Below, in pieces: positions 1 to 59,034 of a stretch of 59,034 nt of DNA. Numbering within the stretch: the first letter of the stretch is position 1; every line of letters starts with the position of its first letter. A program made the position numbers and the translations under genes. The notes under the pieces are model-generated. The model was given only the letters and a program-made list of their open reading frames with translations. It was not told the origin of the DNA and made no database searches. Source of the DNA: an uncultured Bacteroidota bacterium (GTDB lineage: Bacteria > Bacteroidota > Bacteroidia > Flavobacteriales_D > Sanyastnellaceae); the NCBI GenBank assembly GCA_903932685.1, contig CAIZGX010000030.1, positions 1-59,034 of the forward strand, in the 5' to 3' direction.

Positions 1-599
1 GCACCCCAAACTTGTTTCCCAGAGGCATCAAAGCCTTGATCCCAAGAGTGAAGTTCGCCATCTTTTAATTTTATTTTCGTTGTAGTATATTTTGCACCTC
101 GTAATTCAGAAGGACACTCGTTCTCTTTTGTTCCACCTTCATAAATGTCATTATTTTTTACTAGCGTAACCGTGCAACCATCTTTTATTTCAATTAAATC
201 AAAAGATAGTTTTGCTTTTTTTTGTTTGTCATTTTGTAATCCAGCAAATGAAATAGCATCTTTTATGGTGTATATGTCGCTTGTAAATATGTTTGTAGAG
301 GGATGTTGCAAATGGTATACTCTTTGGCGATAAGGTTTGTCTAGTTTTGATGAAACGGCTTGTTCCACATACAACCATTTGCCATCGGTTCTATCGCTCC
401 AAATGGGAGTCATAACAAGACTAATGTTGAAATAACTGGTGTCAGATTTAGACTGAAACTCACTTGAAAAATCACCTTGCATCAATTGGGAAAATTTCTC
501 TAACTCAGTATCAACTGTTTTTGGCAAATTTGTTTTCTTTAATGCTGAACAACCAACTATCATAAGAACAAGAATTAGGAAGATTGAATTTTTAACCAT
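1..599 (-). CDS. CpeT/CpcT-like lipoprotein, partial (3' end beyond window)
   Basis: The open frame reads from an ATG at 599 to the left edge of the window, so its C-terminus is missing. The first 17 residues form a lipoprotein signal with a lipobox ending in Cys17 (IVGC). Further in are blocks characteristic of the CpeT/CpcT (DUF1001) family: PIWSDRTDGKWLYVEQA, the KPYRQRVY motif, an ECPSELRGA block, and HSWDQGFDASGKQVWGA just before the edge. In cyanobacteria this family includes bilin lyases. In non-photosynthetic Bacteroidota its members are uncharacterised, so no lyase role should be assumed. A decayed recombinase and a hairpin lie just upstream, which suggests acquired DNA. Family membership is fairly secure; function is unknown. 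Confidence 0.8.
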   Translation of the reverse strand, partial: MVKNSIFLILVLMIVGCSALKKTNLPKTVDTELEKFSQLMQGDFSSEFQSKSDTSYFNISLVMTPIWSDRTDGKWLYVEQAVSSKLDKPYRQRVYHLQHPSTNIFTSDIYTIKDAISFAGLQNDKQKKAKLSFDLIEIKDGCTVTLVKNNDIYEGGTKENECPSELRGAKYTTTKIKLKDGELHSWDQGFDASGKQVWG

Positions 600-639
600 A
601 ATGATGTTTGTCTATTTTAATAATTTGATGTTTTTCTAA

Positions 640-735
640 AAGTTGCTTACAACTAACATATACGTGCTACAAACCTGCCCAATACAGGCCAATATAGCGA
701 GATAGGCGAAGGTTTGTCGCGGTTGGCTAAAAGTA
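640..735. repeat. Imperfect hairpin repeat next to a recombinase remnant
   Basis: Arms ACAAACCT (669-676) and AGGTTTGT (710-717) are perfectly complementary across a 33-nt interval, and inner complementary bits (TGCCC and GGCGA) extend the pairing imperfectly. The element directly follows the 3' end of the decayed tyrosine recombinase and precedes the CpeT-like gene. The position is what one expects of a recombination site or a transcription-stop hairpin. The flanks do not fit the classical integron attC core (GTTRRRY/RYYYAAC), so I leave it as a hairpin of unknown function. Together with the remnant and the repeat module at 922, it fills the gene-free stretch 600-998. Confidence 0.5.
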
Positions 736-745
736 ATGGTTTTAT

Positions 746-898
746 TTACAAATCGTCAAATGGCGACCGGATTTGTTGAATGTTTCGAATGCTCACATGT
801 GTGCAGATCTCTTGAGTCTTGCTGCTGCTGTTGTGTTCCAATAGTTCCTTAATGTAACGCAGGTCTGTTCCAGATTCCAATAAATGAGTGGCATAACC
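746..898 (-). pseudogene. Tyrosine recombinase (integrase) C-terminal remnant
   Basis: Reading the minus strand gives about 50 codons ending in a TAA at 746-748. They match the C-terminal end of Xer/phage-type tyrosine recombinases: GYATHLLESGTDLRYIKELL, then EHNSSSKTQEICTHVS, then a terminal SPFDDL. In intact relatives the block before GYATHLLE carries the HxxR catalytic pair; here homology stops and a TGA lies in frame shortly upstream. The position normally occupied by the nucleophilic Tyr (EIYTHV) is Cys (EICTHV). The fragment is therefore truncated and catalytically dead. It marks a past mobile-element or integron-like insertion at this edge. Confidence 0.8.
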
Positions 899-921
899 AA
901 TGCAAGATTGAGTAACTCAGG

Positions 922-990
922 CGAATGTTTTCAACGAATGCTTCGGGAGGGTCCTACGGACGAGGGTTGCGGAGCAACGAGGGTCTTCGA
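922..990. repeat. Dispersed intergenic repeat module
   Basis: It begins with a 20-mer, cgaatgttttcaacgaatgc (922-941), that recurs exactly at 59014-59033 and in degenerate inverted form at 22515-22535. It continues with two GAGGGT-type motifs (ACGAGGGTTGCG, ACGAGGGTCTTCG) resembling the sequence at 58181-58215. It lies immediately downstream of the DinB-like gene stop. No coding potential is seen. Probably a non-autonomous dispersed repeat of the host genome. Confidence 0.6.
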
Positions 991-998
991 CGATTCAA

Positions 999-1517
999 TC
1001 AATTCCCTAAATAGCTGTGGGTTACAAAATTGCAATGATGAATGCAATGTCCAACAATCATGAAGCCGATGGCGCGGGTGGAGTAAAAGGTGTTGTTCGC
1101 GGGGGCTTGGAACTGAAGCATTTCAGGCGACATGTATTTGAATAGAGCAATGGTTGACTTGCGGACGAGTTCGAATTCAGTTATTAAATCTGCAAGGCTC
1201 TGATTCATTTGTTTCGAGTTTTCGATAAAATCATTTTCATCGAATCCAGGAAGGGGAGTGCTGTCGAATCGTGAAAAACGCAAGGCGCGATAAGCGAAGA
1301 TGCGTTCGCATTCAATGATGTGCTTGAACACTTCTTTGGTTGTCCATTTGCCAGGAGCGTATGCAAAGTTCTCTTTTTCGGAAGGGAGGGATTTGAGGAT
1401 GTCAAGAGTTGCATTTAAATCTTCTTCCAACGCCACTAACAAGTCATTCGATGGAATAAGTCCGTAGTAATAGTGGAAGTAGGTTGGAGCTTCGTTGAAA
1501 ATGTTTTGGTCTTGCAT
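999..1517 (-). CDS. DinB-family protein (four-helix bundle)
   Basis: A 172-residue protein of the DinB/YfiT superfamily, a four-helix bundle that usually holds a divalent metal by three histidines. Candidate ligands are His66 (in KEVFKHIIECERIFAYRALRF) and His157 and His161 near the C-terminus (GHCIHHCNF), in the order and spacing expected. Members include DNA-damage-induced proteins and thiol-dependent transferases such as bacillithiol transferases, so the substrate cannot be stated. I start at the ATG at 1517; the longer frame would use a TTG four codons upstream. It is probably co-transcribed with the GNAT gene 21 bp upstream. Confidence 0.75.
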   Translation of the reverse strand: MQDQNIFNEAPTYFHYYYGLIPSNDLLVALEEDLNATLDILKSLPSEKENFAYAPGKWTTKEVFKHIIECERIFAYRALRFSRFDSTPLPGFDENDFIENSKQMNQSLADLITEFELVRKSTIALFKYMSPEMLQFQAPANNTFYSTRAIGFMIVGHCIHHCNFVTHSYLGN

Positions 1518-1538
1518 TTTAATTTTCAAATTAAATTA

Positions 1539-1991
1539 TTATTCCTTCCAACCCACCAACACGGCTTGAATCATTTCAGAATCGATGCGTTGATTGGGGA
1601 TGATTTCAAATCCTTGTTTCAGATAGAATGAAAGCGGAGAGATGTAATTTTCTCCGTTCAATTTGAGATCGTTATTGTGATCAATGACCCAACCGAAGAA
1701 TTCGTCGTGAGTCGCTTTGAGATGGTCGAGTAATAATTTCCCTAGACCTTTTCCTTGATGTTCTTTCGATACGATTATGGAAAAACGAATTTGATTGGAG
1801 TGTTCAAACATCACCGCCCATGCGATGATTACATGATTCGAATCTTCAATTAAAAAATGGTTGTGCCAAGTTGTTCCTTCCAGTAAAATCGGAAATCGAT
1901 CTTTTAATTTCAAAGGATACTCAGCATTCCAAAGAGAATTGATTTGTTCGCTTTGAACATCTGAAAGGATTGTGGTTTGAGTTATTTCCAT
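1539..1991 (-). CDS. GNAT-family N-acetyltransferase
   Basis: About 150 residues with the GNAT acetyl-CoA-binding signature QGKGLGKLLLDHL (about 79-91) following the beta strand FSIIVSKEH. It probably transfers an acetyl group from acetyl-CoA to an amine; the substrate cannot be read from the sequence. The open frame extends upstream to 2036, but those extra 15 codons are encoded by a 32-bp tandem repeat, so I start at the ATG at 1991 (MEITQTT). It is followed at 21 bp by the DinB-like gene. Confidence 0.75.
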   Translation of the reverse strand: MEITQTTILSDVQSEQINSLWNAEYPLKLKDRFPILLEGTTWHNHFLIEDSNHVIIAWAVMFEHSNQIRFSIIVSKEHQGKGLGKLLLDHLKATHDEFFGWVIDHNNDLKLNGENYISPLSFYLKQGFEIIPNQRIDSEMIQAVLVGWKE

Positions 1992-2015
1992 TTGTAAAAT
2001 CCACTTCGTGTATAA

Positions 2016-2079
2016 ATCCCGGAGGGACAGGTCCACTACGTGGATACATCCCGAAGGGACAAGTCCGCTATGCGGATAA
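2016..2079. repeat. Two tandem 32-bp repeat units
   Basis: Unit 1 (2016-2047) and unit 2 (2048-2079) share the plan ATCCCG-AGGGAC-A-GTCC-CTA-G-GGAT with a few substitutions. Each contains short inverted motifs (TCC/GGA), and a partial third unit may precede at about 1999. They fill the gap between nuoN and the GNAT gene and spuriously extend the GNAT reading frame. No function is evident. Confidence 0.7.
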
Positions 2080-2088
2080 ATCTTTTAA

Positions 2089-3441
2089 TTATAAAAGATG
2101 AATGTATCCCGCTGCCACCGTCAACAAAACCAACAAGGCCGTTAGCAAAATGTACGTCCACTTGATAAGCGGAGTGAGGACAATGCGGCCGGCGTTTTCG
2201 ATGTGCTGATAAACATTCAAAGAAGCGCGCAAGTAGTAGAAGGCTCCGATGGCAGAGGTGATGATCATGACAACCACCAATGCGAAATACTTCGCTTCGA
2301 TCAATTGCGCAATGACGAAATACTTTGCAATAAATCCGCTAAACGGAGGAATGCCTGCCATTGAAAGTAAAGCAGCAGTGAAAGCGAATGCCAATACACC
2401 GTTTCTTCTGTATAAGCCTTTCAAAGGATTTCCTTCCAAGGTTTGAGTTTCCTTTATGACACCGAAGGCAATGATTCCGGCAATGCTATACGTGAGCAAA
2501 TAGAATAACAAACTCAACAACGATGCATTTCCAATAATGGTTGAAAGAAGGAATCCAGCGTGAGAGATACTCGAGTATGCCAACATGCGCTTCACGTCGG
2601 TTTGCCACAATGCTGCCGTATTTGAAGCAATAAGCGTTACCGCAGCGATAACCCCAATGGTGTAGCCATTGGCTTCAACATAAAATTGAAATGGACCTGT
2701 GAAGAGTTTGAACAACGCTACCATAGCAGCTGCTTTCACGATTGTTGACATGAATGCGGTTATCCATGTTGGAGCACCTTGATAAACGTCTGGAGTCCAA
2801 ATGTGGAAAGGTGCTGCAGAAATCTTGAAAAGGAATCCAACCAAGATCATGGTAATTCCAACATTCATAATGATCGATGCGTCTTTTCCGTCTTGAATGA
2901 AATTCGAGATAACCGCTAAATCGAAACTTCCAGTTGCGCCGTACACCAAGGTAATTCCGAACAATAAAATAGCAGAAGCCACAGATCCCAAAATGAAATA
3001 CTTGAATCCACTTTCGTTCGAAGCCAAATCGTGCTTTTTGCTTGCTGCCAAAACATAAACAGGAATACTTAAAATTTCAACGCCTAAAAATAACATGGCC
3101 ATGTTTCCGAAAGATGCCAAGAGTCCCGCACCGCAAAAACTGAATACAACCAAGGCGTACAAATCTGTTTTTCCTTCGTGCTGTTTGAAGTACGACGAAG
3201 AAAGAATAAACCAAAAGAACAAGACTACAGCGAACACGCCTAAAGCGAGATTCGCGCCGTTCTCATAGACCAGCATGGTCTGACCGAATGGCGTCTCTAT
3301 TGTGCCCCAATCCGCAGCAATAAAGCCAACCAACGTAGCCAAGGCAAGAAGTATAAATGGGAGAACGTATTTCTTCAGGTTTAGAATGTCTAAAACCAAA
3401 ATTCCAATTCCCAGTAATGCGGTTAGTAATAACTCTTTCAT
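2089..3441 (-). CDS. nuoN: NADH-quinone oxidoreductase subunit N
   Basis: A 450-residue, almost entirely hydrophobic antiporter-like subunit of the complex I membrane arm. The family core is visible as the helix with the conserved acidic residue (FLGVEILSIPVYVL), the broken-helix segment FKISAAPFHIWTPDVYQGAPT and the lysine region KRMLAYSSISHAGF. It carries one of the proton channels. The start is the ATG at 3441, four bases after the nuoM stop; the frame upstream of it overlaps nuoM. It is the last gene of the nuo operon. An 8-bp inverted repeat (2080-2099) covers its stop codon. Confidence 0.95.
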   Translation of the reverse strand: MKELLLTALLGIGILVLDILNLKKYVLPFILLALATLVGFIAADWGTIETPFGQTMLVYENGANLALGVFAVVLFFWFILSSSYFKQHEGKTDLYALVVFSFCGAGLLASFGNMAMLFLGVEILSIPVYVLAASKKHDLASNESGFKYFILGSVASAILLFGITLVYGATGSFDLAVISNFIQDGKDASIIMNVGITMILVGFLFKISAAPFHIWTPDVYQGAPTWITAFMSTIVKAAAMVALFKLFTGPFQFYVEANGYTIGVIAAVTLIASNTAALWQTDVKRMLAYSSISHAGFLLSTIIGNASLLSLLFYLLTYSIAGIIAFGVIKETQTLEGNPLKGLYRRNGVLAFAFTAALLSMAGIPPFSGFIAKYFVIAQLIEAKYFALVVVMIITSAIGAFYYLRASLNVYQHIENAGRIVLTPLIKWTYILLTALLVLLTVAAGYIHLL

Positions 3442-3445
3442 AAAA

Positions 3446-4873
3446 TTAAATTCCAGTAAGTTGAAGGCCTTTGTGAACAACGTCGAGTAACATACCCGGA
3501 TATACACCAATAGCTATTGTAATAATCACAAGAACAGTCAGTACCCATTTTTCTGAGGCCGTCATGTCTGCGAAAGCAAGCTCAGCATTGTGCTTACCCA
3601 ACATGGTACTTTGAAATGCACGAAGCATGTACACTGCTCCGAAAACAACAGTAAGTCCTGCCAATAGCGCCATAACAATGTTGTGACTTCCCACGCTTTG
3701 AAGCAACAAGAACTCACCAACAAATCCGCTTGTTAACGGAAGTGCTACAGAGGCCATGACAATAACGAAGAACAAAAAGGCGAATGCCGGATGCTTTTCA
3801 CGAAGTCCACCCAACTTGTTGAAGTGGTCGTGCCCAACACGCGATTCAATCATATCTGCAATGAAGAACAATCCAACTGCAATGGCTCCGTGAGAAACCA
3901 TTTCAATCAATGCGCCTTCATAAGCAGTATTTCCATTTGCTAAAATTCCAAGCGCAATCATGCCCACGTGAGCAATAGAAGAATACGCAATTAATAGTTT
4001 GAAGCTTGTCTGGTTCAACGCCACGAATGAAGCGTAGATGATGCTAATCACGCACAACCACATGGCCCAATCTGCATTCTCTGCTCCTGCAGGAACCATA
4101 GGCATAGTAATGCGAAGCAATCCGTAAGTGGCCATCTTCAACATAACTGCTGCAAGCAACATGGTACCTGCCGTAGGCGCTGCCTTGTAGGTGTTCGGCT
4201 GCCAAGTATGGAAAGGGAAGATTGGAATTTTTACTGCGAAGGCAATGAAGAATCCTGCGAATACCCACACTTGCTCGTGCTGTGAAAGTTTCGATCCAGC
4301 GGCAATCATGTCAGAGATTAAGAAGCTGTCTGCGAACTGACGTACATACAACAAAGAGAACAACATGAACAACGAAGCGAAGAGTGTGTAGACGAAAAAC
4401 TTCAACACAATTTTACTTTTGTTTTCAGCGGTGCTCCATTGTAGAATAATGAAGTAAATCGGAACCAATGCTGCCTCGTAACAGATGTAGAAAAGGAACG
4501 AGTCGTTCGCAAGGAAAGCGCCCATCATGGCAGAAGACATGAAAAGAATTAACGAAAGGAAAGCCGATTCGTTGCGCATTTCATGCTTGCTTGCTACATG
4601 AACAATGAATGGAAGAAGGCATGCATTCAACAACACCATTAAGATGCTGGTGGCGTTTATCGAAAGCGCGAAGTGTGCGCCAAGCGGAGCAATGTTTCCA
4701 CCATCGAATTCAAGCATTTCTGTTTTTCCGTATGAAACGGCAACAGCGGCACCAATGGCAACAGCTGCATTGATTAAAGAACCGACCCATGCTAACTTCT
4801 TCGACAAATCAGATGATAGGAACATCATCAGTCCGAAGAAGGCGGGTATAAAAAGTAGTGCGAGAGTTAACAT
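3446..4873 (-). CDS. nuoM: NADH-quinone oxidoreductase subunit M
   Basis: A 475-residue membrane protein of the Mrp-antiporter-related family and a proton-pumping subunit of complex I. The conserved glutamate of transmembrane helix 5 is Glu133 (FYICYEAALVPIYFI). The broken-helix motif FAVKIPIFPFHTWQPNTYKAAPT and the LLIAYSSIAHVGM segment carry the conserved lysines. Length is near the usual 480-510. It lies between nuoL (6 bp upstream) and nuoN (4 bp downstream), which is the standard L-M-N order. Confidence 0.96.
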   Translation of the reverse strand: MLTLALLFIPAFFGLMMFLSSDLSKKLAWVGSLINAAVAIGAAVAVSYGKTEMLEFDGGNIAPLGAHFALSINATSILMVLLNACLLPFIVHVASKHEMRNESAFLSLILFMSSAMMGAFLANDSFLFYICYEAALVPIYFIILQWSTAENKSKIVLKFFVYTLFASLFMLFSLLYVRQFADSFLISDMIAAGSKLSQHEQVWVFAGFFIAFAVKIPIFPFHTWQPNTYKAAPTAGTMLLAAVMLKMATYGLLRITMPMVPAGAENADWAMWLCVISIIYASFVALNQTSFKLLIAYSSIAHVGMIALGILANGNTAYEGALIEMVSHGAIAVGLFFIADMIESRVGHDHFNKLGGLREKHPAFAFLFFVIVMASVALPLTSGFVGEFLLLQSVGSHNIVMALLAGLTVVFGAVYMLRAFQSTMLGKHNAELAFADMTASEKWVLTVLVIITIAIGVYPGMLLDVVHKGLQLTGI

Positions 4874-4879
4874 AGGTGC

Positions 4880-6778
4880 TTATGCTTTAAAAATCAGTCC
4901 CAATAAAATAATTAATCCAACGATGAAGGTGAGCAAATAACCAGCGATGTGTCCGCCGTGTAATCTTCTTGCCAATGCACCAACACCTTCTGCAGCTGTT
5001 CCAGCCGCATTAACGATTCCGTCAATAATTTTCCATTCAACAACAGTTGCGAATGCATGTCCGATTGCGTTAGCTGGTTTCTTAAACATAGCTTCATACA
5101 ACTCATCGAATCCGTATTTCTTATTCAGAAGTTTATGAATAGGAGATGTGATTTCGTTGTCTTCTAAAACTGGAGTGGCTTTCGCAATGTAGATGTTGTG
5201 TGCAACATAAATCATCACAGCCGCAATACCCATAGTAGCGAGCGCCAAGATAATTTCAACTGTAACCGACATGTCTCCAACTGCTACGAGAACAGGTCCT
5301 TCAAGGAAATGATCTAAAGCGTGTGGGAAGTGAATCGCGTGTCCCATTGCGTGAGGGAATCCAATGAATCCACCAACGATTGAAAGAACAGCCAATACCC
5401 AAAGAGGAATGGTCATAGAAGCCGGAGATTCATGCAAGTGATGCTCTTGCGCGTGTGTGCCTCTGAACTCTCCGTGAAATGTTAAGTAGTACATGCGGAA
5501 CATGTAGAACGCAGTGCATGCTGAAGCAATTACCAACAAGATAAACACAGGCATGTTGTGTTCCATGGCGTGCGCCAGGATTTGATCTTTCGAGAAGAAA
5601 CCAGCGAATGGGAAAATACCTGCGATAGCGAGTGTTCCAATTAAGAAAGTCTTCTGTGTTGTTGGCATGTATTTCTTCAATCCACCCATTCTGCGAATGT
5701 CTTGCTCGCCGCCCATTCCGTGAATAACAGAGCCTGAACCCAAGAACAACAAGGCTTTGAAGAAGGCGTGAGTTATTACGTGGAATACTGCAATGCTGTG
5801 CGCTCCCATTCCCAGCGCTACGAACATGAATCCCAATTGAGAAACAGTAGAGTAGGCCAATACTTTTTTAATGTCGTTTTGAGTAAGCGCAATGGTTGCT
5901 CCCATGAGCGCAGTGATAAGTCCAACGTACATAACTAGGTTAGACGCGGTGTGACTCATTTCGAACAAGTCTCCGTTACGCGCTACAAGATAGATACCGG
6001 CAGTAACCATGGTTGCCGCGTGGATCAATGCAGACACGGGAGTAGGACCGGCCATTGCATCGGGTAACCACGTATGCAAAGGGAACTGAGCACTTTTCCC
6101 CATCGCTCCAATAAACAAGAAGATGGCGATGGTCGTTAGCATTGAAGGAGACAAGGAAGCAATTTTTCCGTGGTTGAATAATTCAACATAATTCAAAGTT
6201 CCGGTGTTGCTAAAGATTAAAATCATAGCGACAATTAATCCAAGGTCACCCACACGATTCATAATGAAAGCTTTCTTAGCAGCTTCGTTGTTCGCGTGTT
6301 CTTTGTACCAGAATCCGATAAGCATGAATGAGCAAACACCCACGCCTTCCCATCCAACGAACAACGTGACAAGACTGTCGCCGAGAACAAGAATGAGCAT
6401 GAAGAAAACGAATAGATTCAAATACGCGAAGAAGCGATTGAATCCTTCGTCGTGACTCATATACCCCGAAGAGTAAATATGAATAAGGAAACCAACTCCG
6501 GTAATGAATAGGAGGTAGGTTGAAGAAAGTGAATCGACTAAGAATGCGAAGTCAATGTGAAGACTTCCAGCATGAATCCATTCAAACACTTTCACGGTAA
6601 CCGCGTGGTGTGAATGAAGCTGACTGTTGAAGACAATTAACGATACAACGAACGAAGCGAAGATGGCTCCAGAACCAATAATGGTAGTGAGTTGTTTCGA
6701 AGTGTTTTTCCCGAAGAAAACTTGATAAAGGAATCCAACTAATGGGAAGAGCGGTACGAGTGTAATTAATTTTTCCAT
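4880..6778 (-). CDS. nuoL: NADH-quinone oxidoreductase subunit L
   Basis: A 632-residue distal antiporter-like subunit of complex I. Visible landmarks are LFVGWEGVGVCSFMLIGFWY with key Glu144, the MGKSAQFPLHTWLPDAMAGPTPVSALIHAAT block with Lys228, and KKVLAYSTVSQLGFM. The C-terminal part contains the long amphipathic (traverse) helix region and a final hydrophobic anchor. Length matches the family (about 610-640). It sits 3 bp after nuoK and 6 bp before nuoM. Confidence 0.96.
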   Translation of the reverse strand: MEKLITLVPLFPLVGFLYQVFFGKNTSKQLTTIIGSGAIFASFVVSLIVFNSQLHSHHAVTVKVFEWIHAGSLHIDFAFLVDSLSSTYLLFITGVGFLIHIYSSGYMSHDEGFNRFFAYLNLFVFFMLILVLGDSLVTLFVGWEGVGVCSFMLIGFWYKEHANNEAAKKAFIMNRVGDLGLIVAMILIFSNTGTLNYVELFNHGKIASLSPSMLTTIAIFLFIGAMGKSAQFPLHTWLPDAMAGPTPVSALIHAATMVTAGIYLVARNGDLFEMSHTASNLVMYVGLITALMGATIALTQNDIKKVLAYSTVSQLGFMFVALGMGAHSIAVFHVITHAFFKALLFLGSGSVIHGMGGEQDIRRMGGLKKYMPTTQKTFLIGTLAIAGIFPFAGFFSKDQILAHAMEHNMPVFILLVIASACTAFYMFRMYYLTFHGEFRGTHAQEHHLHESPASMTIPLWVLAVLSIVGGFIGFPHAMGHAIHFPHALDHFLEGPVLVAVGDMSVTVEIILALATMGIAAVMIYVAHNIYIAKATPVLEDNEITSPIHKLLNKKYGFDELYEAMFKKPANAIGHAFATVVEWKIIDGIVNAAGTAAEGVGALARRLHGGHIAGYLLTFIVGLIILLGLIFKA

Positions 6779-6781
6779 GGT

Positions 6782-7099
6782 TTATCCCTTCAAGTTGTTT
6801 AAAGCGTCGGTGTCTGTCGTGCGCAAGTTGCGGTAAAGCATCATTAAGATGGCCAATCCAACAGCTACTTCTGCAGCGGCAACAACCATAATGAAGAATA
6901 CGAATACCTGTCCTGATGTGTCGCCGTGCACTTTTGAAAAAGCTACGAGTGCAATGTTCACCGCATTCAGCATAAGCTCAATGCACATGAACATAAGAAT
7001 TGCGTTTCTGCGAAGCAGAACACCAAAAACACCTAGAGCAAATAAGGTAGTGCTTAGCCACAAATAATGCTGTATGGTAATGTTCGGAAGGATTTCCAT
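6782..7099 (-). CDS. nuoK: NADH-quinone oxidoreductase subunit K
   Basis: A 105-residue protein with three transmembrane helices, the usual size for NuoK. The second helix carries the conserved glutamate in the motif [15 protein letters not shown], and the third has a second one in [11 protein letters not shown]; both belong to the proton pathway next to NuoJ. It is packed between nuoJ (2 bp upstream) and nuoL, so translation is likely coupled. Confidence 0.96.
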
Positions 7100-7101
7100 A
7101 A

Positions 7102-7611
7102 TTACGATTTTGAAGTTTCTTTTTTAGATAAATACACTGCGCCTACCATGGCTGCAAGGAAAAGTACCGACGCCAATTCAAATGGAAGTAGGTAGTCTTT
7201 GTACAATACTTTCCCTAGGTTTTGAACCAATCCGGCATCGCCCGCCATAGGTGCTTTGCCCATGTTGTATGTGGATTTCGAAATGAGTGAAACCAAGATG
7301 AGCATGATGCTGCACGCAGAAACAACTGCGGCAATCTTCACCCAATTTTTGGTTTTTTCTTCCTGCTCTTCATTCAAATTCAACATCATGATCACGTATA
7401 AGAATAGTACCATAATGGCTCCGGCGTAAACAATGATGTGAACGGCTGCAAGGAATTGCGCATTCATTAAAAAGTAATGACCAGCAATGCTGAAGAACGT
7501 TACAATTAAATAGAGAACGCTGTATACTGGATTCTTGCTTAGGATCACAGCGAGTGCGCTGAATATGGCCAAGAATGACAGAAAGTAAAAAGCAATTTCA
7601 GTTAAGCTCAT
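7102..7611 (-). CDS. nuoJ: NADH-quinone oxidoreductase subunit J
   Basis: A 169-residue membrane subunit with five predicted helices. The conserved motif is the third helix, [17 protein letters not shown], which contains the pi-bulge region that twists during turnover in structurally known complexes. Its ATG overlaps the stop of nuoI (ATGA at 7608-7611). The C-terminus ends in a charged tail (LSKKETSKS). Length and gene order agree with Bacteroidota complex I. Confidence 0.95.
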
Positions 7612-8198
7612 TGTTTTAAACGGTCTTGAAAGGTTTGATTATGCGCGTGTTTTTTATCTTGTTTGAAAGACAATACATCGGGTGTTTGACGTTTCGTAAC
7701 ATCTACACGTTCGTTCACGTCTTCTACCAATATACTTTTCCCAAACACTTCTTCTCCGCGAGTGAATGAACTTGGAACAATGCGATCGGTAAGGAAGATG
7801 GCCTCTTTCGGACAAGCCTCTTCACACAATCCGCAGAAGATACAACGCAACATGTTGATCTCGTAAATCTTTGCGTACTTCTCTTCGCGGTATAGAGATT
7901 CTTCTCCTTTGTTGCGTTCAGCTGCTTCCATGGTAATGGCTTCAGCCGGACAAGCAACAGCGCAAAGTCCGCATGCCGTGCAGCGTTCAGCACCTGCTTC
8001 GTCGCGCTTCAATACGTGTTGTCCGCGATAAACAGGAGCAATCTCTCTGGTTTGCTCGGGGTATTTAATGGTTGCCTTACGCTTAAATAAGTGGCTAAGC
8101 GTGATTGCCATGCCTTTGAAGATTGCAGGCAAGTACATGCTCTCCATTAAGGTTAGTTCCTTCTTGGCAACAACTTTCGAACGGTTTGTTAAATTCAT
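7608..8198 (-). CDS. nuoI: NADH-quinone oxidoreductase subunit I (2x[4Fe-4S])
   Basis: A 196-residue ferredoxin-like subunit carrying clusters N6a and N6b. Two CxxCxxCxxxCP motifs are intact: Cys73/76/79/83 (CTACGLCAVACP) and Cys119/122/125/129 (CIFCGLCEEACP). It passes electrons from NuoG to NuoB. The N-terminal helix (MYLPAIFKGMAITLSHLF) is the usual membrane-surface anchor. A C-terminal extension of about 35 polar residues follows the fold. It overlaps nuoJ by 4 bp and follows nuoH by 12 bp. Confidence 0.96.
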   Translation of the reverse strand: MNLTNRSKVVAKKELTLMESMYLPAIFKGMAITLSHLFKRKATIKYPEQTREIAPVYRGQHVLKRDEAGAERCTACGLCAVACPAEAITMEAAERNKGEESLYREEKYAKIYEINMLRCIFCGLCEEACPKEAIFLTDRIVPSSFTRGEEVFGKSILVEDVNERVDVTKRQTPDVLSFKQDKKHAHNQTFQDRLKQ

Positions 8199-8210
8199 GG
8201 TGTTGTTGGT

Positions 8211-9239
8211 TTACAGTTTTCCCGTGAAATACATCACAAGTCCAGTAATAAAAATGTTGAAAATAGCGAGTGGCAATAACACCTTCCATCCGAGGTTCAT
8301 CAGTTGGTCATAACGGAAGCGAGGAAGCGTCCAACGAACCCACATGAAGACAAAGATGAAGATTAAAATCTTGCCCAAGAATACGGCAGTTTGAATGGCA
8401 GAAAGCAGATTTCCTTCCAGTCCTAATTCATGTTGAAATGGGAAGTTATATCCACCGAAGTACAATGAAGCCATTACTGCTGAAGAGATGAACATGTTAA
8501 TGTATTCTGCGAAAAGGAAGAAGCCTAATTTCATAGAGCTGTATTCGGTGTGGAAACCACCGACCAATTCCGATTCGCTTTCTGGTAAGTCGAACGGCGC
8601 ACGGTTTGTCTCAGCGAAGGCACAGATTAAGAAGATCAAAAATCCAAGTGGCTGATAAACGATGTAAGCGTAATCGGCATCTTGTTGTGCAACGATTTCA
8701 CCCAAGTTCAAAGTTCCGGTTAGCATAACTAACGCGATAAGCGCAAGACCCATGGCTACTTCGTAAGAGATCATTTGTGAAGAAGCACGAAGGGCACCTA
8801 GTAATGCGAACTTGTTGTTCGAACTCCATCCGCCGATCATGATTCCGTAAACACCAATAGAGACAACCCCGAGCATATACAAAAGTCCGATGTTGATGTC
8901 GGCGATTTGCATTGGGAAAAACGTTCCGTCAATAGTGAATCCTGCTCCCCAAGGAATAACCGCTCCCGTCATACATGCGGTAAGCATGAAAAATGATGGG
9001 CCTAAAATGAACAACCATTTATTTGAATGGGTTGGAATCATTTCTTCTTTGAAAAGCATTTTCAATCCATCTGCAATCGGTTGCAACAATCCGAATGGTC
9101 CCGCGCGATCCGGTCCTACGCGGTCTTGAAGCCAAGAAGCCAGTTTACGTTCTCCCCATGTCATGTATGCTGCAGCGCCAAGCGTTACAACAAAGACGAT
9201 TGCGCAAAGAATAATTTTATAGATAATAATCTGATCCAT
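8211..9239 (-). CDS. nuoH: NADH-quinone oxidoreductase subunit H
   Basis: A 342-residue, eight-helix subunit that forms much of the quinone chamber at the junction of the arms. Family signatures are GERKLASWLQDRVGPDRAGPFGLLQPIADG near the N-terminus and the acidic quinone-site loop AETNRAPFDLPESESELV. It lies 5 bp after nuoG and 12 bp before nuoI. The C-terminal segment KVLLPLAIFNIFIT matches the family end. Confidence 0.96.
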   Translation of the reverse strand: MDQIIIYKIILCAIVFVVTLGAAAYMTWGERKLASWLQDRVGPDRAGPFGLLQPIADGLKMLFKEEMIPTHSNKWLFILGPSFFMLTACMTGAVIPWGAGFTIDGTFFPMQIADINIGLLYMLGVVSIGVYGIMIGGWSSNNKFALLGALRASSQMISYEVAMGLALIALVMLTGTLNLGEIVAQQDADYAYIVYQPLGFLIFLICAFAETNRAPFDLPESESELVGGFHTEYSSMKLGFFLFAEYINMFISSAVMASLYFGGYNFPFQHELGLEGNLLSAIQTAVFLGKILIFIFVFMWVRWTLPRFRYDQLMNLGWKVLLPLAIFNIFITGLVMYFTGKL

Positions 9240-9244
9240 AGTCT

Positions 9245-10264
9245 TTATTTTTCTTCGTTGTTAGGATCAAGCGCTCCTGTTCCAAGATTTACTTTGTCGC
9301 CGTGTGGCAATGATTCGCGTTGGCGATCGATTGAGGCTTTCAACATACGAAGGTTTTCATAGTGGTTGGAGCTGATTACAGAATGACGATCAACTTTCGT
9401 TGGTCCTTCAATAACCCAGTCGCTGGTTTTCTTATGATCGAAGCGACAGCTGTTGCAGATCCACTCTTCAGCCTCTCCGTAGGTGTCTTTGCGAGCGGTA
9501 ACGCGAGCTACATCGTCTCCTTTATACCACAAGCGAACTTTACCGGTACACGTCGGACAATCGCGGTGCGCATCTACCGGCTTGGTGTACCACACACGAC
9601 TTTTAAAACGGAAGGTCTTGTCGGTCAAGGCTCCAACCGGACAAACATCAATTACGTTTCCAGAGAAATCGTTGTCGATGGCTTGTTCAATGTAAGTTGA
9701 AATCTCCGCTGCATCGCCACGGTTAATTACACCGTGAACACGTCCGTCTGTAATTTGCTCGGCAACTTTCACACAACGGAAGCACATAATGCAGCGCGTC
9801 ATGTGTAACTGAATTTTCTCTCCAATATCGATTTTTTCGAATTCTCTTCTTGGGAATTCGTAACGCGTTTCTGCTTTTCCGTGTTCGTAGGCTAAATCTT
9901 GAAGGTGACACTCTCCCGCTTGGTCGCAAACTGGGCAATCCAACGGGTGATTCAACAACAACATTTCAACTACACCTGCACGTGCCTCTAAAACTTCAGG
10001 AGAAGTAATGTTAAGCACTTCCATTCCATCCATAACAGTAGTTCTGCATGAAGCAACAGGCTTAGGCATTGGACGAGGGTCTTTTTCAGAACCCTTCGAA
10101 ACCTTCACCAAACAAGTACGGCAGTATCCACCGCTTGTTTTCAATTTTGAATAATAACACATCGCTGGCGGAACAATGTCTCCACCTATCATGCGTGCAG
10201 CCTGAAGAATGGTTGTGCCATCTGGCACTTCAATTTCAATTCCGTCTATGGTAACTTTAGCCAT
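9245..10264 (-). CDS. nuoG: NADH-quinone oxidoreductase subunit G, short form
   Basis: Only 339 residues, against about 700-900 in most bacteria. The Fe-S part is intact: the [2Fe-2S] ligands Cys36/48/51/73, the His-Cys3 [4Fe-4S] site His106/Cys110/113/119, and Cys158/161/164/208 for the next [4Fe-4S]. A further Cys236/239...Cys270/273 set corresponds to the start of the molybdopterin-type domain, after which the protein ends. The large inactive molybdopterin domain is absent. nuoH begins 5 bp downstream, so there is no room for a frameshifted remainder. As far as I know, short NuoG proteins are the rule in Flavobacteriia. Confidence 0.93.
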   Translation of the reverse strand: MAKVTIDGIEIEVPDGTTILQAARMIGGDIVPPAMCYYSKLKTSGGYCRTCLVKVSKGSEKDPRPMPKPVASCRTTVMDGMEVLNITSPEVLEARAGVVEMLLLNHPLDCPVCDQAGECHLQDLAYEHGKAETRYEFPRREFEKIDIGEKIQLHMTRCIMCFRCVKVAEQITDGRVHGVINRGDAAEISTYIEQAIDNDFSGNVIDVCPVGALTDKTFRFKSRVWYTKPVDAHRDCPTCTGKVRLWYKGDDVARVTARKDTYGEAEEWICNSCRFDHKKTSDWVIEGPTKVDRHSVISSNHYENLRMLKASIDRQRESLPHGDKVNLGTGALDPNNEEK

Positions 10265-10280
10265 AATAGTATTTCTTCAA

Positions 10281-11630
10281 TTAATTAATGGGAGCAGTAA
10301 GGTTGTTCAGTCTGTAATAGTGCTTCACGTCGTTTACGTGCTCACCGTTGCGAATGAAATCTTCGAATTCTTTTCTGAAATGACGAATGGCAGCAGCCAC
10401 AGGCCATGCAGCAGCTTCACCCAATGGACAAATAGTTTTCCCTTCAATCTTCGATTGAATGTCCCAAAGCAAATCAACGTCTGCCAAGGTTCCGTGTCCG
10501 TGAAGAATTTTATGAAGGATCTTTTCCATCCAACCTGTTCCTTCACGACAAGGGCTGCACTGTCCGCAGCTTTCGTGGTGGTAGAAACGAGCGAAGGTGT
10601 ACAGATTTTTTACAATGCTGGTGTCTTCGTCCATAACAATGAATCCGCCTGAACCCAACATGGTTCCAGTTGCAAATCCGCCATCGGCAAGACTTTCGTA
10701 AGACATTAAGCGTGGCTCACCTGCAGCGGTGTTCAAGATTAATTCGGTTGGAAGAATCGGAACAGATGATCCACCAGCTACAACCGCTTTCAATTTTTTT
10801 CCGTTGCGAATTCCACCGCAATACTCATCTGAATAAATAAATTCTTCAACAGGAACTCCCAATTCAATTTCGTAAACACCCGGCTTGTTAATGTGTCCAG
10901 ATGCTGAAATCAATTTCGTTCCCTTGCTGTTTCCGATACCAACAGCAGCGTAAGCCGCTCCGCCTTCATTCACAATAGGAACAACGGCAGCTATGGTTTC
11001 AACGTTGTTTACAACGGTAGGACAACCGTACAATCCAGCGATTGCTGGGAAAGGTGGTTTGATGCGAGGATTTCCTCTTTTTCCTTCAAGCGATTCAAGT
11101 AAAGCAGTCTCTTCACCGCAGATGTAGGCACCTGCTCCGATTTGAACATACAAGTCTAAATCGAATCCGGAATTTAATATGTTCTTTCCAAGAAGTCCGG
11201 CTGCGTAGGCTTCTTCAATGGCTTGTTCCACAATGCGCGCAACATAGAAATACTCGCCACGAATGTAGATGTATGAAGTCTTAGCTCCGAGCGCGAAGCT
11301 CGACAAGATCATTCCTTCAATTAACAAGTGAGGAATGCGTTCCATGAGGTAACGGTCTTTGAACGTACCTGGCTCAGATTCGTCGGCGTTGCACACAACG
11401 TATCTTGGAACACCTTCAGGTTTTGCAAGGAAGCTCCATTTCATTCCTGTTGGAAATCCTGCACCACCGCGTCCGCGCAAGCCGGAAGTTTTTACTTCTT
11501 CAACAATTTGCTCAGGCGTCATAGACTTCAATGCTTTTTCAAGAGCAGTGTATCCGCCGTTTTTGCGATAGGTATCGAGGAAACGTATTCCTTCAATATG
11601 ATCGTTCGCTAAAAGTATTTTCTTTCCCAT
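10281..11630 (-). CDS. nuoF: NADH-quinone oxidoreductase subunit F (FMN, NADH site)
   Basis: The 449-residue NADH-oxidising subunit. The FMN/NADH glycine-rich motif SGLRGRGGAGFPTGMKW is at about 49-65. The N3 [4Fe-4S] ligands are Cys355/358/361 (SCGQCSPC) and Cys401 (KTICPLGEA). It accepts hydride from NADH and passes electrons via FMN into the cluster chain. It is flanked by nuoE (3 bp upstream) and nuoG (16 bp downstream) and is of normal length. Confidence 0.97.
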   Translation of the reverse strand: MGKKILLANDHIEGIRFLDTYRKNGGYTALEKALKSMTPEQIVEEVKTSGLRGRGGAGFPTGMKWSFLAKPEGVPRYVVCNADESEPGTFKDRYLMERIPHLLIEGMILSSFALGAKTSYIYIRGEYFYVARIVEQAIEEAYAAGLLGKNILNSGFDLDLYVQIGAGAYICGEETALLESLEGKRGNPRIKPPFPAIAGLYGCPTVVNNVETIAAVVPIVNEGGAAYAAVGIGNSKGTKLISASGHINKPGVYEIELGVPVEEFIYSDEYCGGIRNGKKLKAVVAGGSSVPILPTELILNTAAGEPRLMSYESLADGGFATGTMLGSGGFIVMDEDTSIVKNLYTFARFYHHESCGQCSPCREGTGWMEKILHKILHGHGTLADVDLLWDIQSKIEGKTICPLGEAAAWPVAAAIRHFRKEFEDFIRNGEHVNDVKHYYRLNNLTAPIN

Positions 11631-11633
11631 GGC

Positions 11634-12179
11634 TTAGTCTATGTTAACGGGATTATCGTTCGTGTAAACACGCGCTTTTCCTTCGGCACGAAGTGCTTCA
11701 AGTAAATTGTCTGTCTTCTCTAACGTTAGATTTTCGTAGTAGTCACCGCCGCACTGAAGCATTGGCGCTGTTCCGCAAGAACCCAAACACTCAACGGTTT
11801 TCAACGTGAACATCCCGTCTGCAGTGGTTTGACCTTCTTTAATTCCGAGTTTCTTTTCTATGTGGCGAACAACGTCTTCCGCACCGCTCAACCAACAGCT
11901 GCTGGTTCTGCACACTTCAAGCGTACATTTTCCAACAGGCTTCAAATTGAACATGGAGTAGAACGAAGCCACTTCATAAGCCTCAATAGGTTGAATCGAA
12001 AGGAATTCAGCAACGCAATCCATTGCAGGAACACTTAACCATCCGTCGAATTCAGCTTGCGCCAAATGAAGCAAAGGAATCAATGCCGACTTGTGTCGAC
12101 CTTCAGGATAACGCGCAACAATTTTCTTAGCAATTGCGGCTGTTTCGTCACTGAATTTTAAAATTGTTTTTTCTGACAT
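11634..12179 (-). CDS. nuoE: NADH-quinone oxidoreductase subunit E
   Basis: A 181-residue thioredoxin-fold subunit with the N1a [2Fe-2S] cluster. The ligands Cys90/Cys95 (CRTSSC) and Cys131/Cys135 (CLGSC) are all present. The N-terminal helical bundle (ALIPLLHLAQAEF) packs against NuoF. I use the ATG at 12179; the longer frame would begin with a TTG at 12188 almost touching the nuoD stop. Confidence 0.95.
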   Translation of the reverse strand: MSEKTILKFSDETAAIAKKIVARYPEGRHKSALIPLLHLAQAEFDGWLSVPAMDCVAEFLSIQPIEAYEVASFYSMFNLKPVGKCTLEVCRTSSCWLSGAEDVVRHIEKKLGIKEGQTTADGMFTLKTVECLGSCGTAPMLQCGGDYYENLTLEKTDNLLEALRAEGKARVYTNDNPVNID

Positions 12180-12191
12180 ATCGTCCAAAAT

Positions 12192-13394
12192 TTATGCGTC
12201 TAATTCTCCAGCAATAACGTTCATGCTAGACATCGTAAGAATAGCATCGCTTAACATTGATCCAGTAATCATTTCTGGGTAAGCTTGATAATATATAAAG
12301 CAAGGTCTTCTGAAGTGCAAGCGATACGGTGTTCTTCCGCCGTCGCTTACCAGGTAGAATCCTAATTCTCCGTTTCCGCCTTCAACAGCATGATACACTT
12401 CACCAATTGGAATGTCAGTTTCACCCATAACAATTTTGAAGTGATAGATTAACGCTTCCATGCTGCTGTACACCAACTCTTTTGCAGGCAAATAGAATTC
12501 TGGAACGTCAGCGTGAATAGGTCCTGAAGGAAGTTTATCTATGGCTTGTTGAATAATGCTCATGCTTTCCCACATCTCTGCCATGCGCACTGCGTAGCGA
12601 TCGTAGGTGTCGCCGGTAGTTCCAACAGGAACAGTAAATTCGAAGTCTTCGTAAGAGCTGTATGGTGCAGCAACACGAACGTCGTAGTCAACACCTGCTG
12701 CACGAAGATTTGATCCAGTGAATCCGTAAGCCAACGCGCGCTCTGCAGTGATAGGTCCGCAGTTCACGGTTCTGTCTACGAAGATTCTGTTTCTCGTTAC
12801 CAACGCATCAAACTCTTTCAATGCTTTCGGAAATTCTTTCAAGAATGCTGTTAATCTACTCCAGGCTTTTTCGTTGAAGTCTCTTTCCATTCCGCCAATA
12901 CGACCAATGTTCGTTGTTAAACGCGCACCGCAAACTTCTTCGAAAATTTCATAGATTTTTTCTCTCCATTGGAAGAGGTAAAGGAATCCGGTCATTGCAC
13001 CCGAGTCAACCGCAATAACGGTGTCGCATACAATGTGATCGGCAATACGCGAAAGCTCCATGATGATCACACGCAAGTATTGCGCGCGCTTCGGAACTTC
13101 GCAGTTGATCAATTTCTCAACCGTCATGTGCCATCCCATATTGTTGATAGGAGAGGAGCAGTAGTTCAGACGGTCGGTGATCGGAGTGATTTGAGCGTAC
13201 GGACGGTGTTCGGCCAATTTCTCAAAAGCTCTGTGAATGTATCCAACAGTAGGTTCTGCTTTCACAATCATTTCTCCGTCCATGGTTAAGACGTTTTGAA
13301 AGATACCGTGCGTTGCAGGGTGTGTAGGACCTAGGTTCAGGATTGAATAATCCTTTTCCGGGTCGTTTGGGTTTATGATTGGAGTTGTACTCAT
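12192..13394 (-). CDS. nuoD: NADH-quinone oxidoreductase subunit D
   Basis: A 400-residue 49-kDa-type subunit that lines the quinone site near cluster N2. Family blocks are LGPTHPATHGIFQNVLTMDGE, the quinone-ligand region around that His, GYIHRAFEKLAEHRPYAQ, and a C-terminal domain related to NiFe hydrogenase large subunits but lacking the metal-binding Cys. I take the ATG at 13394, just after the nuoC stop, rather than the in-frame ATG at 13409 that lies inside nuoC. nuoC and nuoD are separate genes here, unlike the E. coli fusion. Confidence 0.95.
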   Translation of the reverse strand: MSTTPIINPNDPEKDYSILNLGPTHPATHGIFQNVLTMDGEMIVKAEPTVGYIHRAFEKLAEHRPYAQITPITDRLNYCSSPINNMGWHMTVEKLINCEVPKRAQYLRVIIMELSRIADHIVCDTVIAVDSGAMTGFLYLFQWREKIYEIFEEVCGARLTTNIGRIGGMERDFNEKAWSRLTAFLKEFPKALKEFDALVTRNRIFVDRTVNCGPITAERALAYGFTGSNLRAAGVDYDVRVAAPYSSYEDFEFTVPVGTTGDTYDRYAVRMAEMWESMSIIQQAIDKLPSGPIHADVPEFYLPAKELVYSSMEALIYHFKIVMGETDIPIGEVYHAVEGGNGELGFYLVSDGGRTPYRLHFRRPCFIYYQAYPEMITGSMLSDAILTMSSMNVIAGELDA

Positions 13395-13398
13395 AGGA

Positions 13399-13914
13399 TT
13401 ATCGCCCAAAATATTTATCTTGTTTATCGTCGCGTCCAGCGTCTTCCAACGGATACTCTTTGCGCATCGGGAAGTAGTTCATTTCATCCATGTTCAAGAT
13501 TCTTCTCAAGTCTGGATGACCTTGGAATTGCACACCGAAGAAATCGAATTCTTGACGCTCCATCCAGTTCGCCGAAGGCCAAAGAGAAACAAGTGAAGAA
13601 ATTTTCAAATCAGATTTCGGGAAGAAGGTCTTCACACGAATGCGTGTGTTCGCTTGCATGTTGTGCAAGTGGTAAACCATTCCGAACTCTTTGTCGCCTT
13701 GTTCTGGAAAGTGCATGGCGCAACATGTTGTCAAAAAACCGAATGATAATTCGGTCGACTCTTTGAAGTGTTTCATCACTTCAAGGATGTTTTCTTTTTT
13801 TACTTCGAAGCAAGGGAAGTCTCGATCTACGTAGCTTGTAACAATGCTTGAAGAAATATTTTCTGAATTCGATAAAACGAAATCGTGAAGTTCTTGGGTA
13901 GTCATGGCTGCCAT
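13399..13914 (-). CDS. nuoC: NADH-quinone oxidoreductase subunit C
   Basis: A 171-residue 30-kDa-type subunit of the peripheral arm, which scaffolds NuoD and NuoB. The conserved C-terminal signature is WMERQEFDFFGVQFQGHPDLRRIL, followed by the usual basic, polar end. The first ATG overlaps the TAA of nuoB by one base; an alternative ATG lies three codons in. Separate rather than fused to nuoD. Confidence 0.94.
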   Translation of the reverse strand: MAAMTTQELHDFVLSNSENISSSIVTSYVDRDFPCFEVKKENILEVMKHFKESTELSFGFLTTCCAMHFPEQGDKEFGMVYHLHNMQANTRIRVKTFFPKSDLKISSLVSLWPSANWMERQEFDFFGVQFQGHPDLRRILNMDEMNYFPMRKEYPLEDAGRDDKQDKYFGR

Positions 13915-14459
13915 TATTCAATTCCGTATTGTGCCAAACGGGCTTTGTATTCTTCTGAAGTTCTGCGGCTGCGACCTTCGTTCTTAGCCAACTCTTGAAT
14001 TTTCAAGATGCCGTCTAAAACTTGTTCAGGTCTTGGCGGACAACCAGGAATGTAAACGTCAACTGGAATGATTCTATCGATTCCTTGAAGAACGCTATAC
14101 GTATCGAAGATTCCACCTGAAGAAGCACAAGCGCCCATGCTCAAAACCCATTTCGGTTCAGCCATTTGCTCGTACACTTGACGAAGGATAGGTCCCATCT
14201 TTTTCGAAATGGTTCCCATAACCATAAGCAAGTCTGCTTGTCTTGGTGAGAAGCTCAAACGCTCCGAACCGAAACGTGCAAGATCGTAGTGAGAAGCCAT
14301 GGTAGCCATGAATTCAATTCCGCAGCATGAAGTTGCGAATGGCAAAGGCCATAATGAATTCGCGCGAGCTAATCCTACAGCTTTGTCTAACGACGTGGCG
14401 AAAAATCCTGCGCCTTCATAACCGTCTGGCTTGTGGCTTGGATCAATGTTTACACTCAT
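13914..14459 (-). CDS. nuoB: NADH-quinone oxidoreductase subunit B (N2 cluster)
   Basis: A 181-residue subunit that ligates N2, the last cluster before quinone. The ligands are the tandem Cys45-Cys46 ([12 protein letters not shown]), Cys111 (GACASSGG) and Cys140 ([17 protein letters not shown]). The length and the C-terminal charged tail are normal for the family. It lies between nuoA (20 bp) and nuoC (1-bp overlap). Confidence 0.97.
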
Positions 14460-14479
14460 TTCTGTTGTATTAAAAGTTT

Positions 14480-14854
14480 TTATTTCTCCCAGTTTAATGC
14501 GCCTTTCTTAATGATGTAGAGCAAGCCTACAACCATTAATCCCATGAAGGTGAACATTTCCCACAATCCGAAAGCTCCAAGTTCTCTGAAGTTCACCGCC
14601 CATGGATACATGAATATTACTTCTACGTCGAATAGAACGAAAAGGATTGCTACCAAAAAATATTTGATTGAAAAAGGCGTACGCGCATTTCCAACGGATT
14701 CAATTCCGCATTCGAAAGCTTCGTTCTTAATTTTAGTTTTTCTCTTCGGACCAAGCAGGTGTGTCAGCAACATAGTGGTGACAACAAATCCAGCGGCAAC
14801 GAGTGCCATGAAAACGATGGGTAGATATTCCCAAAGGTGTGATGTTTTTTCCAT
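14480..14854 (-). CDS. nuoA: NADH-quinone oxidoreductase subunit A
   Basis: A 124-residue membrane subunit with three predicted helices and the family motif [41 protein letters not shown]. The Cys and the acidic residues in this loop sit near the quinone chamber. It is the first gene of the 14-gene nuo operon. A box matching the -7 consensus (TACCTTTG on the minus strand, 14884-14891) lies about 30 bp upstream. Confidence 0.96.
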
Positions 14855-14883
14855 TTCTTGCAGGAGCCCATTTTAGGGCGTCG

Positions 14884-14891
14884 CAAAGGTA
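14884..14891 (-). promoter_or_regulatory. Candidate -7 element of the nuo operon
   Basis: On the minus strand it reads TACCTTTG, an 8/8 match to TAnnTTTG, the -7 box of Bacteroidota primary sigma promoters. It lies 29 bp upstream of the nuoA ATG and downstream of the sucB terminator, so nuo should have its own transcript. I see no convincing -33 TTG at the usual spacing. Confidence 0.5.
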
Positions 14892-14956
14892 GAAGGAACA
14901 ACCGATTAATGAAGTTTTTCGGTATGTTTTTTCACACGAATATTCAAAGTTTCAAA

Positions 14957-14984
14957 CAAAAAGAAAGGAGGCAAGCCTCCTTTC
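14957..14984 (-). terminator. Rho-independent terminator after sucA-sucB
   Basis: Perfect 10-bp stem GAAAGGAGGC/GCCTCCTTTC (14963-14972 with 14975-14984) and a 2-nt loop. On the minus strand it is followed by a short T run (TTTTTG). It ends the suc transcript between sucB and nuoA. Confidence 0.85.
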
Positions 14985-15012
14985 AAATAGAATTTAAAAT
15001 CGTTCTAAGTAA

Positions 15013-16260
15013 TTACAGACCTAAGAGCACTTCTTCAGCAGTTTTTCCACCGAACAACATCCGCTCGGGATTCTCTAACATTTCTTTCACCTTCACCAAG
15101 AATCCAACGCTTTCTCTTCCATCGATAATACGGTGATCGTAGCTTAATGCGATGTACATGATTGGGCGAATAACCACTTGTCCGTTCTCTGCAATCGGAC
15201 GCTCAACGATGTTGTGCATGCCTAGAATAGCGCTTTGCGGAGGGTTAATGATAGGCGTTGAAAGCATAGATCCGAATACTCCACCGTTCGTGATAGTGAA
15301 GGTTCCACCTGTCATATCGTCAACGGTAATTTTTCCTTCACGTGCTTTTTTCGCTAGTCCACCAATGCCTTTTTCAATATCGGCAAGTGAAAGCATTTCA
15401 GCGTTACGAACGATAGGAACCATTAATCCTTTTGGAGTTGATACTGCAATTCCCACATCACAAAAATCGTTGTAAACAATATCGGTTCCGTCTATGCGGG
15501 CATTCACAGCAGGGAACTGCTGAAGCGCTTCGCAAACGGCTTTTGTGAATAAGCTCATGAAGCCTAGACCAACACCGTGTTTCTCTTTGAATAATTCTTT
15601 GTACTTCGCACGTAGATCCATAGCTGGCTTCATGTTCACCTCGTTGAAGGTGGTGAGCATGGCAGTGTTGTTCTTCACAGAAACCAAACGCTCGGCAACT
15701 TTCTTGCGAAGCATGGTCATCTTTTCGCGACGTTCGGTTCTTTCACCTGTTCTTGCAGGAACAGCAGAAGTGTCGAATCCGGCAGCCATTGCTGATGCCA
15801 CATCGCTTTTCAAAATTCTTCCACCAGGACCTGTTCCGCTTACTTGTGCAGCAGTAACGTTGTTCTCTGCCATCATTTTCGCAGCAGCAGGAGCCGCGTG
15901 GCCAGCTGCATAACTAGCCGCTGGCCCAGGAGATGGTGCCGCAGCTGGCGCAGATGTTGGCACTGCAACCGGAGCCGCTTCCGCTTTCGGAGCCGCTGCA
16001 GCAGCAGGCGCATTGCCTTGCTTCGAAGTGTCTATTGTTGCAGCCGTTGCTCCGACAGCAACCGTATCGCCCGCCGCAGCAAGAATTGTAATTTCTCCTG
16101 AAGCTTCAGCAGTCATTTCCAATGTCGCTTTGTCGGAATCAATTTCCGCAATCACTTGTCCGTTCTGAACGAAGTCGCCGGATTTTACAACCCAGTTGGC
16201 AATCTGAACTTCGCTAATACTCTCACCTGGAGAGGGAACTTTAATTTCAATTACTGACAT
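15013..16260 (-). CDS. sucB: 2-oxoglutarate dehydrogenase E2 (dihydrolipoyl succinyltransferase)
   Basis: A 415-residue E2 component that transfers the succinyl group from lipoate to CoA. The order is a lipoyl domain (1-80, lipoylated Lys44 in [11 protein letters not shown]), an Ala/Pro-rich swinging linker (about 80-125), a peripheral-subunit-binding domain (about 126-165) and the catalytic domain. Catalytic residues His376 and Asp380 are in [11 protein letters not shown]. The short linker and the DSDKATLE motif favour the 2-oxoglutarate enzyme over the pyruvate enzyme, as does the adjacent sucA 12 bp upstream. A clean terminator follows. Confidence 0.95.
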
Positions 16261-16272
16261 ACTTCTATTTTA

Positions 16273-19014
16273 TTAGGCTTTAGAAATCTTATCAAACAAG
16301 GTGCTTATCATTTTAGTCATTCGCATCTCATGCACACGCGGAGATCCGGTTGCAGGAGAAGCCGACGCTGGCAAACTTACAACGTCTAGGTTTAAGTCGC
16401 GCAATGCTCGCATCATGTAACTCCAAGCTCCCATGTTTTCGGGTTCTTCCTGACACCATACCAACTTCGCTTTTTTGCCGTACTTGCCAAGCAATTCACG
16501 AATTTGCTTTTCAGGAAGCGGATAAAGCTGCTCTATTCGTACCAGCGAAATCTCGTCGGTAAGTCCGCGCTTCTCTTTCTCTTCCAACAATTCGTAATAT
16601 ACTTTTCCGGTGCACAAAGCAACCACCTTGGTTTGCTTGCGCGCTTTAATGTTATCGTCAATAACTTCACGGAATCCTCCTTTCGAAAAGTCTTCAATTT
16701 TAGAAACTGCTTTCGGATAACGCAATAGTTTTTTCGGAGTGAACACAACCAATGGCTTGCGGTATTCCGTCTTGACTTGTCTGCGAAGCAAGTGGAACAT
16801 GTTCGAAGGAACGGTGCAGTTCGCAACTTGAATATTCAGCTCAGCAGCCAATTGTAGGAATCGTTCCATGCGTCCCGAGCTGTGCTCCGAGCCCTGTCCT
16901 TCAAATCCATGTGGAAGAAGAATCGTAATTCCGTTCATCGTGCGCCATTTGTCTTCAGCAGCAGCAATGAATTGGTCGAACATAATCTGTGCTCCGTTAT
17001 TGAAGTCGCCGAACTGCGCTTCCCAAATGGTTAATCCTTGCGGAGTTCCGAAGGCATAACCGTAATCGAATCCAAGAACGCCATACTCACTCAACAAACT
17101 GTTGTAGATCGAAAGCTTCGCTTGTTTCGCACTGATTTCATTCAACGGAATAATGCGCTTCTCTTGATCTTCGTCTGTCTTCACAACAGCATGTCTGTGC
17201 GAGAATGTTCCGCGCTCAACGTCTTGTCCTGAAATACGAATCGGATGTCCTTCTTCCAACAAAGTGGCGTAAGCTAATAACTCTCCGAGTGCCCAGTCCA
17301 ATGTGTTATTGTCTAACATGGTTCTGCGGTCTTCGAAAACTTTTTCAATCTTCCGGAAGAAAGTTTCTCCTTGTGGAAGGTTGGAAATTTTCATTCCCAA
17401 TTCTAATAATTTCTTTTTGGCTACTGCCGTTTCAATGCTTTGCTCGAAATCTTTTTCTGAAGCAACGCGAATGTCTTTCCACGTTTCTTCCAAGAAGTGC
17501 TTCACATAAGCTTGCTTCACACCGCGTGACTTGTCGTATTGCTCATCTAAATGGCCTTCGAAGTTGGTCTTCGCGGCGTTGACTTCTTCTTGAGTAAGGA
17601 CGCCTTCACCCATTAATTTGTTCGCGTATAAATCGCGAAGACTTAAGTGAGAGGCAATGGCTTTGTATAAACTCGGTTGCGTGAACTTCGGCTCATCGCC
17701 CTCGTTGTGTCCGTATTTGCGATATCCCAAAAGGTCTACAAATACATCCATGTTGAATGCCATGCGGTAATCGAAGGCAATTTTCATGGTTTGTATAACG
17801 GCTTCAACGTCGTCTGCGTTCACGTGGAAGACTGGACACAACGTTGTTTTCGCAACGTCGGTGCAATAAGTTGAAGATCTTCCGTCTAAATAATTCGTGG
17901 TGAAACCGACTTGGTTATTAGTCACAATGTGAACCGTACCACCTACGCGGTAACCGTCTAATTGCGCCATTTGAACCACTTCGTAAACGATACCTTGTCC
18001 GGCTATTGCAGCGTCACCGTGAATCAACACAGGGACAATTTTGTTCTCCGAATTTAAGTAATGATCAATTTTTGCGCGGGTTAATCCCGCTACCACTGGA
18101 TTTACCGCTTCCAAGTGAGAAGGGTTAGGGCAGAGGGTCAGGTGAACGCTGTTCCCATTTTGCGTTACGCGATCAATGGAATAACCGAAGTGATACTTCA
18201 CATCGCCATCGAACACGCCTTCATCATCGAACGCCACACCGTCGAATTCTGCAAATATTTCTTCTTGTGGCTTGCCCAGGATATTGGTTAAAACATTCAA
18301 GCGGCCACGGTGAGCCATTCCAATTACAAATTCTTCAACGCCTTTATCGGCGCCATCTCTAACCATATAGTCCATGGCCGGAACCACAGCTTCACATCCT
18401 TCAACACTAAATCTTTTTTGTCCAACAAACTTGCGTTGAATGTATTGCTCGAAGGTGGTTGCCTTGTTTACCATGTCGAAGATTTGCTTTTTCTCTTCGG
18501 AAGTGAAAGGCGTTTTCTTCACCGCTTCAAGGCGAGAACGCAACCACTGAATTTTTTCCGGATCACGGATGTACATGTACTCTGCGCCAATGCTTTCGCA
18601 ATAGCAAGACTGCAAATGCGCAATGATGTCTTTCAATTTCACATCGCCCAATCCCACTTCAACACCTGCATGAAACACCGCTTCAAGATCGGCTTTGGTT
18701 AGTCCGAAGTTTTCGATTTCGAGGCTCGGAGAATATTTTCTTCGTTCACGCACCGGATTGGTGTGGGTGAAAAGGTGTCCGCGCTGGCGGTATGCGTTTA
18801 TAAGGTTAATCACCTTGAATTCCTTGTGCATGCCATCGTCGCCAATAGATGCCGTGTCTCTCGAGAGAACCGGGAATAAGGAATGTTGAAATTCGAAGCC
18901 TTCAAAAAAACGTCTCCAAGAAATATCTAGAGATGAGGGATCTTGCTGATATTGGTTATACAGCGCTTCAATCGTGTTCACATCGGCATTGCCGAGATAA
19001 GAATTATCGTCCAT
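16273..19014 (-). CDS. sucA: 2-oxoglutarate dehydrogenase E1
   Basis: About 913 residues. It is the thiamine-diphosphate-dependent E1 that decarboxylates 2-oxoglutarate in the TCA cycle. Visible blocks are the N-terminal NQYQQDPSSLDISWRRFFEGF, the active-site stretch EFVIGMAHRGRLNVL, IHGDAAIAGQGIVYE with the diphosphate-binding acid, and the HGFEGQGSEHSSGR loop. I start at the ATG at 19014 because the -7 box at 19039-19046 lies between it and the alternative start at 19059, and because the N-terminus then aligns with the family. It forms an operon with sucB; lpdA at 36.3 kb can supply E3. Confidence 0.95.
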   Translation of the reverse strand: MDDNSYLGNADVNTIEALYNQYQQDPSSLDISWRRFFEGFEFQHSLFPVLSRDTASIGDDGMHKEFKVINLINAYRQRGHLFTHTNPVRERRKYSPSLEIENFGLTKADLEAVFHAGVEVGLGDVKLKDIIAHLQSCYCESIGAEYMYIRDPEKIQWLRSRLEAVKKTPFTSEEKKQIFDMVNKATTFEQYIQRKFVGQKRFSVEGCEAVVPAMDYMVRDGADKGVEEFVIGMAHRGRLNVLTNILGKPQEEIFAEFDGVAFDDEGVFDGDVKYHFGYSIDRVTQNGNSVHLTLCPNPSHLEAVNPVVAGLTRAKIDHYLNSENKIVPVLIHGDAAIAGQGIVYEVVQMAQLDGYRVGGTVHIVTNNQVGFTTNYLDGRSSTYCTDVAKTTLCPVFHVNADDVEAVIQTMKIAFDYRMAFNMDVFVDLLGYRKYGHNEGDEPKFTQPSLYKAIASHLSLRDLYANKLMGEGVLTQEEVNAAKTNFEGHLDEQYDKSRGVKQAYVKHFLEETWKDIRVASEKDFEQSIETAVAKKKLLELGMKISNLPQGETFFRKIEKVFEDRRTMLDNNTLDWALGELLAYATLLEEGHPIRISGQDVERGTFSHRHAVVKTDEDQEKRIIPLNEISAKQAKLSIYNSLLSEYGVLGFDYGYAFGTPQGLTIWEAQFGDFNNGAQIMFDQFIAAAEDKWRTMNGITILLPHGFEGQGSEHSSGRMERFLQLAAELNIQVANCTVPSNMFHLLRRQVKTEYRKPLVVFTPKKLLRYPKAVSKIEDFSKGGFREVIDDNIKARKQTKVVALCTGKVYYELLEEKEKRGLTDEISLVRIEQLYPLPEKQIRELLGKYGKKAKLVWCQEEPENMGAWSYMMRALRDLNLDVVSLPASASPATGSPRVHEMRMTKMISTLFDKISKA

Positions 19015-19038
19015 CGATTTCGTTTGAAAATACGGTTC

Positions 19039-19046
19039 CAAAGATA
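19039..19046 (-). promoter_or_regulatory. Candidate -7 element of sucAB
   Basis: Minus-strand TATCTTTG (8/8 to TAnnTTTG), 25 bp upstream of the ATG at 19014. Its position argues against the longer sucA frame starting at 19059. Confidence 0.5.
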
Positions 19047-19107
19047 AGTATTTCTCCAAAAAACGACTTTTCTATTTCACTAAGATATGAACTGAAAAAA
19101 ATCAGGA

Positions 19108-20052
19108 TTAAAGGGTGCGCAATGCCTTGATTATATTGCCTTCCAAGCGATTTTCGACATTTGAATAATCTTGTTTTATGAACGATTCTCCGGTTACCCT
19201 TTCGAAAAGTTCAATGTAGCGGTTGCTTATCTCTTCCAACCATGAGTCCGACATCGCTGGAACTTCTTGGCCTTCTTTGCCCATGAATCCTTCGCTAATT
19301 AACCATTCGCGAACGAATTCTTTGGAAAGTTGACGTTGTTTTTCTCCTGCGGCTTGACGCTCGGCATAGCCTTCAGCATAAAAATAGCGAGAAGAATCGG
19401 GTGTGTGAATCTCGTCCATAAGCACCACTTCACCGTCGTGCTTTCCGAATTCGTATTTCGTGTCAACGAGAATCAATCCGCGTTTGAATGCCAATTCGGT
19501 TCCGCGCGCGTAAAGGGCGCGCGTGTACTTTTCAAGTATGGCGTAGTCTTCGGCAGATACGATTCCTTGAGCAATAATCTCTTCGCGACTGATGTCTTCG
19601 TCGTGACCTTCAGAAGCTTTTGTAGTCGGAGTAATGATGGGGGAAGGAAGCTTGTCGTGTTCTTTTAATCCTTCAGGTAGAGAAACACCGCACAATGTTC
19701 GAAGCCCACTGCTGTAAGTTCTCCAAGCATGTCCGGTTAAATACCCGCGAATAACCATCTCAACTGCGAATGGTTCGCAGCGTTTTCCAATGGTAACATT
19801 CGGATCTGGCGAAGCCAATTTCCAGTTCGGAACCACATCGGCCGTTTCATTCAACATGCGTTCTGCAATCTGATTCAAGACTTGTCCTTTGAATGGAATG
19901 GCTCGTGGTAAAACCACATCGAATGCAGAGATTCGGTCAGAGGCCACCATTACCAAAAGGTCTTCACCTATGCTGTATACATCGCGAACCTTGCCTTTGT
20001 AAAAATTGGTTTGGTTCGGAAATGTGAATTGAGTTCCTGCAATAGCTTCCAT
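19108..20052 (-). CDS. purC: Phosphoribosylaminoimidazole-succinocarboxamide synthase
   Basis: A 314-residue SAICAR synthetase of the ATP-grasp-like fold. It joins aspartate to CAIR in purine synthesis. Motifs: [32 protein letters not shown] near the N-terminus, [47 protein letters not shown], and DKEF-like KEFVREWL. This is the longer form common outside enterobacteria. The ATG at 20052 overlaps the ffh stop by one base (TAATG); upstream codons in the same frame lie inside ffh and encode an atypical acidic stretch, so I exclude them. Confidence 0.95.
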
Positions 20053-21392
20053 TATCTTTTTAGTCCTTTCATTTGATTCGCTTGCTTCATCATAGCAGCC
20101 ATTTGGTTCTTGTTGGTGAACATTTTCATCATCTGACGCGTCTGATCGAACTGCTTCATCAGTTTGTTCACTTCTTCCAACGGACGTCCACATCCTTTTG
20201 CGATTCGTGCTTTGCGCGAAGGGTTAATCATGCTTGGGTTCGAGCGTTCAGTTGGAGTCATGCTGTGAATAATGGCTTCCACATATTTGAAGGCATCGTC
20301 GTTAACATCTACATTTTTCAACTGACCCATTCCAGGAAGCATGCCCATAAGGTCTTTCATACTTCCCATTTTTTTGATCTGACCAATTTGATCTAGGAAG
20401 TCATTGAAGTCGAATTGGTCTTTTTTAATGCGCTTCTGCAGACGCATCGCTTGTTCTTCATCAAATTGCTCTTGTGCCTTTTCAACCAAGGAAACCACAT
20501 CGCCCATTCCAAGAATACGACTGGCCATACGCTCGGGGTAGAACACGTCAATCGCGTCCATCTTCTCTCCAGTACCCACGAACTTAATGGGCTTGTTAAC
20601 TTCACTCTTAATGCTTAGCGCAGCTCCACCTCGGGTGTCGCCGTCTAACTTGGTAAGAATGACCCCGTCGAAATTCAATTTATCATGAAACGCTTTCGCG
20701 GTATTCACAGCATCTTGACCGGTCATGGCATCTACCACGAACAACGTCTCTGTCGGCTGAAGGGCTTCCTTCACCGCAGCAATTTCGGTCATCATCTGCT
20801 CATCAACAGCCAAACGTCCGGCAGTATCGACAATAACTACGTTGTATCCGTTTTGCTTCGCGAAGGCCAAAGCGTTTTTCGCGATTGAAACGGCATCTTT
20901 GTTTTCTGGTTCGCTGTAGACCTTAACACCAATGCTATCTCCAACGACATGCAACTGGTTAATCGCAGCCGGACGGTAAATATCGCAAGCAACCAATAAC
21001 GGGTTCTTTCCTTTTTTTGTTTTTAAATAATTTGCAAGCTTTCCGGAAAACGTTGTCTTACCCGAACCCTGCAAACCACTCATTAAGATAATACCCGGAT
21101 TCCCTTGGAAGTTCAGCTCGCTGTGTTCACCGCCCATTAAGTCTTTCAACTCGTCTTGGGTAATCTTCACCAACAACTGTCCAGGGCTAATAGCTGTTAG
21201 AACCTTTTGTCCAAGTGCCTTCTCTTTAACGCGATCGGCGAATTCTTTGGCGGTCTTGTAACTAACGTCAGAGTCTAACAATGCACGACGCACTTCTTTC
21301 AACGTTTCAGAAACGTTAACTTCTGTAATTTGGCCGTGTCCTTTTAAGACTTTCAGCGCTCTCTCTAACTTATCGGATAAATTTTCAAACAT
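20052..21392 (-). CDS. ffh: Signal recognition particle GTPase Ffh
   Basis: A 446-residue SRP54 homologue that binds signal sequences and the SRP RNA and hands nascent chains to FtsY at the membrane. The N domain (1-95) is followed by the G domain with P-loop GLQGSGKTT (106-114), DTAGR, and [14 protein letters not shown]. The C-terminal methionine-rich M domain (about 320-446) contains [16 protein letters not shown] and a Met/Gln-rich tail. It is translationally coupled to purC. No SRP RNA gene was seen in the window. Confidence 0.97.
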
Positions 21393-21413
21393 GGTATTCT
21401 ACAAATGAGGTTG

Positions 21414-21421
21414 CAAAGTTA
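21414..21421 (-). promoter_or_regulatory. Candidate -7 element of ffh-purC
   Basis: Minus-strand TAACTTTG (8/8 to TAnnTTTG), 21 bp upstream of the ffh ATG. It is back to back with a plus-strand box at 21443-21450. Confidence 0.5.
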
Positions 21422-21442
21422 ATCTTAAAGTTCTGTCGCACT

Positions 21443-21450
21443 TATATTTG
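21443..21450 (+). promoter_or_regulatory. Candidate -7 element of the 21466 gene
   Basis: TATATTTG (8/8 to TAnnTTTG), 15 bp upstream of the ATG at 21466, diverging from the ffh promoter. Confidence 0.45.
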
Positions 21451-21465
21451 TAAAAATATGTTGAA

Positions 21466-22485
21466 ATGAAAAAGTTGCTTTTCCTTTTGTTTGCGGTCGT
21501 GAGTTGTGTGGTGTTGAATGCACAAGTGCGTTACAGAGTGACTACAGTAGAGCAACGCATTCAAACCACTGACTACTGGATTTCAGTTCAGAAAATGAAT
21601 ACATTCATTACTTCCAACAACATTATGGTTTCTCGTCAGAACGAATCTCCATTGAAGTACACCGTGAATTTCAGCATTGAACCGAAGCTTTACGCGGCTT
21701 ACAAAGAGGTTGTGAAAGGTATGGGGCTGTTCACAGAAAACAATTTGAACACGACCGACAACACGGCGCGCGTTGAAGAGTTGAAGGGAAACGTTAAGTA
21801 CTATCAAGATCAGATTGCACTTCAAAATTCATTGATGGCAAAGATGGATCCGCAGACCGAGCAATACAAGAACATGTGGAGAGAGTTGAAGAATTGGGAG
21901 ACGAGCATTCGAACTGCGCAAACCGATTTAAACAACCTCACTAGCACCGAATATTATTACGTGGTTGATTTAGAAATTGAAGACGAGACCTACACACCTC
22001 AGACAAGTTCTGTTCAATGGATAAATATGCCTGGTGTGGAGTATTCTTATTTGCAAATCGAAGAACCTCAGGACACCCTAAGCAGCGCATATTATCAAGG
22101 TGTTTTTTTGAAATATGTATTCACCAAAGGCAAGTCTTTCGCGACGTTAGGAGCATATAAGACAACCAACAAGCTAGATCCAGATACGATGCATTATTCA
22201 GAGATGTTTGTTTTCGGATTTGGACAAGATTTTTACTCAAGACATTTGGGAAGAGGTTCGAAGAAATTCTTCAACCTATATAGCGGCTACACACTAGGAG
22301 GAATGCTTGCTTCAAACGACAAACGCAAGGAAAGCTTTGGATACTTAGCTCCGGCAGTGGGCTTGGAAATTTTTAAGAATAAATACGTTTTAATTGATAC
22401 TAAGGTGAACTACATGGTTCCCTTCAAGAACACCCGCCAAATGCGTGGACTAGCATTCAACGTGTCGTTCAATTTCGTGTTCTAA
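21466..22485 (+). CDS. Exported outer-membrane-like protein of unknown function
   Basis: Not recognised as a named family. It has a clear signal peptide (1-19, ending LNAQ), then a mixed region, then a charged helical, possibly coiled-coil stretch at about 105-165 (rich in K, E, Q and L). The C-terminal half has alternating hydrophobic and aromatic strands (FFNLYSGYTLGGML, YVLIDTKVNYMVPF) and ends in Phe (NVSFNFVF), as outer membrane barrel strands do. This suggests an envelope protein with a periplasmic helical domain and a small barrel or barrel-like domain. It has its own promoter candidate and stands alone between ffh and a repeat-containing gap. Confidence 0.7.
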   Translation: MKKLLFLLFAVVSCVVLNAQVRYRVTTVEQRIQTTDYWISVQKMNTFITSNNIMVSRQNESPLKYTVNFSIEPKLYAAYKEVVKGMGLFTENNLNTTDNTARVEELKGNVKYYQDQIALQNSLMAKMDPQTEQYKNMWRELKNWETSIRTAQTDLNNLTSTEYYYVVDLEIEDETYTPQTSSVQWINMPGVEYSYLQIEEPQDTLSSAYYQGVFLKYVFTKGKSFATLGAYKTTNKLDPDTMHYSEMFVFGFGQDFYSRHLGRGSKKFFNLYSGYTLGGMLASNDKRKESFGYLAPAVGLEIFKNKYVLIDTKVNYMVPFKNTRQMRGLAFNVSFNFVF

Positions 22486-22514
22486 AGGAAGGTAGTCGCA
22501 GACATTCGCCGCAG

Positions 22515-22580
22515 GCATTCGTTCAAAGAACATTCTTGCTTCGCAAATTCTTCCCCTCTCTTACCCTCTCTTACCTTTAT
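22515..22580. repeat. Dispersed repeat modules (inverted copies)
   Basis: 22515-22535 is a degenerate inverted copy of the 20-mer at 922 and 59014. At 22548-22580 a pyrimidine tract reads, on the minus strand, AGGTAAGAGAGGGTAAGAGA followed by GGGGAAGA. The same purine-rich module occurs at 58125-58152 and inside a coding region at 54377-54409. Just left of it, AGTCGCAGAC (22494-22503) is the inverse of a string at 58206-58215. Confidence 0.65.
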
Positions 22581-22585
22581 TAGAA

Positions 22586-25297
22586 TTATCTAAAAAGCAC
22601 AATGTGCCCAGAAAACGCATGCGGTAATTCAATCAAATCCTTCATGGTAATTTGATAATTATACACGCCGTCTGCTGCGAAGTATTCACCGCCTAAGACA
22701 TTGCCAGTCCATGCTTCTTTTGGGTTATTCGTTTGGAAAATGAGTTGTCCCCAACGATCGTAGATTGACAAATTGTAGCTTGTTGTTCCTGTGGACTCAG
22801 GAATCCACACATCATTTATTCCATCATCATTTGGAGAAAAACAATTCGGAGCATAGAACAAGAATCCGGCAACAATAACTTCTCCTGTTGCTTGATCAAT
22901 GCATCCGTATTCATTCGTAACGGTTTGTGTAATGGTTTGAATTCCTGCTTCGGTCCATTCGTAAGGAAAATTGCAATCGCTGCTAATTCCGCCATCTGAC
23001 ATCGAATAGACACAATCAATTCCTCCGGTGGAAAGATCTGTAATGATGGTATTCGAATTCAAAATATCAACTGTTTGTGGAGTAATGGAGAAGCCTGCAT
23101 TCGGCAGGGGATACACAGTAATCGCATCGTTCAAACTTTGATAGAGCGTGTCGATACACCCGTTCACTGTGTACACCATGAGCGATACGTCGTAGGTTCC
23201 AGGCGTATTGTAGATGTGTAAATTTTCGGGTTGAAAACTACCTGTTCCATCTCCGAAGTTCCACTCGTAAAACAATTGCGTATTGCTTTGCGCCACGGCG
23301 TTAAATGTTCCGAAAACAGGCGGACATCCTGCCGCTGGAAAAATAGAAGGGTCGAGTGAAGGGTCTATTGGCACCCAAACATTATCGATATACGACTCGG
23401 TGCAACCGTTTTCAGTAATGCTCAAGGTGACGGTGTATGTTCCTTCTTGGGAATAGGAAATGTTTTGAGGATTGGCCAATGTTGAATTTTGAATTTCCGG
23501 ACTTCCGAAATCCCACAGATACGTTGCGAAATTTGTGTTTGCTCCAACAGCCTGAAAGTCGAAACTGTTGGTGGAAAGGCATTGTGTATTCTGCGCAGGA
23601 AACGAAGGGATTAAATTTCCTTGAATCTCTATTGCGGTCGTTGTGGTGTCGGGACAATTAAACTCAGAGATGGCAACGAGTTGAATGGTATAACTTCCCG
23701 TATCGGGAAAAGAAAATTGTGGTTCGAAGTCGTCTGAATAATCGCCGTTGAAAACGGTATTGAATTCCCACCAATACTCGGTCGCGTTTTGAGAGTCGTT
23801 TAAAAAAGTATAGGTTAATCCATCGCAAAAAGTAGATTGGTTTGGAATAACAGCGACTGGATCGGGCGGATTAACAATTGTAATCGTAGTGTCTGCAACA
23901 CATCCATCGCTTGTTGTAGCAGTAAGCGTAACAGTGTGAACACCTTCGTTCGAATCGAAAATAATTCCTTGTGGGTGAACCACGTTGGCTGACGTCGGAT
24001 TTGAGTTTGTTCCGAAATTCCAAAGCAATGTTCCGTTGTTTGCAACGAAAGTGGCAGATCCCATGAAATCGTAAGTGTCGAGATTATTCACACACGCATA
24101 GTCTTCAACAGTAATAATTGGATCGATGTCGGGAAAAACTGTATAATTTACTGTCGCGGTGTCTGAGCAAGACCAACCTGGATTCGCTACGAGTGTTATG
24201 GTATATGTCCCAGGGTTTGGATAAGTAAATGAGGGGTTTTGTTCTGTGCTCACATCGGTATCGTCGAACGGAACCCCAAAATCCCACTCCCAAAATGTAG
24301 AATTCACACTTTCGTTCGTTAAGCTAACAACAAGCCCATTGCACAAAGAGGTTTGCTCAGGAATGCTTGCAATAATCGATTGATCGCAAAGGGTGACGTT
24401 GAATTGAAATGTTCGGCGCGTGGTTGAAATGTATACTCCGTTTCTATATTCTTCTGCACAAACCGTGATAGTATATTGTCCGACTTGAGTAGCAGTTCCG
24501 CTAATCAGTCCAGTTGTGGGTTGAATACCCATGGCCGGATTACTCGTAATCGGATAGGTCGAAGAAAAGCCAGGTCCGTAGGTTAGATTAGGATAAGGAG
24601 GATCGTTCGGCGGGTTGGGCATAGGATCGAATTGGTCCGCGAATAAATATGGAGCGCAAAATGAATAGACAATGACATCGCCATCCGGATCAACTGCAGA
24701 ATGGTCAAACGTAAACGAAGCGTCTTTGCACAAGGCTGGTGGAGGGAAGTTTGTAAATCTCGGACTTGAATTGTATCCAGTGGCGAGTTCGCTAGTTCCT
24801 GGGACATGAGCGACATAAGACACTCCCTGCGATTGAGGCGATATTAAATTGTCAATACTGGGTTGAAAACAACAACGTTGATGAACAATATTGTAGCCGC
24901 CAGGTGTTGGAGGTAGGTTCACACTTGCTGTATAGATAGCTTGTTCAACACAAATGTCAGGGGGCAAAACAAAACACGGGTTATTTAGAATGATTGGAAT
25001 GTTCGTGACGTTCGTGCTGATGAGATTTATCGAAAGTTCATCGAATAAAATGTTGTTGCTCGTGAAAATGCCTATGGAAACAGCAGCGTCGAAATCTGTT
25101 CCGTTCACATTCGCGGGACCGCAATCGCGGAAAATCTTAAGGGTTACGGTGTAGTTGTTTCCCGTCGTGTGCGTGTAATAAATTTCACCACCAATTAAAT
25201 GCGAGGCAATTGATTCTATAGAAATAGTCAACGAGAAAAGGCAAAATAAGATGCCAATGCTTTTTCGGAGTGCGATATTTCTATTAAATCGGAACAT
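22586..25297 (-). CDS. PKD-domain surface protein with CHU_C sorting domain
   Basis: About 903 residues. A signal peptide (ISIESIAS, cut before HLIGGEIYY) is followed by a domain with paired Cys found at the start of many Bacteroidota adhesins. Several PKD domains follow (WDFG, WEFNT, YLWDFGSPEI, YEWNFGDGTG repeats, roughly 360-800). The end is a gliding-motility-associated CHU_C domain: FSPNDDGINDVWIPE, YDRWGQLIFQTNNPKEAWTG, GVYNYQITMKD, SGHIVLFR. That C-terminus is a type B signal for T9SS export, so the protein is probably cell-surface or secreted, and adhesive. The ATG at 25297 places the signal peptide correctly; the frame upstream of it is unlikely. Confidence 0.88.
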   Translation of the reverse strand: MFRFNRNIALRKSIGILFCLFSLTISIESIASHLIGGEIYYTHTTGNNYTVTLKIFRDCGPANVNGTDFDAAVSIGIFTSNNILFDELSINLISTNVTNIPIILNNPCFVLPPDICVEQAIYTASVNLPPTPGGYNIVHQRCCFQPSIDNLISPQSQGVSYVAHVPGTSELATGYNSSPRFTNFPPPALCKDASFTFDHSAVDPDGDVIVYSFCAPYLFADQFDPMPNPPNDPPYPNLTYGPGFSSTYPITSNPAMGIQPTTGLISGTATQVGQYTITVCAEEYRNGVYISTTRRTFQFNVTLCDQSIIASIPEQTSLCNGLVVSLTNESVNSTFWEWDFGVPFDDTDVSTEQNPSFTYPNPGTYTITLVANPGWSCSDTATVNYTVFPDIDPIITVEDYACVNNLDTYDFMGSATFVANNGTLLWNFGTNSNPTSANVVHPQGIIFDSNEGVHTVTLTATTSDGCVADTTITIVNPPDPVAVIPNQSTFCDGLTYTFLNDSQNATEYWWEFNTVFNGDYSDDFEPQFSFPDTGSYTIQLVAISEFNCPDTTTTAIEIQGNLIPSFPAQNTQCLSTNSFDFQAVGANTNFATYLWDFGSPEIQNSTLANPQNISYSQEGTYTVTLSITENGCTESYIDNVWVPIDPSLDPSIFPAAGCPPVFGTFNAVAQSNTQLFYEWNFGDGTGSFQPENLHIYNTPGTYDVSLMVYTVNGCIDTLYQSLNDAITVYPLPNAGFSITPQTVDILNSNTIITDLSTGGIDCVYSMSDGGISSDCNFPYEWTEAGIQTITQTVTNEYGCIDQATGEVIVAGFLFYAPNCFSPNDDGINDVWIPESTGTTSYNLSIYDRWGQLIFQTNNPKEAWTGNVLGGEYFAADGVYNYQITMKDLIELPHAFSGHIVLFR

Positions 25298-25383
25298 TCT
25301 TGTGGTGAACGAATATAAAACCCTTTTCGGGGCCAAAAGGTTGTCTTCCCAACTAAAAAGAATTAAAAGTATCATTCCTTACA

Positions 25384-25391
25384 TAAATTTG
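25384..25391 (+). promoter_or_regulatory. Candidate -7 element of moaC-mobA
   Basis: TAAATTTG (8/8 to TAnnTTTG) only 6 bp before the moaC ATG at 25398, which would give a nearly leaderless mRNA. On the other strand a 7/8 box (TATATTCG, 25310-25317) precedes the CHU_C gene. Confidence 0.4.
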
Positions 25392-25397
25392 AATCCG

Positions 25398-25871
25398 ATG
25401 GAACACTTGTCACATGTAAATGAAAAGGGAAACGCGTCCATGGTCGACGTTTCTGAAAAAAGCGATACGTTGCGCCAAGCAACGGCGGTTGCGGAAATTA
25501 TTTTTCCAGATAACTTGAATCAGTTGTTTCAAAACAACGAATATCAATCGCCCAAGGGTCCTGTGTTCCAAACCGCCCGCATTTCAGGTATACAAGGGGT
25601 AAAGCAAACGTCGACACTAATTCCGCTGTGTCATCCGCTTGCCATTACAGGCATTGATGTGCAGATTGAGAAGACAGAGAAGGGTGCTCACATTCAGTGC
25701 ACTGTGAAGACGTTCGGTAAGACTGGGGTTGAAATGGAAGCGCTAACCGGCGCATCTGTTGCGGCGCTTACGATATACGACATGTGTAAGGCCATGAGCT
25801 TCGAAATGGAAATAGGAGGAGTGAAGTTGTTGGAAAAGTTTGGAGGTAAATCGACATACATTTCCAAGTAA
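25398..25871 (+). CDS. moaC: Cyclic pyranopterin monophosphate synthase
   Basis: A 157-residue MoaC that forms cPMP, the first stable intermediate of molybdenum cofactor synthesis. The family blocks are MVDVSEKSDTLRQATA (15-30), LIPLCHPLAITG (74-85) and TGVEMEALTGASVAALTIYDMCKA (109-132). Catalytic Asp128 and Lys131 are at the positions known from E. coli. The ATG at 25398 matches the usual N-terminus; the frame runs open further upstream into the divergent gene. It overlaps mobA by one base. moaA is not in the window. Confidence 0.95.
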   Translation: MEHLSHVNEKGNASMVDVSEKSDTLRQATAVAEIIFPDNLNQLFQNNEYQSPKGPVFQTARISGIQGVKQTSTLIPLCHPLAITGIDVQIEKTEKGAHIQCTVKTFGKTGVEMEALTGASVAALTIYDMCKAMSFEMEIGGVKLLEKFGGKSTYISK

Positions 25872-26926
25872 TGAACCTTCAACCTAAATCGAAATGGCAT
25901 TCACGCGAGTTGGCGCTTTACGGCACCACCTGCGAAGAAATAAAAATATGGGTGAATTTTTTTCAGGTTGAAATAGATCAGCGCTTGGCTTATGTCGACG
26001 CGTCTCACGCGGAAGGAAGACTAGAAGCCGCCAACGGAATCACCACACACGAGAATCATTTTGTTCTTCAGGAAGAAACGGGACTTGATCAAACGGTTCT
26101 TCAGGAATTCGACGGGGCGTTAGTCAATGGCAATCACCATGCGGCTTCCAACCAAATCATTTTTGTGAATCTTGAAAAAGAAAAGAGTTTAGCAAAGCGA
26201 AGTGCCGAGTTAACAAATGTGTTAGCCGTTGTCCTTCCAGATGGAATGACAGAAGTTCCTGCGTTTGTTCAACCCCTCCTTCAACCCGAAACAAAAATTT
26301 TTAGGTTGAAGGAAGATGTGTTGGAATTTGTTTCAAACTACTTTCAATCGGCTCCTTTGAAAGCATTGATTTTATTGGGTGGAAAGAGCAGTCGCATGGG
26401 GGAAGAGAAAGGGCTCATTCGTTACCACGAGAAGTCACAAGCGGATCATTTAGTTTCTATTTTGGAAGAATTGGGGATTGAAGTTTTTCTTTCCGTTCGA
26501 GAAGAACAGAAAGAAAATTATGCGTTCTTGAACAGACCGTTTATTGCAGATCAACTTCAAGGTGCTGGTCCGCTCGGAGGAATAGCTTCTGCCATGCGCT
26601 CGTTTCCACAAACCGCATTTTTAGTCGTGGCATGTGACCTTCCGAATTTGCAAAAAGAGCAACTCGATTTTTTGTTGAAGAATCGAAACGCGAAAGCCTT
26701 CGCGACGTGTTATGAATCGCCCATGGATGGAGGACCAGAGCCTTTGTGTTCCATCTACGAACCGAAATCTTTTTCCGCCTTAATGAAAGTGTGGGTCAAC
26801 GGAAAGAGTTGTCCGCGGAAAATGCTTTACAACCGGACGGTTGAAATTCTTCCTGTTAAAGATTCGAAATTTTTGGTCAATGCGAATACGCCAGAGGAGC
26901 GCATTCAACTTCAAGAAAAAAAGTAA
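25871..26926 (+). CDS. mobA: Fusion of a degenerate MobB-like domain and MobA (molybdenum cofactor guanylyltransferase)
   Basis: 351 residues in two parts. Residues 166-351 are a MobA nucleotidyltransferase: ALILLGGKSSRMGEEKGLI with the GTP-binding loop, FLVVACDLPNL, and GPEPLCSIYEP. MobA links GMP to molybdopterin to give the guanine dinucleotide cofactor. Residues 1-160 resemble the MobB fold in layout (a glycine loop after strand 1 at LALYGTTCEEIK, then RLAYVDASHAEG like the MobB HDHH region, and ALVNGNHHAA), but the P-loop GxGKTT is missing. This domain probably cannot bind nucleotide normally. It is coupled to moaC and its stop abuts rnpB on the opposite strand. Confidence 0.85.
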   Translation: MNLQPKSKWHSRELALYGTTCEEIKIWVNFFQVEIDQRLAYVDASHAEGRLEAANGITTHENHFVLQEETGLDQTVLQEFDGALVNGNHHAASNQIIFVNLEKEKSLAKRSAELTNVLAVVLPDGMTEVPAFVQPLLQPETKIFRLKEDVLEFVSNYFQSAPLKALILLGGKSSRMGEEKGLIRYHEKSQADHLVSILEELGIEVFLSVREEQKENYAFLNRPFIADQLQGAGPLGGIASAMRSFPQTAFLVVACDLPNLQKEQLDFLLKNRNAKAFATCYESPMDGGPEPLCSIYEPKSFSALMKVWVNGKSCPRKMLYNRTVEILPVKDSKFLVNANTPEERIQLQEKK

Positions 26927-27290
26927 AAGACCGTGAGCGTAAGCCGGGTTCTGTTCATGTGTTGCCACATGTTTCATCATTTATCTATGCGATCTACCCT
27001 CCGAGATTGAGCGAGCAACTCTTCAGTCGGAACGAATCCAACGGCCTCGGTTTATTTGATCTTACAGCCCGCAAGGTTTTCCTAGCTCGCCTTGTTACCA
27101 AGAACGACGGTGGTCTCTTACACCTCCTTTTCACCCTTACCACTATTGCTAGTGGCGGTTTAATTTCTGCAGCACTGTCTGTCCATTAAACTTGCGTTTA
27201 ACGTCCCCCGCTTTTCACAGGGTGCGGCGCTCTGCGCAGCCCGGACTTTCCTCTAGTTTTGCAACCAGCGATGAATCCTCTTCGGTCTTT
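26927..27290 (-). ncRNA. rnpB: RNase P RNA (bacterial type A-like)
   Basis: On the minus strand the conserved 5' region GAGGAAAGTCCGGGC and the conserved 3' region ACAGAACCCGGCTTAC are both present, as is AGAGACCACCG. The ends pair: AAAGACCG at the 5' end (27290-27283) complements CGGTCTTT at the 3' end (26933-26926), making P1. This sets the boundaries to about 364 nt. The P1 3' strand touches the mobA stop codon on the other strand. The RNA is the catalytic subunit that matures tRNA 5' ends. This explains the long stretch without a protein gene. Confidence 0.95.
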
Positions 27291-27294
27291 GACG

Positions 27295-27302
27295 CAAAGG
27301 TA
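27295..27302 (-). promoter_or_regulatory. Candidate -7 element of rnpB
   Basis: Minus-strand TACCTTTG (8/8 to TAnnTTTG), 4 nt before the predicted 5' end of RNase P RNA at 27290, which is the expected spacing to a transcription start. Confidence 0.6.
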
Positions 27303-27348
27303 GTACATTAGCTTTTGATTTTTTTAGTTAGAAGATTGAACCGCGCTC

Positions 27349-28194
27349 ATGATTAAGAGATTTTTCAAATTAGCACATCCGAAGTTTCAGAAATTAATTC
27401 TGGAATACCCTGTTTCGTTTGAACCGCGCTATGGGCATGGACAACCGGCGCATCCGCAATTGCTTTCCATTATTGAAAATGGAAAAGACGAATACGAAAA
27501 GTGGCTGCATAGCTCATTGAAGTATACCGAACATTTTCAAGCTATAAAAAACAACACTGAGAAGCCTACGGCCCAAGAGCCGTTTTGGAACAACTTGTTT
27601 TTGCCGGGTCTAGACATGGTTATGCTGTACACAGCCATCTCTGAATTGAAGCCAAAACGGTATGTTGAAATTGGTTCGGGCAATTCAACCAAGGTTGCGC
27701 ACAAAGCCATTACAGAGCAAGGCTTGAAGACTCAGATTATTTCTATTGACCCCATGCCTCGCGCTGAAATAGACGCTTTGGCGAACACCATTATTCGTTC
27801 TCCGTTTGAAGATTCTAATTTCGATTTTTTGGATGAATTGGAAGAGAACGATATTTTGTTTGTAGACAATTCGCACCGCGTATTTCCGAATTCAGATGCT
27901 ACTGTTTTCTTTTTGGAAGTTCTTCCAAGATTGAAAAAAGGTGTGGTGGTTCAAATACACGACGTATATTTACCATTCGACTATCCGCAGTTTATGTGCG
28001 ATCGTTTTTATTCAGAGCAATACATGTTGGCTGCATTCCTTCTAGCGAACAGCGAAAAATATGCACCCATGATTCCGAATTATTATCTTTCAGAAAACAA
28101 AGAATTAAGTCAAATTATAGAACCCATTTGGAGCGCAATTCCGCACGTTGTGGAAAAACACGGCGGTTCATTTTGGTTGAAAATAGAAAAGTAA
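27349..28194 (+). CDS. Class I SAM-dependent methyltransferase
   Basis: 281 residues. The SAM-binding core starts at RYVEIGSGNSTKVAHKAI (motif I, E-G-SGNST), followed by IISIDPMP (motif II acidic residue) and DILFVDNSHRVFPNSDATVFFLEVLPRL, a pattern of the Methyltransf_24 group. This group includes many O- and small-molecule methyltransferases, and the substrate cannot be named. A hydrophilic N-terminal region of about 90 residues and a C-terminal region with aromatic residues flank the fold. It lies 1 bp before the MFS gene, so the two are probably one operon. Confidence 0.75.
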   Translation: MIKRFFKLAHPKFQKLILEYPVSFEPRYGHGQPAHPQLLSIIENGKDEYEKWLHSSLKYTEHFQAIKNNTEKPTAQEPFWNNLFLPGLDMVMLYTAISELKPKRYVEIGSGNSTKVAHKAITEQGLKTQIISIDPMPRAEIDALANTIIRSPFEDSNFDFLDELEENDILFVDNSHRVFPNSDATVFFLEVLPRLKKGVVVQIHDVYLPFDYPQFMCDRFYSEQYMLAAFLLANSEKYAPMIPNYYLSENKELSQIIEPIWSAIPHVVEKHGGSFWLKIEK

Positions 28195-28195
28195 C

Positions 28196-29482
28196 ATGAC
28201 AGAAACTGCACTTTCTCGCAAAAAGATTCAGAACGGCTGGGCTATGTATGATTGGGCCAATTCGGTTTACAATCTGGTTATTGGCACAGCGATCTTTCCT
28301 ATTTTTTATGGAGCAGTAACAGCTCAGAAAAACGCGGAAGGTGTTATAACTGGACATAAGGTTATGTTCTTTGGCGGACAATATGAGAACACGGAACTAT
28401 TGAGTTATTGCCTTGCTTTTGGTTTGGCTTTGGTGTGTGTGTTGGTTCCCTTGTTCTCTGGAGTTGCGGATTATTTCGGAAGGAAGAAAACGTTCATGCA
28501 GATCTATTGTTATATGGGAGCAGCGGCATCTGCATCGTTGTATTTTTTCGATATTAATCATTTGGAATTGTCAATGATGAGTGTAGTTCTAGCGTCTGTT
28601 GGATTCTGGTGTAGCTATGCCATGTATAATTCGTTTTTGCCTGTGGTAGCAACGGAGGAAGAACAAGATAAATTAAGTGCGAAAGGATTTTCGCTGGGAT
28701 ATATTGGAAGTGTTATTTTGTTGTTGGGAAATTTGATTGCCATTATGGTTTTCAAGATGAGTCCGCGTTGGAGCTTTGTTTCTGTGGCGGTTTGGTGGGC
28801 TGGATTCGCACAAATAACGTTCTCGAGATTGCATGAAGATCGCAAGCACACACAGGTTCACTCTGGAATTTTTTCTCAAGGGTTTCGCGAGCTTCACGGC
28901 GTGTGGAAGGAGTTGAAGCACACGAAGCAATTGAAGAGTTATTTGTTGGCGTTTTTTGTGTTCAGCATGGGCATTCAAACCATCATGCAAATGGCGAGCT
29001 TCTTTGGTGAAAAGGAAATTCAGTTGAAGTCAGATCAATTAATAATTGCCATTCTTTTGGTACAATTGATTGCTATTCCAGGAGCGTTTGTTTTTTCTTT
29101 CGGTTCTCGTCGCTTGGGTAACATTCCTATGTTACAATTGGCGCTGCTTATTTGGGCGGCTATTTGTTATTTCGCGTTTGCCTTTGTGAACGACGTGGTG
29201 ACGTTTTTCATTGCGGCCAGTCTAATAGGATTTATCATGGGCGGCACGCAGTCGTTGGCTCGCAGCACGTATTCGAAATTAATTCCAGGTAGAAAAGACA
29301 CGGCGTCTTTTTTCAGTTTCTACGATGTAACAGAAAAAGTGGGACTCATTATTGGTCTAATTTCATTCGGATTTATTGAAGGTCAGTTCAGCATGCGTTA
29401 CAGCATACTTGCGTTGATATTGTTTTTCCTTGTTGGGTTTGTATTGATGTTCTTCGTTCCGAAGAATAAGGCGGAGGGCTAG
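28196..29482 (+). CDS. MFS transporter, UMF1 (Atg22-like) family
   Basis: A 428-residue protein with about 12 hydrophobic helices. The N-terminus KKIQNGWAMYDWANSVYNLVIGTAIFPIFY is the hallmark of the UMF1/Atg22 branch of the major facilitator superfamily. PLFSGVADYFGRKK is the loop 2-3 motif, and MGGTQSLARSTYSKLIPGRKDTASFFSFYDVTEK is a second family signature. Fungal Atg22 exports amino acids from the vacuole; bacterial substrates are unknown. It is convergent with the UbiA gene (4-bp overlap). Confidence 0.88.
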   Translation: MTETALSRKKIQNGWAMYDWANSVYNLVIGTAIFPIFYGAVTAQKNAEGVITGHKVMFFGGQYENTELLSYCLAFGLALVCVLVPLFSGVADYFGRKKTFMQIYCYMGAAASASLYFFDINHLELSMMSVVLASVGFWCSYAMYNSFLPVVATEEEQDKLSAKGFSLGYIGSVILLLGNLIAIMVFKMSPRWSFVSVAVWWAGFAQITFSRLHEDRKHTQVHSGIFSQGFRELHGVWKELKHTKQLKSYLLAFFVFSMGIQTIMQMASFFGEKEIQLKSDQLIIAILLVQLIAIPGAFVFSFGSRRLGNIPMLQLALLIWAAICYFAFAFVNDVVTFFIAASLIGFIMGGTQSLARSTYSKLIPGRKDTASFFSFYDVTEKVGLIIGLISFGFIEGQFSMRYSILALILFFLVGFVLMFFVPKNKAEG

Positions 29483-30366
29483 ACAAACCTCAAAATAAAC
29501 CCACAAGAAATTCCAACAGCCATAGTAATCTTCAAGATAAGACTGGCTTTATGAAATCCTTCCTTTGAATTCGCCATGAAAATAGCGAAGAGAGAAATTG
29601 TTAGTGGAAGGCACATACCCATTCCAATGAGATAAAGCGTTCCAATAGAATGATGCTGTGTTGCTGCAATAAAGAGTGTAACGCCTCCAATAATTAATGC
29701 TGCAAACAGAAAGAGTAATGCGTAAACACGTGCCGTTTGCGTTCCCATAACCACAGGCAAAGTTTTGTAGTTTTCTGCTGCGTCACCTTCTACGTCTTCA
29801 ATGTCCTTCACTATTTCTCTTGAGAAGTTCAAAGTAAAGGCGAAGCCTGCAAAAACGGTTGTCCAAAAGGCAATGTGCAAATTGGCAAGCTGCGGCCAAA
29901 CACTCCAAATGGGAATAACACCAATGCACAACGAGACCAATAAATTTCCCGATAAAATCCGTTTCTTGAAAAACGGCGTGTACAGTCCAAGAGCAATAGA
30001 TACAACTATGGCTAGAACAAACGGAAGGTAAGAGTGCATGCTCTTTCCGACAAAAAACGAAATAACAATACCGAGGGCCGTTGCAACAATGTGGGAAAGA
30101 ATAACCACTCTTCGTTTCACCTTAGTTTCTACATAAACAGCATCGGGTTTGTTAATGCGATCGACGCGAACATCGAAATAATCGTTAATAAAATTTCCTC
30201 CAGCTGTCAAGAGCACAACCGTAAATATCATTCCAATGAATTGCATCCATTGCGTGAAGTCGCCCGGTGCAATGGTATGCGCATATCCAAAACGAAAAGC
30301 AAACATGGCGAATACAATCATGAGTAGATTGTTCGGTCTTGACATTTTAAATAGCGCTTGAGTCAT
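29479..30366 (-). CDS. UbiA-family prenyltransferase
   Basis: 295 residues (or 288 from the second Met) with about eight helices. Both Asp-rich motifs that bind Mg-prenyl diphosphate are visible: NFINDYFDVRVDRINKPDA and DIEDVEGDAAENYKTLPVV. It transfers a prenyl chain to an acceptor. Flavobacterial proteins like this are often named geranylgeranylglycerol-phosphate geranylgeranyltransferase, but the acceptor cannot be read here; MenA- or UbiA-type roles remain possible. It lies 9 bp downstream of the MOSC gene, so it is likely co-transcribed with it. Confidence 0.85.
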   Translation of the reverse strand: MTQALFKMSRPNNLLMIVFAMFAFRFGYAHTIAPGDFTQWMQFIGMIFTVVLLTAGGNFINDYFDVRVDRINKPDAVYVETKVKRRVVILSHIVATALGIVISFFVGKSMHSYLPFVLAIVVSIALGLYTPFFKKRILSGNLLVSLCIGVIPIWSVWPQLANLHIAFWTTVFAGFAFTLNFSREIVKDIEDVEGDAAENYKTLPVVMGTQTARVYALLFLFAALIIGGVTLFIAATQHHSIGTLYLIGMGMCLPLTISLFAIFMANSKEGFHKASLILKITMAVGISCGFILRFV

Positions 30367-30375
30367 AAAATGATT

Positions 30376-31179
30376 TTATGGGTTGAAGTTAGTGAAAACT
30401 TTCACTTCGGAATGAAAATCAACGACACCCGTTTGAACGGGATAATACAAATCGCCGAGGATAACTTTGTTTTTCACCGTTCGCAATTTCGCGAGTTCAC
30501 GCATGACATCTGTGCGATAAATACCGGTGTTCGGATTGACATTAATCATTCGGCACCTGCCGCATGCCTTGGCTTTGCGAAGTCGGACATTCCCAATATG
30601 AATTTCCTGCCAGTCGTCTTCCTCGAATGAACGTTCGGTTTGGAAAAGCAAATTCGGCCGAAAATATCTAGCGTCTATGGGCTCCTCTAATTGCGCATTC
30701 AGCGCATCGAGCGAAGCTGTTCCAATGACTAAAATGGGAAAACTGTCTGCGAAGGAACTCGCCGTTTGCTCACCGGTAAGAGGAGCCGTTTCTATTCGTT
30801 CAGGATGAAGTGGCATACGAATGAGACGAACTTCTTCCTTCAAAAAATCAGAAAAGAAAGTGTTGAGTTTTTCACCTTCTTCAAATCCGAAAACAATCGA
30901 ATCCCAAACCTTCGATTCAATTTTTTCTTGTTGGAAATCATTCGTTCCAAGTGCAAGATTTTCAGATTTATTGTTGAAGGAAAACGCAAATCCATTTGCG
31001 GAAAGACTTGTCTCAATGAGCGAAAGCTCGGGTCGTTCTCTTCGTGTGATGAACTGATTGTTGGAATCTACCAACATCCAATTTCGATCGAATTTCAATC
31101 CATGTTGAAAGACTTCAGCAGAGGAAAGCTCAATGCCGTTCAATGATTTTACAGGGTAAATTGAAATTGACTTCAACAT
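30376..31179 (-). CDS. MOSC-domain protein (mARC-like)
   Basis: 267 residues: an N-terminal MOSC beta-barrel domain (SISIYPVKSLNGIELSSAEV to LVDSNNQFITRRERPEL) followed by the MOSC domain with the sulfur-carrying Cys region KAKACGRCRMINVNPNTG (Cys206, Cys209). Relatives bind molybdenum cofactor or carry activated sulfur, as in mARC/YcbX amidoxime reductases. With moaC-mobA 5 kb away, a molybdenum-dependent reductase is plausible. The ATG at 31179 is the family start; the frame running upstream into hemE is not used. It diverges from hemE. Confidence 0.85.
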   Translation of the reverse strand: MLKSISIYPVKSLNGIELSSAEVFQHGLKFDRNWMLVDSNNQFITRRERPELSLIETSLSANGFAFSFNNKSENLALGTNDFQQEKIESKVWDSIVFGFEEGEKLNTFFSDFLKEEVRLIRMPLHPERIETAPLTGEQTASSFADSFPILVIGTASLDALNAQLEEPIDARYFRPNLLFQTERSFEEDDWQEIHIGNVRLRKAKACGRCRMINVNPNTGIYRTDVMRELAKLRTVKNKVILGDLYYPVQTGVVDFHSEVKVFTNFNP

Positions 31180-31206
31180 AAAAACGAAGGTAGCACTAGT
31201 CTGATG

Positions 31207-31214
31207 TATTTTTG
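31207..31214 (+). promoter_or_regulatory. Candidate -7 element of hemE
   Basis: TATTTTTG (8/8 to TAnnTTTG), 6 bp before the ATG at 31221, in the 41-bp gap between divergent MOSC and hemE genes. A 7/8 box on the minus strand (TACCTTCG, 31185-31192) may serve the MOSC gene. Confidence 0.45.
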
Positions 31215-31220
31215 CAACAC

Positions 31221-32252
31221 ATGAATTTGCAGAACAATTTATTGCTTCGTGCCGCAAAGGGCGAACAAGTGGAACGCACCCCCGTATGGGTCATGCGTCA
31301 AGCAGGAAGAGTATTACCCGAGTACAGAGCCACACGCGCAAGAGCGGGCTCGTTCATTACGTTGGTTCGCACGCCTGAATTGGCGTGTGAAGTGACACTT
31401 CAGCCGGTAGATATTTTGGGCGTAGACGCGGCCATTATATTCTCAGACATCTTGGTTATTCCTGAAGCCATGGGGCTGCCTTACGAGATGGATGAAGGGA
31501 AAGGACCGCGTTTTCCCAATACCATAAAGACGAAAGAAGATTTAGCGAAGCTTTCAACTACAGAGATTGAAGGTAAATTGAATTATGTTGCTGAAGCATT
31601 GAAGCTAACCAAGAAAGAATTGAATGGAAGGGTACCTTTAATAGGATTTGCTGGCGCGCCGTTTACGCTTTTTTGCTACATGATAGAAGGACAGGGAAGC
31701 AAGGAGTTCGCGAAGGCAAGGAGAATGATGCGTGAAAATCCGGAATTGGCCCATGCGTTGCTTTCAGCGATTTCAGACGCGACTATTTCATATTTGAAAA
31801 TGCAAATAGCATCGGGAGCTGATTTGATTCAACTCTTCGATTCTTGGGCAGGTGTTTTGGGACCCGACTCCTATCGCGAGTTTTCACTTCCATATATCAA
31901 TAGAATTTTAGCAGCCATACCTGACGTTCCGCGCACGGTTTTCGCAAAGGGAGCTTGGTACGCCATTGAGGATTTCGCTAACTCGCCGTGTGAGACCATA
32001 GGACTCGATTGGACCATTCAACCGGAATTGGCACGGAAATGGGCAGGAGCGAAAACAGTGCAAGGAAACTTAGACCCTTCGGTGCTCTATGGAGACTTCG
32101 CTAGCATTAAAAAAGCCACAAGAGAAATGCTTCAAAAGTTTGGAACTCAAAAACATATTGCTAACTTAGGCCACGGAGTTTATCCCGATATTTCTCCAGA
32201 TAACCTAAAATGCTTTATTGATACCATAAAAGAATACCCTAACGAAAAGTAA
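31221..32252 (+). CDS. hemE: Uroporphyrinogen decarboxylase
   Basis: A 343-residue enzyme that removes four acetate carboxyl groups from uroporphyrinogen III in heme synthesis. Signature 1 is [18 protein letters not shown] near the N-terminus, with the catalytic Arg residues; [19 protein letters not shown] carries the catalytic Asp. [22 protein letters not shown] and the C-terminal [14 protein letters not shown] complete the pattern. The ATG at 31221 is preferred over an upstream TTG at 31212 that lies within the promoter box. The next gene starts 1 bp later. Confidence 0.96.
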
Positions 32253-32253
32253 A

Positions 32254-33432
32254 ATGATTATGAAACGTTTATTATTAGCTGTATTAACTCTTGCAGTTGT
32301 TGGAGCAACGGCTCAAAAGAAAACTGACAAGGCTGCAGCAGAGCCAAAAGGAATTGTTCCGAATGGAAATTTCGACGACTTCGAATTCAAGTCGTTGAAA
32401 ACAGCAAACCAAGTTGATTTAGCGACGCCATGGATTACCCCCAACGTTACATTGGCTGATCTGTTTTCAAAAGGTGTGAAGAGTCCAAAAATTCAAGTGC
32501 CAACCAACGAGCACGGTATTCAAGAACCAGCTTCTGGTTCGAGCTACGCAGGATTCAGAGCGTATTCAAAAGACCCGAAGAAAACAAGAACTTATTTAGA
32601 AGTTAAGTTGAATCAAAAGCTCGTTAAAGGACAGCAGTATTGCATTCGTTACAGCCTAAGCTTGGCCGAACTTTCTAAATTTGCTGTGAATAACGTTGGT
32701 GTTTATATTACTGATAAGAAATTACAGTATTCAAAAGACAACGCCATTATGGTTGAACCTCAAGTTACCATAACAGACAATGTTGCTATTAACATTATGG
32801 ATTCATGGGAGCATATTTGCGGAACATTCACCGCTGCTGGTGGTGAAGAGTACATCGTAATCGGTGGATTCGGAGCAGAAGATAAAATGAAAGTAGAGAA
32901 GATGAAGAAGCCATCTGCTGTATCTGGTACCGTTGCGAATGAGGCTTACTACTTTTTAGACAATGTCGAAATTGTTTCGATTGATGCAAAGAGCCAATGC
33001 AACTGTTCAAAGAAAAGCAAGCCACAAGCGCAATTTATCTATAGCAGCTCTGTTGCTCGTGAAACCGGCGCTAAGCCTGCGGATATTGTAAATTCAACAG
33101 TAGTTTACTTCGCAGGATTAACTGAAATGATCCCAGGGCAATTCGATTCGAACATCGAAGAAGTTGCAGCTATAATGAAAGCGAATCCATCTATTAACAT
33201 TGAGTTGATTGGTCATTCAGATGTCGATGAAACAGCTGAAGCGAAAGTAGACGAGGAAGTTTCGAATATGGCTGAAAAACGCGCGAATTCTGTTAAAGAA
33301 GCTTTAGTAGGATTTGGAATTAGCGCAACAAGAATCTCTGTAACTTCAGCAGATGATACTCAACCGGCGAGCACATTCAATTCACCTTCAGGACACGCTC
33401 AAAACAGACGTGTTGTTTTCAAAGTGAAATAA
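32254..33432 (+). CDS. OmpA-family protein, paralogue 1
   Basis: 392 residues. A signal peptide (ending GATAQ) is followed by a beta-rich jelly-roll-like domain (about 35-245), a CxC motif (QCNCSKK) and a C-terminal OmpA domain. In that domain the peptidoglycan-binding Asp (IELIGHSDVDET) and Arg (AQNRRVVFKV) are kept, although the middle is divergent (no LSxxRA). It should anchor the outer membrane or its own domain to the cell wall. It starts 1 bp after hemE and is followed by a terminator, then by a paralogue with the same architecture. Confidence 0.85.
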   Translation: MIMKRLLLAVLTLAVVGATAQKKTDKAAAEPKGIVPNGNFDDFEFKSLKTANQVDLATPWITPNVTLADLFSKGVKSPKIQVPTNEHGIQEPASGSSYAGFRAYSKDPKKTRTYLEVKLNQKLVKGQQYCIRYSLSLAELSKFAVNNVGVYITDKKLQYSKDNAIMVEPQVTITDNVAINIMDSWEHICGTFTAAGGEEYIVIGGFGAEDKMKVEKMKKPSAVSGTVANEAYYFLDNVEIVSIDAKSQCNCSKKSKPQAQFIYSSSVARETGAKPADIVNSTVVYFAGLTEMIPGQFDSNIEEVAAIMKANPSINIELIGHSDVDETAEAKVDEEVSNMAEKRANSVKEALVGFGISATRISVTSADDTQPASTFNSPSGHAQNRRVVFKVK

Positions 33433-33450
33433 GAAACGATAATCTTTTTG

Positions 33451-33490
33451 AAGGGGAGCTGCAATAATTTGCGCTCCCCTTTTGTTTTGT
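33451..33490 (+). terminator. Rho-independent terminator after hemE-ompA-like
   Basis: Perfect 9-bp stem AAGGGGAGC/GCTCCCCTT (33451-33459 with 33473-33481) and a 13-nt loop, followed by TTTGTTTTGT. Confidence 0.8.
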
Positions 33491-33506
33491 AGTTAAATTC
33501 GGCACG

Positions 33507-34646
33507 TTGAAGAAATTGATACGATATACTTTATTGCTTCTGGCGCTTTGTAATTTGCAAGGTATTGCCCTCGCTCAGAACTTGGTGCTGAATTCTAGTT
33601 TTGAAGAACACCAAGGCTGTCCTGTCGATTTTAATCAAAGTCAGCTTACACACATTGTCTCTTGGAAACAACCCGGACAAGGAACTCCAGACTATTTTAA
33701 CAGCTGCAGCAAGGCTGTTGGCGTTCCCAAAAATGTATTTGGAAGTGAACCTGCAGCAACTGGACAAGCCTATGCGGGCTTTGTGAACTACACCTTCAAC
33801 AAAAAAAATTACCGCGAATATCTGAGCTCTGAATTGAGCAGACCGCTGAATCCGGGCGAATTGGTTTGTATTGAAATTAGCATTTCCTCTGCAGATTTGT
33901 GCAACTTCGTTACCGATGGTTGCGGAATAGTTTTAAGCTCCAACGAGCTTCGTCAGAAAGGGATGGCTTGTATAGAAATGAAAGCCACCATTGAGAATCC
34001 GCACTTGTATATCCTAGATCAAAAAGACGGATGGGTGAAGATGGGCGATGTTTATCGCGCTTCCGGTGGAGAGCGTTTCATTACCATTGGAAATTTCAAA
34101 AGCGATAAGACTACGATGATTCTTCACAGCACAGGAAACGACAAAGGAATGGGTGACTATAGTTATTTGTACTTAGACGATGTGGTTGTGAAGCCTGTAA
34201 GAACGAAGGAAGAGTGTTCGTGTGAGAACGAAGTCCTGCAGTCACTGGTATTCGATCCGCCGCTTCAATTGAGTCAGTACGATGAAATTCGGTTGGACGA
34301 CGTACTCTTCGATTTCGATAGATTCAATTTAACAGATAGTGCAAAGAAAGAGCTCGATGAAGTCTATGTCTTGTTGAAGAAGAACAAGGCCATGTATTTA
34401 GAAGTGCAAGGACATACAGACAGCAGAGGGAAAGACGATTATAACGTGACGCTTTCTAAAAATAGGGCAGAGGCAGTAGTAAGTTATTTGATGAAGAAAG
34501 GCATAGACCTATCTCGGTTGGAAATAAAATACTTCGGGGCTACAAAGCCAGTGAATTCTAACGATTCAGACGAGGGACGTGCAAAAAATCGAAGAGTAGA
34601 ATTTAGAGTTTTGAAGAAACGATTCGAATTAATTGAGAACAATTAA
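33507..34646 (+). CDS. OmpA-family protein, paralogue 2
   Basis: 379 residues with the same plan as the preceding gene: signal peptide (ending IALAQ), a jelly-roll-like domain (NLVLNSSFEEHQGCP to YLYLDDVVV), a CxC motif (ECSCENE) and an OmpA domain. The OmpA domain is canonical: DVLFDFDRFNLTDSAKKELDEV, VQGHTDSRGKDDYNVTLSKNRAEAVVSYL, IKYFGATKPVNSNDSDEGRAKNRRVEFRV. It probably binds peptidoglycan. The only start near the signal peptide is a TTG at 33507. Its stop directly abuts the stop of obgE on the other strand. Confidence 0.87.
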   Translation: MKKLIRYTLLLLALCNLQGIALAQNLVLNSSFEEHQGCPVDFNQSQLTHIVSWKQPGQGTPDYFNSCSKAVGVPKNVFGSEPAATGQAYAGFVNYTFNKKNYREYLSSELSRPLNPGELVCIEISISSADLCNFVTDGCGIVLSSNELRQKGMACIEMKATIENPHLYILDQKDGWVKMGDVYRASGGERFITIGNFKSDKTTMILHSTGNDKGMGDYSYLYLDDVVVKPVRTKEECSCENEVLQSLVFDPPLQLSQYDEIRLDDVLFDFDRFNLTDSAKKELDEVYVLLKKNKAMYLEVQGHTDSRGKDDYNVTLSKNRAEAVVSYLMKKGIDLSRLEIKYFGATKPVNSNDSDEGRAKNRRVEFRVLKKRFELIENN

Positions 34647-35648
34647 TTAATCGTTTTTGGAATTAATACTGTCCCAAATAACGTCTTTCAATTCGTCAAT
34701 GTTCTTTTGACCAACAGCCGAAATGAATACATGCTTAATGCCGCGAGGCAAAAGCTTTTTCATTTGCTTCTCCATAACGTCGTCTATCATATCACATTTC
34801 GTGATGGCCAAAATGCGTGGTTTGTCGAGTAGTTCTGCATTGAATTTCTTCAATTCATTCAACAAAATCTTGTACTCTGCTTTTATGTCATTGGAATCGC
34901 ATGGCACCATGAACAGCAGCGTTGCGTTGCGCTCGATGTGACGTAGGAAGCGGTGTCCAAGACCTTTTCCTTCAGAAGCTCCTTCAATGATTCCAGGAAT
35001 ATCGGCCATAACAAAACTGCGGTCGTTGCGGTAACGTACCATTCCTAAATTCGGAACAAGCGTTGTAAACGGATAATCGGCAATCTCAGGTTTAGCAGCA
35101 GAAACAACTGAAAGTAAAGTAGATTTTCCAGCATTTGGGAAACCAACCAAACCAACGTCTGCAAGAACTTTCAATTCAAGAATTTTCCATTCTTCCACAC
35201 CCTCTTCTCCAGGTTGCGCGTAGTCGGGAGCTTGATTCACAGCCGTCTTGAAATTGTGATTCCCTAAACCACCGCGTCCGCCTTTGGCAATAATGAATTC
35301 TTGTCCAACTTCATTTATTTCGCAAAGCACTTCGCCCGTTTCAACGTCTCGTGCTATCGTACCTATGGGAACTTCCAAATACTCGTCACCTCCTTGCTTT
35401 CCCGATTTGTGCGAACTGCTTCCACCTTCTCCAGGCTCGGCAATAACGTGCTTACGGAACTTCAAGTGAAGCAGTGTCCAAATGTTTTGGTTTCCACGAA
35501 GAATAATGTGTCCACCACGTCCGCCGTTTCCTCCATCTGGACCTCCACGCGGAACGAATTTCTCTCTGTGCATGTGTCTAGACCCTGCACCGCCATCGCC
35601 GGAACGACAACAAATTTTTACGTAATCAACGAAGTTTGAATTGCTCAT
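34647..35648 (-). CDS. obgE: GTPase ObgE/CgtA
   Basis: A 333-residue ribosome-associated GTPase acting in 50S assembly and stress control. The Gly-rich Obg domain (1-158) is followed by the G domain with P-loop [13 protein letters not shown] (about 168-180), switch [17 protein letters not shown], and ITKCDM. The C-terminal OCT extension is absent, as is usual in Bacteroidota. Its ATG overlaps the adk stop (ATGA). Confidence 0.97.
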
Positions 35649-36220
35649 GCTAATGTGTCTATTGCAGTGAACAAGCGATTAGAGATTTCATCCAACTCAC
35701 CAATTCCGTCTATTGCAAAAAATTTATTTTGTCCTTTATAATACTCTGCCACAGGAGCAGTCTCTCTCTTGTATACTTCAATACGATTGCGAACGATTGA
35801 AATATCGCCGTCGTCTGCGCGTCCAGATGTTGCAGCGCGTCCTAACAAGCGCTTCTCCAATTCAACTTCTTCAACCTCTAAAGCCAACATGCATGAAATA
35901 CTTTGTTCTTTTTCACTTAACATTTCGTCAAGAGCCAAGGCTTGCGGAGAAGTTCGTGGAAAGCCATCGAAAATGAATCCTTTAGATTCAGGAAAAGCTT
36001 CCAACTCGCTCTTCAACATGTTAATAGTCACTTCATCGGGAACCAAATTCCCAGCGTCCATGAAACTTTTAGCAAGCGTACCTAAGGCTGTAGCTTCTTT
36101 AATGTTTTTGCGGAAAATATCTCCTGTGCTCAAGTGCACAAGATTGTATCTATTCACCAAACGTTCGCTTTGGGTTCCTTTTCCAGCACCCGGAGGGCCG
36201 AAGAGTACAATGTTAATCAT
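35645..36220 (-). CDS. adk: Adenylate kinase
   Basis: A 191-residue kinase that interconverts AMP, ADP and ATP. The P-loop is [10 protein letters not shown] (7-16), the AMP-binding region is [12 protein letters not shown], and [10 protein letters not shown] and GRADD follow. The LID is the short form without Zn-binding Cys. It is co-transcribed with obgE, with which it overlaps by 4 bp. A candidate -7 box (TACATTTG on the minus strand, 36243-36250) lies 22 bp upstream. Confidence 0.96.
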
Positions 36221-36242
36221 GTCTTTGGGTTGAATTCAACTG

Positions 36243-36250
36243 CAAATGTA
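36243..36250 (-). promoter_or_regulatory. Candidate -7 element of adk-obgE
   Basis: Minus-strand TACATTTG (8/8 to TAnnTTTG), 22 bp upstream of the adk ATG. It lies in the short gap shared with the divergent lpdA, where a 7/8 plus-strand box (TATCTTCG, 36293-36300) precedes the lpdA start. Confidence 0.5.
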
Positions 36251-36316
36251 CAACACGCGCATGGTTTTCGTGGTCTTTTCGGCCATCTGAATTATCTTCG
36301 CAGAAATAATGAAATT

Positions 36317-37705
36317 ATGAATTACGATGTTATTGTTTTAGGAACCGGACCAGGCGGATATGTAACTGCAATTCGCGCTAGCCAATTGGGATTGAAAACG
36401 GCGGTTATCGAACGCGAAGCCTTAGGCGGAATTTGTTTGAATTGGGGCTGTATTCCAACTAAAGCTCTTTTGAAGAGCGCATCGGTTTTTGAATATATTA
36501 ATCACGCGAAAGAATACGGAATTGAAGTTACCGGTGCCAAGGCAGATTTTGCTGGTGTGGTGAAAAGAAGTCGTGGCGTTGCCGACGGCATGAGCAAGGG
36601 CGTTCAGTTCTTAATGAAGAAGAACAAGATCGATGTGATCATGGGAAGCGGAAAAGTTTTAGCTGGAAAGAAAATTCAAGTAACGGCTGCCGACGGAACA
36701 GTTTCAGAAGTTAGCGGAAAGAATATCATTATCGCTACAGGCGGACGTTCGCGCAGCTTGCCGAACATGCCTCAAGACGGAACGAAAATTATTGGATACC
36801 GCGAGGCCATGACTCTTGCAGAGCAGCCAAAATCTATGGTTGTTGTTGGGTCGGGTGCTATCGGAGTGGAGTTTGCGTATTTCTACAACGCTATGGGAAC
36901 GAAAGTAACCATTGTTGAATACGCAGCGAACGTTGTTCCAGTGGAAGACGAAGACATCTCAAAAGCATTGGCGAAGTCGTTCAAGTCGTCCGGAATTGAA
37001 ATTCATACTTCATCCGAAGTGACCTCAGTGGATACTTCAGGAAAAGGATGTAAAGTGAATGTGAAGACTGCAAGCGGTGAGCTCGTTATCGAATGCGACG
37101 TTGTATTGTCTGCTGCAGGTGTGGTTGCAAACATTGAAAATATTGGATTGGAAGATGTGGGTATCGTAACCGACAAAGGAAAGATTATGGTAGATAAATT
37201 CTATCAAACGAACATCCCCGGTTACTATGCAATCGGAGACTGCGTTCCAGGTCAATCCTTGGCACACGTAGCAAGCGCGGAAGGAATTACGTGCGTTGAA
37301 AAAATTGCAGGTCACCATCCTCAAGCTATCGATTACAACAACATCCCGGGTTGTACTTATTGCTCGCCAGAGATTGCGAGTGTTGGATACACCGAGAAGG
37401 CGGCGAAAGAAGCTGGATATGAATTGAAGATTGGTAAGTTCCCATTCAGTGCTTCTGGTAAGGCTAGTGCAGCTGGACATAAAGACGGTTTCGTGAAATT
37501 GATTTTCGATGCGAAATACGGCGAGTTGTTGGGAGCACATTTAATTGGTGCGAACGTTACTGAAATGATTGCTGAGTGTGTTGCCTTGCGCAAGTTGGAG
37601 ACAACAGGGATGGAATTGGTGAAAACCATTCATCCGCATCCGACTATGAGCGAAGCCATTATGGAAGCTGCTGCTGCTGCTTACGGTGAGGTGATTCACT
37701 TGTAA
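36317..37705 (+). CDS. lpdA: Dihydrolipoyl dehydrogenase (E3)
   Basis: A 462-residue flavoprotein that reoxidises dihydrolipoamide of 2-oxo acid dehydrogenases. The FAD-binding motif GTGPGGYVTAIRASQLG is near the N-terminus. The redox disulfide is Cys40/Cys45 in GGICLNWGCIPTKALL. The NAD motif is VVVGSGAIGVEFAYFY, and the interface His-Glu pair is in TIHPHPTMSEAIMEAA. Start at 36317 (MNYDVIVLG); the frame upstream lies within adk and is not used. With sucAB in the window all three 2-oxoglutarate dehydrogenase components are present, though E3 may serve other complexes too. Confidence 0.96.
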   Translation: MNYDVIVLGTGPGGYVTAIRASQLGLKTAVIEREALGGICLNWGCIPTKALLKSASVFEYINHAKEYGIEVTGAKADFAGVVKRSRGVADGMSKGVQFLMKKNKIDVIMGSGKVLAGKKIQVTAADGTVSEVSGKNIIIATGGRSRSLPNMPQDGTKIIGYREAMTLAEQPKSMVVVGSGAIGVEFAYFYNAMGTKVTIVEYAANVVPVEDEDISKALAKSFKSSGIEIHTSSEVTSVDTSGKGCKVNVKTASGELVIECDVVLSAAGVVANIENIGLEDVGIVTDKGKIMVDKFYQTNIPGYYAIGDCVPGQSLAHVASAEGITCVEKIAGHHPQAIDYNNIPGCTYCSPEIASVGYTEKAAKEAGYELKIGKFPFSASGKASAAGHKDGFVKLIFDAKYGELLGAHLIGANVTEMIAECVALRKLETTGMELVKTIHPHPTMSEAIMEAAAAAYGEVIHL

Positions 37706-37712
37706 GAATAGC

Positions 37713-37823
37713 ATGAAAAAATATGTTGTTGCACTTTTGAGCTTCTTGTTCATTTCGCAGTTGACCATTGCTCAGGCGGGAGGAACTGGAATTAGATCTG
37801 TCCGGCTTCGAAAATTTCAGTAG
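37713..37823 (+). pseudogene. Signal-peptide-only gene stub
   Basis: A 36-codon frame starting 7 bp after lpdA. It encodes a textbook signal peptide (MKKYVVALLSFLFISQ, then LTIAQ) and then only about 15 residues before a stop. The last third overlaps the 3' end of the cysteine desulfurase gene on the other strand. It looks like the 5' end of a gene for an exported protein that was cut off by a rearrangement. It could also encode a genuine tiny secreted peptide. No homology is recognisable. Confidence 0.45.
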
Positions 37824-38934
37824 CTTTTTCTACGGCGTAATCTATTTCTTCTTTTGTCGTATAGCGAGAAAAAGAGAAACGGACAGCGGGCTGTCCTTCG
37901 CGCAACGCATGAATGCCGTCTAATACGTGGCTCCCTTTAGTTGCGCCGCTGCTACATGCACTTCCGCCCGAGGCGGCTATTCCTTCAAGATCTAACAAGA
38001 ACAAAAACATGTCGTTGTTTTTAGTTGGAGGAAAGGTTGTGCTCAAAACCGTATAAAGACTATCGGTGCTTTCTGATTTTCCGTTGAAGTTAATTCCAGG
38101 AATTCGTTTTTTCAATTCAGTAATCATGTATTGCTTCAAACCGCTAACGTGCTCTTGATGTTCTTCTACCTCACTGAACGCAAGATCCATGGCTTTCGCC
38201 ATACCCATGATACTTGCAGTGTTTTCTGTTCCTCCGCGCATGCCTCGCTCTTGTCCACCGCCGGTAATGTCAGCGAATCCAGGAATGTTCTTCCGAATGA
38301 AAATAAATCCAACCCCTTTAGGACCGTGATATTTGTGCGCAGCAGCGTTAATGAAATGAATAGGCGTTTCTTTTAAGTTGAAACGGTAATGTCCCATCGT
38401 TTGAACCGTATCGCTGTGAAACACCGCGCCGTACTCTGCACAAATCGACGCAACTTCTTCCAACGGAAGTAAGTTCGCTATCTCATTGTTCCCGTGCATA
38501 AGCGTAACGTACGTTTTTACACCGTCGCTCAATGTACTTTTAATATCGTTTAGATCAATACTTCCATCTGAAGTCAATGCCACCCAATGCACAGAAACTT
38601 TTCCTTCTTCCTGAAGTTTTTCAGCTGTCTTTACAATTGCGCTGTGTTCAATTTTTGAAGTGATAATGCGCTTGCATCCCATGTCGCGAACGGCAATGTT
38701 CATCGCAAGATTGTCTGCTTCCGTTCCTCCGCTCGTGAAATAAATTTCTCCCGGTTCGCAGTTCAAATGCTTCGCGATAGAGCGACGTGCTGTTTCAATT
38801 TGCGTCTTTACTTTTCTTCCGAACGAGTGGGTGGAAGATGGGTTTCCGAATTCTGTTCTCAAGAAATTCGAAATAACATCTACCACCTCAGGAGCAACAG
38901 GTGTGGTTGCTGCGTTATCTAAATAGGCTTTCAT
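37792..38934 (-). CDS. Cysteine desulfurase (IscS/NifS class)
   Basis: A 380-residue PLP enzyme that takes sulfur from cysteine for Fe-S clusters or thio-cofactors. It has AYLDNAATTP at the N-terminus, the PLP-binding Lys201 in NAAAHKYHGPKG, the His of IEHSAI, and the catalytic Cys327 in ASGGSACSSG. The short, constrained SACSSG loop is typical of the IscS/NifS class rather than the SufS class. Its ATG overlaps the stop of the upstream phosphohexomutase by 4 bp. No iscU or other isc/suf genes lie nearby. Confidence 0.9.
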   Translation of the reverse strand: MKAYLDNAATTPVAPEVVDVISNFLRTEFGNPSSTHSFGRKVKTQIETARRSIAKHLNCEPGEIYFTSGGTEADNLAMNIAVRDMGCKRIITSKIEHSAIVKTAEKLQEEGKVSVHWVALTSDGSIDLNDIKSTLSDGVKTYVTLMHGNNEIANLLPLEEVASICAEYGAVFHSDTVQTMGHYRFNLKETPIHFINAAAHKYHGPKGVGFIFIRKNIPGFADITGGGQERGMRGGTENTASIMGMAKAMDLAFSEVEEHQEHVSGLKQYMITELKKRIPGINFNGKSESTDSLYTVLSTTFPPTKNNDMFLFLLDLEGIAASGGSACSSGATKGSHVLDGIHALREGQPAVRFSFSRYTTKEEIDYAVEKATEIFEAGQI

Positions 38935-40313
38935 TCAGCAGATGGAATGTGTTGTTTTATTTGTTGAATCAATACCAGCGCTTCTTCTTGTGTTGGTGCT
39001 TCCGCATAAATGCGAACAATAGGTTCGGTGTTACTCTTGCGCAAATGCACCCAACCGTTCGAAAAGTCAACCTTCACTCCGTCAATGGTATTTACTTTTT
39101 CATGTTGAAATTCTTTCGCAACGGTAGCCAAAATTCCATCTACATCGAGACTTGGACTTAACACCACTTTATCCTTAATCATTTGATACGTCGGATACGT
39201 TGCGCGCATTTCCGAAACAGAATTGAAGTTCTTTGCCAGGTGCGTTAAGAACAAGGCTATTCCAACTAAGGCATCTCTGCCGTAATGTGTTTCTGGATAA
39301 ATAATACCACCGTTTCCTTCTCCGCCAATTACGGCTCCAATTTCCTTCATCTTCGCCACCACGTTCACTTCGCCCACGGCAGAAGCTTCGTAGCGTTGTC
39401 CGTGTTTGTGTGTTACATCTGCCAATGCACGACTGCTAGATAGATTGCTCACAGTAGGACCGGGAGTAATGCCAAGTAAATAATCTGCAATAGCCACCAG
39501 CGTGTATTCTTCGCCAAACAAACTTCCGTCTTCACAAACGAATGCAAGACGATCGACATCTGGATCAACAACAATTCCTAAATCACACTTCTCTTTTTTT
39601 ACAATGGCAACGATGTCTGTAAGATGCTCTGCCAACGGTTCTGGATTGTGCGCGAATTGTCCGTCTGCTTTGCAGTGAATCGGTACAATGTTTTCAATGC
39701 CCAAGGCATCTAATAATGCAGGGACATAAATTCCTCCAGAAGAATTAATTCCGTCTACCGCTATCTTGAATTTTTTATTTGCAATGGCTTCAACATCTAT
39801 GGTGTTAATTTCCAAAATATGTTTAATGTGCGCTTTCATGAAATGACGTTCTTCAATTCTGCCCAATTCATCTACGGTACAAAAAGCGTAGTCATCGGCA
39901 TCTGCTCTGCGCAACACTTCTTTTCCTTCATCGCCAGAAATGAACTCTCCCTTTTCGTTGAGCAATTTCAATGCATTCCATTCTTTCGGATTGTGACTTG
40001 CGGTTAAGATAATTCCTCCGTTCGCTTTGCTTTCTGTAACGGCCCATTCTACTGTTGGAGTGGTGGAAAGTCCAGCGTCTAAGACGTTTATTCCCATTCC
40101 AACTAGGGTGTTCATGACAAGGTTCTGAAGCATCTCTCCACTAAGGCGCGCATCTCTTCCAACTACAATTGAAATATCCTGTTTGTTGTTTCTATGTTGA
40201 AGAAATGCAGCGAAAGCCGCCGTGAATTTCACGGTGTCGAGCGGAGTTAAATGTTCGCCCGGAACAGCACCAATAGTTCCACGAAATCCGGAAATAGATT
40301 TTATTAAGGTCAT
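38931..40313 (-). CDS. glmM: Phosphoglucosamine/phosphohexomutase
   Basis: A 460-residue alpha-D-phosphohexomutase. The catalytic Ser106 is in IILTASHNPKEWNALK, the Mg-binding loop DPDVDRLAF has Asp250/252/254, and GEGNGG is the sugar-specificity loop. The phosphate-binding C-terminal segment is RKSNTEPIVRIYAEAP. Bacteroidota proteins of this branch are annotated as GlmM (glucosamine-6-P to glucosamine-1-P for peptidoglycan), but a phosphomannomutase role cannot be excluded by eye. The ATG at 40313 is preferred because a -7 box lies at 40333-40340. It is coupled to the cysteine desulfurase. Confidence 0.85.
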   Translation of the reverse strand: MTLIKSISGFRGTIGAVPGEHLTPLDTVKFTAAFAAFLQHRNNKQDISIVVGRDARLSGEMLQNLVMNTLVGMGINVLDAGLSTTPTVEWAVTESKANGGIILTASHNPKEWNALKLLNEKGEFISGDEGKEVLRRADADDYAFCTVDELGRIEERHFMKAHIKHILEINTIDVEAIANKKFKIAVDGINSSGGIYVPALLDALGIENIVPIHCKADGQFAHNPEPLAEHLTDIVAIVKKEKCDLGIVVDPDVDRLAFVCEDGSLFGEEYTLVAIADYLLGITPGPTVSNLSSSRALADVTHKHGQRYEASAVGEVNVVAKMKEIGAVIGGEGNGGIIYPETHYGRDALVGIALFLTHLAKNFNSVSEMRATYPTYQMIKDKVVLSPSLDVDGILATVAKEFQHEKVNTIDGVKVDFSNGWVHLRKSNTEPIVRIYAEAPTQEEALVLIQQIKQHIPSAE

Positions 40314-40332
40314 GTCTTTAAAATAACTTACG

Positions 40333-40340
40333 CAAAGATA
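40333..40340 (-). promoter_or_regulatory. Candidate -7 element of glmM-cysteine desulfurase
   Basis: Minus-strand TATCTTTG (8/8 to TAnnTTTG), 19 bp upstream of the ATG at 40313 and downstream of the alternative start at 40346. It supports the shorter protein. Confidence 0.5.
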
Positions 40341-40375
40341 CTTCACCCAAAGAGTTAAACTTCGTTCTTTGTTGA

Positions 40376-40981
40376 ATGAATCACTTGGCCCACTTGTACC
40401 TTTCCTCTGACAAAGAAGAAGAAATGGTTGGACAGTTCATTGCAGATGGAGTGAAGGGGAACGATTTCAATTTATACAGTCCTGATATTCGTCAGGGAAT
40501 TCTTCTTCACAGATGGGTCGATTCATTCACGGATACGCATGATTTGGTAAAAGAGCTTCGTGCTGAATACAGACCAAAGCTGGGATTGTACAGTGGAGTG
40601 CTCATAGATTTGGTGTTCGATTATTTCTTAGCCAAAGATTTTCAAATTCATTCGGGAATAGAATTGGAAGAATTTCAGCAGTTCACTTTTTCAGTTTTGA
40701 ATAAACACGAAGATCATTTTCCGGAAAAAATGAAGAAGTATTTTTTTTACATGAAAGACAAAGAATTCATGATGAAATACGCTCAGACGGTTGAAATGGC
40801 GGACATCGTTCGTCAAATGGGAAAGCGCATTCCTCGCGGTGAATTGTTAATAGCAGCGGGAGATTTTTTTGAGGATTATGTGGAAATGGCGTCAGCATAT
40901 TTCCCCGCTTTCTTCGAAGAGTTGAAACGTGAATTTGAGTTGAAGCGTTTGGCGCTTCTGCATGAAAATAAAATTGATTAA
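40376..40981 (+). CDS. Acyl carrier protein phosphodiesterase-like protein
   Basis: A 201-residue protein of the AcpH family, which removes the 4'-phosphopantetheine arm from acyl carrier protein. The N-terminal MNHLAHLYLSS and the blocks GQFIADGVKG, GILLHRWVDSFTDTH and LIDLVFDYFLAKDF are the conserved HD-like set with the metal-binding His and Asp. Length is normal (about 190-200). It is divergent from glmM and followed 50 bp later by the transglycosylase gene. Confidence 0.85.
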   Translation: MNHLAHLYLSSDKEEEMVGQFIADGVKGNDFNLYSPDIRQGILLHRWVDSFTDTHDLVKELRAEYRPKLGLYSGVLIDLVFDYFLAKDFQIHSGIELEEFQQFTFSVLNKHEDHFPEKMKKYFFYMKDKEFMMKYAQTVEMADIVRQMGKRIPRGELLIAAGDFFEDYVEMASAYFPAFFEELKREFELKRLALLHENKID

Positions 40982-41031
40982 GTTTGTAAGTAACCCTTTC
41001 GCGATTCGCTCGTGGAAGAAACCTGAAATCA

Positions 41032-42492
41032 TTGAAGAAATCTGTTTGGCGTGTTATCCTAGTTTCTCTGGCTTTGCTTGGTGGCGTGGCTTTTATGTTT
41101 ACTCTTCTTTCTCCGAAGAAAAAGCAAACGGAATTTGAACAAGATCCAAATTTGCCCCTATTGGTGAACCTAGATTTAGACAGTATTCGCGCAAGAGGCA
41201 GACTAATTATTCTTACTGAAAACAGCTCGTCAACGTATTATCTCTATAAGGAAGAACCGAAGGGTTTCGATTACGAGTTGGCGAAACAGTTCGCGAAATA
41301 TTTAAAGGTTAAGTTGGAAGTTCGTGTGATTGAAAACCTCGACAGTATGTTCGCAATGCTTTATCGCGGTGAAGGCGATATCATTGCTTCAAACTTGACA
41401 GTGACCGAACAACGGAAGAGATTCTTGGCATTTTCTCCGCCGATTTATCAAACCAAACAAGTGCTTGTTCAGCGCAGAGATACATCGAATAAATTACTTG
41501 AAAACGGTATCGTTGTTCACGGAATAAATGAGTTAGATCGCTTGCCTATTCACGTGCATGCTTATTCTTCGTTTTATCGAAAGCTCGAGGAAATAACGAA
41601 GAATACAGGATTGAATCTTCAAGTGATTGAAGCAAGTGGGAAGGTGGGGACCGAAGAATTACTTCAGGAAGTAGCTAGCGGTGCGGTACCCTCAACTATA
41701 ACTGATAAGAGTTTGGCATTTTTAAGTTTCGAAGATTATCCGAATCTCGATATGTCTGTCGAATTAAGCGAAGACGAAGACATTGGCTGGGCTGTTCGAC
41801 CAAATGCGTACTTGCTGCAAGAGCGCTTGAATGCGTTTATGGCTGGAAAAAATGGAATTCGTTTTATTAATAAACTTTACCGTAGATATTTTGGTCGAGC
41901 TGAAGAAAATTGGTCGGGAGGTGTTCAACGATTCTTTTCCATGCCTCCTGTGCAGGCCGGAGCTCTCTCGCCATTCGATTCATTGTACAAAGCTCACGCG
42001 CCTATTGTTGGTTGGGATTGGAGATTACTCACTGCTCTGAGTTTTGTAGAGTCTGGATTTAATCCGAATGCAGAATCATGGGCGGGTGCGCGAGGACTCA
42101 TGCAACTGATGCCTGCGACTATTTTGAAGTACGACGGAGATACGCTTTGTCCACCTGATAATAACATTCAATCAGGTGCGAAGTACTTACACAACTTAGA
42201 TAATTTTTGGGCGCAAAGAGTACGTAACCCTGAAGAGCGAATAAAATTCATCTTGGCCAGTTACAATTGCGGGCCCGGTCATATTTTAGACGCCATGTGT
42301 ATTGCTAAACAAATCGGAAGGAACGATACGTTATGGGATGGACATGTTGCAGACGCATTAATGCTCAAAGCTCAACGACAGTATTACGCCATGTCGTGTG
42401 TGAAGCACGGTTATTTGAACGGAGTAGGACCGGTGAATTTTGTCAACAAGATTTTGGCCATTTTTGAGCATTATAAATTGTCGGCGAAATGA
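41032..42492 (+). CDS. MltF-like lytic transglycosylase
   Basis: 486 residues with a single N-terminal membrane segment (8-26). A solute-binding-protein-like (SBP_bac_3) domain follows (about 55-290: GRLIILTENSSSTYYLY to KLYRRYFG). The catalytic SLT domain is at about 320-460, with catalytic Glu340 in LTALSFVESGFNPNAES and the motif GARGLMQLMPAT. It cleaves peptidoglycan to 1,6-anhydromuramyl products at the periplasmic face. The only start in place is a TTG at 41032. Its stop overlaps the ATG of the following lipoprotein (ATGA), suggesting coupled synthesis. Confidence 0.9.
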   Translation: MKKSVWRVILVSLALLGGVAFMFTLLSPKKKQTEFEQDPNLPLLVNLDLDSIRARGRLIILTENSSSTYYLYKEEPKGFDYELAKQFAKYLKVKLEVRVIENLDSMFAMLYRGEGDIIASNLTVTEQRKRFLAFSPPIYQTKQVLVQRRDTSNKLLENGIVVHGINELDRLPIHVHAYSSFYRKLEEITKNTGLNLQVIEASGKVGTEELLQEVASGAVPSTITDKSLAFLSFEDYPNLDMSVELSEDEDIGWAVRPNAYLLQERLNAFMAGKNGIRFINKLYRRYFGRAEENWSGGVQRFFSMPPVQAGALSPFDSLYKAHAPIVGWDWRLLTALSFVESGFNPNAESWAGARGLMQLMPATILKYDGDTLCPPDNNIQSGAKYLHNLDNFWAQRVRNPEERIKFILASYNCGPGHILDAMCIAKQIGRNDTLWDGHVADALMLKAQRQYYAMSCVKHGYLNGVGPVNFVNKILAIFEHYKLSAK

Positions 42493-43121
42493 AGAACATT
42501 TGCTTAGCATTTCTCTTTTGTTTTGTTCTGTTTTCGTGCAGAGAAGAGTCTAATAATTTTAAAATCAGCGGTCGGACGAAGGACGCCTCTTCGGGATTAT
42601 CACTTCCGTATGTCAGTGTTTCAATAGAACAGAAGGCACTTGTAAACGGCATTCTAACCAATTACTTTATAGAAGCAGACGCAACACAATCCGATATCAA
42701 TGGAAATTATTCGTTGGAATGGAAGAAGGAAAACATTGTTGAGGCGAGGCTTGTGGTTTCAAGAGAATTTTATTACGGAAAGGAAATAACAGTTTCTCCT
42801 GATCAGCTTCGAAATGAAGGTGCAGTGGAAAAAGATATTGCGTTGTGGCCAGAGTCTAGTGTGAATGTGACGATAGTCAACGGGTCAGGTGCAAACGTGA
42901 TTCAATTCAATTGGGTCAATGCGAATTTCGAATGCGCCTGCTGTTCTAACGAGGTGAAGACATTCAATGCCTTATCGGATACAACTTTTCAATGTGCTGT
43001 ATATGGTGGGAAGTGGATCAAATACAATTGCGTTGCCAATGGAAGTTCAGGTTCCAGCTTTCTTCTTGACAGTTTGTACGCGATGCCTTTTCAGTCGAAT
43101 AATTTGTTCATTAACTTGTAG
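42489..43121 (+). CDS. Lipoprotein with carboxypeptidase-regulatory-like fold
   Basis: 210 residues with a lipobox (FCFVLFSC, Cys17). Residues 24-75 (KISGRTKDASSGLSLPYVSVSIEQK to NGNYSLEW) match the pattern of CarboxypepD_reg-like beta-sandwich domains. The remainder is a beta-rich region with a Cys cluster (FECACCSNEV) and two further Cys, possibly disulfides or a metal site. Function unknown. The 4-bp overlap with the transglycosylase gene suggests a role in envelope or cell-wall maintenance. Confidence 0.7.
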   Translation: MKNICLAFLFCFVLFSCREESNNFKISGRTKDASSGLSLPYVSVSIEQKALVNGILTNYFIEADATQSDINGNYSLEWKKENIVEARLVVSREFYYGKEITVSPDQLRNEGAVEKDIALWPESSVNVTIVNGSGANVIQFNWVNANFECACCSNEVKTFNALSDTTFQCAVYGGKWIKYNCVANGSSGSSFLLDSLYAMPFQSNNLFINL

Positions 43122-43167
43122 AAGTTGATGAATTGATGACTAATTTTCAGGCTGAAATTTTATAGCT

Positions 43168-44952
43168 ATGAAAAAGTCAGTTTCAGTATTTGTATTTATT
43201 CTTCTATTTGGGTGGTCCGCGCAAAGCCAAGTCACTTTGCCGCGCAATCTAACACCGCAAGAAATTGAGCAAATTGCTCATGGTGATTTTTCAATTCTAA
43301 ACAGCGACAGAGGAATTGAATCTCCTCCCCCTTTCACAAACATTCGCGCCATGGCCGAATGGGAAGAGATTCAATGCTTGACAATTTCATGGATTTCTTA
43401 CCCATCCATTTTAAAACAAATTGTAGCCGCAGCGCGCACGCAAACACTTGTAATCATTCTTTCTGAAGATGTTGCAGCAACAGAGGCTTACCTATACGGA
43501 ACAGCAGGCGGACCAGCATTTACAGATTTGAACAACGTAATTATTCTACCTGCGAGTTATGATTCGGTCTGGATGCGAGATTACGGCGCGAACCCAGCCT
43601 ATTCCAATGAAGTGGAAGATTTGTTCTTGGTTGATTGGATTTACAATCGTCCGACAAGACCGAATGATGATGCCTCTCCGCAATACGTAGCGGATTATTT
43701 GGGTTTGGACTTGTATACCACGACTGCGGCACCAGACGACCTGGTGAACACAGGCGGAAACTGGATGAGCGATGGTTTCGGAACAGCCATTGTTACGGAA
43801 TTAATTCTTGAGGAAAACGCGGCTGGAAACCCATACGGAGTTACAGCAAAAACCGAAGCTGAAATAGACGCAATGACTTCTACCTATTTAGGAATTGACC
43901 GCTACATTAAAATGCCAACGCTTCCCTTCGATGGTATTCATCACGTGGACATGCACATGAAGTTAATCGACGAGCAAACCTTACTCGTGGGTGAATATCC
44001 AGCTAACATTGCAGATGGTCCGCAGATCAATGCAAACATGGACTATGTGGTTTCTAACTTCATGAACAAATGGGGTGAGCCGTACAAGACCGTTCGTATT
44101 CCTATGCCTCCTAGTGTGGCGGGAAATTGGCCAAGTTCGAATCCTCCATCTTCCTACAGAACATACACCAATGCAGTTTTCGTAAACAAGATGGTAATTC
44201 TGCCGATTTACCGCGAGCAATACGATACCACCGCGTTACGTATTTGGCAAGAGATGTTGCCTGGATATCAAATTGTAGGAATAGATTGCGATAACCAACC
44301 CGAGAACATTATTTCTGCGAGTGGCGCTATACACTGCATCACCCATAGTGTTGGTGTGGCAAACCCACTATTAATCAGTCACAACCCTCTTCCAGATACA
44401 GATAATACAACAACCGACTACAGTGTTGTGGCATACATGAATCACCGCGACGGCGTTGCTGCGGGAAGAATGTATTGGAAGACTTCACTAACAGGGGCAT
44501 ATACGCAAGTGAACATGGTAAATATTGGAAGTAACAACTGGGAAGGTTTCATCCCGGCTCAGCCTGCTGGAACGCGCGTGTATTATTATGTTGAAGGTGA
44601 AGCGTCTACAGGAAAAGTTTTACAACGTCCAATGGCTGCCCCAGATGGCTACTGGAGTTTCGATGTGTTTGCTGGAAATACGATAAACGAAGAGGCTTTT
44701 CAGTTTTCACGTCTTTATCCGAATCCTGCAAGCGAGATGACTTCTGTTGAATTCAGTGTGCGTGCTTCGCAAAGAGTGAATGCATACATCTTGGATGCGC
44801 AGGGACGAAGAGTTCAAGAAATTTATTCTGGGGTTTTATCTCCAGAGCAATCTAAGTTGTTCTTCGACGCATCATCATTAGCAGAAGGTATGTATTTCGT
44901 TCAGGTGATTGGTGAAAGAGGAGTATACAGAACCCCATTTGTAGTAAAATAA
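43168..44952 (+). CDS. Secreted peptidylarginine/agmatine deiminase-family protein with T9SS domain
   Basis: 594 residues. A signal peptide (1-20) precedes a deiminase domain (about 60-400) of the PAD_porph/agmatine deiminase family. The catalytic set seen in Porphyromonas peptidylarginine deiminase can be placed: Asp138 (WMRDYG), His259 and Asp261 (GIHHVDMH), Asn335 (RTYTNAVF) and Cys390 (GAIHCITHS). A beta domain and a T9SS type A signal follow (FQFSRLYPNPASEMTS to TPFVVK, about 515-594). Expected reaction: conversion of a guanidino group to a ureido group plus ammonia outside the cell. Whether the substrate is agmatine or arginine in proteins is open. It is directly followed by the glycosylasparaginase gene. 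Confidence 0.88.
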   Translation: MKKSVSVFVFILLFGWSAQSQVTLPRNLTPQEIEQIAHGDFSILNSDRGIESPPPFTNIRAMAEWEEIQCLTISWISYPSILKQIVAAARTQTLVIILSEDVAATEAYLYGTAGGPAFTDLNNVIILPASYDSVWMRDYGANPAYSNEVEDLFLVDWIYNRPTRPNDDASPQYVADYLGLDLYTTTAAPDDLVNTGGNWMSDGFGTAIVTELILEENAAGNPYGVTAKTEAEIDAMTSTYLGIDRYIKMPTLPFDGIHHVDMHMKLIDEQTLLVGEYPANIADGPQINANMDYVVSNFMNKWGEPYKTVRIPMPPSVAGNWPSSNPPSSYRTYTNAVFVNKMVILPIYREQYDTTALRIWQEMLPGYQIVGIDCDNQPENIISASGAIHCITHSVGVANPLLISHNPLPDTDNTTTDYSVVAYMNHRDGVAAGRMYWKTSLTGAYTQVNMVNIGSNNWEGFIPAQPAGTRVYYYVEGEASTGKVLQRPMAAPDGYWSFDVFAGNTINEEAFQFSRLYPNPASEMTSVEFSVRASQRVNAYILDAQGRRVQEIYSGVLSPEQSKLFFDASSLAEGMYFVQVIGERGVYRTPFVVK

Positions 44953-45948
44953 ATGTCGAATAACAGAAGGAAATTTTTAGGTCAGTTAGTTGCAACAGGA
45001 GCTCTATTAGGAATGTCTCCAGCTCTTTTTTCATTCAGTGAAAAAAAGAAAAAGCCAGCAGAAAAGGTTCGCTATACCAAGGGATTGGTGCTGTCAACTT
45101 GGGATCATGGTATTGCTGCGAACGATGCTGCAATGGATGCACTAAAGAAAGGTGGAAATGCCTTGGATATGGCAGAGAAAGGGGTGTGGCAAACAGAGTC
45201 TGATTTAACTAACCTAAGTGTTGGACTAGGCGGATTTCCTGATAGGGAAGGAAGAACGACATTAGATGCCTGCATCATGGATTGGCAGCACAAGGTGGGG
45301 TCAGTAGCTTTTGTTCAGGGATTCGAACATCCGATTTCAATTGCGCGTGCTGTTTTGGAAAAGACACCGCATGCCATGATTGTTGGAAAGGGAGCTGAGC
45401 AATTTGCATTGGAGCAAGGATTCAAGCATAGCGATTATGTAAATCCGGAAGCGCAAAAAGCATGGAAAGAATGGTTGAAGACTTCCGAGTACAAACCAAT
45501 CATCAATATTGAAAATCACGATACCATTGGCCTGTTGGCGATGGATTATGAAGGAAGAATTTCGGGTGCTTGCACTACAAGCGGTTTGTCATTCAAGTTG
45601 CATGGAAGAGTGGGCGACAGTCCGATTATAGGTGCTGGATTGTACATCGATAATGAAGTGGGTGGAGCCACCTGCACGGGTCTTGGTGAAACCGTTATCC
45701 GTTCATGTACTTCTTTCTTGGTTGTTGAACTCATGCGTCAAGGCGCAAGCGCGCAGGAAGCATGTGAGGAAGCAATAGCGCGATTGAAATCGAACAACGC
45801 GTTTATGGTTGACGAGTATCAAGTTGGTGTGTTAGCTGTTGATAAGGCAGGTGATATCGGAGGGCACGGATTGCGGAGTGGATTTACTTATGCGTTGTGC
45901 AAAGACGGTAAGAATGAAATGTACACCGCAGGATCGCTTATTCGCTAG
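44953..45948 (+). CDS. N4-(beta-N-acetylglucosaminyl)-L-asparaginase
   Basis: A 331-residue Ntn-hydrolase. The precursor is expected to self-cleave between Asp190 and Thr191 (NHDTIGLLAMD), making Thr191 the nucleophile, and the GHG-like loops LHGRVGDSPIIGAGLYID and GGATCTGLGE bind substrate. It hydrolyses the GlcNAc-Asn bond of N-glycopeptides. The N-terminus NRRKFLGQLVATGALLG is a Tat-type signal, so it is exported folded. The ATG immediately follows the deiminase stop, so the two are in one operon. Its stop overlaps the convergent holA stop. Confidence 0.92.
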   Translation: MSNNRRKFLGQLVATGALLGMSPALFSFSEKKKKPAEKVRYTKGLVLSTWDHGIAANDAAMDALKKGGNALDMAEKGVWQTESDLTNLSVGLGGFPDREGRTTLDACIMDWQHKVGSVAFVQGFEHPISIARAVLEKTPHAMIVGKGAEQFALEQGFKHSDYVNPEAQKAWKEWLKTSEYKPIINIENHDTIGLLAMDYEGRISGACTTSGLSFKLHGRVGDSPIIGAGLYIDNEVGGATCTGLGETVIRSCTSFLVVELMRQGASAQEACEEAIARLKSNNAFMVDEYQVGVLAVDKAGDIGGHGLRSGFTYALCKDGKNEMYTAGSLIR

Positions 45949-46955
45949 TGCATTATTTTAAAAACCAACTCACGCATAATGTCGCCGTGAGACATGCTAT
46001 TTCCCTTTAATCCTTTGAGCTGCTCATCTGCATCTCTGAAGTATTTGATTATTCGTTCAGATTTTCCTGGAGAATAATTCTTTTCTCCTTCTTTATAGTT
46101 CTGAGCCGCGTAATAATTAACGCCTAATTCTTTGTACGCAACGTCTTTGTTGGTGCTGTTTTGAATCACACAAAGCTTCGCGAAAAAGCTGTACAGTGCA
46201 GGAATGATTTGAAATAACGGATGATCTTTTGGGTTTTTCTCGAAGAAGTTTATAATCTGATTCGCTTTCATAACGTCTTTGCGAATGAGCGCCGTTTGCA
46301 ATTCCCAAACGTTGAAGTCTTTGGAAATCCCTATGTGATCTTGAATAATTTGAGTGGTGATTTCCTCCCCTGGATTCAAAACGATACTGAGCTTGGAAAT
46401 TTCATTGGTGAGTTTATGAAGGTCAGAACCTAGGTAATCGGCGAGCAACTGAGTTGCTGTTCCGCGAATAACAAGACCCTGGTCTTTAACAATATTTTGA
46501 ACCCAAGTGGGCAGCTGATTTTCTTTAATGGCAAGCGATTCAAAGGTTTTCGCTTTGGCTTTTAAGGTTTTAAAAATAGAAGATCGACCATCTACCTTTC
46601 CATTTTTGTGACAAAAGGCTAACACGGTGCTTTGCGTGGGTGCGTCTAAATAATTTAAGAGACACTTATACAAATCTTCTTTCTTCCAACATTTTAGATC
46701 TTGGGCCTCGCGCACGATGATCACTTGCTTATTTCCCATCATAGGGAAACTCTTCGCCATGGAAACAATGGATTCTAGATTTGAATCTTTACCATAACAA
46801 ACAGTTAGACCAAAGGCCTTCTCACTTTCATCGAGGATTTTATCTTCAATGGCATCAGCAATAAGATCTATAAAGAACGCCTCTTCGCCGTGCAAAAGAT
46901 AAACAGGGGCAGTATTGCCCATTTGAATGTCACGAATGATTAGCGAGTGTTCCAT
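45945..46955 (-). CDS. holA: DNA polymerase III delta subunit
   Basis: A 336-residue clamp-loader subunit that opens the sliding clamp. The N-terminal AAA-like domain begins PVYLLHGEEAFFIDLIADAI, with no functional P-loop, as is normal for delta, and KQVIIVREAQDLK corresponds to the Walker B region. The C-terminal helical collar domain holds NFFEKNPKDHPLFQIIPALY. The ATG at 46955 is preferred to an upstream TTG at 46964, which overlaps a near-consensus -7 box (GATATTTG, 46962-46969). It is divergent from the HsdR_N-type gene. Confidence 0.9.
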   Translation of the reverse strand: MEHSLIIRDIQMGNTAPVYLLHGEEAFFIDLIADAIEDKILDESEKAFGLTVCYGKDSNLESIVSMAKSFPMMGNKQVIIVREAQDLKCWKKEDLYKCLLNYLDAPTQSTVLAFCHKNGKVDGRSSIFKTLKAKAKTFESLAIKENQLPTWVQNIVKDQGLVIRGTATQLLADYLGSDLHKLTNEISKLSIVLNPGEEITTQIIQDHIGISKDFNVWELQTALIRKDVMKANQIINFFEKNPKDHPLFQIIPALYSFFAKLCVIQNSTNKDVAYKELGVNYYAAQNYKEGEKNYSPGKSERIIKYFRDADEQLKGLKGNSMSHGDIMRELVFKIMH

Positions 46956-47039
46956 GTCTTGCAAATATCGGGAATAGTCTTGTCGAAGCCCAACATTTCA
47001 ATCTTGAAAAATATACACTAATTTGCACAACTGAATTTT

Positions 47040-47489
47040 ATGCTTGATTTCCAATTCCCCTCTTATTCGTTCCGCATTCGCGGTGAATCCACGCGTGAAG
47101 TGTGGGATATTGTTCGTAACAAATGGGTAGCGCTCACTCCTGAAGAATTTGTTCGTCAGCATGCCATTCATTTTTTTATTCACGATTTGAATTTCCCGAA
47201 TGGAAGAATAGGCGTTGAGACCGAAGTTGTTTTTCATGGAATGAAACGCAGAGCCGATTTAGTCTTGTATACGCGAGAAGCATTTCCGTTACTCATTGCT
47301 GAGTTCAAAGCTCCTACAGTGAAAATTGAAGAGGCTGTTTTAAGTCAAACCTTGCGTTACAATTCTGTTTTGAAGGCGCCTTGGTTATTGATATCCAATG
47401 GACACGAACATGCGTTGTGCGAGGTGAATAGCGATACGGGAACTGGCAAGTGGCATGCCGAAGCAGCCGAATGGAAGTTCATTCAATAA
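47040..47489 (+). CDS. HsdR N-terminal-domain (PD-(D/E)xK-like) protein
   Basis: A 149-residue stand-alone protein that resembles only the N-terminal nuclease domain of type I restriction HsdR subunits. The PD-(D/E)xK core is visible: RIGVETEVVFHG, RRADLVLYTREAFPLLIAEFKAP (Asp73, Glu88, Lys90), then EEAVLSQTLRYNSVLKAPWLLISNG. There is no helicase part and no hsdM/hsdS nearby, so it is not a restriction system. Small proteins like this are widespread in Bacteroidota next to holA; the role is unknown, and a DNA repair or replication nuclease is a guess. Confidence 0.8.
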   Translation: MLDFQFPSYSFRIRGESTREVWDIVRNKWVALTPEEFVRQHAIHFFIHDLNFPNGRIGVETEVVFHGMKRRADLVLYTREAFPLLIAEFKAPTVKIEEAVLSQTLRYNSVLKAPWLLISNGHEHALCEVNSDTGTGKWHAEAAEWKFIQ

Positions 47490-47492
47490 AGA

Positions 47493-48227
47493 TTATTTCT
47501 TTTTTCTATTTGCTCCGGGAAGATTAACGGTGAAGTAAATGCTCCAATTTCCGTAGTCTTCATTTGCGTATTTTCCACCTGAAAATAGTTCGTTAGGAAA
47601 ATACCGCACCCCTAAGGCCAAGGTGCTGAAACTAATTTTGAGTGAAGATGCGTATTGCAAAGCATTGAATACTCTTGGATTTTTTTCAATGCGTTTCAAT
47701 TTAACATCGTCAATTTTCTTCACTCCCAGAAATCGTGCATTCGAAAAGTAATAACCCTCTAAGGCCCATTCGAAGTAGCAGTTGGCCTGACTGCCGTGCT
47801 TAAGAAGATAACGACGTAATCGAATTTGCGCATTGAATGCATTAGAACTGAATTTCGCTCGATTCCAGGTGCTGTCGGGCTCGAAAGAATGAATAGGGTA
47901 GTATGAATTCAAGCGTTGTGTTCTTCTGTAATAACCAACACCAAAGACAACTGAAGACATATCAGCAAGGTCTTTTTTGAAGGTATATCCGCAGGAAAAG
48001 CTTCTGCCCAATTCAAGCTTTTCCTTTTTTGACAGGTGTTTGTTGTTGGGAATGAAATTTCCAATTTCGTAATAGAAAGAGGAGTAATTGTCAATGTTAA
48101 CGCCTTCCAACCGATAGTCTCGAGTTCTCTTCATGACAGAATCGATAGTCGATTCAAACAGAATTGTTTGTCCTGTCGCGTGAATTGTTATTCCAAGAGC
48201 TAAGAGAAAAAGCAACGCGTACCTCAT
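47493..48227 (-). CDS. Exported protein of unknown function, barrel-like
   Basis: 244 residues with a signal peptide (ending IHATGQ). The mature part has alternating strands rich in Tyr, Phe and Arg (YYEIGNFIP, SSVVFGVGYYRRTQRLN, NAQIRLRRYLLKH, CYFEWALEGYYFS, GNWSIYFTVNL), as in small outer membrane barrels. No family is recognised. Its ATG overlaps the subtilisin stop by 4 bp, so the two are co-translated and may work together at the cell surface. Confidence 0.65.
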   Translation of the reverse strand: MRYALLFLLALGITIHATGQTILFESTIDSVMKRTRDYRLEGVNIDNYSSFYYEIGNFIPNNKHLSKKEKLELGRSFSCGYTFKKDLADMSSVVFGVGYYRRTQRLNSYYPIHSFEPDSTWNRAKFSSNAFNAQIRLRRYLLKHGSQANCYFEWALEGYYFSNARFLGVKKIDDVKLKRIEKNPRVFNALQYASSLKISFSTLALGVRYFPNELFSGGKYANEDYGNWSIYFTVNLPGANRKKK

Positions 48228-49876
48228 GGTTGTGGAATAGGTATTTCGAAGAAGTGACGATCGTAGACCACACGAAGTTTACACCCTTTGAATTCCTCAG
48301 CGGGAATCGATGCTATCACTTTGTTTTGCGGACGAGAAACGTTGTACTTAAATACTTCTCCTGTTGCTTTTATGAATTGAATGAACGCTACCGGAGAAGA
48401 ATAGTTTTCTTCGATTTCTATAGTGTCTCTTCGGCTGATGGTTAAAACGTTATTGCAGCTCAAGCTGTCAATGGAGAACTGAACCGAATAAACATTCGGT
48501 TTTTCTTCTTCTCCGAAAAAGAAATAACTCGCTTTTGGAATGCCGAATCCGTGGGCGTAATCGAAAAACGGATATAGAGATCCGCTCTTGCGCATTTCTT
48601 CCCACAATTTTTCAGTGGTCCAATCTGGATGAAGTTGACGCACACATGCTGCAAATCCGCATACCAAAGGTGTTGCAAACGAAGTTCCTTGAATGCTCTT
48701 GTAGTTATCGTCACCATCATCTTCCGGATAGAGTAATTCTCCGGGCGCGCAGACGTCGGGCTTTAATCTTCCGTCTGAAGTTGGACCAATTGAACTGAAG
48801 CTTGAAATGTATCCTGTAGTTGGATTAACAGATCCAACGGTAAGGATTCGTTCGGCATCTGCCGGAGCGCCAATAATTTCCCAACTGTTTTGAAGTTCAT
48901 TTCCAGCAGCATTCACGACTAAAATCCCTTTGTCCATAGCAGTGTTGGCTGCAATACTAATCTTGCAAGTCCTTCCATTTAAATCTCTTCGTTCGTATAG
49001 TTGATTGGTAAAACTTAGGGAAGAGTTGACCAAACTCGCACCTTTCTCATCAGCCCATTCCAAGGCTTGAATCCATTGAACGTCATTCAGAAAACGAAAG
49101 AATCCCATGTTGGGTGTTACTCGCGCTAGGAGGTATGTTGCTTCGGTAGCCAATCCGAATTGAACAGAGTCGTTCTTTCCTGCTAAAAATGTTAGTACTT
49201 CAGTTCCGTGAATAGAATTAGAATAGACACCTTCTGTTTTCTTTAAAAAGTCTTTGGTCTCAATGATTTGATTGTTCTTGAATAAATGCGAGAGCTGTTC
49301 TACGTCATCTGCATCAGTGAATCCCGCATCGAATAAAGCGATAACGGTGTTCTTTCCGAATAACTCGCGCTCGCTAAATTGAGTTGGTTCAAGCAAATCG
49401 AGTTGAGTCTTAGCTTCCTTTACTTGATAGTCGAAATTTTCTGAAGGCAGATAGTTTGTAGTTGGAAATTCAGCGGCGATTATCGATTGCTCTTGAAGGA
49501 ATTCGACTTCAAGAACGAAAGGAAGATTGGCTATTCTTTTCCAATTCATTTCAGAGGCTTGAACTACCGCTGCGTTTAACCAACGACTTGTTCCGAAGGT
49601 GCTGTCTGAATAGGCTTCAACCAGGGAAATGTATTCTTCGTAAACAGGAACATCCCTTTCGTCCCAGGCAATATTCTGCATAAACCTTCTTTCAATTGCA
49701 GCCGCTGAGAAATTATTTTGAAAGGAATTGTCGTGAATTCCTTTGTCTTTGAAAACGACATATCCCCATTGTTGCGCGGAGGCAATGTTTGTTAGACCAA
49801 TGGAAAATGAAAGCAACAGAAAAAAGAGAATAGCGCTATTCCGTGTATTTTTGTTCGGATTTAAAAATGAATACAT
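48224..49876 (-). CDS. Secreted S8 (subtilisin-like) serine protease
   Basis: 550 residues with a signal peptide ending IASAQ (about 35). A prodomain-like region (36-150) precedes the S8 catalytic domain. The triad is Asp183 (VIALFDAGF), His223 (NSIHGTEVL) and Ser399 ([12 protein letters not shown]), with the oxyanion Asn326 in VNAAGNE. The C-terminal 100 residues are beta-rich; no T9SS signal is visible, so it may stay periplasmic or be exported by signal peptide only. The only ATG (49876) overlaps the 5' end of the divergent threonine aldolase gene by about 10 bp. Confidence 0.9.
49846..49853 (+). promoter_or_regulatory. Candidate -7 element of the threonine aldolase gene
   Basis: TATTTTTG (8/8 to TAnnTTTG), 13 bp before the ATG at 49867. 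It lies inside the N-terminal codons of the divergent subtilisin gene. Confidence 0.45.
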
Positions 49877-50901
49877 CTATGGCGAATATAATTGATTTAC
49901 GCAGTGACACGTTCACCGTTCCTTCAGACGAAATGAGAAAAGCCATGTTCGAAGCGCAAGTGGGCGACGATGTGTTTGGGGAGGATCCAACGGTGAATGC
50001 ACTGGAGGCCTATGCAGCAGACTTGTTCGGTATGGAAGCCGCCTTGTTCTGCACCAGTGGAACGCAGTCGAATCAAATTGCGATCAACGTGCATACGCGT
50101 CCTGGAGACGAAGTGATTTGCAGCAACCTTGCACATATCTACATATACGAAGGCGGAGGAATTGCATTGAACAGCGGAAGTTCTGTTCGTTTAATCGAAG
50201 GTCCACGTGGCATGTTCACGGCAGAACAAGTGAAGGCAAACATTAACAACAGAGCCGATGTTCATTTGCCGAATACTTCATTGGTCTGCACGGAAGACAC
50301 CGTGAACAAAGGCGGAGGAGCCATTTGGGATTTCAATGAGATTTTGAAAATTCAAGAAGTGTGTAAAGCGAATGGAATGGCTTTGCATTGTGATGGTGCG
50401 CGATTGTTCAATGCGTTGGAAGAAACAAAGATGACTCCAGCAGAATACGCGAAGGCTTATGACTCAATAAGTGTTTGTTTAAGCAAAGGACTTGCAGCTC
50501 CGGTTGGAAGCTTTTTGGTGGGGTCGAAAGATTTTATTTTGAAGGCACGTCGCCGCAGAAAAACCATGGGCGGAGGAATGCGTCAAGCTGGATTCCTTGC
50601 AGCAGCCGGTTTGCATGCCATGCAGGTAGAGCGATTCCGTTTGCATGAAGATCATGCACATGCGAAAGCAATAGGAAATGTTTTGAGTGCAATGCCTTAT
50701 TGCGCCGAGATTATGCCTGTTGAAACGAACATTGTTATCTGGAGACCTACTAGTAATTCTTCAGCTGAGATGATAGAGAAATTAACTCCTTTAGGAATCA
50801 AGTGTTTCCCTTTCGGACCGGTGTGGCTTCGATTTGTCTTTCACAGAAATGTTTCTGCGGAGCAGGTTCAGGAGTTGATAAAGAAGCTTGAGAGCTTGTA
50901 A
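49867..50901 (+). CDS. Low-specificity L-threonine aldolase
   Basis: A 344-residue fold-type I PLP enzyme that splits threonine (and allo-threonine) into glycine and acetaldehyde. It has the N-terminal [31 protein letters not shown], the stacking residue in NLAHIYIYE (His90), Asp176 in [11 protein letters not shown], and the Schiff-base Lys207 in [17 protein letters not shown] choices are 49867 and 49879; an upstream GTG frame lies within the promoter. Its stop is adjacent to the stop of the convergent antitoxin gene. Confidence 0.93.
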
Positions 50902-51186
50902 TTAGATGAAGGAGATTTTAATCTCTTTTTTCAACGCTTTGAAGACTCTTAGCAATGTTCCAACACGGACATCGGTGAAGTTGTTTTCAAGTTTTGAAAT
51001 TTGAGCCTTTTTCACGCCAATTAGATTGCCTAAATCTTCTTGACTGAGGTTTTGCTCTTCGCGCAGTGAACGTATGGAGCTGCCCAATAAATCTAATCGC
51101 AAATCTTCTTCGAACTGCTTTCGTTTTGCTGTTTCTTTCTTTCCGATATAACGGTCTAGTGTTTCCTCAAGGGTTACCAGTTTCAT
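50902..51186 (-). CDS. HTH antitoxin, HigA-like
   Basis: About 94 residues from the ATG at 51186, or 111 from the ATG at 51237. An N-terminal segment (VTLEETLDRYIGKKETAKR) is followed by an XRE-type helix-turn-helix (IRSLREEQNLSQEDLGNLIGVKKAQISKLENN), then the end FKALKKEIKISF. It should neutralise the toxin encoded just upstream and repress the shared promoter. The shorter start matches the usual beginning of such antitoxins and leaves a 20-bp overlap with the toxin gene; the longer start would overlap by 71 bp. Confidence 0.85.
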   Translation of the reverse strand: MKLVTLEETLDRYIGKKETAKRKQFEEDLRLDLLGSSIRSLREEQNLSQEDLGNLIGVKKAQISKLENNFTDVRVGTLLRVFKALKKEIKISFI

Positions 51187-51511
51187 TTTTTTCTTCGAAG
51201 TATTGTCTTCTGAGATTTTCGGCTTTTTGGATTTCATTTTGTGGAGTTTTTTGAGTTGTTTTTATGAAGATTGTACAAATTATAATTAGAGATTCGGAAC
51301 CGTCCCAAAATGCCAGAAGTCTGTAATAAGTATTCGAATAGAATGTTCGAAATTCCCAAATGTTGGACGTTAGCTTTTTAAGTAGTTCCTGATCAATGAC
51401 TTTAGTCGATTTCAATATGTTGTAAAGAATCTTTTCCCGAGCTTTCTCGGGTAAGAAGTACATCTCATTAGCGACATTGTCTAGAATTTTGACGTTGAAT
51501 TTTGATTGCAT
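51167..51511 (-). CDS. RelE/HigB-type toxin (Gp49-like)
   Basis: A 114-residue protein of the phage-derived Gp49/HigB group of RelE-fold mRNA interferases: VANEMYFLPEKAREKILYNIL, then LLKKLTSNIWEFRTFYSNTYYRLLAFWDGSE, then a hydrophobic strand (LIIICTIFIKTTQKTP). The basic and aromatic residues of the central strand (Trp, Glu-Phe-Arg, Tyr-Tyr-Arg) are those expected in the RNA-cleaving site. Toxin first, antitoxin second is the HigBA order. The C-terminal extension beyond EIQKAE overlaps the antitoxin gene. Confidence 0.85.
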   Translation of the reverse strand: MQSKFNVKILDNVANEMYFLPEKAREKILYNILKSTKVIDQELLKKLTSNIWEFRTFYSNTYYRLLAFWDGSESLIIICTIFIKTTQKTPQNEIQKAENLRRQYFEEKNETGNP

Positions 51512-51542
51512 TTTGTTTCATTTTGCTAATATAGTGTATCCT

Positions 51543-51611
51543 AATAAGGAAACCTATATTTGTTGAAACAAATTTCAATACAATATTTGAAAGTGTAAAG
51601 ATTTCCTTATT
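51543..51611. promoter_or_regulatory. Inverted repeats upstream of the HigBA-type operon (candidate operators)
   Basis: AATAAGGAAA (51543-51552) and TTTCCTTATT (51602-51611) are a perfect 10-bp inverted pair 49 bp apart. Between them, TTGAAA and TTTCAA (51563-51568 and 51573-51578) form a second symmetric site. The block is 30-100 bp upstream of the toxin ATG, where an HTH antitoxin would autoregulate. The rest of the 51512-51659 gap shows nothing else. Confidence 0.45.
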
Positions 51612-51659
51612 CGGAAACGAGTTGAAAAACGAGACTAAATGTGTCGGAAAGCGTTGATT

Positions 51660-53297
51660 TTACTCCACAACAACACTCTTCTGAAGCTGCATATCTTCAG
51701 CAACAACGCGCAAAGAATAAACTCCTGAAGGAACATTTATATTCACGAAAGTTGAAGTGCTTCCCGAAGCAATTCTTTCCGAATGAAGTAATTTTCCAGA
51801 GATGTCATACAAACTCCATGATGCATTTTTCAATGCGTCGTGGTTAATGGTAAATGACCCGTTAGAAGGATTCGGGTAAACATTTAAAAAAGCCATTTCC
51901 ATTTCTTCAATCCCAACGCAATCAGTGATTGTGAAGGTATAAGGATAGGTGCATGCGTTGTCATCGGTGATAACCATGTTGTAAGACCCAATTCCAATTC
52001 CGGTTAATGGATTGTTTGCTGGAAGGGGAGTGCCCGTGCCGTCGGTCCATGAAAATTCATAAGGAGCAGTGGCACCAGCCACATTCACTTCAATAGCGGC
52101 ATCGTCATTCACGTCGCAACTCGGAAGAATGATGTTGGTCGTAACCATCCAAGGTTCAGGCTGAACAATATCGAAAGTTTGCGTGTGTACTTCCCCACAT
52201 CCGCTTGTAGCTGTTAAGGTGTACGTTCCTGGATCTACATTTTGCAAATATTGATCGGAAGTGGTAAATCCGAAAGGACCTGTCCAAACTGAAGTGAAGT
52301 TCGCTCCTGCGCCAACGCTATATGGGTAAACACTTCCGTCGCCAGTTTCACCTTTGTTAAGGGGACAACTAATTCCGTTTACGAGAGCGTCCCAAGAAGT
52401 AGAGCTGCTGTATGTGTGCAACGACAATTCAATGTCGCCCACCGATCCTTCCCAGCCGTCGATCTGAATCAAATACAATTGCCCAGCTTCTAGGCAAGAG
52501 GTGTAAGTTTGGGAAGCGTACAGCTCTCCAGCCGAGCACCCGCCTATCATATCGTCATTCGAACTAATTAAATCAAACGTCGCGAAATTCGAACAGTCTG
52601 TTACTTTGTATATCGCGATCTGTGTGTCGGTGCTTGTTCCCGGATTACAAGTGGTTACTTCAAATGAGGTGGCATTGGTTGTTGGAATGAATTTCGCCCA
52701 GATTGAATTCGTAGAATTTCCTTCACACCAAAATCCGTATACTCCGCAGTCAATGCCTGCTGGAGCAAGTTCACCAAATCCAGCAATTGCGTCTGTGTTA
52801 TTCAAAGTCAGTGAAGGGCCGTCAGCCGTAATTTCAACAGCGCTGCACGGACTGTCATAGGCTGGTGCTGTGCTTACGCCAATGGTGAATGTCCATGTAT
52901 TTCCATTTCCACCTCCGCCGTAAACGTGCGTCAATGCACCGTTTTCAAACACTTCAATCACCAATCCGCCGTCTCCGTAAGAGTCGACATAAACAAGTTC
53001 GTAGGCGGTGTTGTTGGTCAAACAAAAAGGACCTTCAGTAATAACTGTATTGTTTGCATAGCCGTTAGCGCTGTTGGCCGACTCGGTGCCTGCGCAACCA
53101 ACATTAAGATTCGCTCCTTCAACAATAGGAAGGTCTGTGCATCCTGTTCCGGCTAGGTTTAACTGCCAATAATTCTCATAGGCCCAATTGTCTGTGTGCA
53201 TAACGAATGTCACAGCGGTCTCTCCAGCGGCGCATTGTGCAAAGCTGCTGATGGCACTGAAAAGAATAAACGAAACTGCGAGTAAAAAAGATTTCAT
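51660..53297 (-). CDS. T9SS-exported surface protein of unknown function
   Basis: 545 residues. The signal peptide (ending SSFAQ) is followed by a region with paired Cys and a GDGGLVIEVFENG turn, then a Cys-rich beta domain (about 145-300) like those of Bacteroidota adhesin and pre-peptidase domains. Two Ig-like SprB-type repeats follow (GPFGFTTSDQYLQNVDPGTYTLTATSGCG; PYEFSWTDGTG to GSYNMVITDDNACTY). The end is a T9SS type A sorting domain (LNVYPNPSNGSFTINH to LQKSVVVE). It is probably anchored to or released from the cell surface. A -7 box (TACATTTG on the minus strand, 53316-53323) lies upstream. Confidence 0.85.
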   Translation of the reverse strand: MKSFLLAVSFILFSAISSFAQCAAGETAVTFVMHTDNWAYENYWQLNLAGTGCTDLPIVEGANLNVGCAGTESANSANGYANNTVITEGPFCLTNNTAYELVYVDSYGDGGLVIEVFENGALTHVYGGGGNGNTWTFTIGVSTAPAYDSPCSAVEITADGPSLTLNNTDAIAGFGELAPAGIDCGVYGFWCEGNSTNSIWAKFIPTTNATSFEVTTCNPGTSTDTQIAIYKVTDCSNFATFDLISSNDDMIGGCSAGELYASQTYTSCLEAGQLYLIQIDGWEGSVGDIELSLHTYSSSTSWDALVNGISCPLNKGETGDGSVYPYSVGAGANFTSVWTGPFGFTTSDQYLQNVDPGTYTLTATSGCGEVHTQTFDIVQPEPWMVTTNIILPSCDVNDDAAIEVNVAGATAPYEFSWTDGTGTPLPANNPLTGIGIGSYNMVITDDNACTYPYTFTITDCVGIEEMEMAFLNVYPNPSNGSFTINHDALKNASWSLYDISGKLLHSERIASGSTSTFVNINVPSGVYSLRVVAEDMQLQKSVVVE

Positions 53298-53315
53298 GGC
53301 TAAGGATTAGTGCTT

Positions 53316-53323
53316 CAAATGTA
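53316..53323 (-). promoter_or_regulatory. Candidate -7 element of the T9SS protein gene
   Basis: Minus-strand TACATTTG (8/8 to TAnnTTTG), 18 bp upstream of the ATG at 53297. Confidence 0.5.
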
Positions 53324-53398
53324 ACACGAACAAGCCAAGTCTGAAAACTAAATCGCGAAAAGGCCTTGAATTCAGCGGTTCTGCTCTTACTTTGCATT

Positions 53399-54607
53399 AT
53401 GACAGATTATTTGAGTCCGGGCACCATTCAAGAGTTAATGGTTACTTCAATTAGTGAAGAAGGAGTTTTTGTTGGAAATGACCACGAGGAAATTCCTTTG
53501 AATAAGATTGACACCAAAGGTGTTGTATTGGGACAAACGCTGAAAATCTTCAGCTACTTCAACGACAGAAAAGAATTGGAAGCCACCATTAAATTACCTG
53601 AAATTCAGGTGGGTGAAATGGGTATGTTTTCCATTTTAAATTCAAACGATTTAGGTGCGTTCATTAACATAGGTGTTGGACGCGATGTTCTTATTCCAAA
53701 GAGAGAGCAAAGACAAGAATTAATGGCGAATCGCAGAGCATTGATTATGCTGTGTTACGATTCTGCGAACCATAGACTTTTCGGAACGACGAAGATTTTC
53801 AATCACTTGAAAGAAGAGCCCGATTTCAAACGCGGCGATGAAATTGAAATGACCATATTCGAGAAATTGGAAGTGGGAAGAAAGGTGATTGTAAATGGAA
53901 AATACCAGGGCATCATCTTCCAACAAGAAATCATGAGTCGCGTTTCTGAAGGCGATAAAGTGAAAGGATACGTGCGTAAGATTGAAGGGAAAGATGTTGT
54001 AGTGAGCATGCAGAAAGAAGGAGTTGATTTAATTGAAGATGCTGCTGCACGTTTGTTAGAGTTCTTGGAAAACAACGGCGGTTATATTCGTTTGAACGAC
54101 GATAGCGATCCTGACGAAATTAAAATTCGTCTTCGCATGTCGAAGAAGACTTTTAAGAAAGCAGCTGGACTTTTATATAAGCGTGAGAAAGTAGACTTAA
54201 TGAAGTTCGGTGTGAAGTTGCTGACAGATGGTCAGAAGCCAACGCCGCGCGATATTGAAAATTGGAAAGACAAGCCAACCGACGATGTGCGTAAGCCATA
54301 CACGGCGAAGAAGCTTCCTGTTCCGAACAGACGCATTGGAGATTCTTTCGGGAATCAAGAGAGCAAAGGATACAAAGAGGTAAGAGAAGGTGAGAGAAGG
54401 GAAGAGGGGGGAAAAGAAAGTAAGAATTGGGAAGAGGGGGGAAGAGAAGAAGATATTGCGCGTGATGAACCGCGTGGGCCGAAAAAGGATGTGGGGACAA
54501 ATGCTAACGGAAATGTTCCGTACACGTCTAAGAAATCTAGATCTTCTTCTTCCAATACTTCCAGACCTTCACGTCCTTCGGATCAGAACCGAGGCCCGCG
54601 TCGATAG
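53399..54607 (+). CDS. S1-domain RNA-binding protein (CvfB-like) with a long C-terminal tail
   Basis: 402 residues. Residues 1-280 match the CvfB/YitL plan: tandem S1-like OB folds (GEMGMFSILNSNDLGAFINIGVGRDVLIPKREQ; KVKGYVRKIEGKDVVVSMQ) and a C-terminal winged helix (LEFLENNGGYIRLNDDSDPDEIKIRLRMSKKTFKKAAGLLYKR). CvfB proteins bind RNA and modulate virulence or stress genes. A disordered, highly charged tail of about 120 residues follows. Within it, residues from about 327 to 352 (54377-54456) are encoded by a purine-rich repeat also found in non-coding DNA. The last 71 bp overlap the convergent DUF6265-like gene. Start at the ATG 53399; the frame is open upstream. Confidence 0.85.
   Translation: MTDYLSPGTIQELMVTSISEEGVFVGNDHEEIPLNKIDTKGVVLGQTLKIFSYFNDRKELEATIKLPEIQVGEMGMFSILNSNDLGAFINIGVGRDVLIPKREQRQELMANRRALIMLCYDSANHRLFGTTKIFNHLKEEPDFKRGDEIEMTIFEKLEVGRKVIVNGKYQGIIFQQEIMSRVSEGDKVKGYVRKIEGKDVVVSMQKEGVDLIEDAAARLLEFLENNGGYIRLNDDSDPDEIKIRLRMSKKTFKKAAGLLYKREKVDLMKFGVKLLTDGQKPTPRDIENWKDKPTDDVRKPYTAKKLPVPNRRIGDSFGNQESKGYKEVREGERREEGGKESKNWEEGGREEDIARDEPRGPKKDVGTNANGNVPYTSKKSRSSSSNTSRPSRPSDQNRGPRR
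54377..54456. repeat. Purine-rich dispersed repeat inside a coding region
   Basis: AGGTAAGAGAAGGTGAGAGA followed by AGGGAAGAGGGG matches the intergenic modules at 58125-58152 (same strand) and 22548-22580 (opposite strand). A shorter, related block (GGGAAGAGGGGGGAAGAGAA, 54429-54448) follows in tandem. It reads in frame as a Glu/Arg/Gly-rich linker. Confidence 0.65.
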
Positions 54608-55010
54608 TCGTTTCCAGTTGTTCTTCTGAAAGAAAACGATAAGTAATTCGTTTTGGAAAGTCGTGTTGTGGATTTTCGAATATCCATTCAGTAGAAGACG
54701 CTTTGGTGCAAACGAAGGTTGTGCTTTTGTCAGCTTCTAACGGAGTAGCAATGTAAACCCAATGATCGTTGTCGTATACAATTACCCAATGTTCGTTCGG
54801 TAATTCATTTGTTCCATATTCTTCAAAACTCACGTTGTAAAATGAAATGCCTTCAATAACCATTTCATCTTCCACCTTCGTCCATTCTTCTCTGCCGGTA
54901 AGTCCAACCCAATTGCCTTGAAGTTTCAATAAATGAGGAAGTAGATCGGTTTGCGCAAACGCATTCATTCCAACCGAAATAAAAAGTGCGAAGAAGAGTA
55001 GCTTTTTCAT
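54537..55010 (-). CDS. Exported DUF6265-like protein
   Basis: 157 residues with a signal peptide (ending MNAFAQ). The mature part has a lipocalin-like layout: LLKLQGNWVG, VEDEMVIEGISFYNV, WVYIATPLE, STEWIFENPQHDFPKRITYRFLSEEQLETTIDA. The FENPQHDFPKRI block is characteristic of DUF6265, a family without known function in Bacteroidota. It is probably the third gene of the recQ-rlmI transcript (13 bp after rlmI). Its 3' end overlaps the S1-protein gene by 71 bp, convergently. Confidence 0.75.
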   Translation of the reverse strand: MKKLLFFALFISVGMNAFAQTDLLPHLLKLQGNWVGLTGREEWTKVEDEMVIEGISFYNVSFEEYGTNELPNEHWVIVYDNDHWVYIATPLEADKSTTFVCTKASSTEWIFENPQHDFPKRITYRFLSEEQLETTIDAGLGSDPKDVKVWKYWKKKI

Positions 55011-55023
55011 AAAGTCTAAAATA

Positions 55024-56196
55024 CTAAATTACTTCCAATACCAAACCTTTCAAATATTCTCCTTCTGGATGGAAGATACTAATCGGATGGTCGGCTCCTT
55101 GGTGCAGTTGGTGAAGAATCTTCACTGTTCTTCCAACTGAAATAGCAGAAGCCAAAAGAATGGAAGTGAATTGTTGCTTGTCGATCACTTGCGAGCAAGA
55201 GAAGGTGAAGAGAATTCCGCCGGGTTTAATCTGACGCAAGGCGGCTTCGTTAATTCTTCTGTAACCTTGAATGGCTTTGTGCTTCGCGCTAAGGTGCTTC
55301 GCGAAAGCAGGAGGATCCAATACAATTACATCGTAATCCTCTTCAATATTTTTCATGTACTCTACCGCATCGGCTTGAATGAGCTTGTGCTTCGAAGTGT
55401 CTAAATTATTCAATAGAATATTGTTCTCTACAAGCGCAAGTGCTGAAGCACTGCTGTCGAGACTGTGAACCAAGTTCGCTCCGTTTTTCAAAGCATACAA
55501 AGAGAATCCTCCGCTGTAGCAAAACGTGTTCAACACTTTTTTTCCTTTACTTAATTCACCAAGTAGTTTTCTGTTTTCACGTTGGTCAATGAAGAAACCT
55601 GTCTTCTGTCCTTTCTCCCAATCGATTTGAAATTGAATGCCGTGTTCCAGGGCAATGTCGTTTCCTTTTTCACCAACAACATATTCGTTTTGTGCGTTAG
55701 GAACGCCTTTTACTTTTTCTCCGCTCTTGTCGTAGATGGCTTTCAAACTGTCTCCCATCACCATCTTCAGCGCGTTTGCAATTTCGCTTCTGTGCTGGTA
55801 CATACCTGCTCCGTGAAACTGAAGTACTGCTGTTTCTCCGTATACATCTACAATAAGTCCAGGGAAACCGTCGCCTTCTGCGTTAATCAAACGATACAGC
55901 GTAGTGCTTTCGGTATTCACCATAACCTTCTTGCGAAGATCAAAGGCGTGTTGAATTTTCGAATGCCAGATGTCAGTCGAATACATTTCCTCACCGAATG
56001 AAAAGATGCGAACCGCAATGCTTCCTTCAGAGAAATGTCCGATTCCAATTTTTTCGTTAGCACGCGTGAACACTTCCACCAACTGTCCTTCTTTCAACAA
56101 TTCAGAAATGGCTTCAATGGCGCCCGAAAATATCCAAGGGTGAAAGCGTTTTGCGCTTTGTTCTTTTCCTTTCTTTAAATAGATTTTTGCTAACAT
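55024..56196 (-). CDS. Class I SAM-dependent rRNA (cytosine-C5) methyltransferase, RlmI-like
   Basis: 390 residues: an N-terminal PUA RNA-binding domain (LKKGKEQSAKRFHPWIFSGAIE...) and a Rossmann methyltransferase domain with the SAM motif KVLNTFCYSGGFSLYALKNG, the acidic HSLDSS, the catalytic-type motif VIVLDPPAFAKH, and LFTFSCSQVI. RlmI methylates C1962 of 23S rRNA in E. coli. The family contains several paralogues, so the exact target nucleotide is not certain. It lies 22 bp downstream of recQ. Confidence 0.88.
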   Translation of the reverse strand: MLAKIYLKKGKEQSAKRFHPWIFSGAIEAISELLKEGQLVEVFTRANEKIGIGHFSEGSIAVRIFSFGEEMYSTDIWHSKIQHAFDLRKKVMVNTESTTLYRLINAEGDGFPGLIVDVYGETAVLQFHGAGMYQHRSEIANALKMVMGDSLKAIYDKSGEKVKGVPNAQNEYVVGEKGNDIALEHGIQFQIDWEKGQKTGFFIDQRENRKLLGELSKGKKVLNTFCYSGGFSLYALKNGANLVHSLDSSASALALVENNILLNNLDTSKHKLIQADAVEYMKNIEEDYDVIVLDPPAFAKHLSAKHKAIQGYRRINEAALRQIKPGGILFTFSCSQVIDKQQFTSILLASAISVGRTVKILHQLHQGADHPISIFHPEGEYLKGLVLEVI

Positions 56197-56218
56197 GTGG
56201 CAAAACTACTCCGAAAAC

Positions 56219-58093
56219 TTACTTGGCCGTGAAATACTTGCCTTCTTTTGGAATGAGCCATCCTTCAGCGAGCGCTTCTTGCACGAGTTCTATTATTTTT
56301 TCTTTGTTGAAGGGAACCGGCCACGCGTAAAGTTCGTCGAGTGTTTTCCCGTTGAGACATGCGTTAAGAATTTCTTTTGTAGTTGGAAGCGCGCGTTCGC
56401 GCTGACAGTGATCGCACTTCCCGCAAGTGTCGGTGTCTTCACCGAAATAGCGCAGAATGTATTGTTCGCGACAGTGGTCTTCTGAAAGCAGATGCTGCAT
56501 GCTGTTCAGTTTCGCAAGGTCTATATCGCGACGTTCTTCGTACATGGTTTCCGGAAATGAAAGTTCATTCGAGGCCACGCGTTGTTTCGCATAACTGAAT
56601 TGCGAAGTGGAACTGGCCGGAAGGTATTCGAGAATTTGAAGTTTATGCAGGTCGTTGAGGGAAGTGAGCACTTCGTTTTTCGAGCGTTCGTTCAAGACAC
56701 TCAGTTGGTATTCTGAAATGGGAACAGCGAAGTCCCAGATACTGCCATACAAGCGGAAGAGCGAGCGAAGAAAGTCTTCATGCTTCGGATTCTGATCTAC
56801 GAAATAGCGCAATTCATCTTTCGAAGCAATGACGCGAACGCGCGAACGGTGCAGTCCGCGGGCTAAGATGGAGATGTATCCAGCGCGTTCAAGCAGCAGC
56901 AGCGAAGCGGAAATGGTATTCGCGTGAAGTTGACTGCGCTCTGCAATTTGATCGAGGTTCAACGCGAAGAGTTCGTTCATGCCCGAGCCAATGGCAATGC
57001 GATGAATGTTTGCGAGCGTTTGATAAACCGTTGCAATGTCTTCCTTTGGCGGATAGCGCATAGCAATGCTTTTTTTCAATTGAACGAAATCGCTGTCGTT
57101 CCAAAGTGCCAGTCCAAGAGCGGGTTGTTCGTCGCGTCCAGCTCTTCCCACTTCCTGAAAATACGCTTCAGGTTGAGAAGGAATATCGAAGTGAAACACG
57201 AAGCGGACATCGGGTTTATCTATGCCCATGCCGAAAGCGTTCGTCGCGACAATCACTTGCACATCGTTGTTCTTCCATTTTTGAAAGGCGAGATCTTTTT
57301 TGTGAAGATCAAGACCGGCGTGATAGGGAAGGGCTTTAATATTTTTTTCATTCAGCAACGCTGAAAGGTCTTCTGTTTTTTTTCTTGAATTGCAATAGAC
57401 AATACCTGCACCTTTCATGTGCACGATGCGGTCAACGAGGTCGTTTTCTTTTTGTGTCGAAAAGAGAGCGTTGTATGCAATATTTTTTCTTGCGAAGCTC
57501 TTCTGAATAATTTTGCAATCGTTTTTGAAGACCAGCTCTGCAATATCTGCAACGACTTGCGGAGTAGCGGTTGCGGTAACGGCCATAACCACGGGGTCGC
57601 GCAGTTCTTTCAAGAAATTCGGAATGGCTCTGTATGCAGGCCGGAAATCGTGTCCCCATTGCGAAATGCAATGTGCTTCGTCAATGGCAACGAAGGAGAT
57701 GTTCAGGTAGCGAATGCGTGCAATGAAGTTGTCGTTTTCCAAGCGTTCTGGAGAGACGTAAAGGAATTTATATTTTCTGTTGGTGCAGTCGTCGAGAATT
57801 TTTTCAATCTCGAAATTATTTAATTCGGAAGAAAGATAGGTTGCTGGAATTTCTTTTTGAATGAGGCTTTCCACCTGATCTTTCATAAGCGCGAGCAAGG
57901 GCGTCACGACAATACACAAACCTTTGTGACAAAGCGCAGGCACTTGAAAGCATATGCTTTTTCCTCCGCCTGTTGGCAGCAGCGCAAACACATGTTCTCC
58001 GTATGCGGAAGCATTCACGATTTCGCTTTGCTTATCGCGAAACGCATCGTATCCCCAGTATTTTTTAAGAAGGTGGAGGGTTTTTGCTACCAT
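56219..58093 (-). CDS. recQ: ATP-dependent DNA helicase RecQ
   Basis: A 624-residue 3'-5' DNA helicase acting in recombination repair. Walker A is LLPTGGGKSICFQ (Lys45), the DEAH box is AIDEAHCISQWGHDFRP (138-141 plus the RecQ aromatic loop), and motif VI is YFQEVGRAGRD. The RecQ-C-terminal Zn site has Cys541, Cys557, Cys560 and Cys563. The HRDC domain is absent, giving the short form common in Bacteroidota. A -7 box (58104-58111) lies 10 bp upstream of the ATG. Confidence 0.95.
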   Translation of the reverse strand: MVAKTLHLLKKYWGYDAFRDKQSEIVNASAYGEHVFALLPTGGGKSICFQVPALCHKGLCIVVTPLLALMKDQVESLIQKEIPATYLSSELNNFEIEKILDDCTNRKYKFLYVSPERLENDNFIARIRYLNISFVAIDEAHCISQWGHDFRPAYRAIPNFLKELRDPVVMAVTATATPQVVADIAELVFKNDCKIIQKSFARKNIAYNALFSTQKENDLVDRIVHMKGAGIVYCNSRKKTEDLSALLNEKNIKALPYHAGLDLHKKDLAFQKWKNNDVQVIVATNAFGMGIDKPDVRFVFHFDIPSQPEAYFQEVGRAGRDEQPALGLALWNDSDFVQLKKSIAMRYPPKEDIATVYQTLANIHRIAIGSGMNELFALNLDQIAERSQLHANTISASLLLLERAGYISILARGLHRSRVRVIASKDELRYFVDQNPKHEDFLRSLFRLYGSIWDFAVPISEYQLSVLNERSKNEVLTSLNDLHKLQILEYLPASSTSQFSYAKQRVASNELSFPETMYEERRDIDLAKLNSMQHLLSEDHCREQYILRYFGEDTDTCGKCDHCQRERALPTTKEILNACLNGKTLDELYAWPVPFNKEKIIELVQEALAEGWLIPKEGKYFTAK

Positions 58094-58103
58094 AGGTTGG
58101 GTG

Positions 58104-58111
58104 CAAATGTA
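58104..58111 (-). promoter_or_regulatory. Candidate -7 element of recQ-rlmI-DUF6265
   Basis: Minus-strand TACATTTG (8/8 to TAnnTTTG), 10 bp upstream of the recQ ATG. The dispersed purine-rich repeat begins right behind it. Confidence 0.45.
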
Positions 58112-58115
58112 CGAA

Positions 58116-58215
58116 GGGGGAGAGAGGTAAGAGAAGTTAAGAGAGGGGAAGAGAAGGGAAGAAGCTTTGCGAGGGCGATTTCATCGCGAGGGTCATATGG
58201 ACGAGGGTCTGCGAC
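58116..58215. repeat. Dispersed repeat modules upstream of recQ
   Basis: 58125-58152 carries AGGTAAGAGAAGTTAAGAGA followed by GGGGAAGA, the purine-rich module also found at 22548-22580 (inverted) and within the S1-protein gene. It is followed by GAGGG-type motifs (GCGAGGGCGATTTCATCGCG, then GAGGGTC, then ACGAGGGTCTGCG) akin to those at 941-990. GTCTGCGACT (58206-58215) recurs inverted at 22494-22503. Confidence 0.65.
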
Positions 58216-58258
58216 TTTTTTAATTACGCAGTAGGAATTATGAAATAGGCATTACGAA

Positions 58259-58296
58259 TCCCGATAGCTATCGGGAGGAATAAAACCGAAGGTTTT
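58259..58296. repeat. Two adjacent palindromes between recQ and hicB
   Basis: TCCCGATAGCTATCGGGA (58259-58276) is a perfect 18-bp palindrome. AAAACC-GAA-GGTTTT (58282-58296) is a perfect 6-bp stem with a 3-nt loop, and on the minus strand it is preceded by the hicB end at 58324. They could act as a bidirectional stop for hicAB or as repeat-family hairpins. Confidence 0.6.
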
Positions 58297-58323
58297 CCCA
58301 TTACGTAGTTTCCAATGTGAAGT

Positions 58324-58698
58324 TCAACATTCAAACGAAAAACTACTCAACTCTTTTCCAATTTGTTGAATTCCTTTAATGATTCGAAGTGCCTGATCTG
58401 AAGAAAGAGGTTTAATTCCTCTGATGTATTGAGAGAGTAATGTTGGATGTAAGCCAATTCTTTCGGCGAGAATTTTCGCGTTGAGAATTCGGTAGTGAAG
58501 GAAGAATTCTGAGAATTGAATGTGGTACTGAACTTTTTTCCGAGGGGCTTCTTCAAAATAGAGTTCTAACGCTTCATCGAGATTTCGGAGTAATTGGGTA
58601 ATTGTTTTTCCTGTTGAGAATATCGGTAGCTCATTTGAATAAGCTGAATAACCCGTTCTCGTTTTTTCAATTTGAAAAATTATTTTTGAAGTTTTCAT
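58324..58698 (-). CDS. hicB: HicB-type antitoxin with HTH domain
   Basis: 124 residues. The N-terminal half (IIFQIEKTRTGYSAYSNELPIFSTGKTITQLLRNLDEALELYFEE) is the partial RNase-H-like fold of HicB antitoxins. The C-terminal half contains a helix-turn-helix (ILAERIGLHPTLLSQYIRGIKPLSSDQALRIIKGI), which would bind the operator. It is encoded after the toxin and overlaps its stop by 4 bp. Expected role: bind HicA and repress transcription of the pair. Confidence 0.85.
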   Translation of the reverse strand: MKTSKIIFQIEKTRTGYSAYSNELPIFSTGKTITQLLRNLDEALELYFEEAPRKKVQYHIQFSEFFLHYRILNAKILAERIGLHPTLLSQYIRGIKPLSSDQALRIIKGIQQIGKELSSFSFEC

Positions 58699-58877
58699 AA
58701 TTGAGCAATTTTTTTAATTTTCAATTCAAGTCCTTTTCCCAATTCTTGACTACCATGATTGGGGAAAATAATTATGTCTGGAATGGTTTCGTGTCTCAAC
58801 TTGACATGCGAGCCTTTTTGTGATACTTCTTTCCATCCATTCTTTTTCAAAAGTCTAAATAATTCTGAGCATTTCAT
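58695..58877 (-). CDS. hicA: HicA-type toxin
   Basis: 60 residues from the ATG at 58877, the normal size. The double-stranded-RNA-binding-like fold is seen as KCSELFRLLKKNGWKEVSQKGSHVKLRH, with catalytic His24 in GSHVKLRH, followed by IIIFPNHGSQELGKGLELKIKKIAQL. HicA is a ribonuclease that cleaves mRNA and stops translation when free of HicB. The seven codons upstream of 58877 fit the family less well. Overlap with hicB is ATGA. Confidence 0.88.
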   Translation of the reverse strand: MKCSELFRLLKKNGWKEVSQKGSHVKLRHETIPDIIIFPNHGSQELGKGLELKIKKIAQL

Positions 58878-58900
58878 TGAAGCAGATTTATTCGACACAA

Positions 58901-58923
58901 CAAAAGTAAATAATTATTTACTT
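58901..58923 (-). promoter_or_regulatory. hicAB promoter with overlapping palindromic operator
   Basis: Positions 58904-58923 read aagtaaataattatttactt, a perfect 20-bp palindrome. On the minus strand its end overlaps TACTTTTG (58901-58908), an 8/8 match to the -7 box, 23 bp before the hicA ATG. A HicB dimer bound here would block RNA polymerase directly. Confidence 0.7.
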
Positions 58924-58964
58924 AATGGCGCCGGTTGTTTCAATAAATTTAGATTTGATACCCC

Positions 58965-58998
58965 GTTGTTTATGCAAACGTATATGGGAATAAACAAC
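58965..58998. repeat. Hairpin near the right edge
   Basis: GTTGTTTAT (58965-58973) and ATAAACAAC (58990-58998) are perfectly complementary arms with a 16-nt loop. It lies between hicA and a copy of the 20-mer repeat. No gene is seen from 58878 to 59034 apart from this, the hicAB control region and the repeat. Confidence 0.55.
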
Positions 58999-59013
58999 TT
59001 AAAATGTCTCCGA

Positions 59014-59033
59014 CGAATGTTTTCAACGAATGC
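59014..59033. repeat. Exact copy of the 922-941 repeat
   Basis: The 20-mer cgaatgttttcaacgaatgc is identical to 922-941 and in the same orientation, so direct copies flank 58 kb of the window. It probably continues beyond the right edge. Confidence 0.65.
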
Positions 59034-59034
59034 C

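What the first reader, a model, noticed from the sequence alone, without database searches (positions are those of the whole stretch)
43168..45948. Operon of a T9SS-secreted deiminase and a Tat-exported glycosylasparaginase
The two genes abut with no spacer. One protein should convert guanidino groups extracellularly and the other should remove GlcNAc-linked glycans from Asn. Together they suggest processing of external glycoproteins or peptides, or modification of the cell's own surface proteins.
Basis: inference. Interest (0 to 1): 0.55.

Follow-up and report, generated by a model that had tools for sequence, protein, structure and literature searches.

The report
Secreted arginine deiminase in conserved operon
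The gene pair is real: one gene encodes a probably secreted enzyme of the kind that in a gum pathogen turns arginine into citrulline, the other an enzyme that cuts a sugar off asparagine, but in related bacteria the first gene keeps company with a cell-wall enzyme far more often than with its present neighbour.

Summary
Observation confirmed: 43168-44952 encodes a PAD_porph deiminase with a T9SS tail, 44953-45948 a glycosylasparaginase (AGA) with a twin-arginine signal; they abut exactly. The deiminase is PPAD-type, not agmatine deiminase: the best solved relative is P. gingivalis PPAD, and the two arginines that bind a terminal carboxylate (R152, R154) are kept in all 82 correctly read homologues, while entrance residue Y233 is replaced, mostly by Gly. 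The pair is conserved, but only in the window's family (20 of 64 relatives holding both; 12 abutting, 8 with an OlsF-like gene between); outside it no co-occurrence was seen. The stronger partner is upstream: an MltF-type lytic transglycosylase lies within 6 kb of the deiminase in 39 of 42 relatives holding both, in three families; in the window's family a small beta-rich lipoprotein lies between. AGA should split only released GlcNAc-Asn in the periplasm, so joint glycoprotein processing is not supported. Best reading: extracellular deimination of C-terminal or free arginine for peptide and nitrogen use, with AGA a loosely related addition. PPAD-type enzymes are common in the sampled class, although one review calls PPAD confined to P. 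gingivalis.

The parts
41032..42492 (+). MltF-type membrane-bound lytic transglycosylase (SBP_bac_3 + SLT domains), first gene of the conserved unit
   Evidence: Pfam; PDB MltF 4owd 1.9e-40; NCBIfam MltF 282 bits, below its cut-off 354; within 6 kb of the deiminase in 39 of 42 relatives holding both
42489..43121 (+). Small lipoprotein (lipobox Cys17), two beta domains, invariant CxC and a further Cys; overlaps the MltF gene by 4 nt
   Evidence: AlphaFold2 model pLDDT 88; near the deiminase in 38 of 80 loci, not detected in 20 MltF loci without deiminase (one cut at a contig end)
43168..44952 (+). PPAD-type secreted arginine deiminase, 594 aa
43351..44349 (+). Deiminase catalytic domain (residues 62-394, PAD_porph)
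43579..43581 (+). D138 = PPAD catalytic D130
   Evidence: alignment; 82 of 82 correctly read rows
43648..43659 (+). R161 and R164 = PPAD R152 and R154, which bind the substrate carboxylate
   Evidence: 82 of 82 correctly read rows; role from PMC4893104 passages
43933..43950 (+). G256 (PPAD Y233 position), H259 = H236, D261 = D238
44335..44337 (+). C390 = PPAD nucleophile C351
44713..44949 (+). T9SS type A C-terminal sorting domain (residues 516-594)
   Evidence: PF18962, TIGR04183, own-genome scan
44953..45948 (+). Glycosylasparaginase (AGA), 331 aa, abutting the deiminase stop
   Evidence: PDB 3ljq 2.5e-104; Pfam
44965..44970 (+). Twin arginine R5-R6 of the Tat-type signal (RRKFL)
   Evidence: 13 of 13 full-length rows; TatC in genome
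45520..45525 (+). D190-T191 autoproteolysis site, nucleophile Thr (HDTIG)
   Evidence: matches Asp-151/Thr-152 of EmAGA (PMC13204146 passages)
40376..40981 (+). ACP phosphodiesterase-like gene, frequent upstream neighbour, probably outside the functional unit
   Evidence: Pfam; near the deiminase in 23 of 80 loci

Best explanation
The pair is the 3' end of a likely four-gene operon (MltF-type lytic transglycosylase, exported lipoprotein, PPAD-type deiminase, AGA). Shown: gene content, order, sorting tail, twin-arginine signal, all catalytic residues and the two carboxylate-binding arginines. Inferred: the deiminase crosses the outer membrane by T9SS, loses its tail, and outside the cell converts arginines with a free carboxylate (C-terminal peptidyl-arginine, perhaps free arginine) to citrulline and ammonia. 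The lipoprotein, found with the deiminase and not with MltF alone, is its probable surface partner. AGA matures by self-cleavage at D190|T191, is exported by Tat, and splits imported GlcNAc-Asn in the periplasm. The two enzymes serve neighbouring steps of peptide and nitrogen scavenging, not one substrate; their exact abutment arose when an OlsF-like gene between them was lost.
For: PPAD chains 5.5e-33 against 3e-19 or weaker for other PAD_porph structures; agmatine deiminase model TIGR03380 57.5 bits against cut-off 381.8; Foldseek of the model: PPAD 8e-25, the next family member 1.5e-15, agmatine deiminases 1e-11. D130, R152, R154, H236, D238, N297, C351 positions kept in 82 of 82 correctly read rows; the 83rd row (L152) was read in a wrong frame by my script, and in its right frame shows the YNRPRP, HID, WMRDY and HC motifs. 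Control in 20 class-wide loci: 15 keep both arginines; four proteins of family f23 and one canonical PAD_porph protein, which I take for AguA-type, lack R152. Deiminase-MltF within 6 kb 39 of 42, deiminase-AGA 20 of 64. Lipoprotein near deiminase 38 of 80 loci, not detected in 20 MltF loci without deiminase. Tree: the 12 directly abutting rows form one clade (89/82) with the OlsF-bearing rows outside it. Intervening gene: PF19576 plus GNAT, NCBIfam OlsF 437 bits, below its cut-off 620.
Against: PPAD Y233, part of the steric block credited with C-terminal specificity, is Gly here (Gly in 61 of 82 rows, never Tyr), so specificity may be wider. No gingipain-R as source of C-terminal arginines: one C25 peptidase only, in a 1293-aa frame, which I take for PorU without test. 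In 149 class-wide genomes MltF and deiminase each often occur alone; 11 hold both, 7 linked on one strand. Among the relatives one of the three unlinked cases (G063) is not explained by contig ends or a paralogue. The lipoprotein was not detected at many distant deiminase loci (42 of 80). Deiminase model only moderate (pLDDT 64). Nothing shows co-transcription or export.
Confidence: 0.55

Rival explanations
1. The deiminase and AGA act together on external or own glycoproteins.
For: Abutting genes, linked in 20 of 64 relatives holding both; both carry export signals.
Against: Different compartments by signal type; AGA needs released GlcNAc-Asn (recalled); no GH18 found; no association outside the family; deiminase lost but AGA kept at the locus in G011.
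Confidence: 0.1
2. Self-modification: the deiminase citrullinates arginines of the cell's own surface and secreted proteins, with MltF and the lipoprotein serving envelope remodelling around it.
For: Tight link to an envelope enzyme and a lipoprotein; loss of PPAD in P. gingivalis reduces vesicle production and surface translocation (PMC7847538 abstract and passages).
Against: No substrate identified; MltF's amino-acid-site residues do not differ between linked and unlinked copies.
Confidence: 0.2
3. Neighbourhood by inheritance: the genes share a region without functional relation, as slowly changing gene order within one order of bacteria.
For: Enzymes of different compartments; AGA link confined to one family; ACP phosphodiesterase also near in 23 of 80 loci.
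Against: Core order persists while both flanks change; MltF link spans three families at down to 36% MltF identity.
Confidence: 0.25

Closest known systems
Porphyromonas gingivalis peptidylarginine deiminase (PPAD)
   Same: PAD_porph domain, Ig-like part in the aligned range, T9SS tail, catalytic D/H/D/N/C, carboxylate-binding R152 and R154
   Different: 22-23% identity in the Foldseek alignment, Y233 replaced by Gly, a one-residue insert between the two arginines in the window (in 14 of 82 rows), operon with MltF and lipoprotein, no gingipain-R found
Elizabethkingia (Flavobacterium) meningoseptica glycosylasparaginase
   Same: 56% identity to the mature enzyme, same self-cleavage site; also 331 aa with a signal peptide (PMC13204146 passages)
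   Different: The Phe two residues after the active-site Trp is His in the three window-genus rows aligned; genomic setting
MltF lytic transglycosylase of Pseudomonas aeruginosa
   Same: N-terminal SBP-like regulatory domain plus SLT catalytic domain (PMC10746161 passages)
   Different: Below NCBIfam's MltF cut-off (282 of 354 bits); sits in a deiminase operon
OlsF bifunctional ornithine lipid synthase
   Same: PF19576 plus GNAT domain in the relatives' intervening gene, as described for OlsF (PMC11631085 passages)
   Different: Below the OlsF cut-off; absent from this locus in the window; a 46% identical homologue lies on another contig, match reported with one TAG inside

Membership tests
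PPAD (Porphyromonas-type peptidylarginine deiminase) | Catalytic D130, H236, D238, N297, C351 | tested here: met
PPAD (Porphyromonas-type peptidylarginine deiminase) | R152 and R154 for the C-terminal carboxylate | tested here: met
   82 of 82 correctly read rows; 15 of 20 class-wide, the misses being other subgroups
PPAD (Porphyromonas-type peptidylarginine deiminase) | Y233 at the pocket entrance | tested here: not met
   Gly in the window; Tyr in 0 of 82 rows. One class-wide protein, L192, has Tyr and is a close PPAD relative (8.9e-114). The window protein is therefore filed as PPAD-type, not as PPAD itself
PPAD (Porphyromonas-type peptidylarginine deiminase) | T9SS sorting domain | tested here: met
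PPAD (Porphyromonas-type peptidylarginine deiminase) | Activity on C-terminal arginine peptides | not testable with these tools
   needs enzyme assay
Agmatine deiminase (AguA) | Score above the curated agmatine deiminase cut-off | tested here: not met
   57.5 bits against 381.8
Glycosylasparaginase | HD|T self-cleavage site and nucleophile Thr | tested here: met
Glycosylasparaginase | Closest to solved glycosylasparaginases rather than isoaspartyl peptidases | tested here: met
   2.5e-104 against 4.6e-36; beta-aspartyl-peptidase model 127.5 bits of 567
Glycosylasparaginase | Hydrolysis of GlcNAc-Asn | not testable with these tools
   needs assay
Tat substrate | Twin-arginine motif and a TatC in the genome | tested here: met
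   actual export not tested
MltF | Score above NCBIfam's MltF cut-off | tested here: not met
   282.4 of 354 bits; the ten other copies scanned also fall below, hence 'MltF-type'
Operon | Co-transcription | not testable with these tools
   only gene spacing: 4-nt overlap, 46 nt, 0 nt

The most novel reading that the evidence does not exclude
PPAD is not a private invention of oral Porphyromonas but one offshoot of an old environmental module in which a T9SS-secreted deiminase with an opened pocket entrance works with a dedicated surface lipoprotein and an MltF-type cell-wall enzyme to deiminate arginines at the cell surface, possibly including internal arginines and the cell's own surface proteins.
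Probability: 0.2. Interest if true: 0.65.

Novelty: new variant of a known kind. Interest (0 to 1): 0.42.

Why it matters
PPAD is discussed as a source of citrullination in rheumatoid arthritis (PMC4893104 passages), and one review states it is found solely in P. gingivalis (PMC9559808, passage); I recall, without a call, that homologues in other Porphyromonas species are already published, so that statement is dated. Here 54 of 149 genomes sampled from the window's class match at E<=1e-20 (48 of them at 49% identity or more), and 15 of 20 loci fetched from that sample keep both specificity arginines. A set of environmental enzymes makes the ancestral role of bacterial citrullination, and the effect of the Y233 change on end-specificity, directly testable.

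Tried and rejected
Arginine-sensing MltF: the amino-acid-binding Arg and Asp positions of its SBP domain (roles recalled) are kept in linked (36 and 34 of 47, window included) and unlinked copies (15 and 15 of 19) alike, and the Lys/Arg/Orn SBP model gives similar weak scores in linked and unlinked copies (five of each given; it is missing from the list of one linked copy); dropped. The distant linked copies at about 28-31% identity lack the Arg.

Co-occurrence as support for the pair: in the window's family 51/4/3/3 (p=0.017, not corrected for kinship or incomplete genomes), outside it 13/8/11/7 (p=1), all 100 together 64/12/14/10 (p=0.012); not taken as support.

Losses: I first read G003 as lacking the pair; its contig ends inside the MltF gene (L187), so this is probably an assembly gap. 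Of the three relatives with deiminase and MltF but no link, G007 has its deiminase at a contig start, G041's deiminase hit is a longer paralogue, and G063 is a real exception. Foldseek of the lipoprotein gave only weak beta-sandwich matches (best 1.2e-05). Promoter and terminator scans stay near the shuffles (15 against 13.2, sd 3.9; 10 against 6.5, sd 2.7).

Rows dropped or faulty: one search used deiminase places that I picked (about 290 bits or more, plus one contig-cut tail in G046; weaker second copies, AguA-like and tail-only hits left out), AGA places at E<1e-80 and MltF places at E<=1e-15. L027 (G024, one stop inside) was left out of the trees. In one search one of 83 rows (L152) was read in a wrong frame; found and corrected. 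Counts are lower bounds: tblastn misses distant copies, and 64 of 80 loci have 3.5 kb upstream, 59 have 3.5 kb downstream (AGA in 11 of those 59).

Full report
Observation. The deiminase has PAD_porph and a T9SS sorting domain; the second protein is an Asparaginase_2 enzyme. The genome (2.37 Mb, 84 contigs, 96% complete) has 84 sorting-tail matches, 83 over the cut-off, and a TatC.

The deiminase. Against solved structures the best hits are PPAD chains (5.5e-33), ahead of other PAD_porph proteins (3e-19 or weaker); it is far below the agmatine deiminase cut-offs. The PPAD paper names D130, H236, D238, N297 and C351 as catalytic and R152, R154 as the residues that bind the terminal carboxylate (PMC4893104, passages). 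One search aligned 83 deiminases: the window and 82 from 80 named-genome loci. One row (L152) was read in a wrong frame by my script; the other 82 keep all seven residues, and L152 in its right frame shows the same motifs. Y233, which that paper and a review describe as part of the block at the pocket entrance, is Tyr in none of the 82; it is Gly in 61. Of 20 loci fetched from class-wide genomes, 15 keep both arginines; four proteins of one family (f23) and one canonical PAD_porph protein lack R152; one of the 15 (L192) keeps Tyr and is a close PPAD relative (8.9e-114). So the residues separate subgroups and are not kept by default. An AlphaFold2 model (pLDDT 64, ten sequences) matches PPAD first.

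The glycosylasparaginase. The best solved relatives are the Flavobacterium/Elizabethkingia enzymes (2.5e-104). The self-cleavage site HDT is kept, and so are, by numbering that I recall, the residues that hold the substrate's amino and carboxyl groups. The twin-arginine motif is in 13 of 13 full-length rows. That the family needs GlcNAc-Asn with free amino and carboxyl groups is recalled knowledge; a 2026 paper reports Asn-GlcNAc and L-Asn as substrates of the Elizabethkingia enzyme (PMC13204146, passages). No GH18 match in the genome; the PNGase F search was silent in its controls too.

Gene order. Twenty neighbourhoods of relatives and the window, all from the window's family, show a core MltF - lipoprotein - deiminase - [OlsF-like] - AGA with changing flanks; the lipoprotein is in 19 of the 21, the other two (L072, L078) being contigs that begin at the deiminase; in L083, L084 and L085 the AGA is not in the stretch. 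In 100 genomes (window included) the deiminase is in 76, AGA in 78, MltF in 53 by the lists I used. Deiminase and AGA lie within 6 kb in 20 of 64 genomes with both, all in the window's family: 12 abut, 8 have the intervening gene. Deiminase and MltF lie within 6 kb in 39 of 42 with both: 32 of 34 in the window's family, 5 of 6 and 2 of 2 in two others. In 149 class-wide genomes 54 have the deiminase (E<=1e-20) and 40 MltF (E<=1e-12); by my reading of the listed places 11 have both, 7 of them linked on one strand and one (G121) about 3 kb apart on opposite strands. Among the 80 named loci MltF is near in 32, the lipoprotein in 38, AGA in 16, OlsF in 8. In the 20 class-wide loci neither AGA nor the lipoprotein was detected, and MltF in two. 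In G011 the deiminase is absent while MltF, lipoprotein and AGA remain.

History. In a tree of 32 deiminases the 12 abutting rows form one clade (89/82), and AGA linkage as a whole needs three changes against 7.9 in shuffles (the shuffles ask only for clustering, and near copies help it). This fits an old linkage with an OlsF-like gene between, lost in the ancestor of two genera, and loss of linkage elsewhere. The window genome keeps an OlsF-like homologue on another contig (46%, one TAG reported inside the match).

The lipoprotein. 210 aa, lipobox cysteine at 17 and cysteines 149, 151 and 169 invariant in 14 rows, two beta domains in a good model (pLDDT 88), no clear known relative. It occurs by the deiminase with or without MltF and was not detected in 20 MltF loci without deiminase, one of them cut at a contig end. 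As it diverges fast (25-31% identity to the window's copy outside the genus), absence by tblastn is weak evidence.

Mechanism. Shown: anatomy, conservation, order. Inferred: extracellular conversion of arginine with a free carboxylate to citrulline, and periplasmic splitting of GlcNAc-Asn. P. gingivalis PPAD works on C-terminal arginines laid bare by gingipain R (PMC4893104 passages); here one C25 peptidase was found, so other secreted proteases would have to supply them. Y233 to Gly may widen the specificity.

Literature. My ten searches (open-access library only), judged by their listings and the passages I opened, showed no paper that describes this gene cluster or PPAD-type enzymes in environmental Flavobacteriales; subscription papers are not held, so this is no proof of novelty. 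One review calls PPAD found solely in P. gingivalis (PMC9559808, passage); PPAD in other Porphyromonas species is known to me from recall.

Verdict. Observation confirmed, interpretation partly supported, interest moderate.

Noticed in passing
43168-44952 and 80 named loci: PPAD Y233 is replaced by Gly or other residues while R152/R154 stay invariant: a natural test set for end-specificity.
   Followed up: partly
42489-43121: Uncharacterised two-domain beta lipoprotein that accompanies the deiminase gene; the residues after the lipobox Cys (REE/KEE) resemble surface-export signals of Bacteroidota lipoproteins as I recall them.
   Followed up: partly
L070:8438-10195 and seven other relatives' loci: OlsF-like aminolipid synthase between deiminase and AGA in four genera.
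   Followed up: yes
G020:C1:2320069-2321514; also G039, G049, G014, G033, G061: Second deiminase copy in a longer frame of about 900-1020 aa, 55-60% identical up to residue 501, then different.
   Followed up: no
   Followed up: partly
L188-L191 (family f23): Deiminase subgroup of about 620-635 aa with all catalytic residues but without R152; substrate unknown.
   Followed up: no
47040-47489: HSDR_N_2 (type I restriction R N-terminal domain) protein of 149 aa standing alone, kept beside the locus in the genus neighbourhoods examined.
   Followed up: no
48224-49876: Subtilase (Peptidase_S8) gene near the operon, a possible secreted protease.
   Followed up: no
L187 (G003:C27): Contig ends inside the MltF gene, so the apparent lack of the pair in this genome is probably an assembly gap.
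   Followed up: yes
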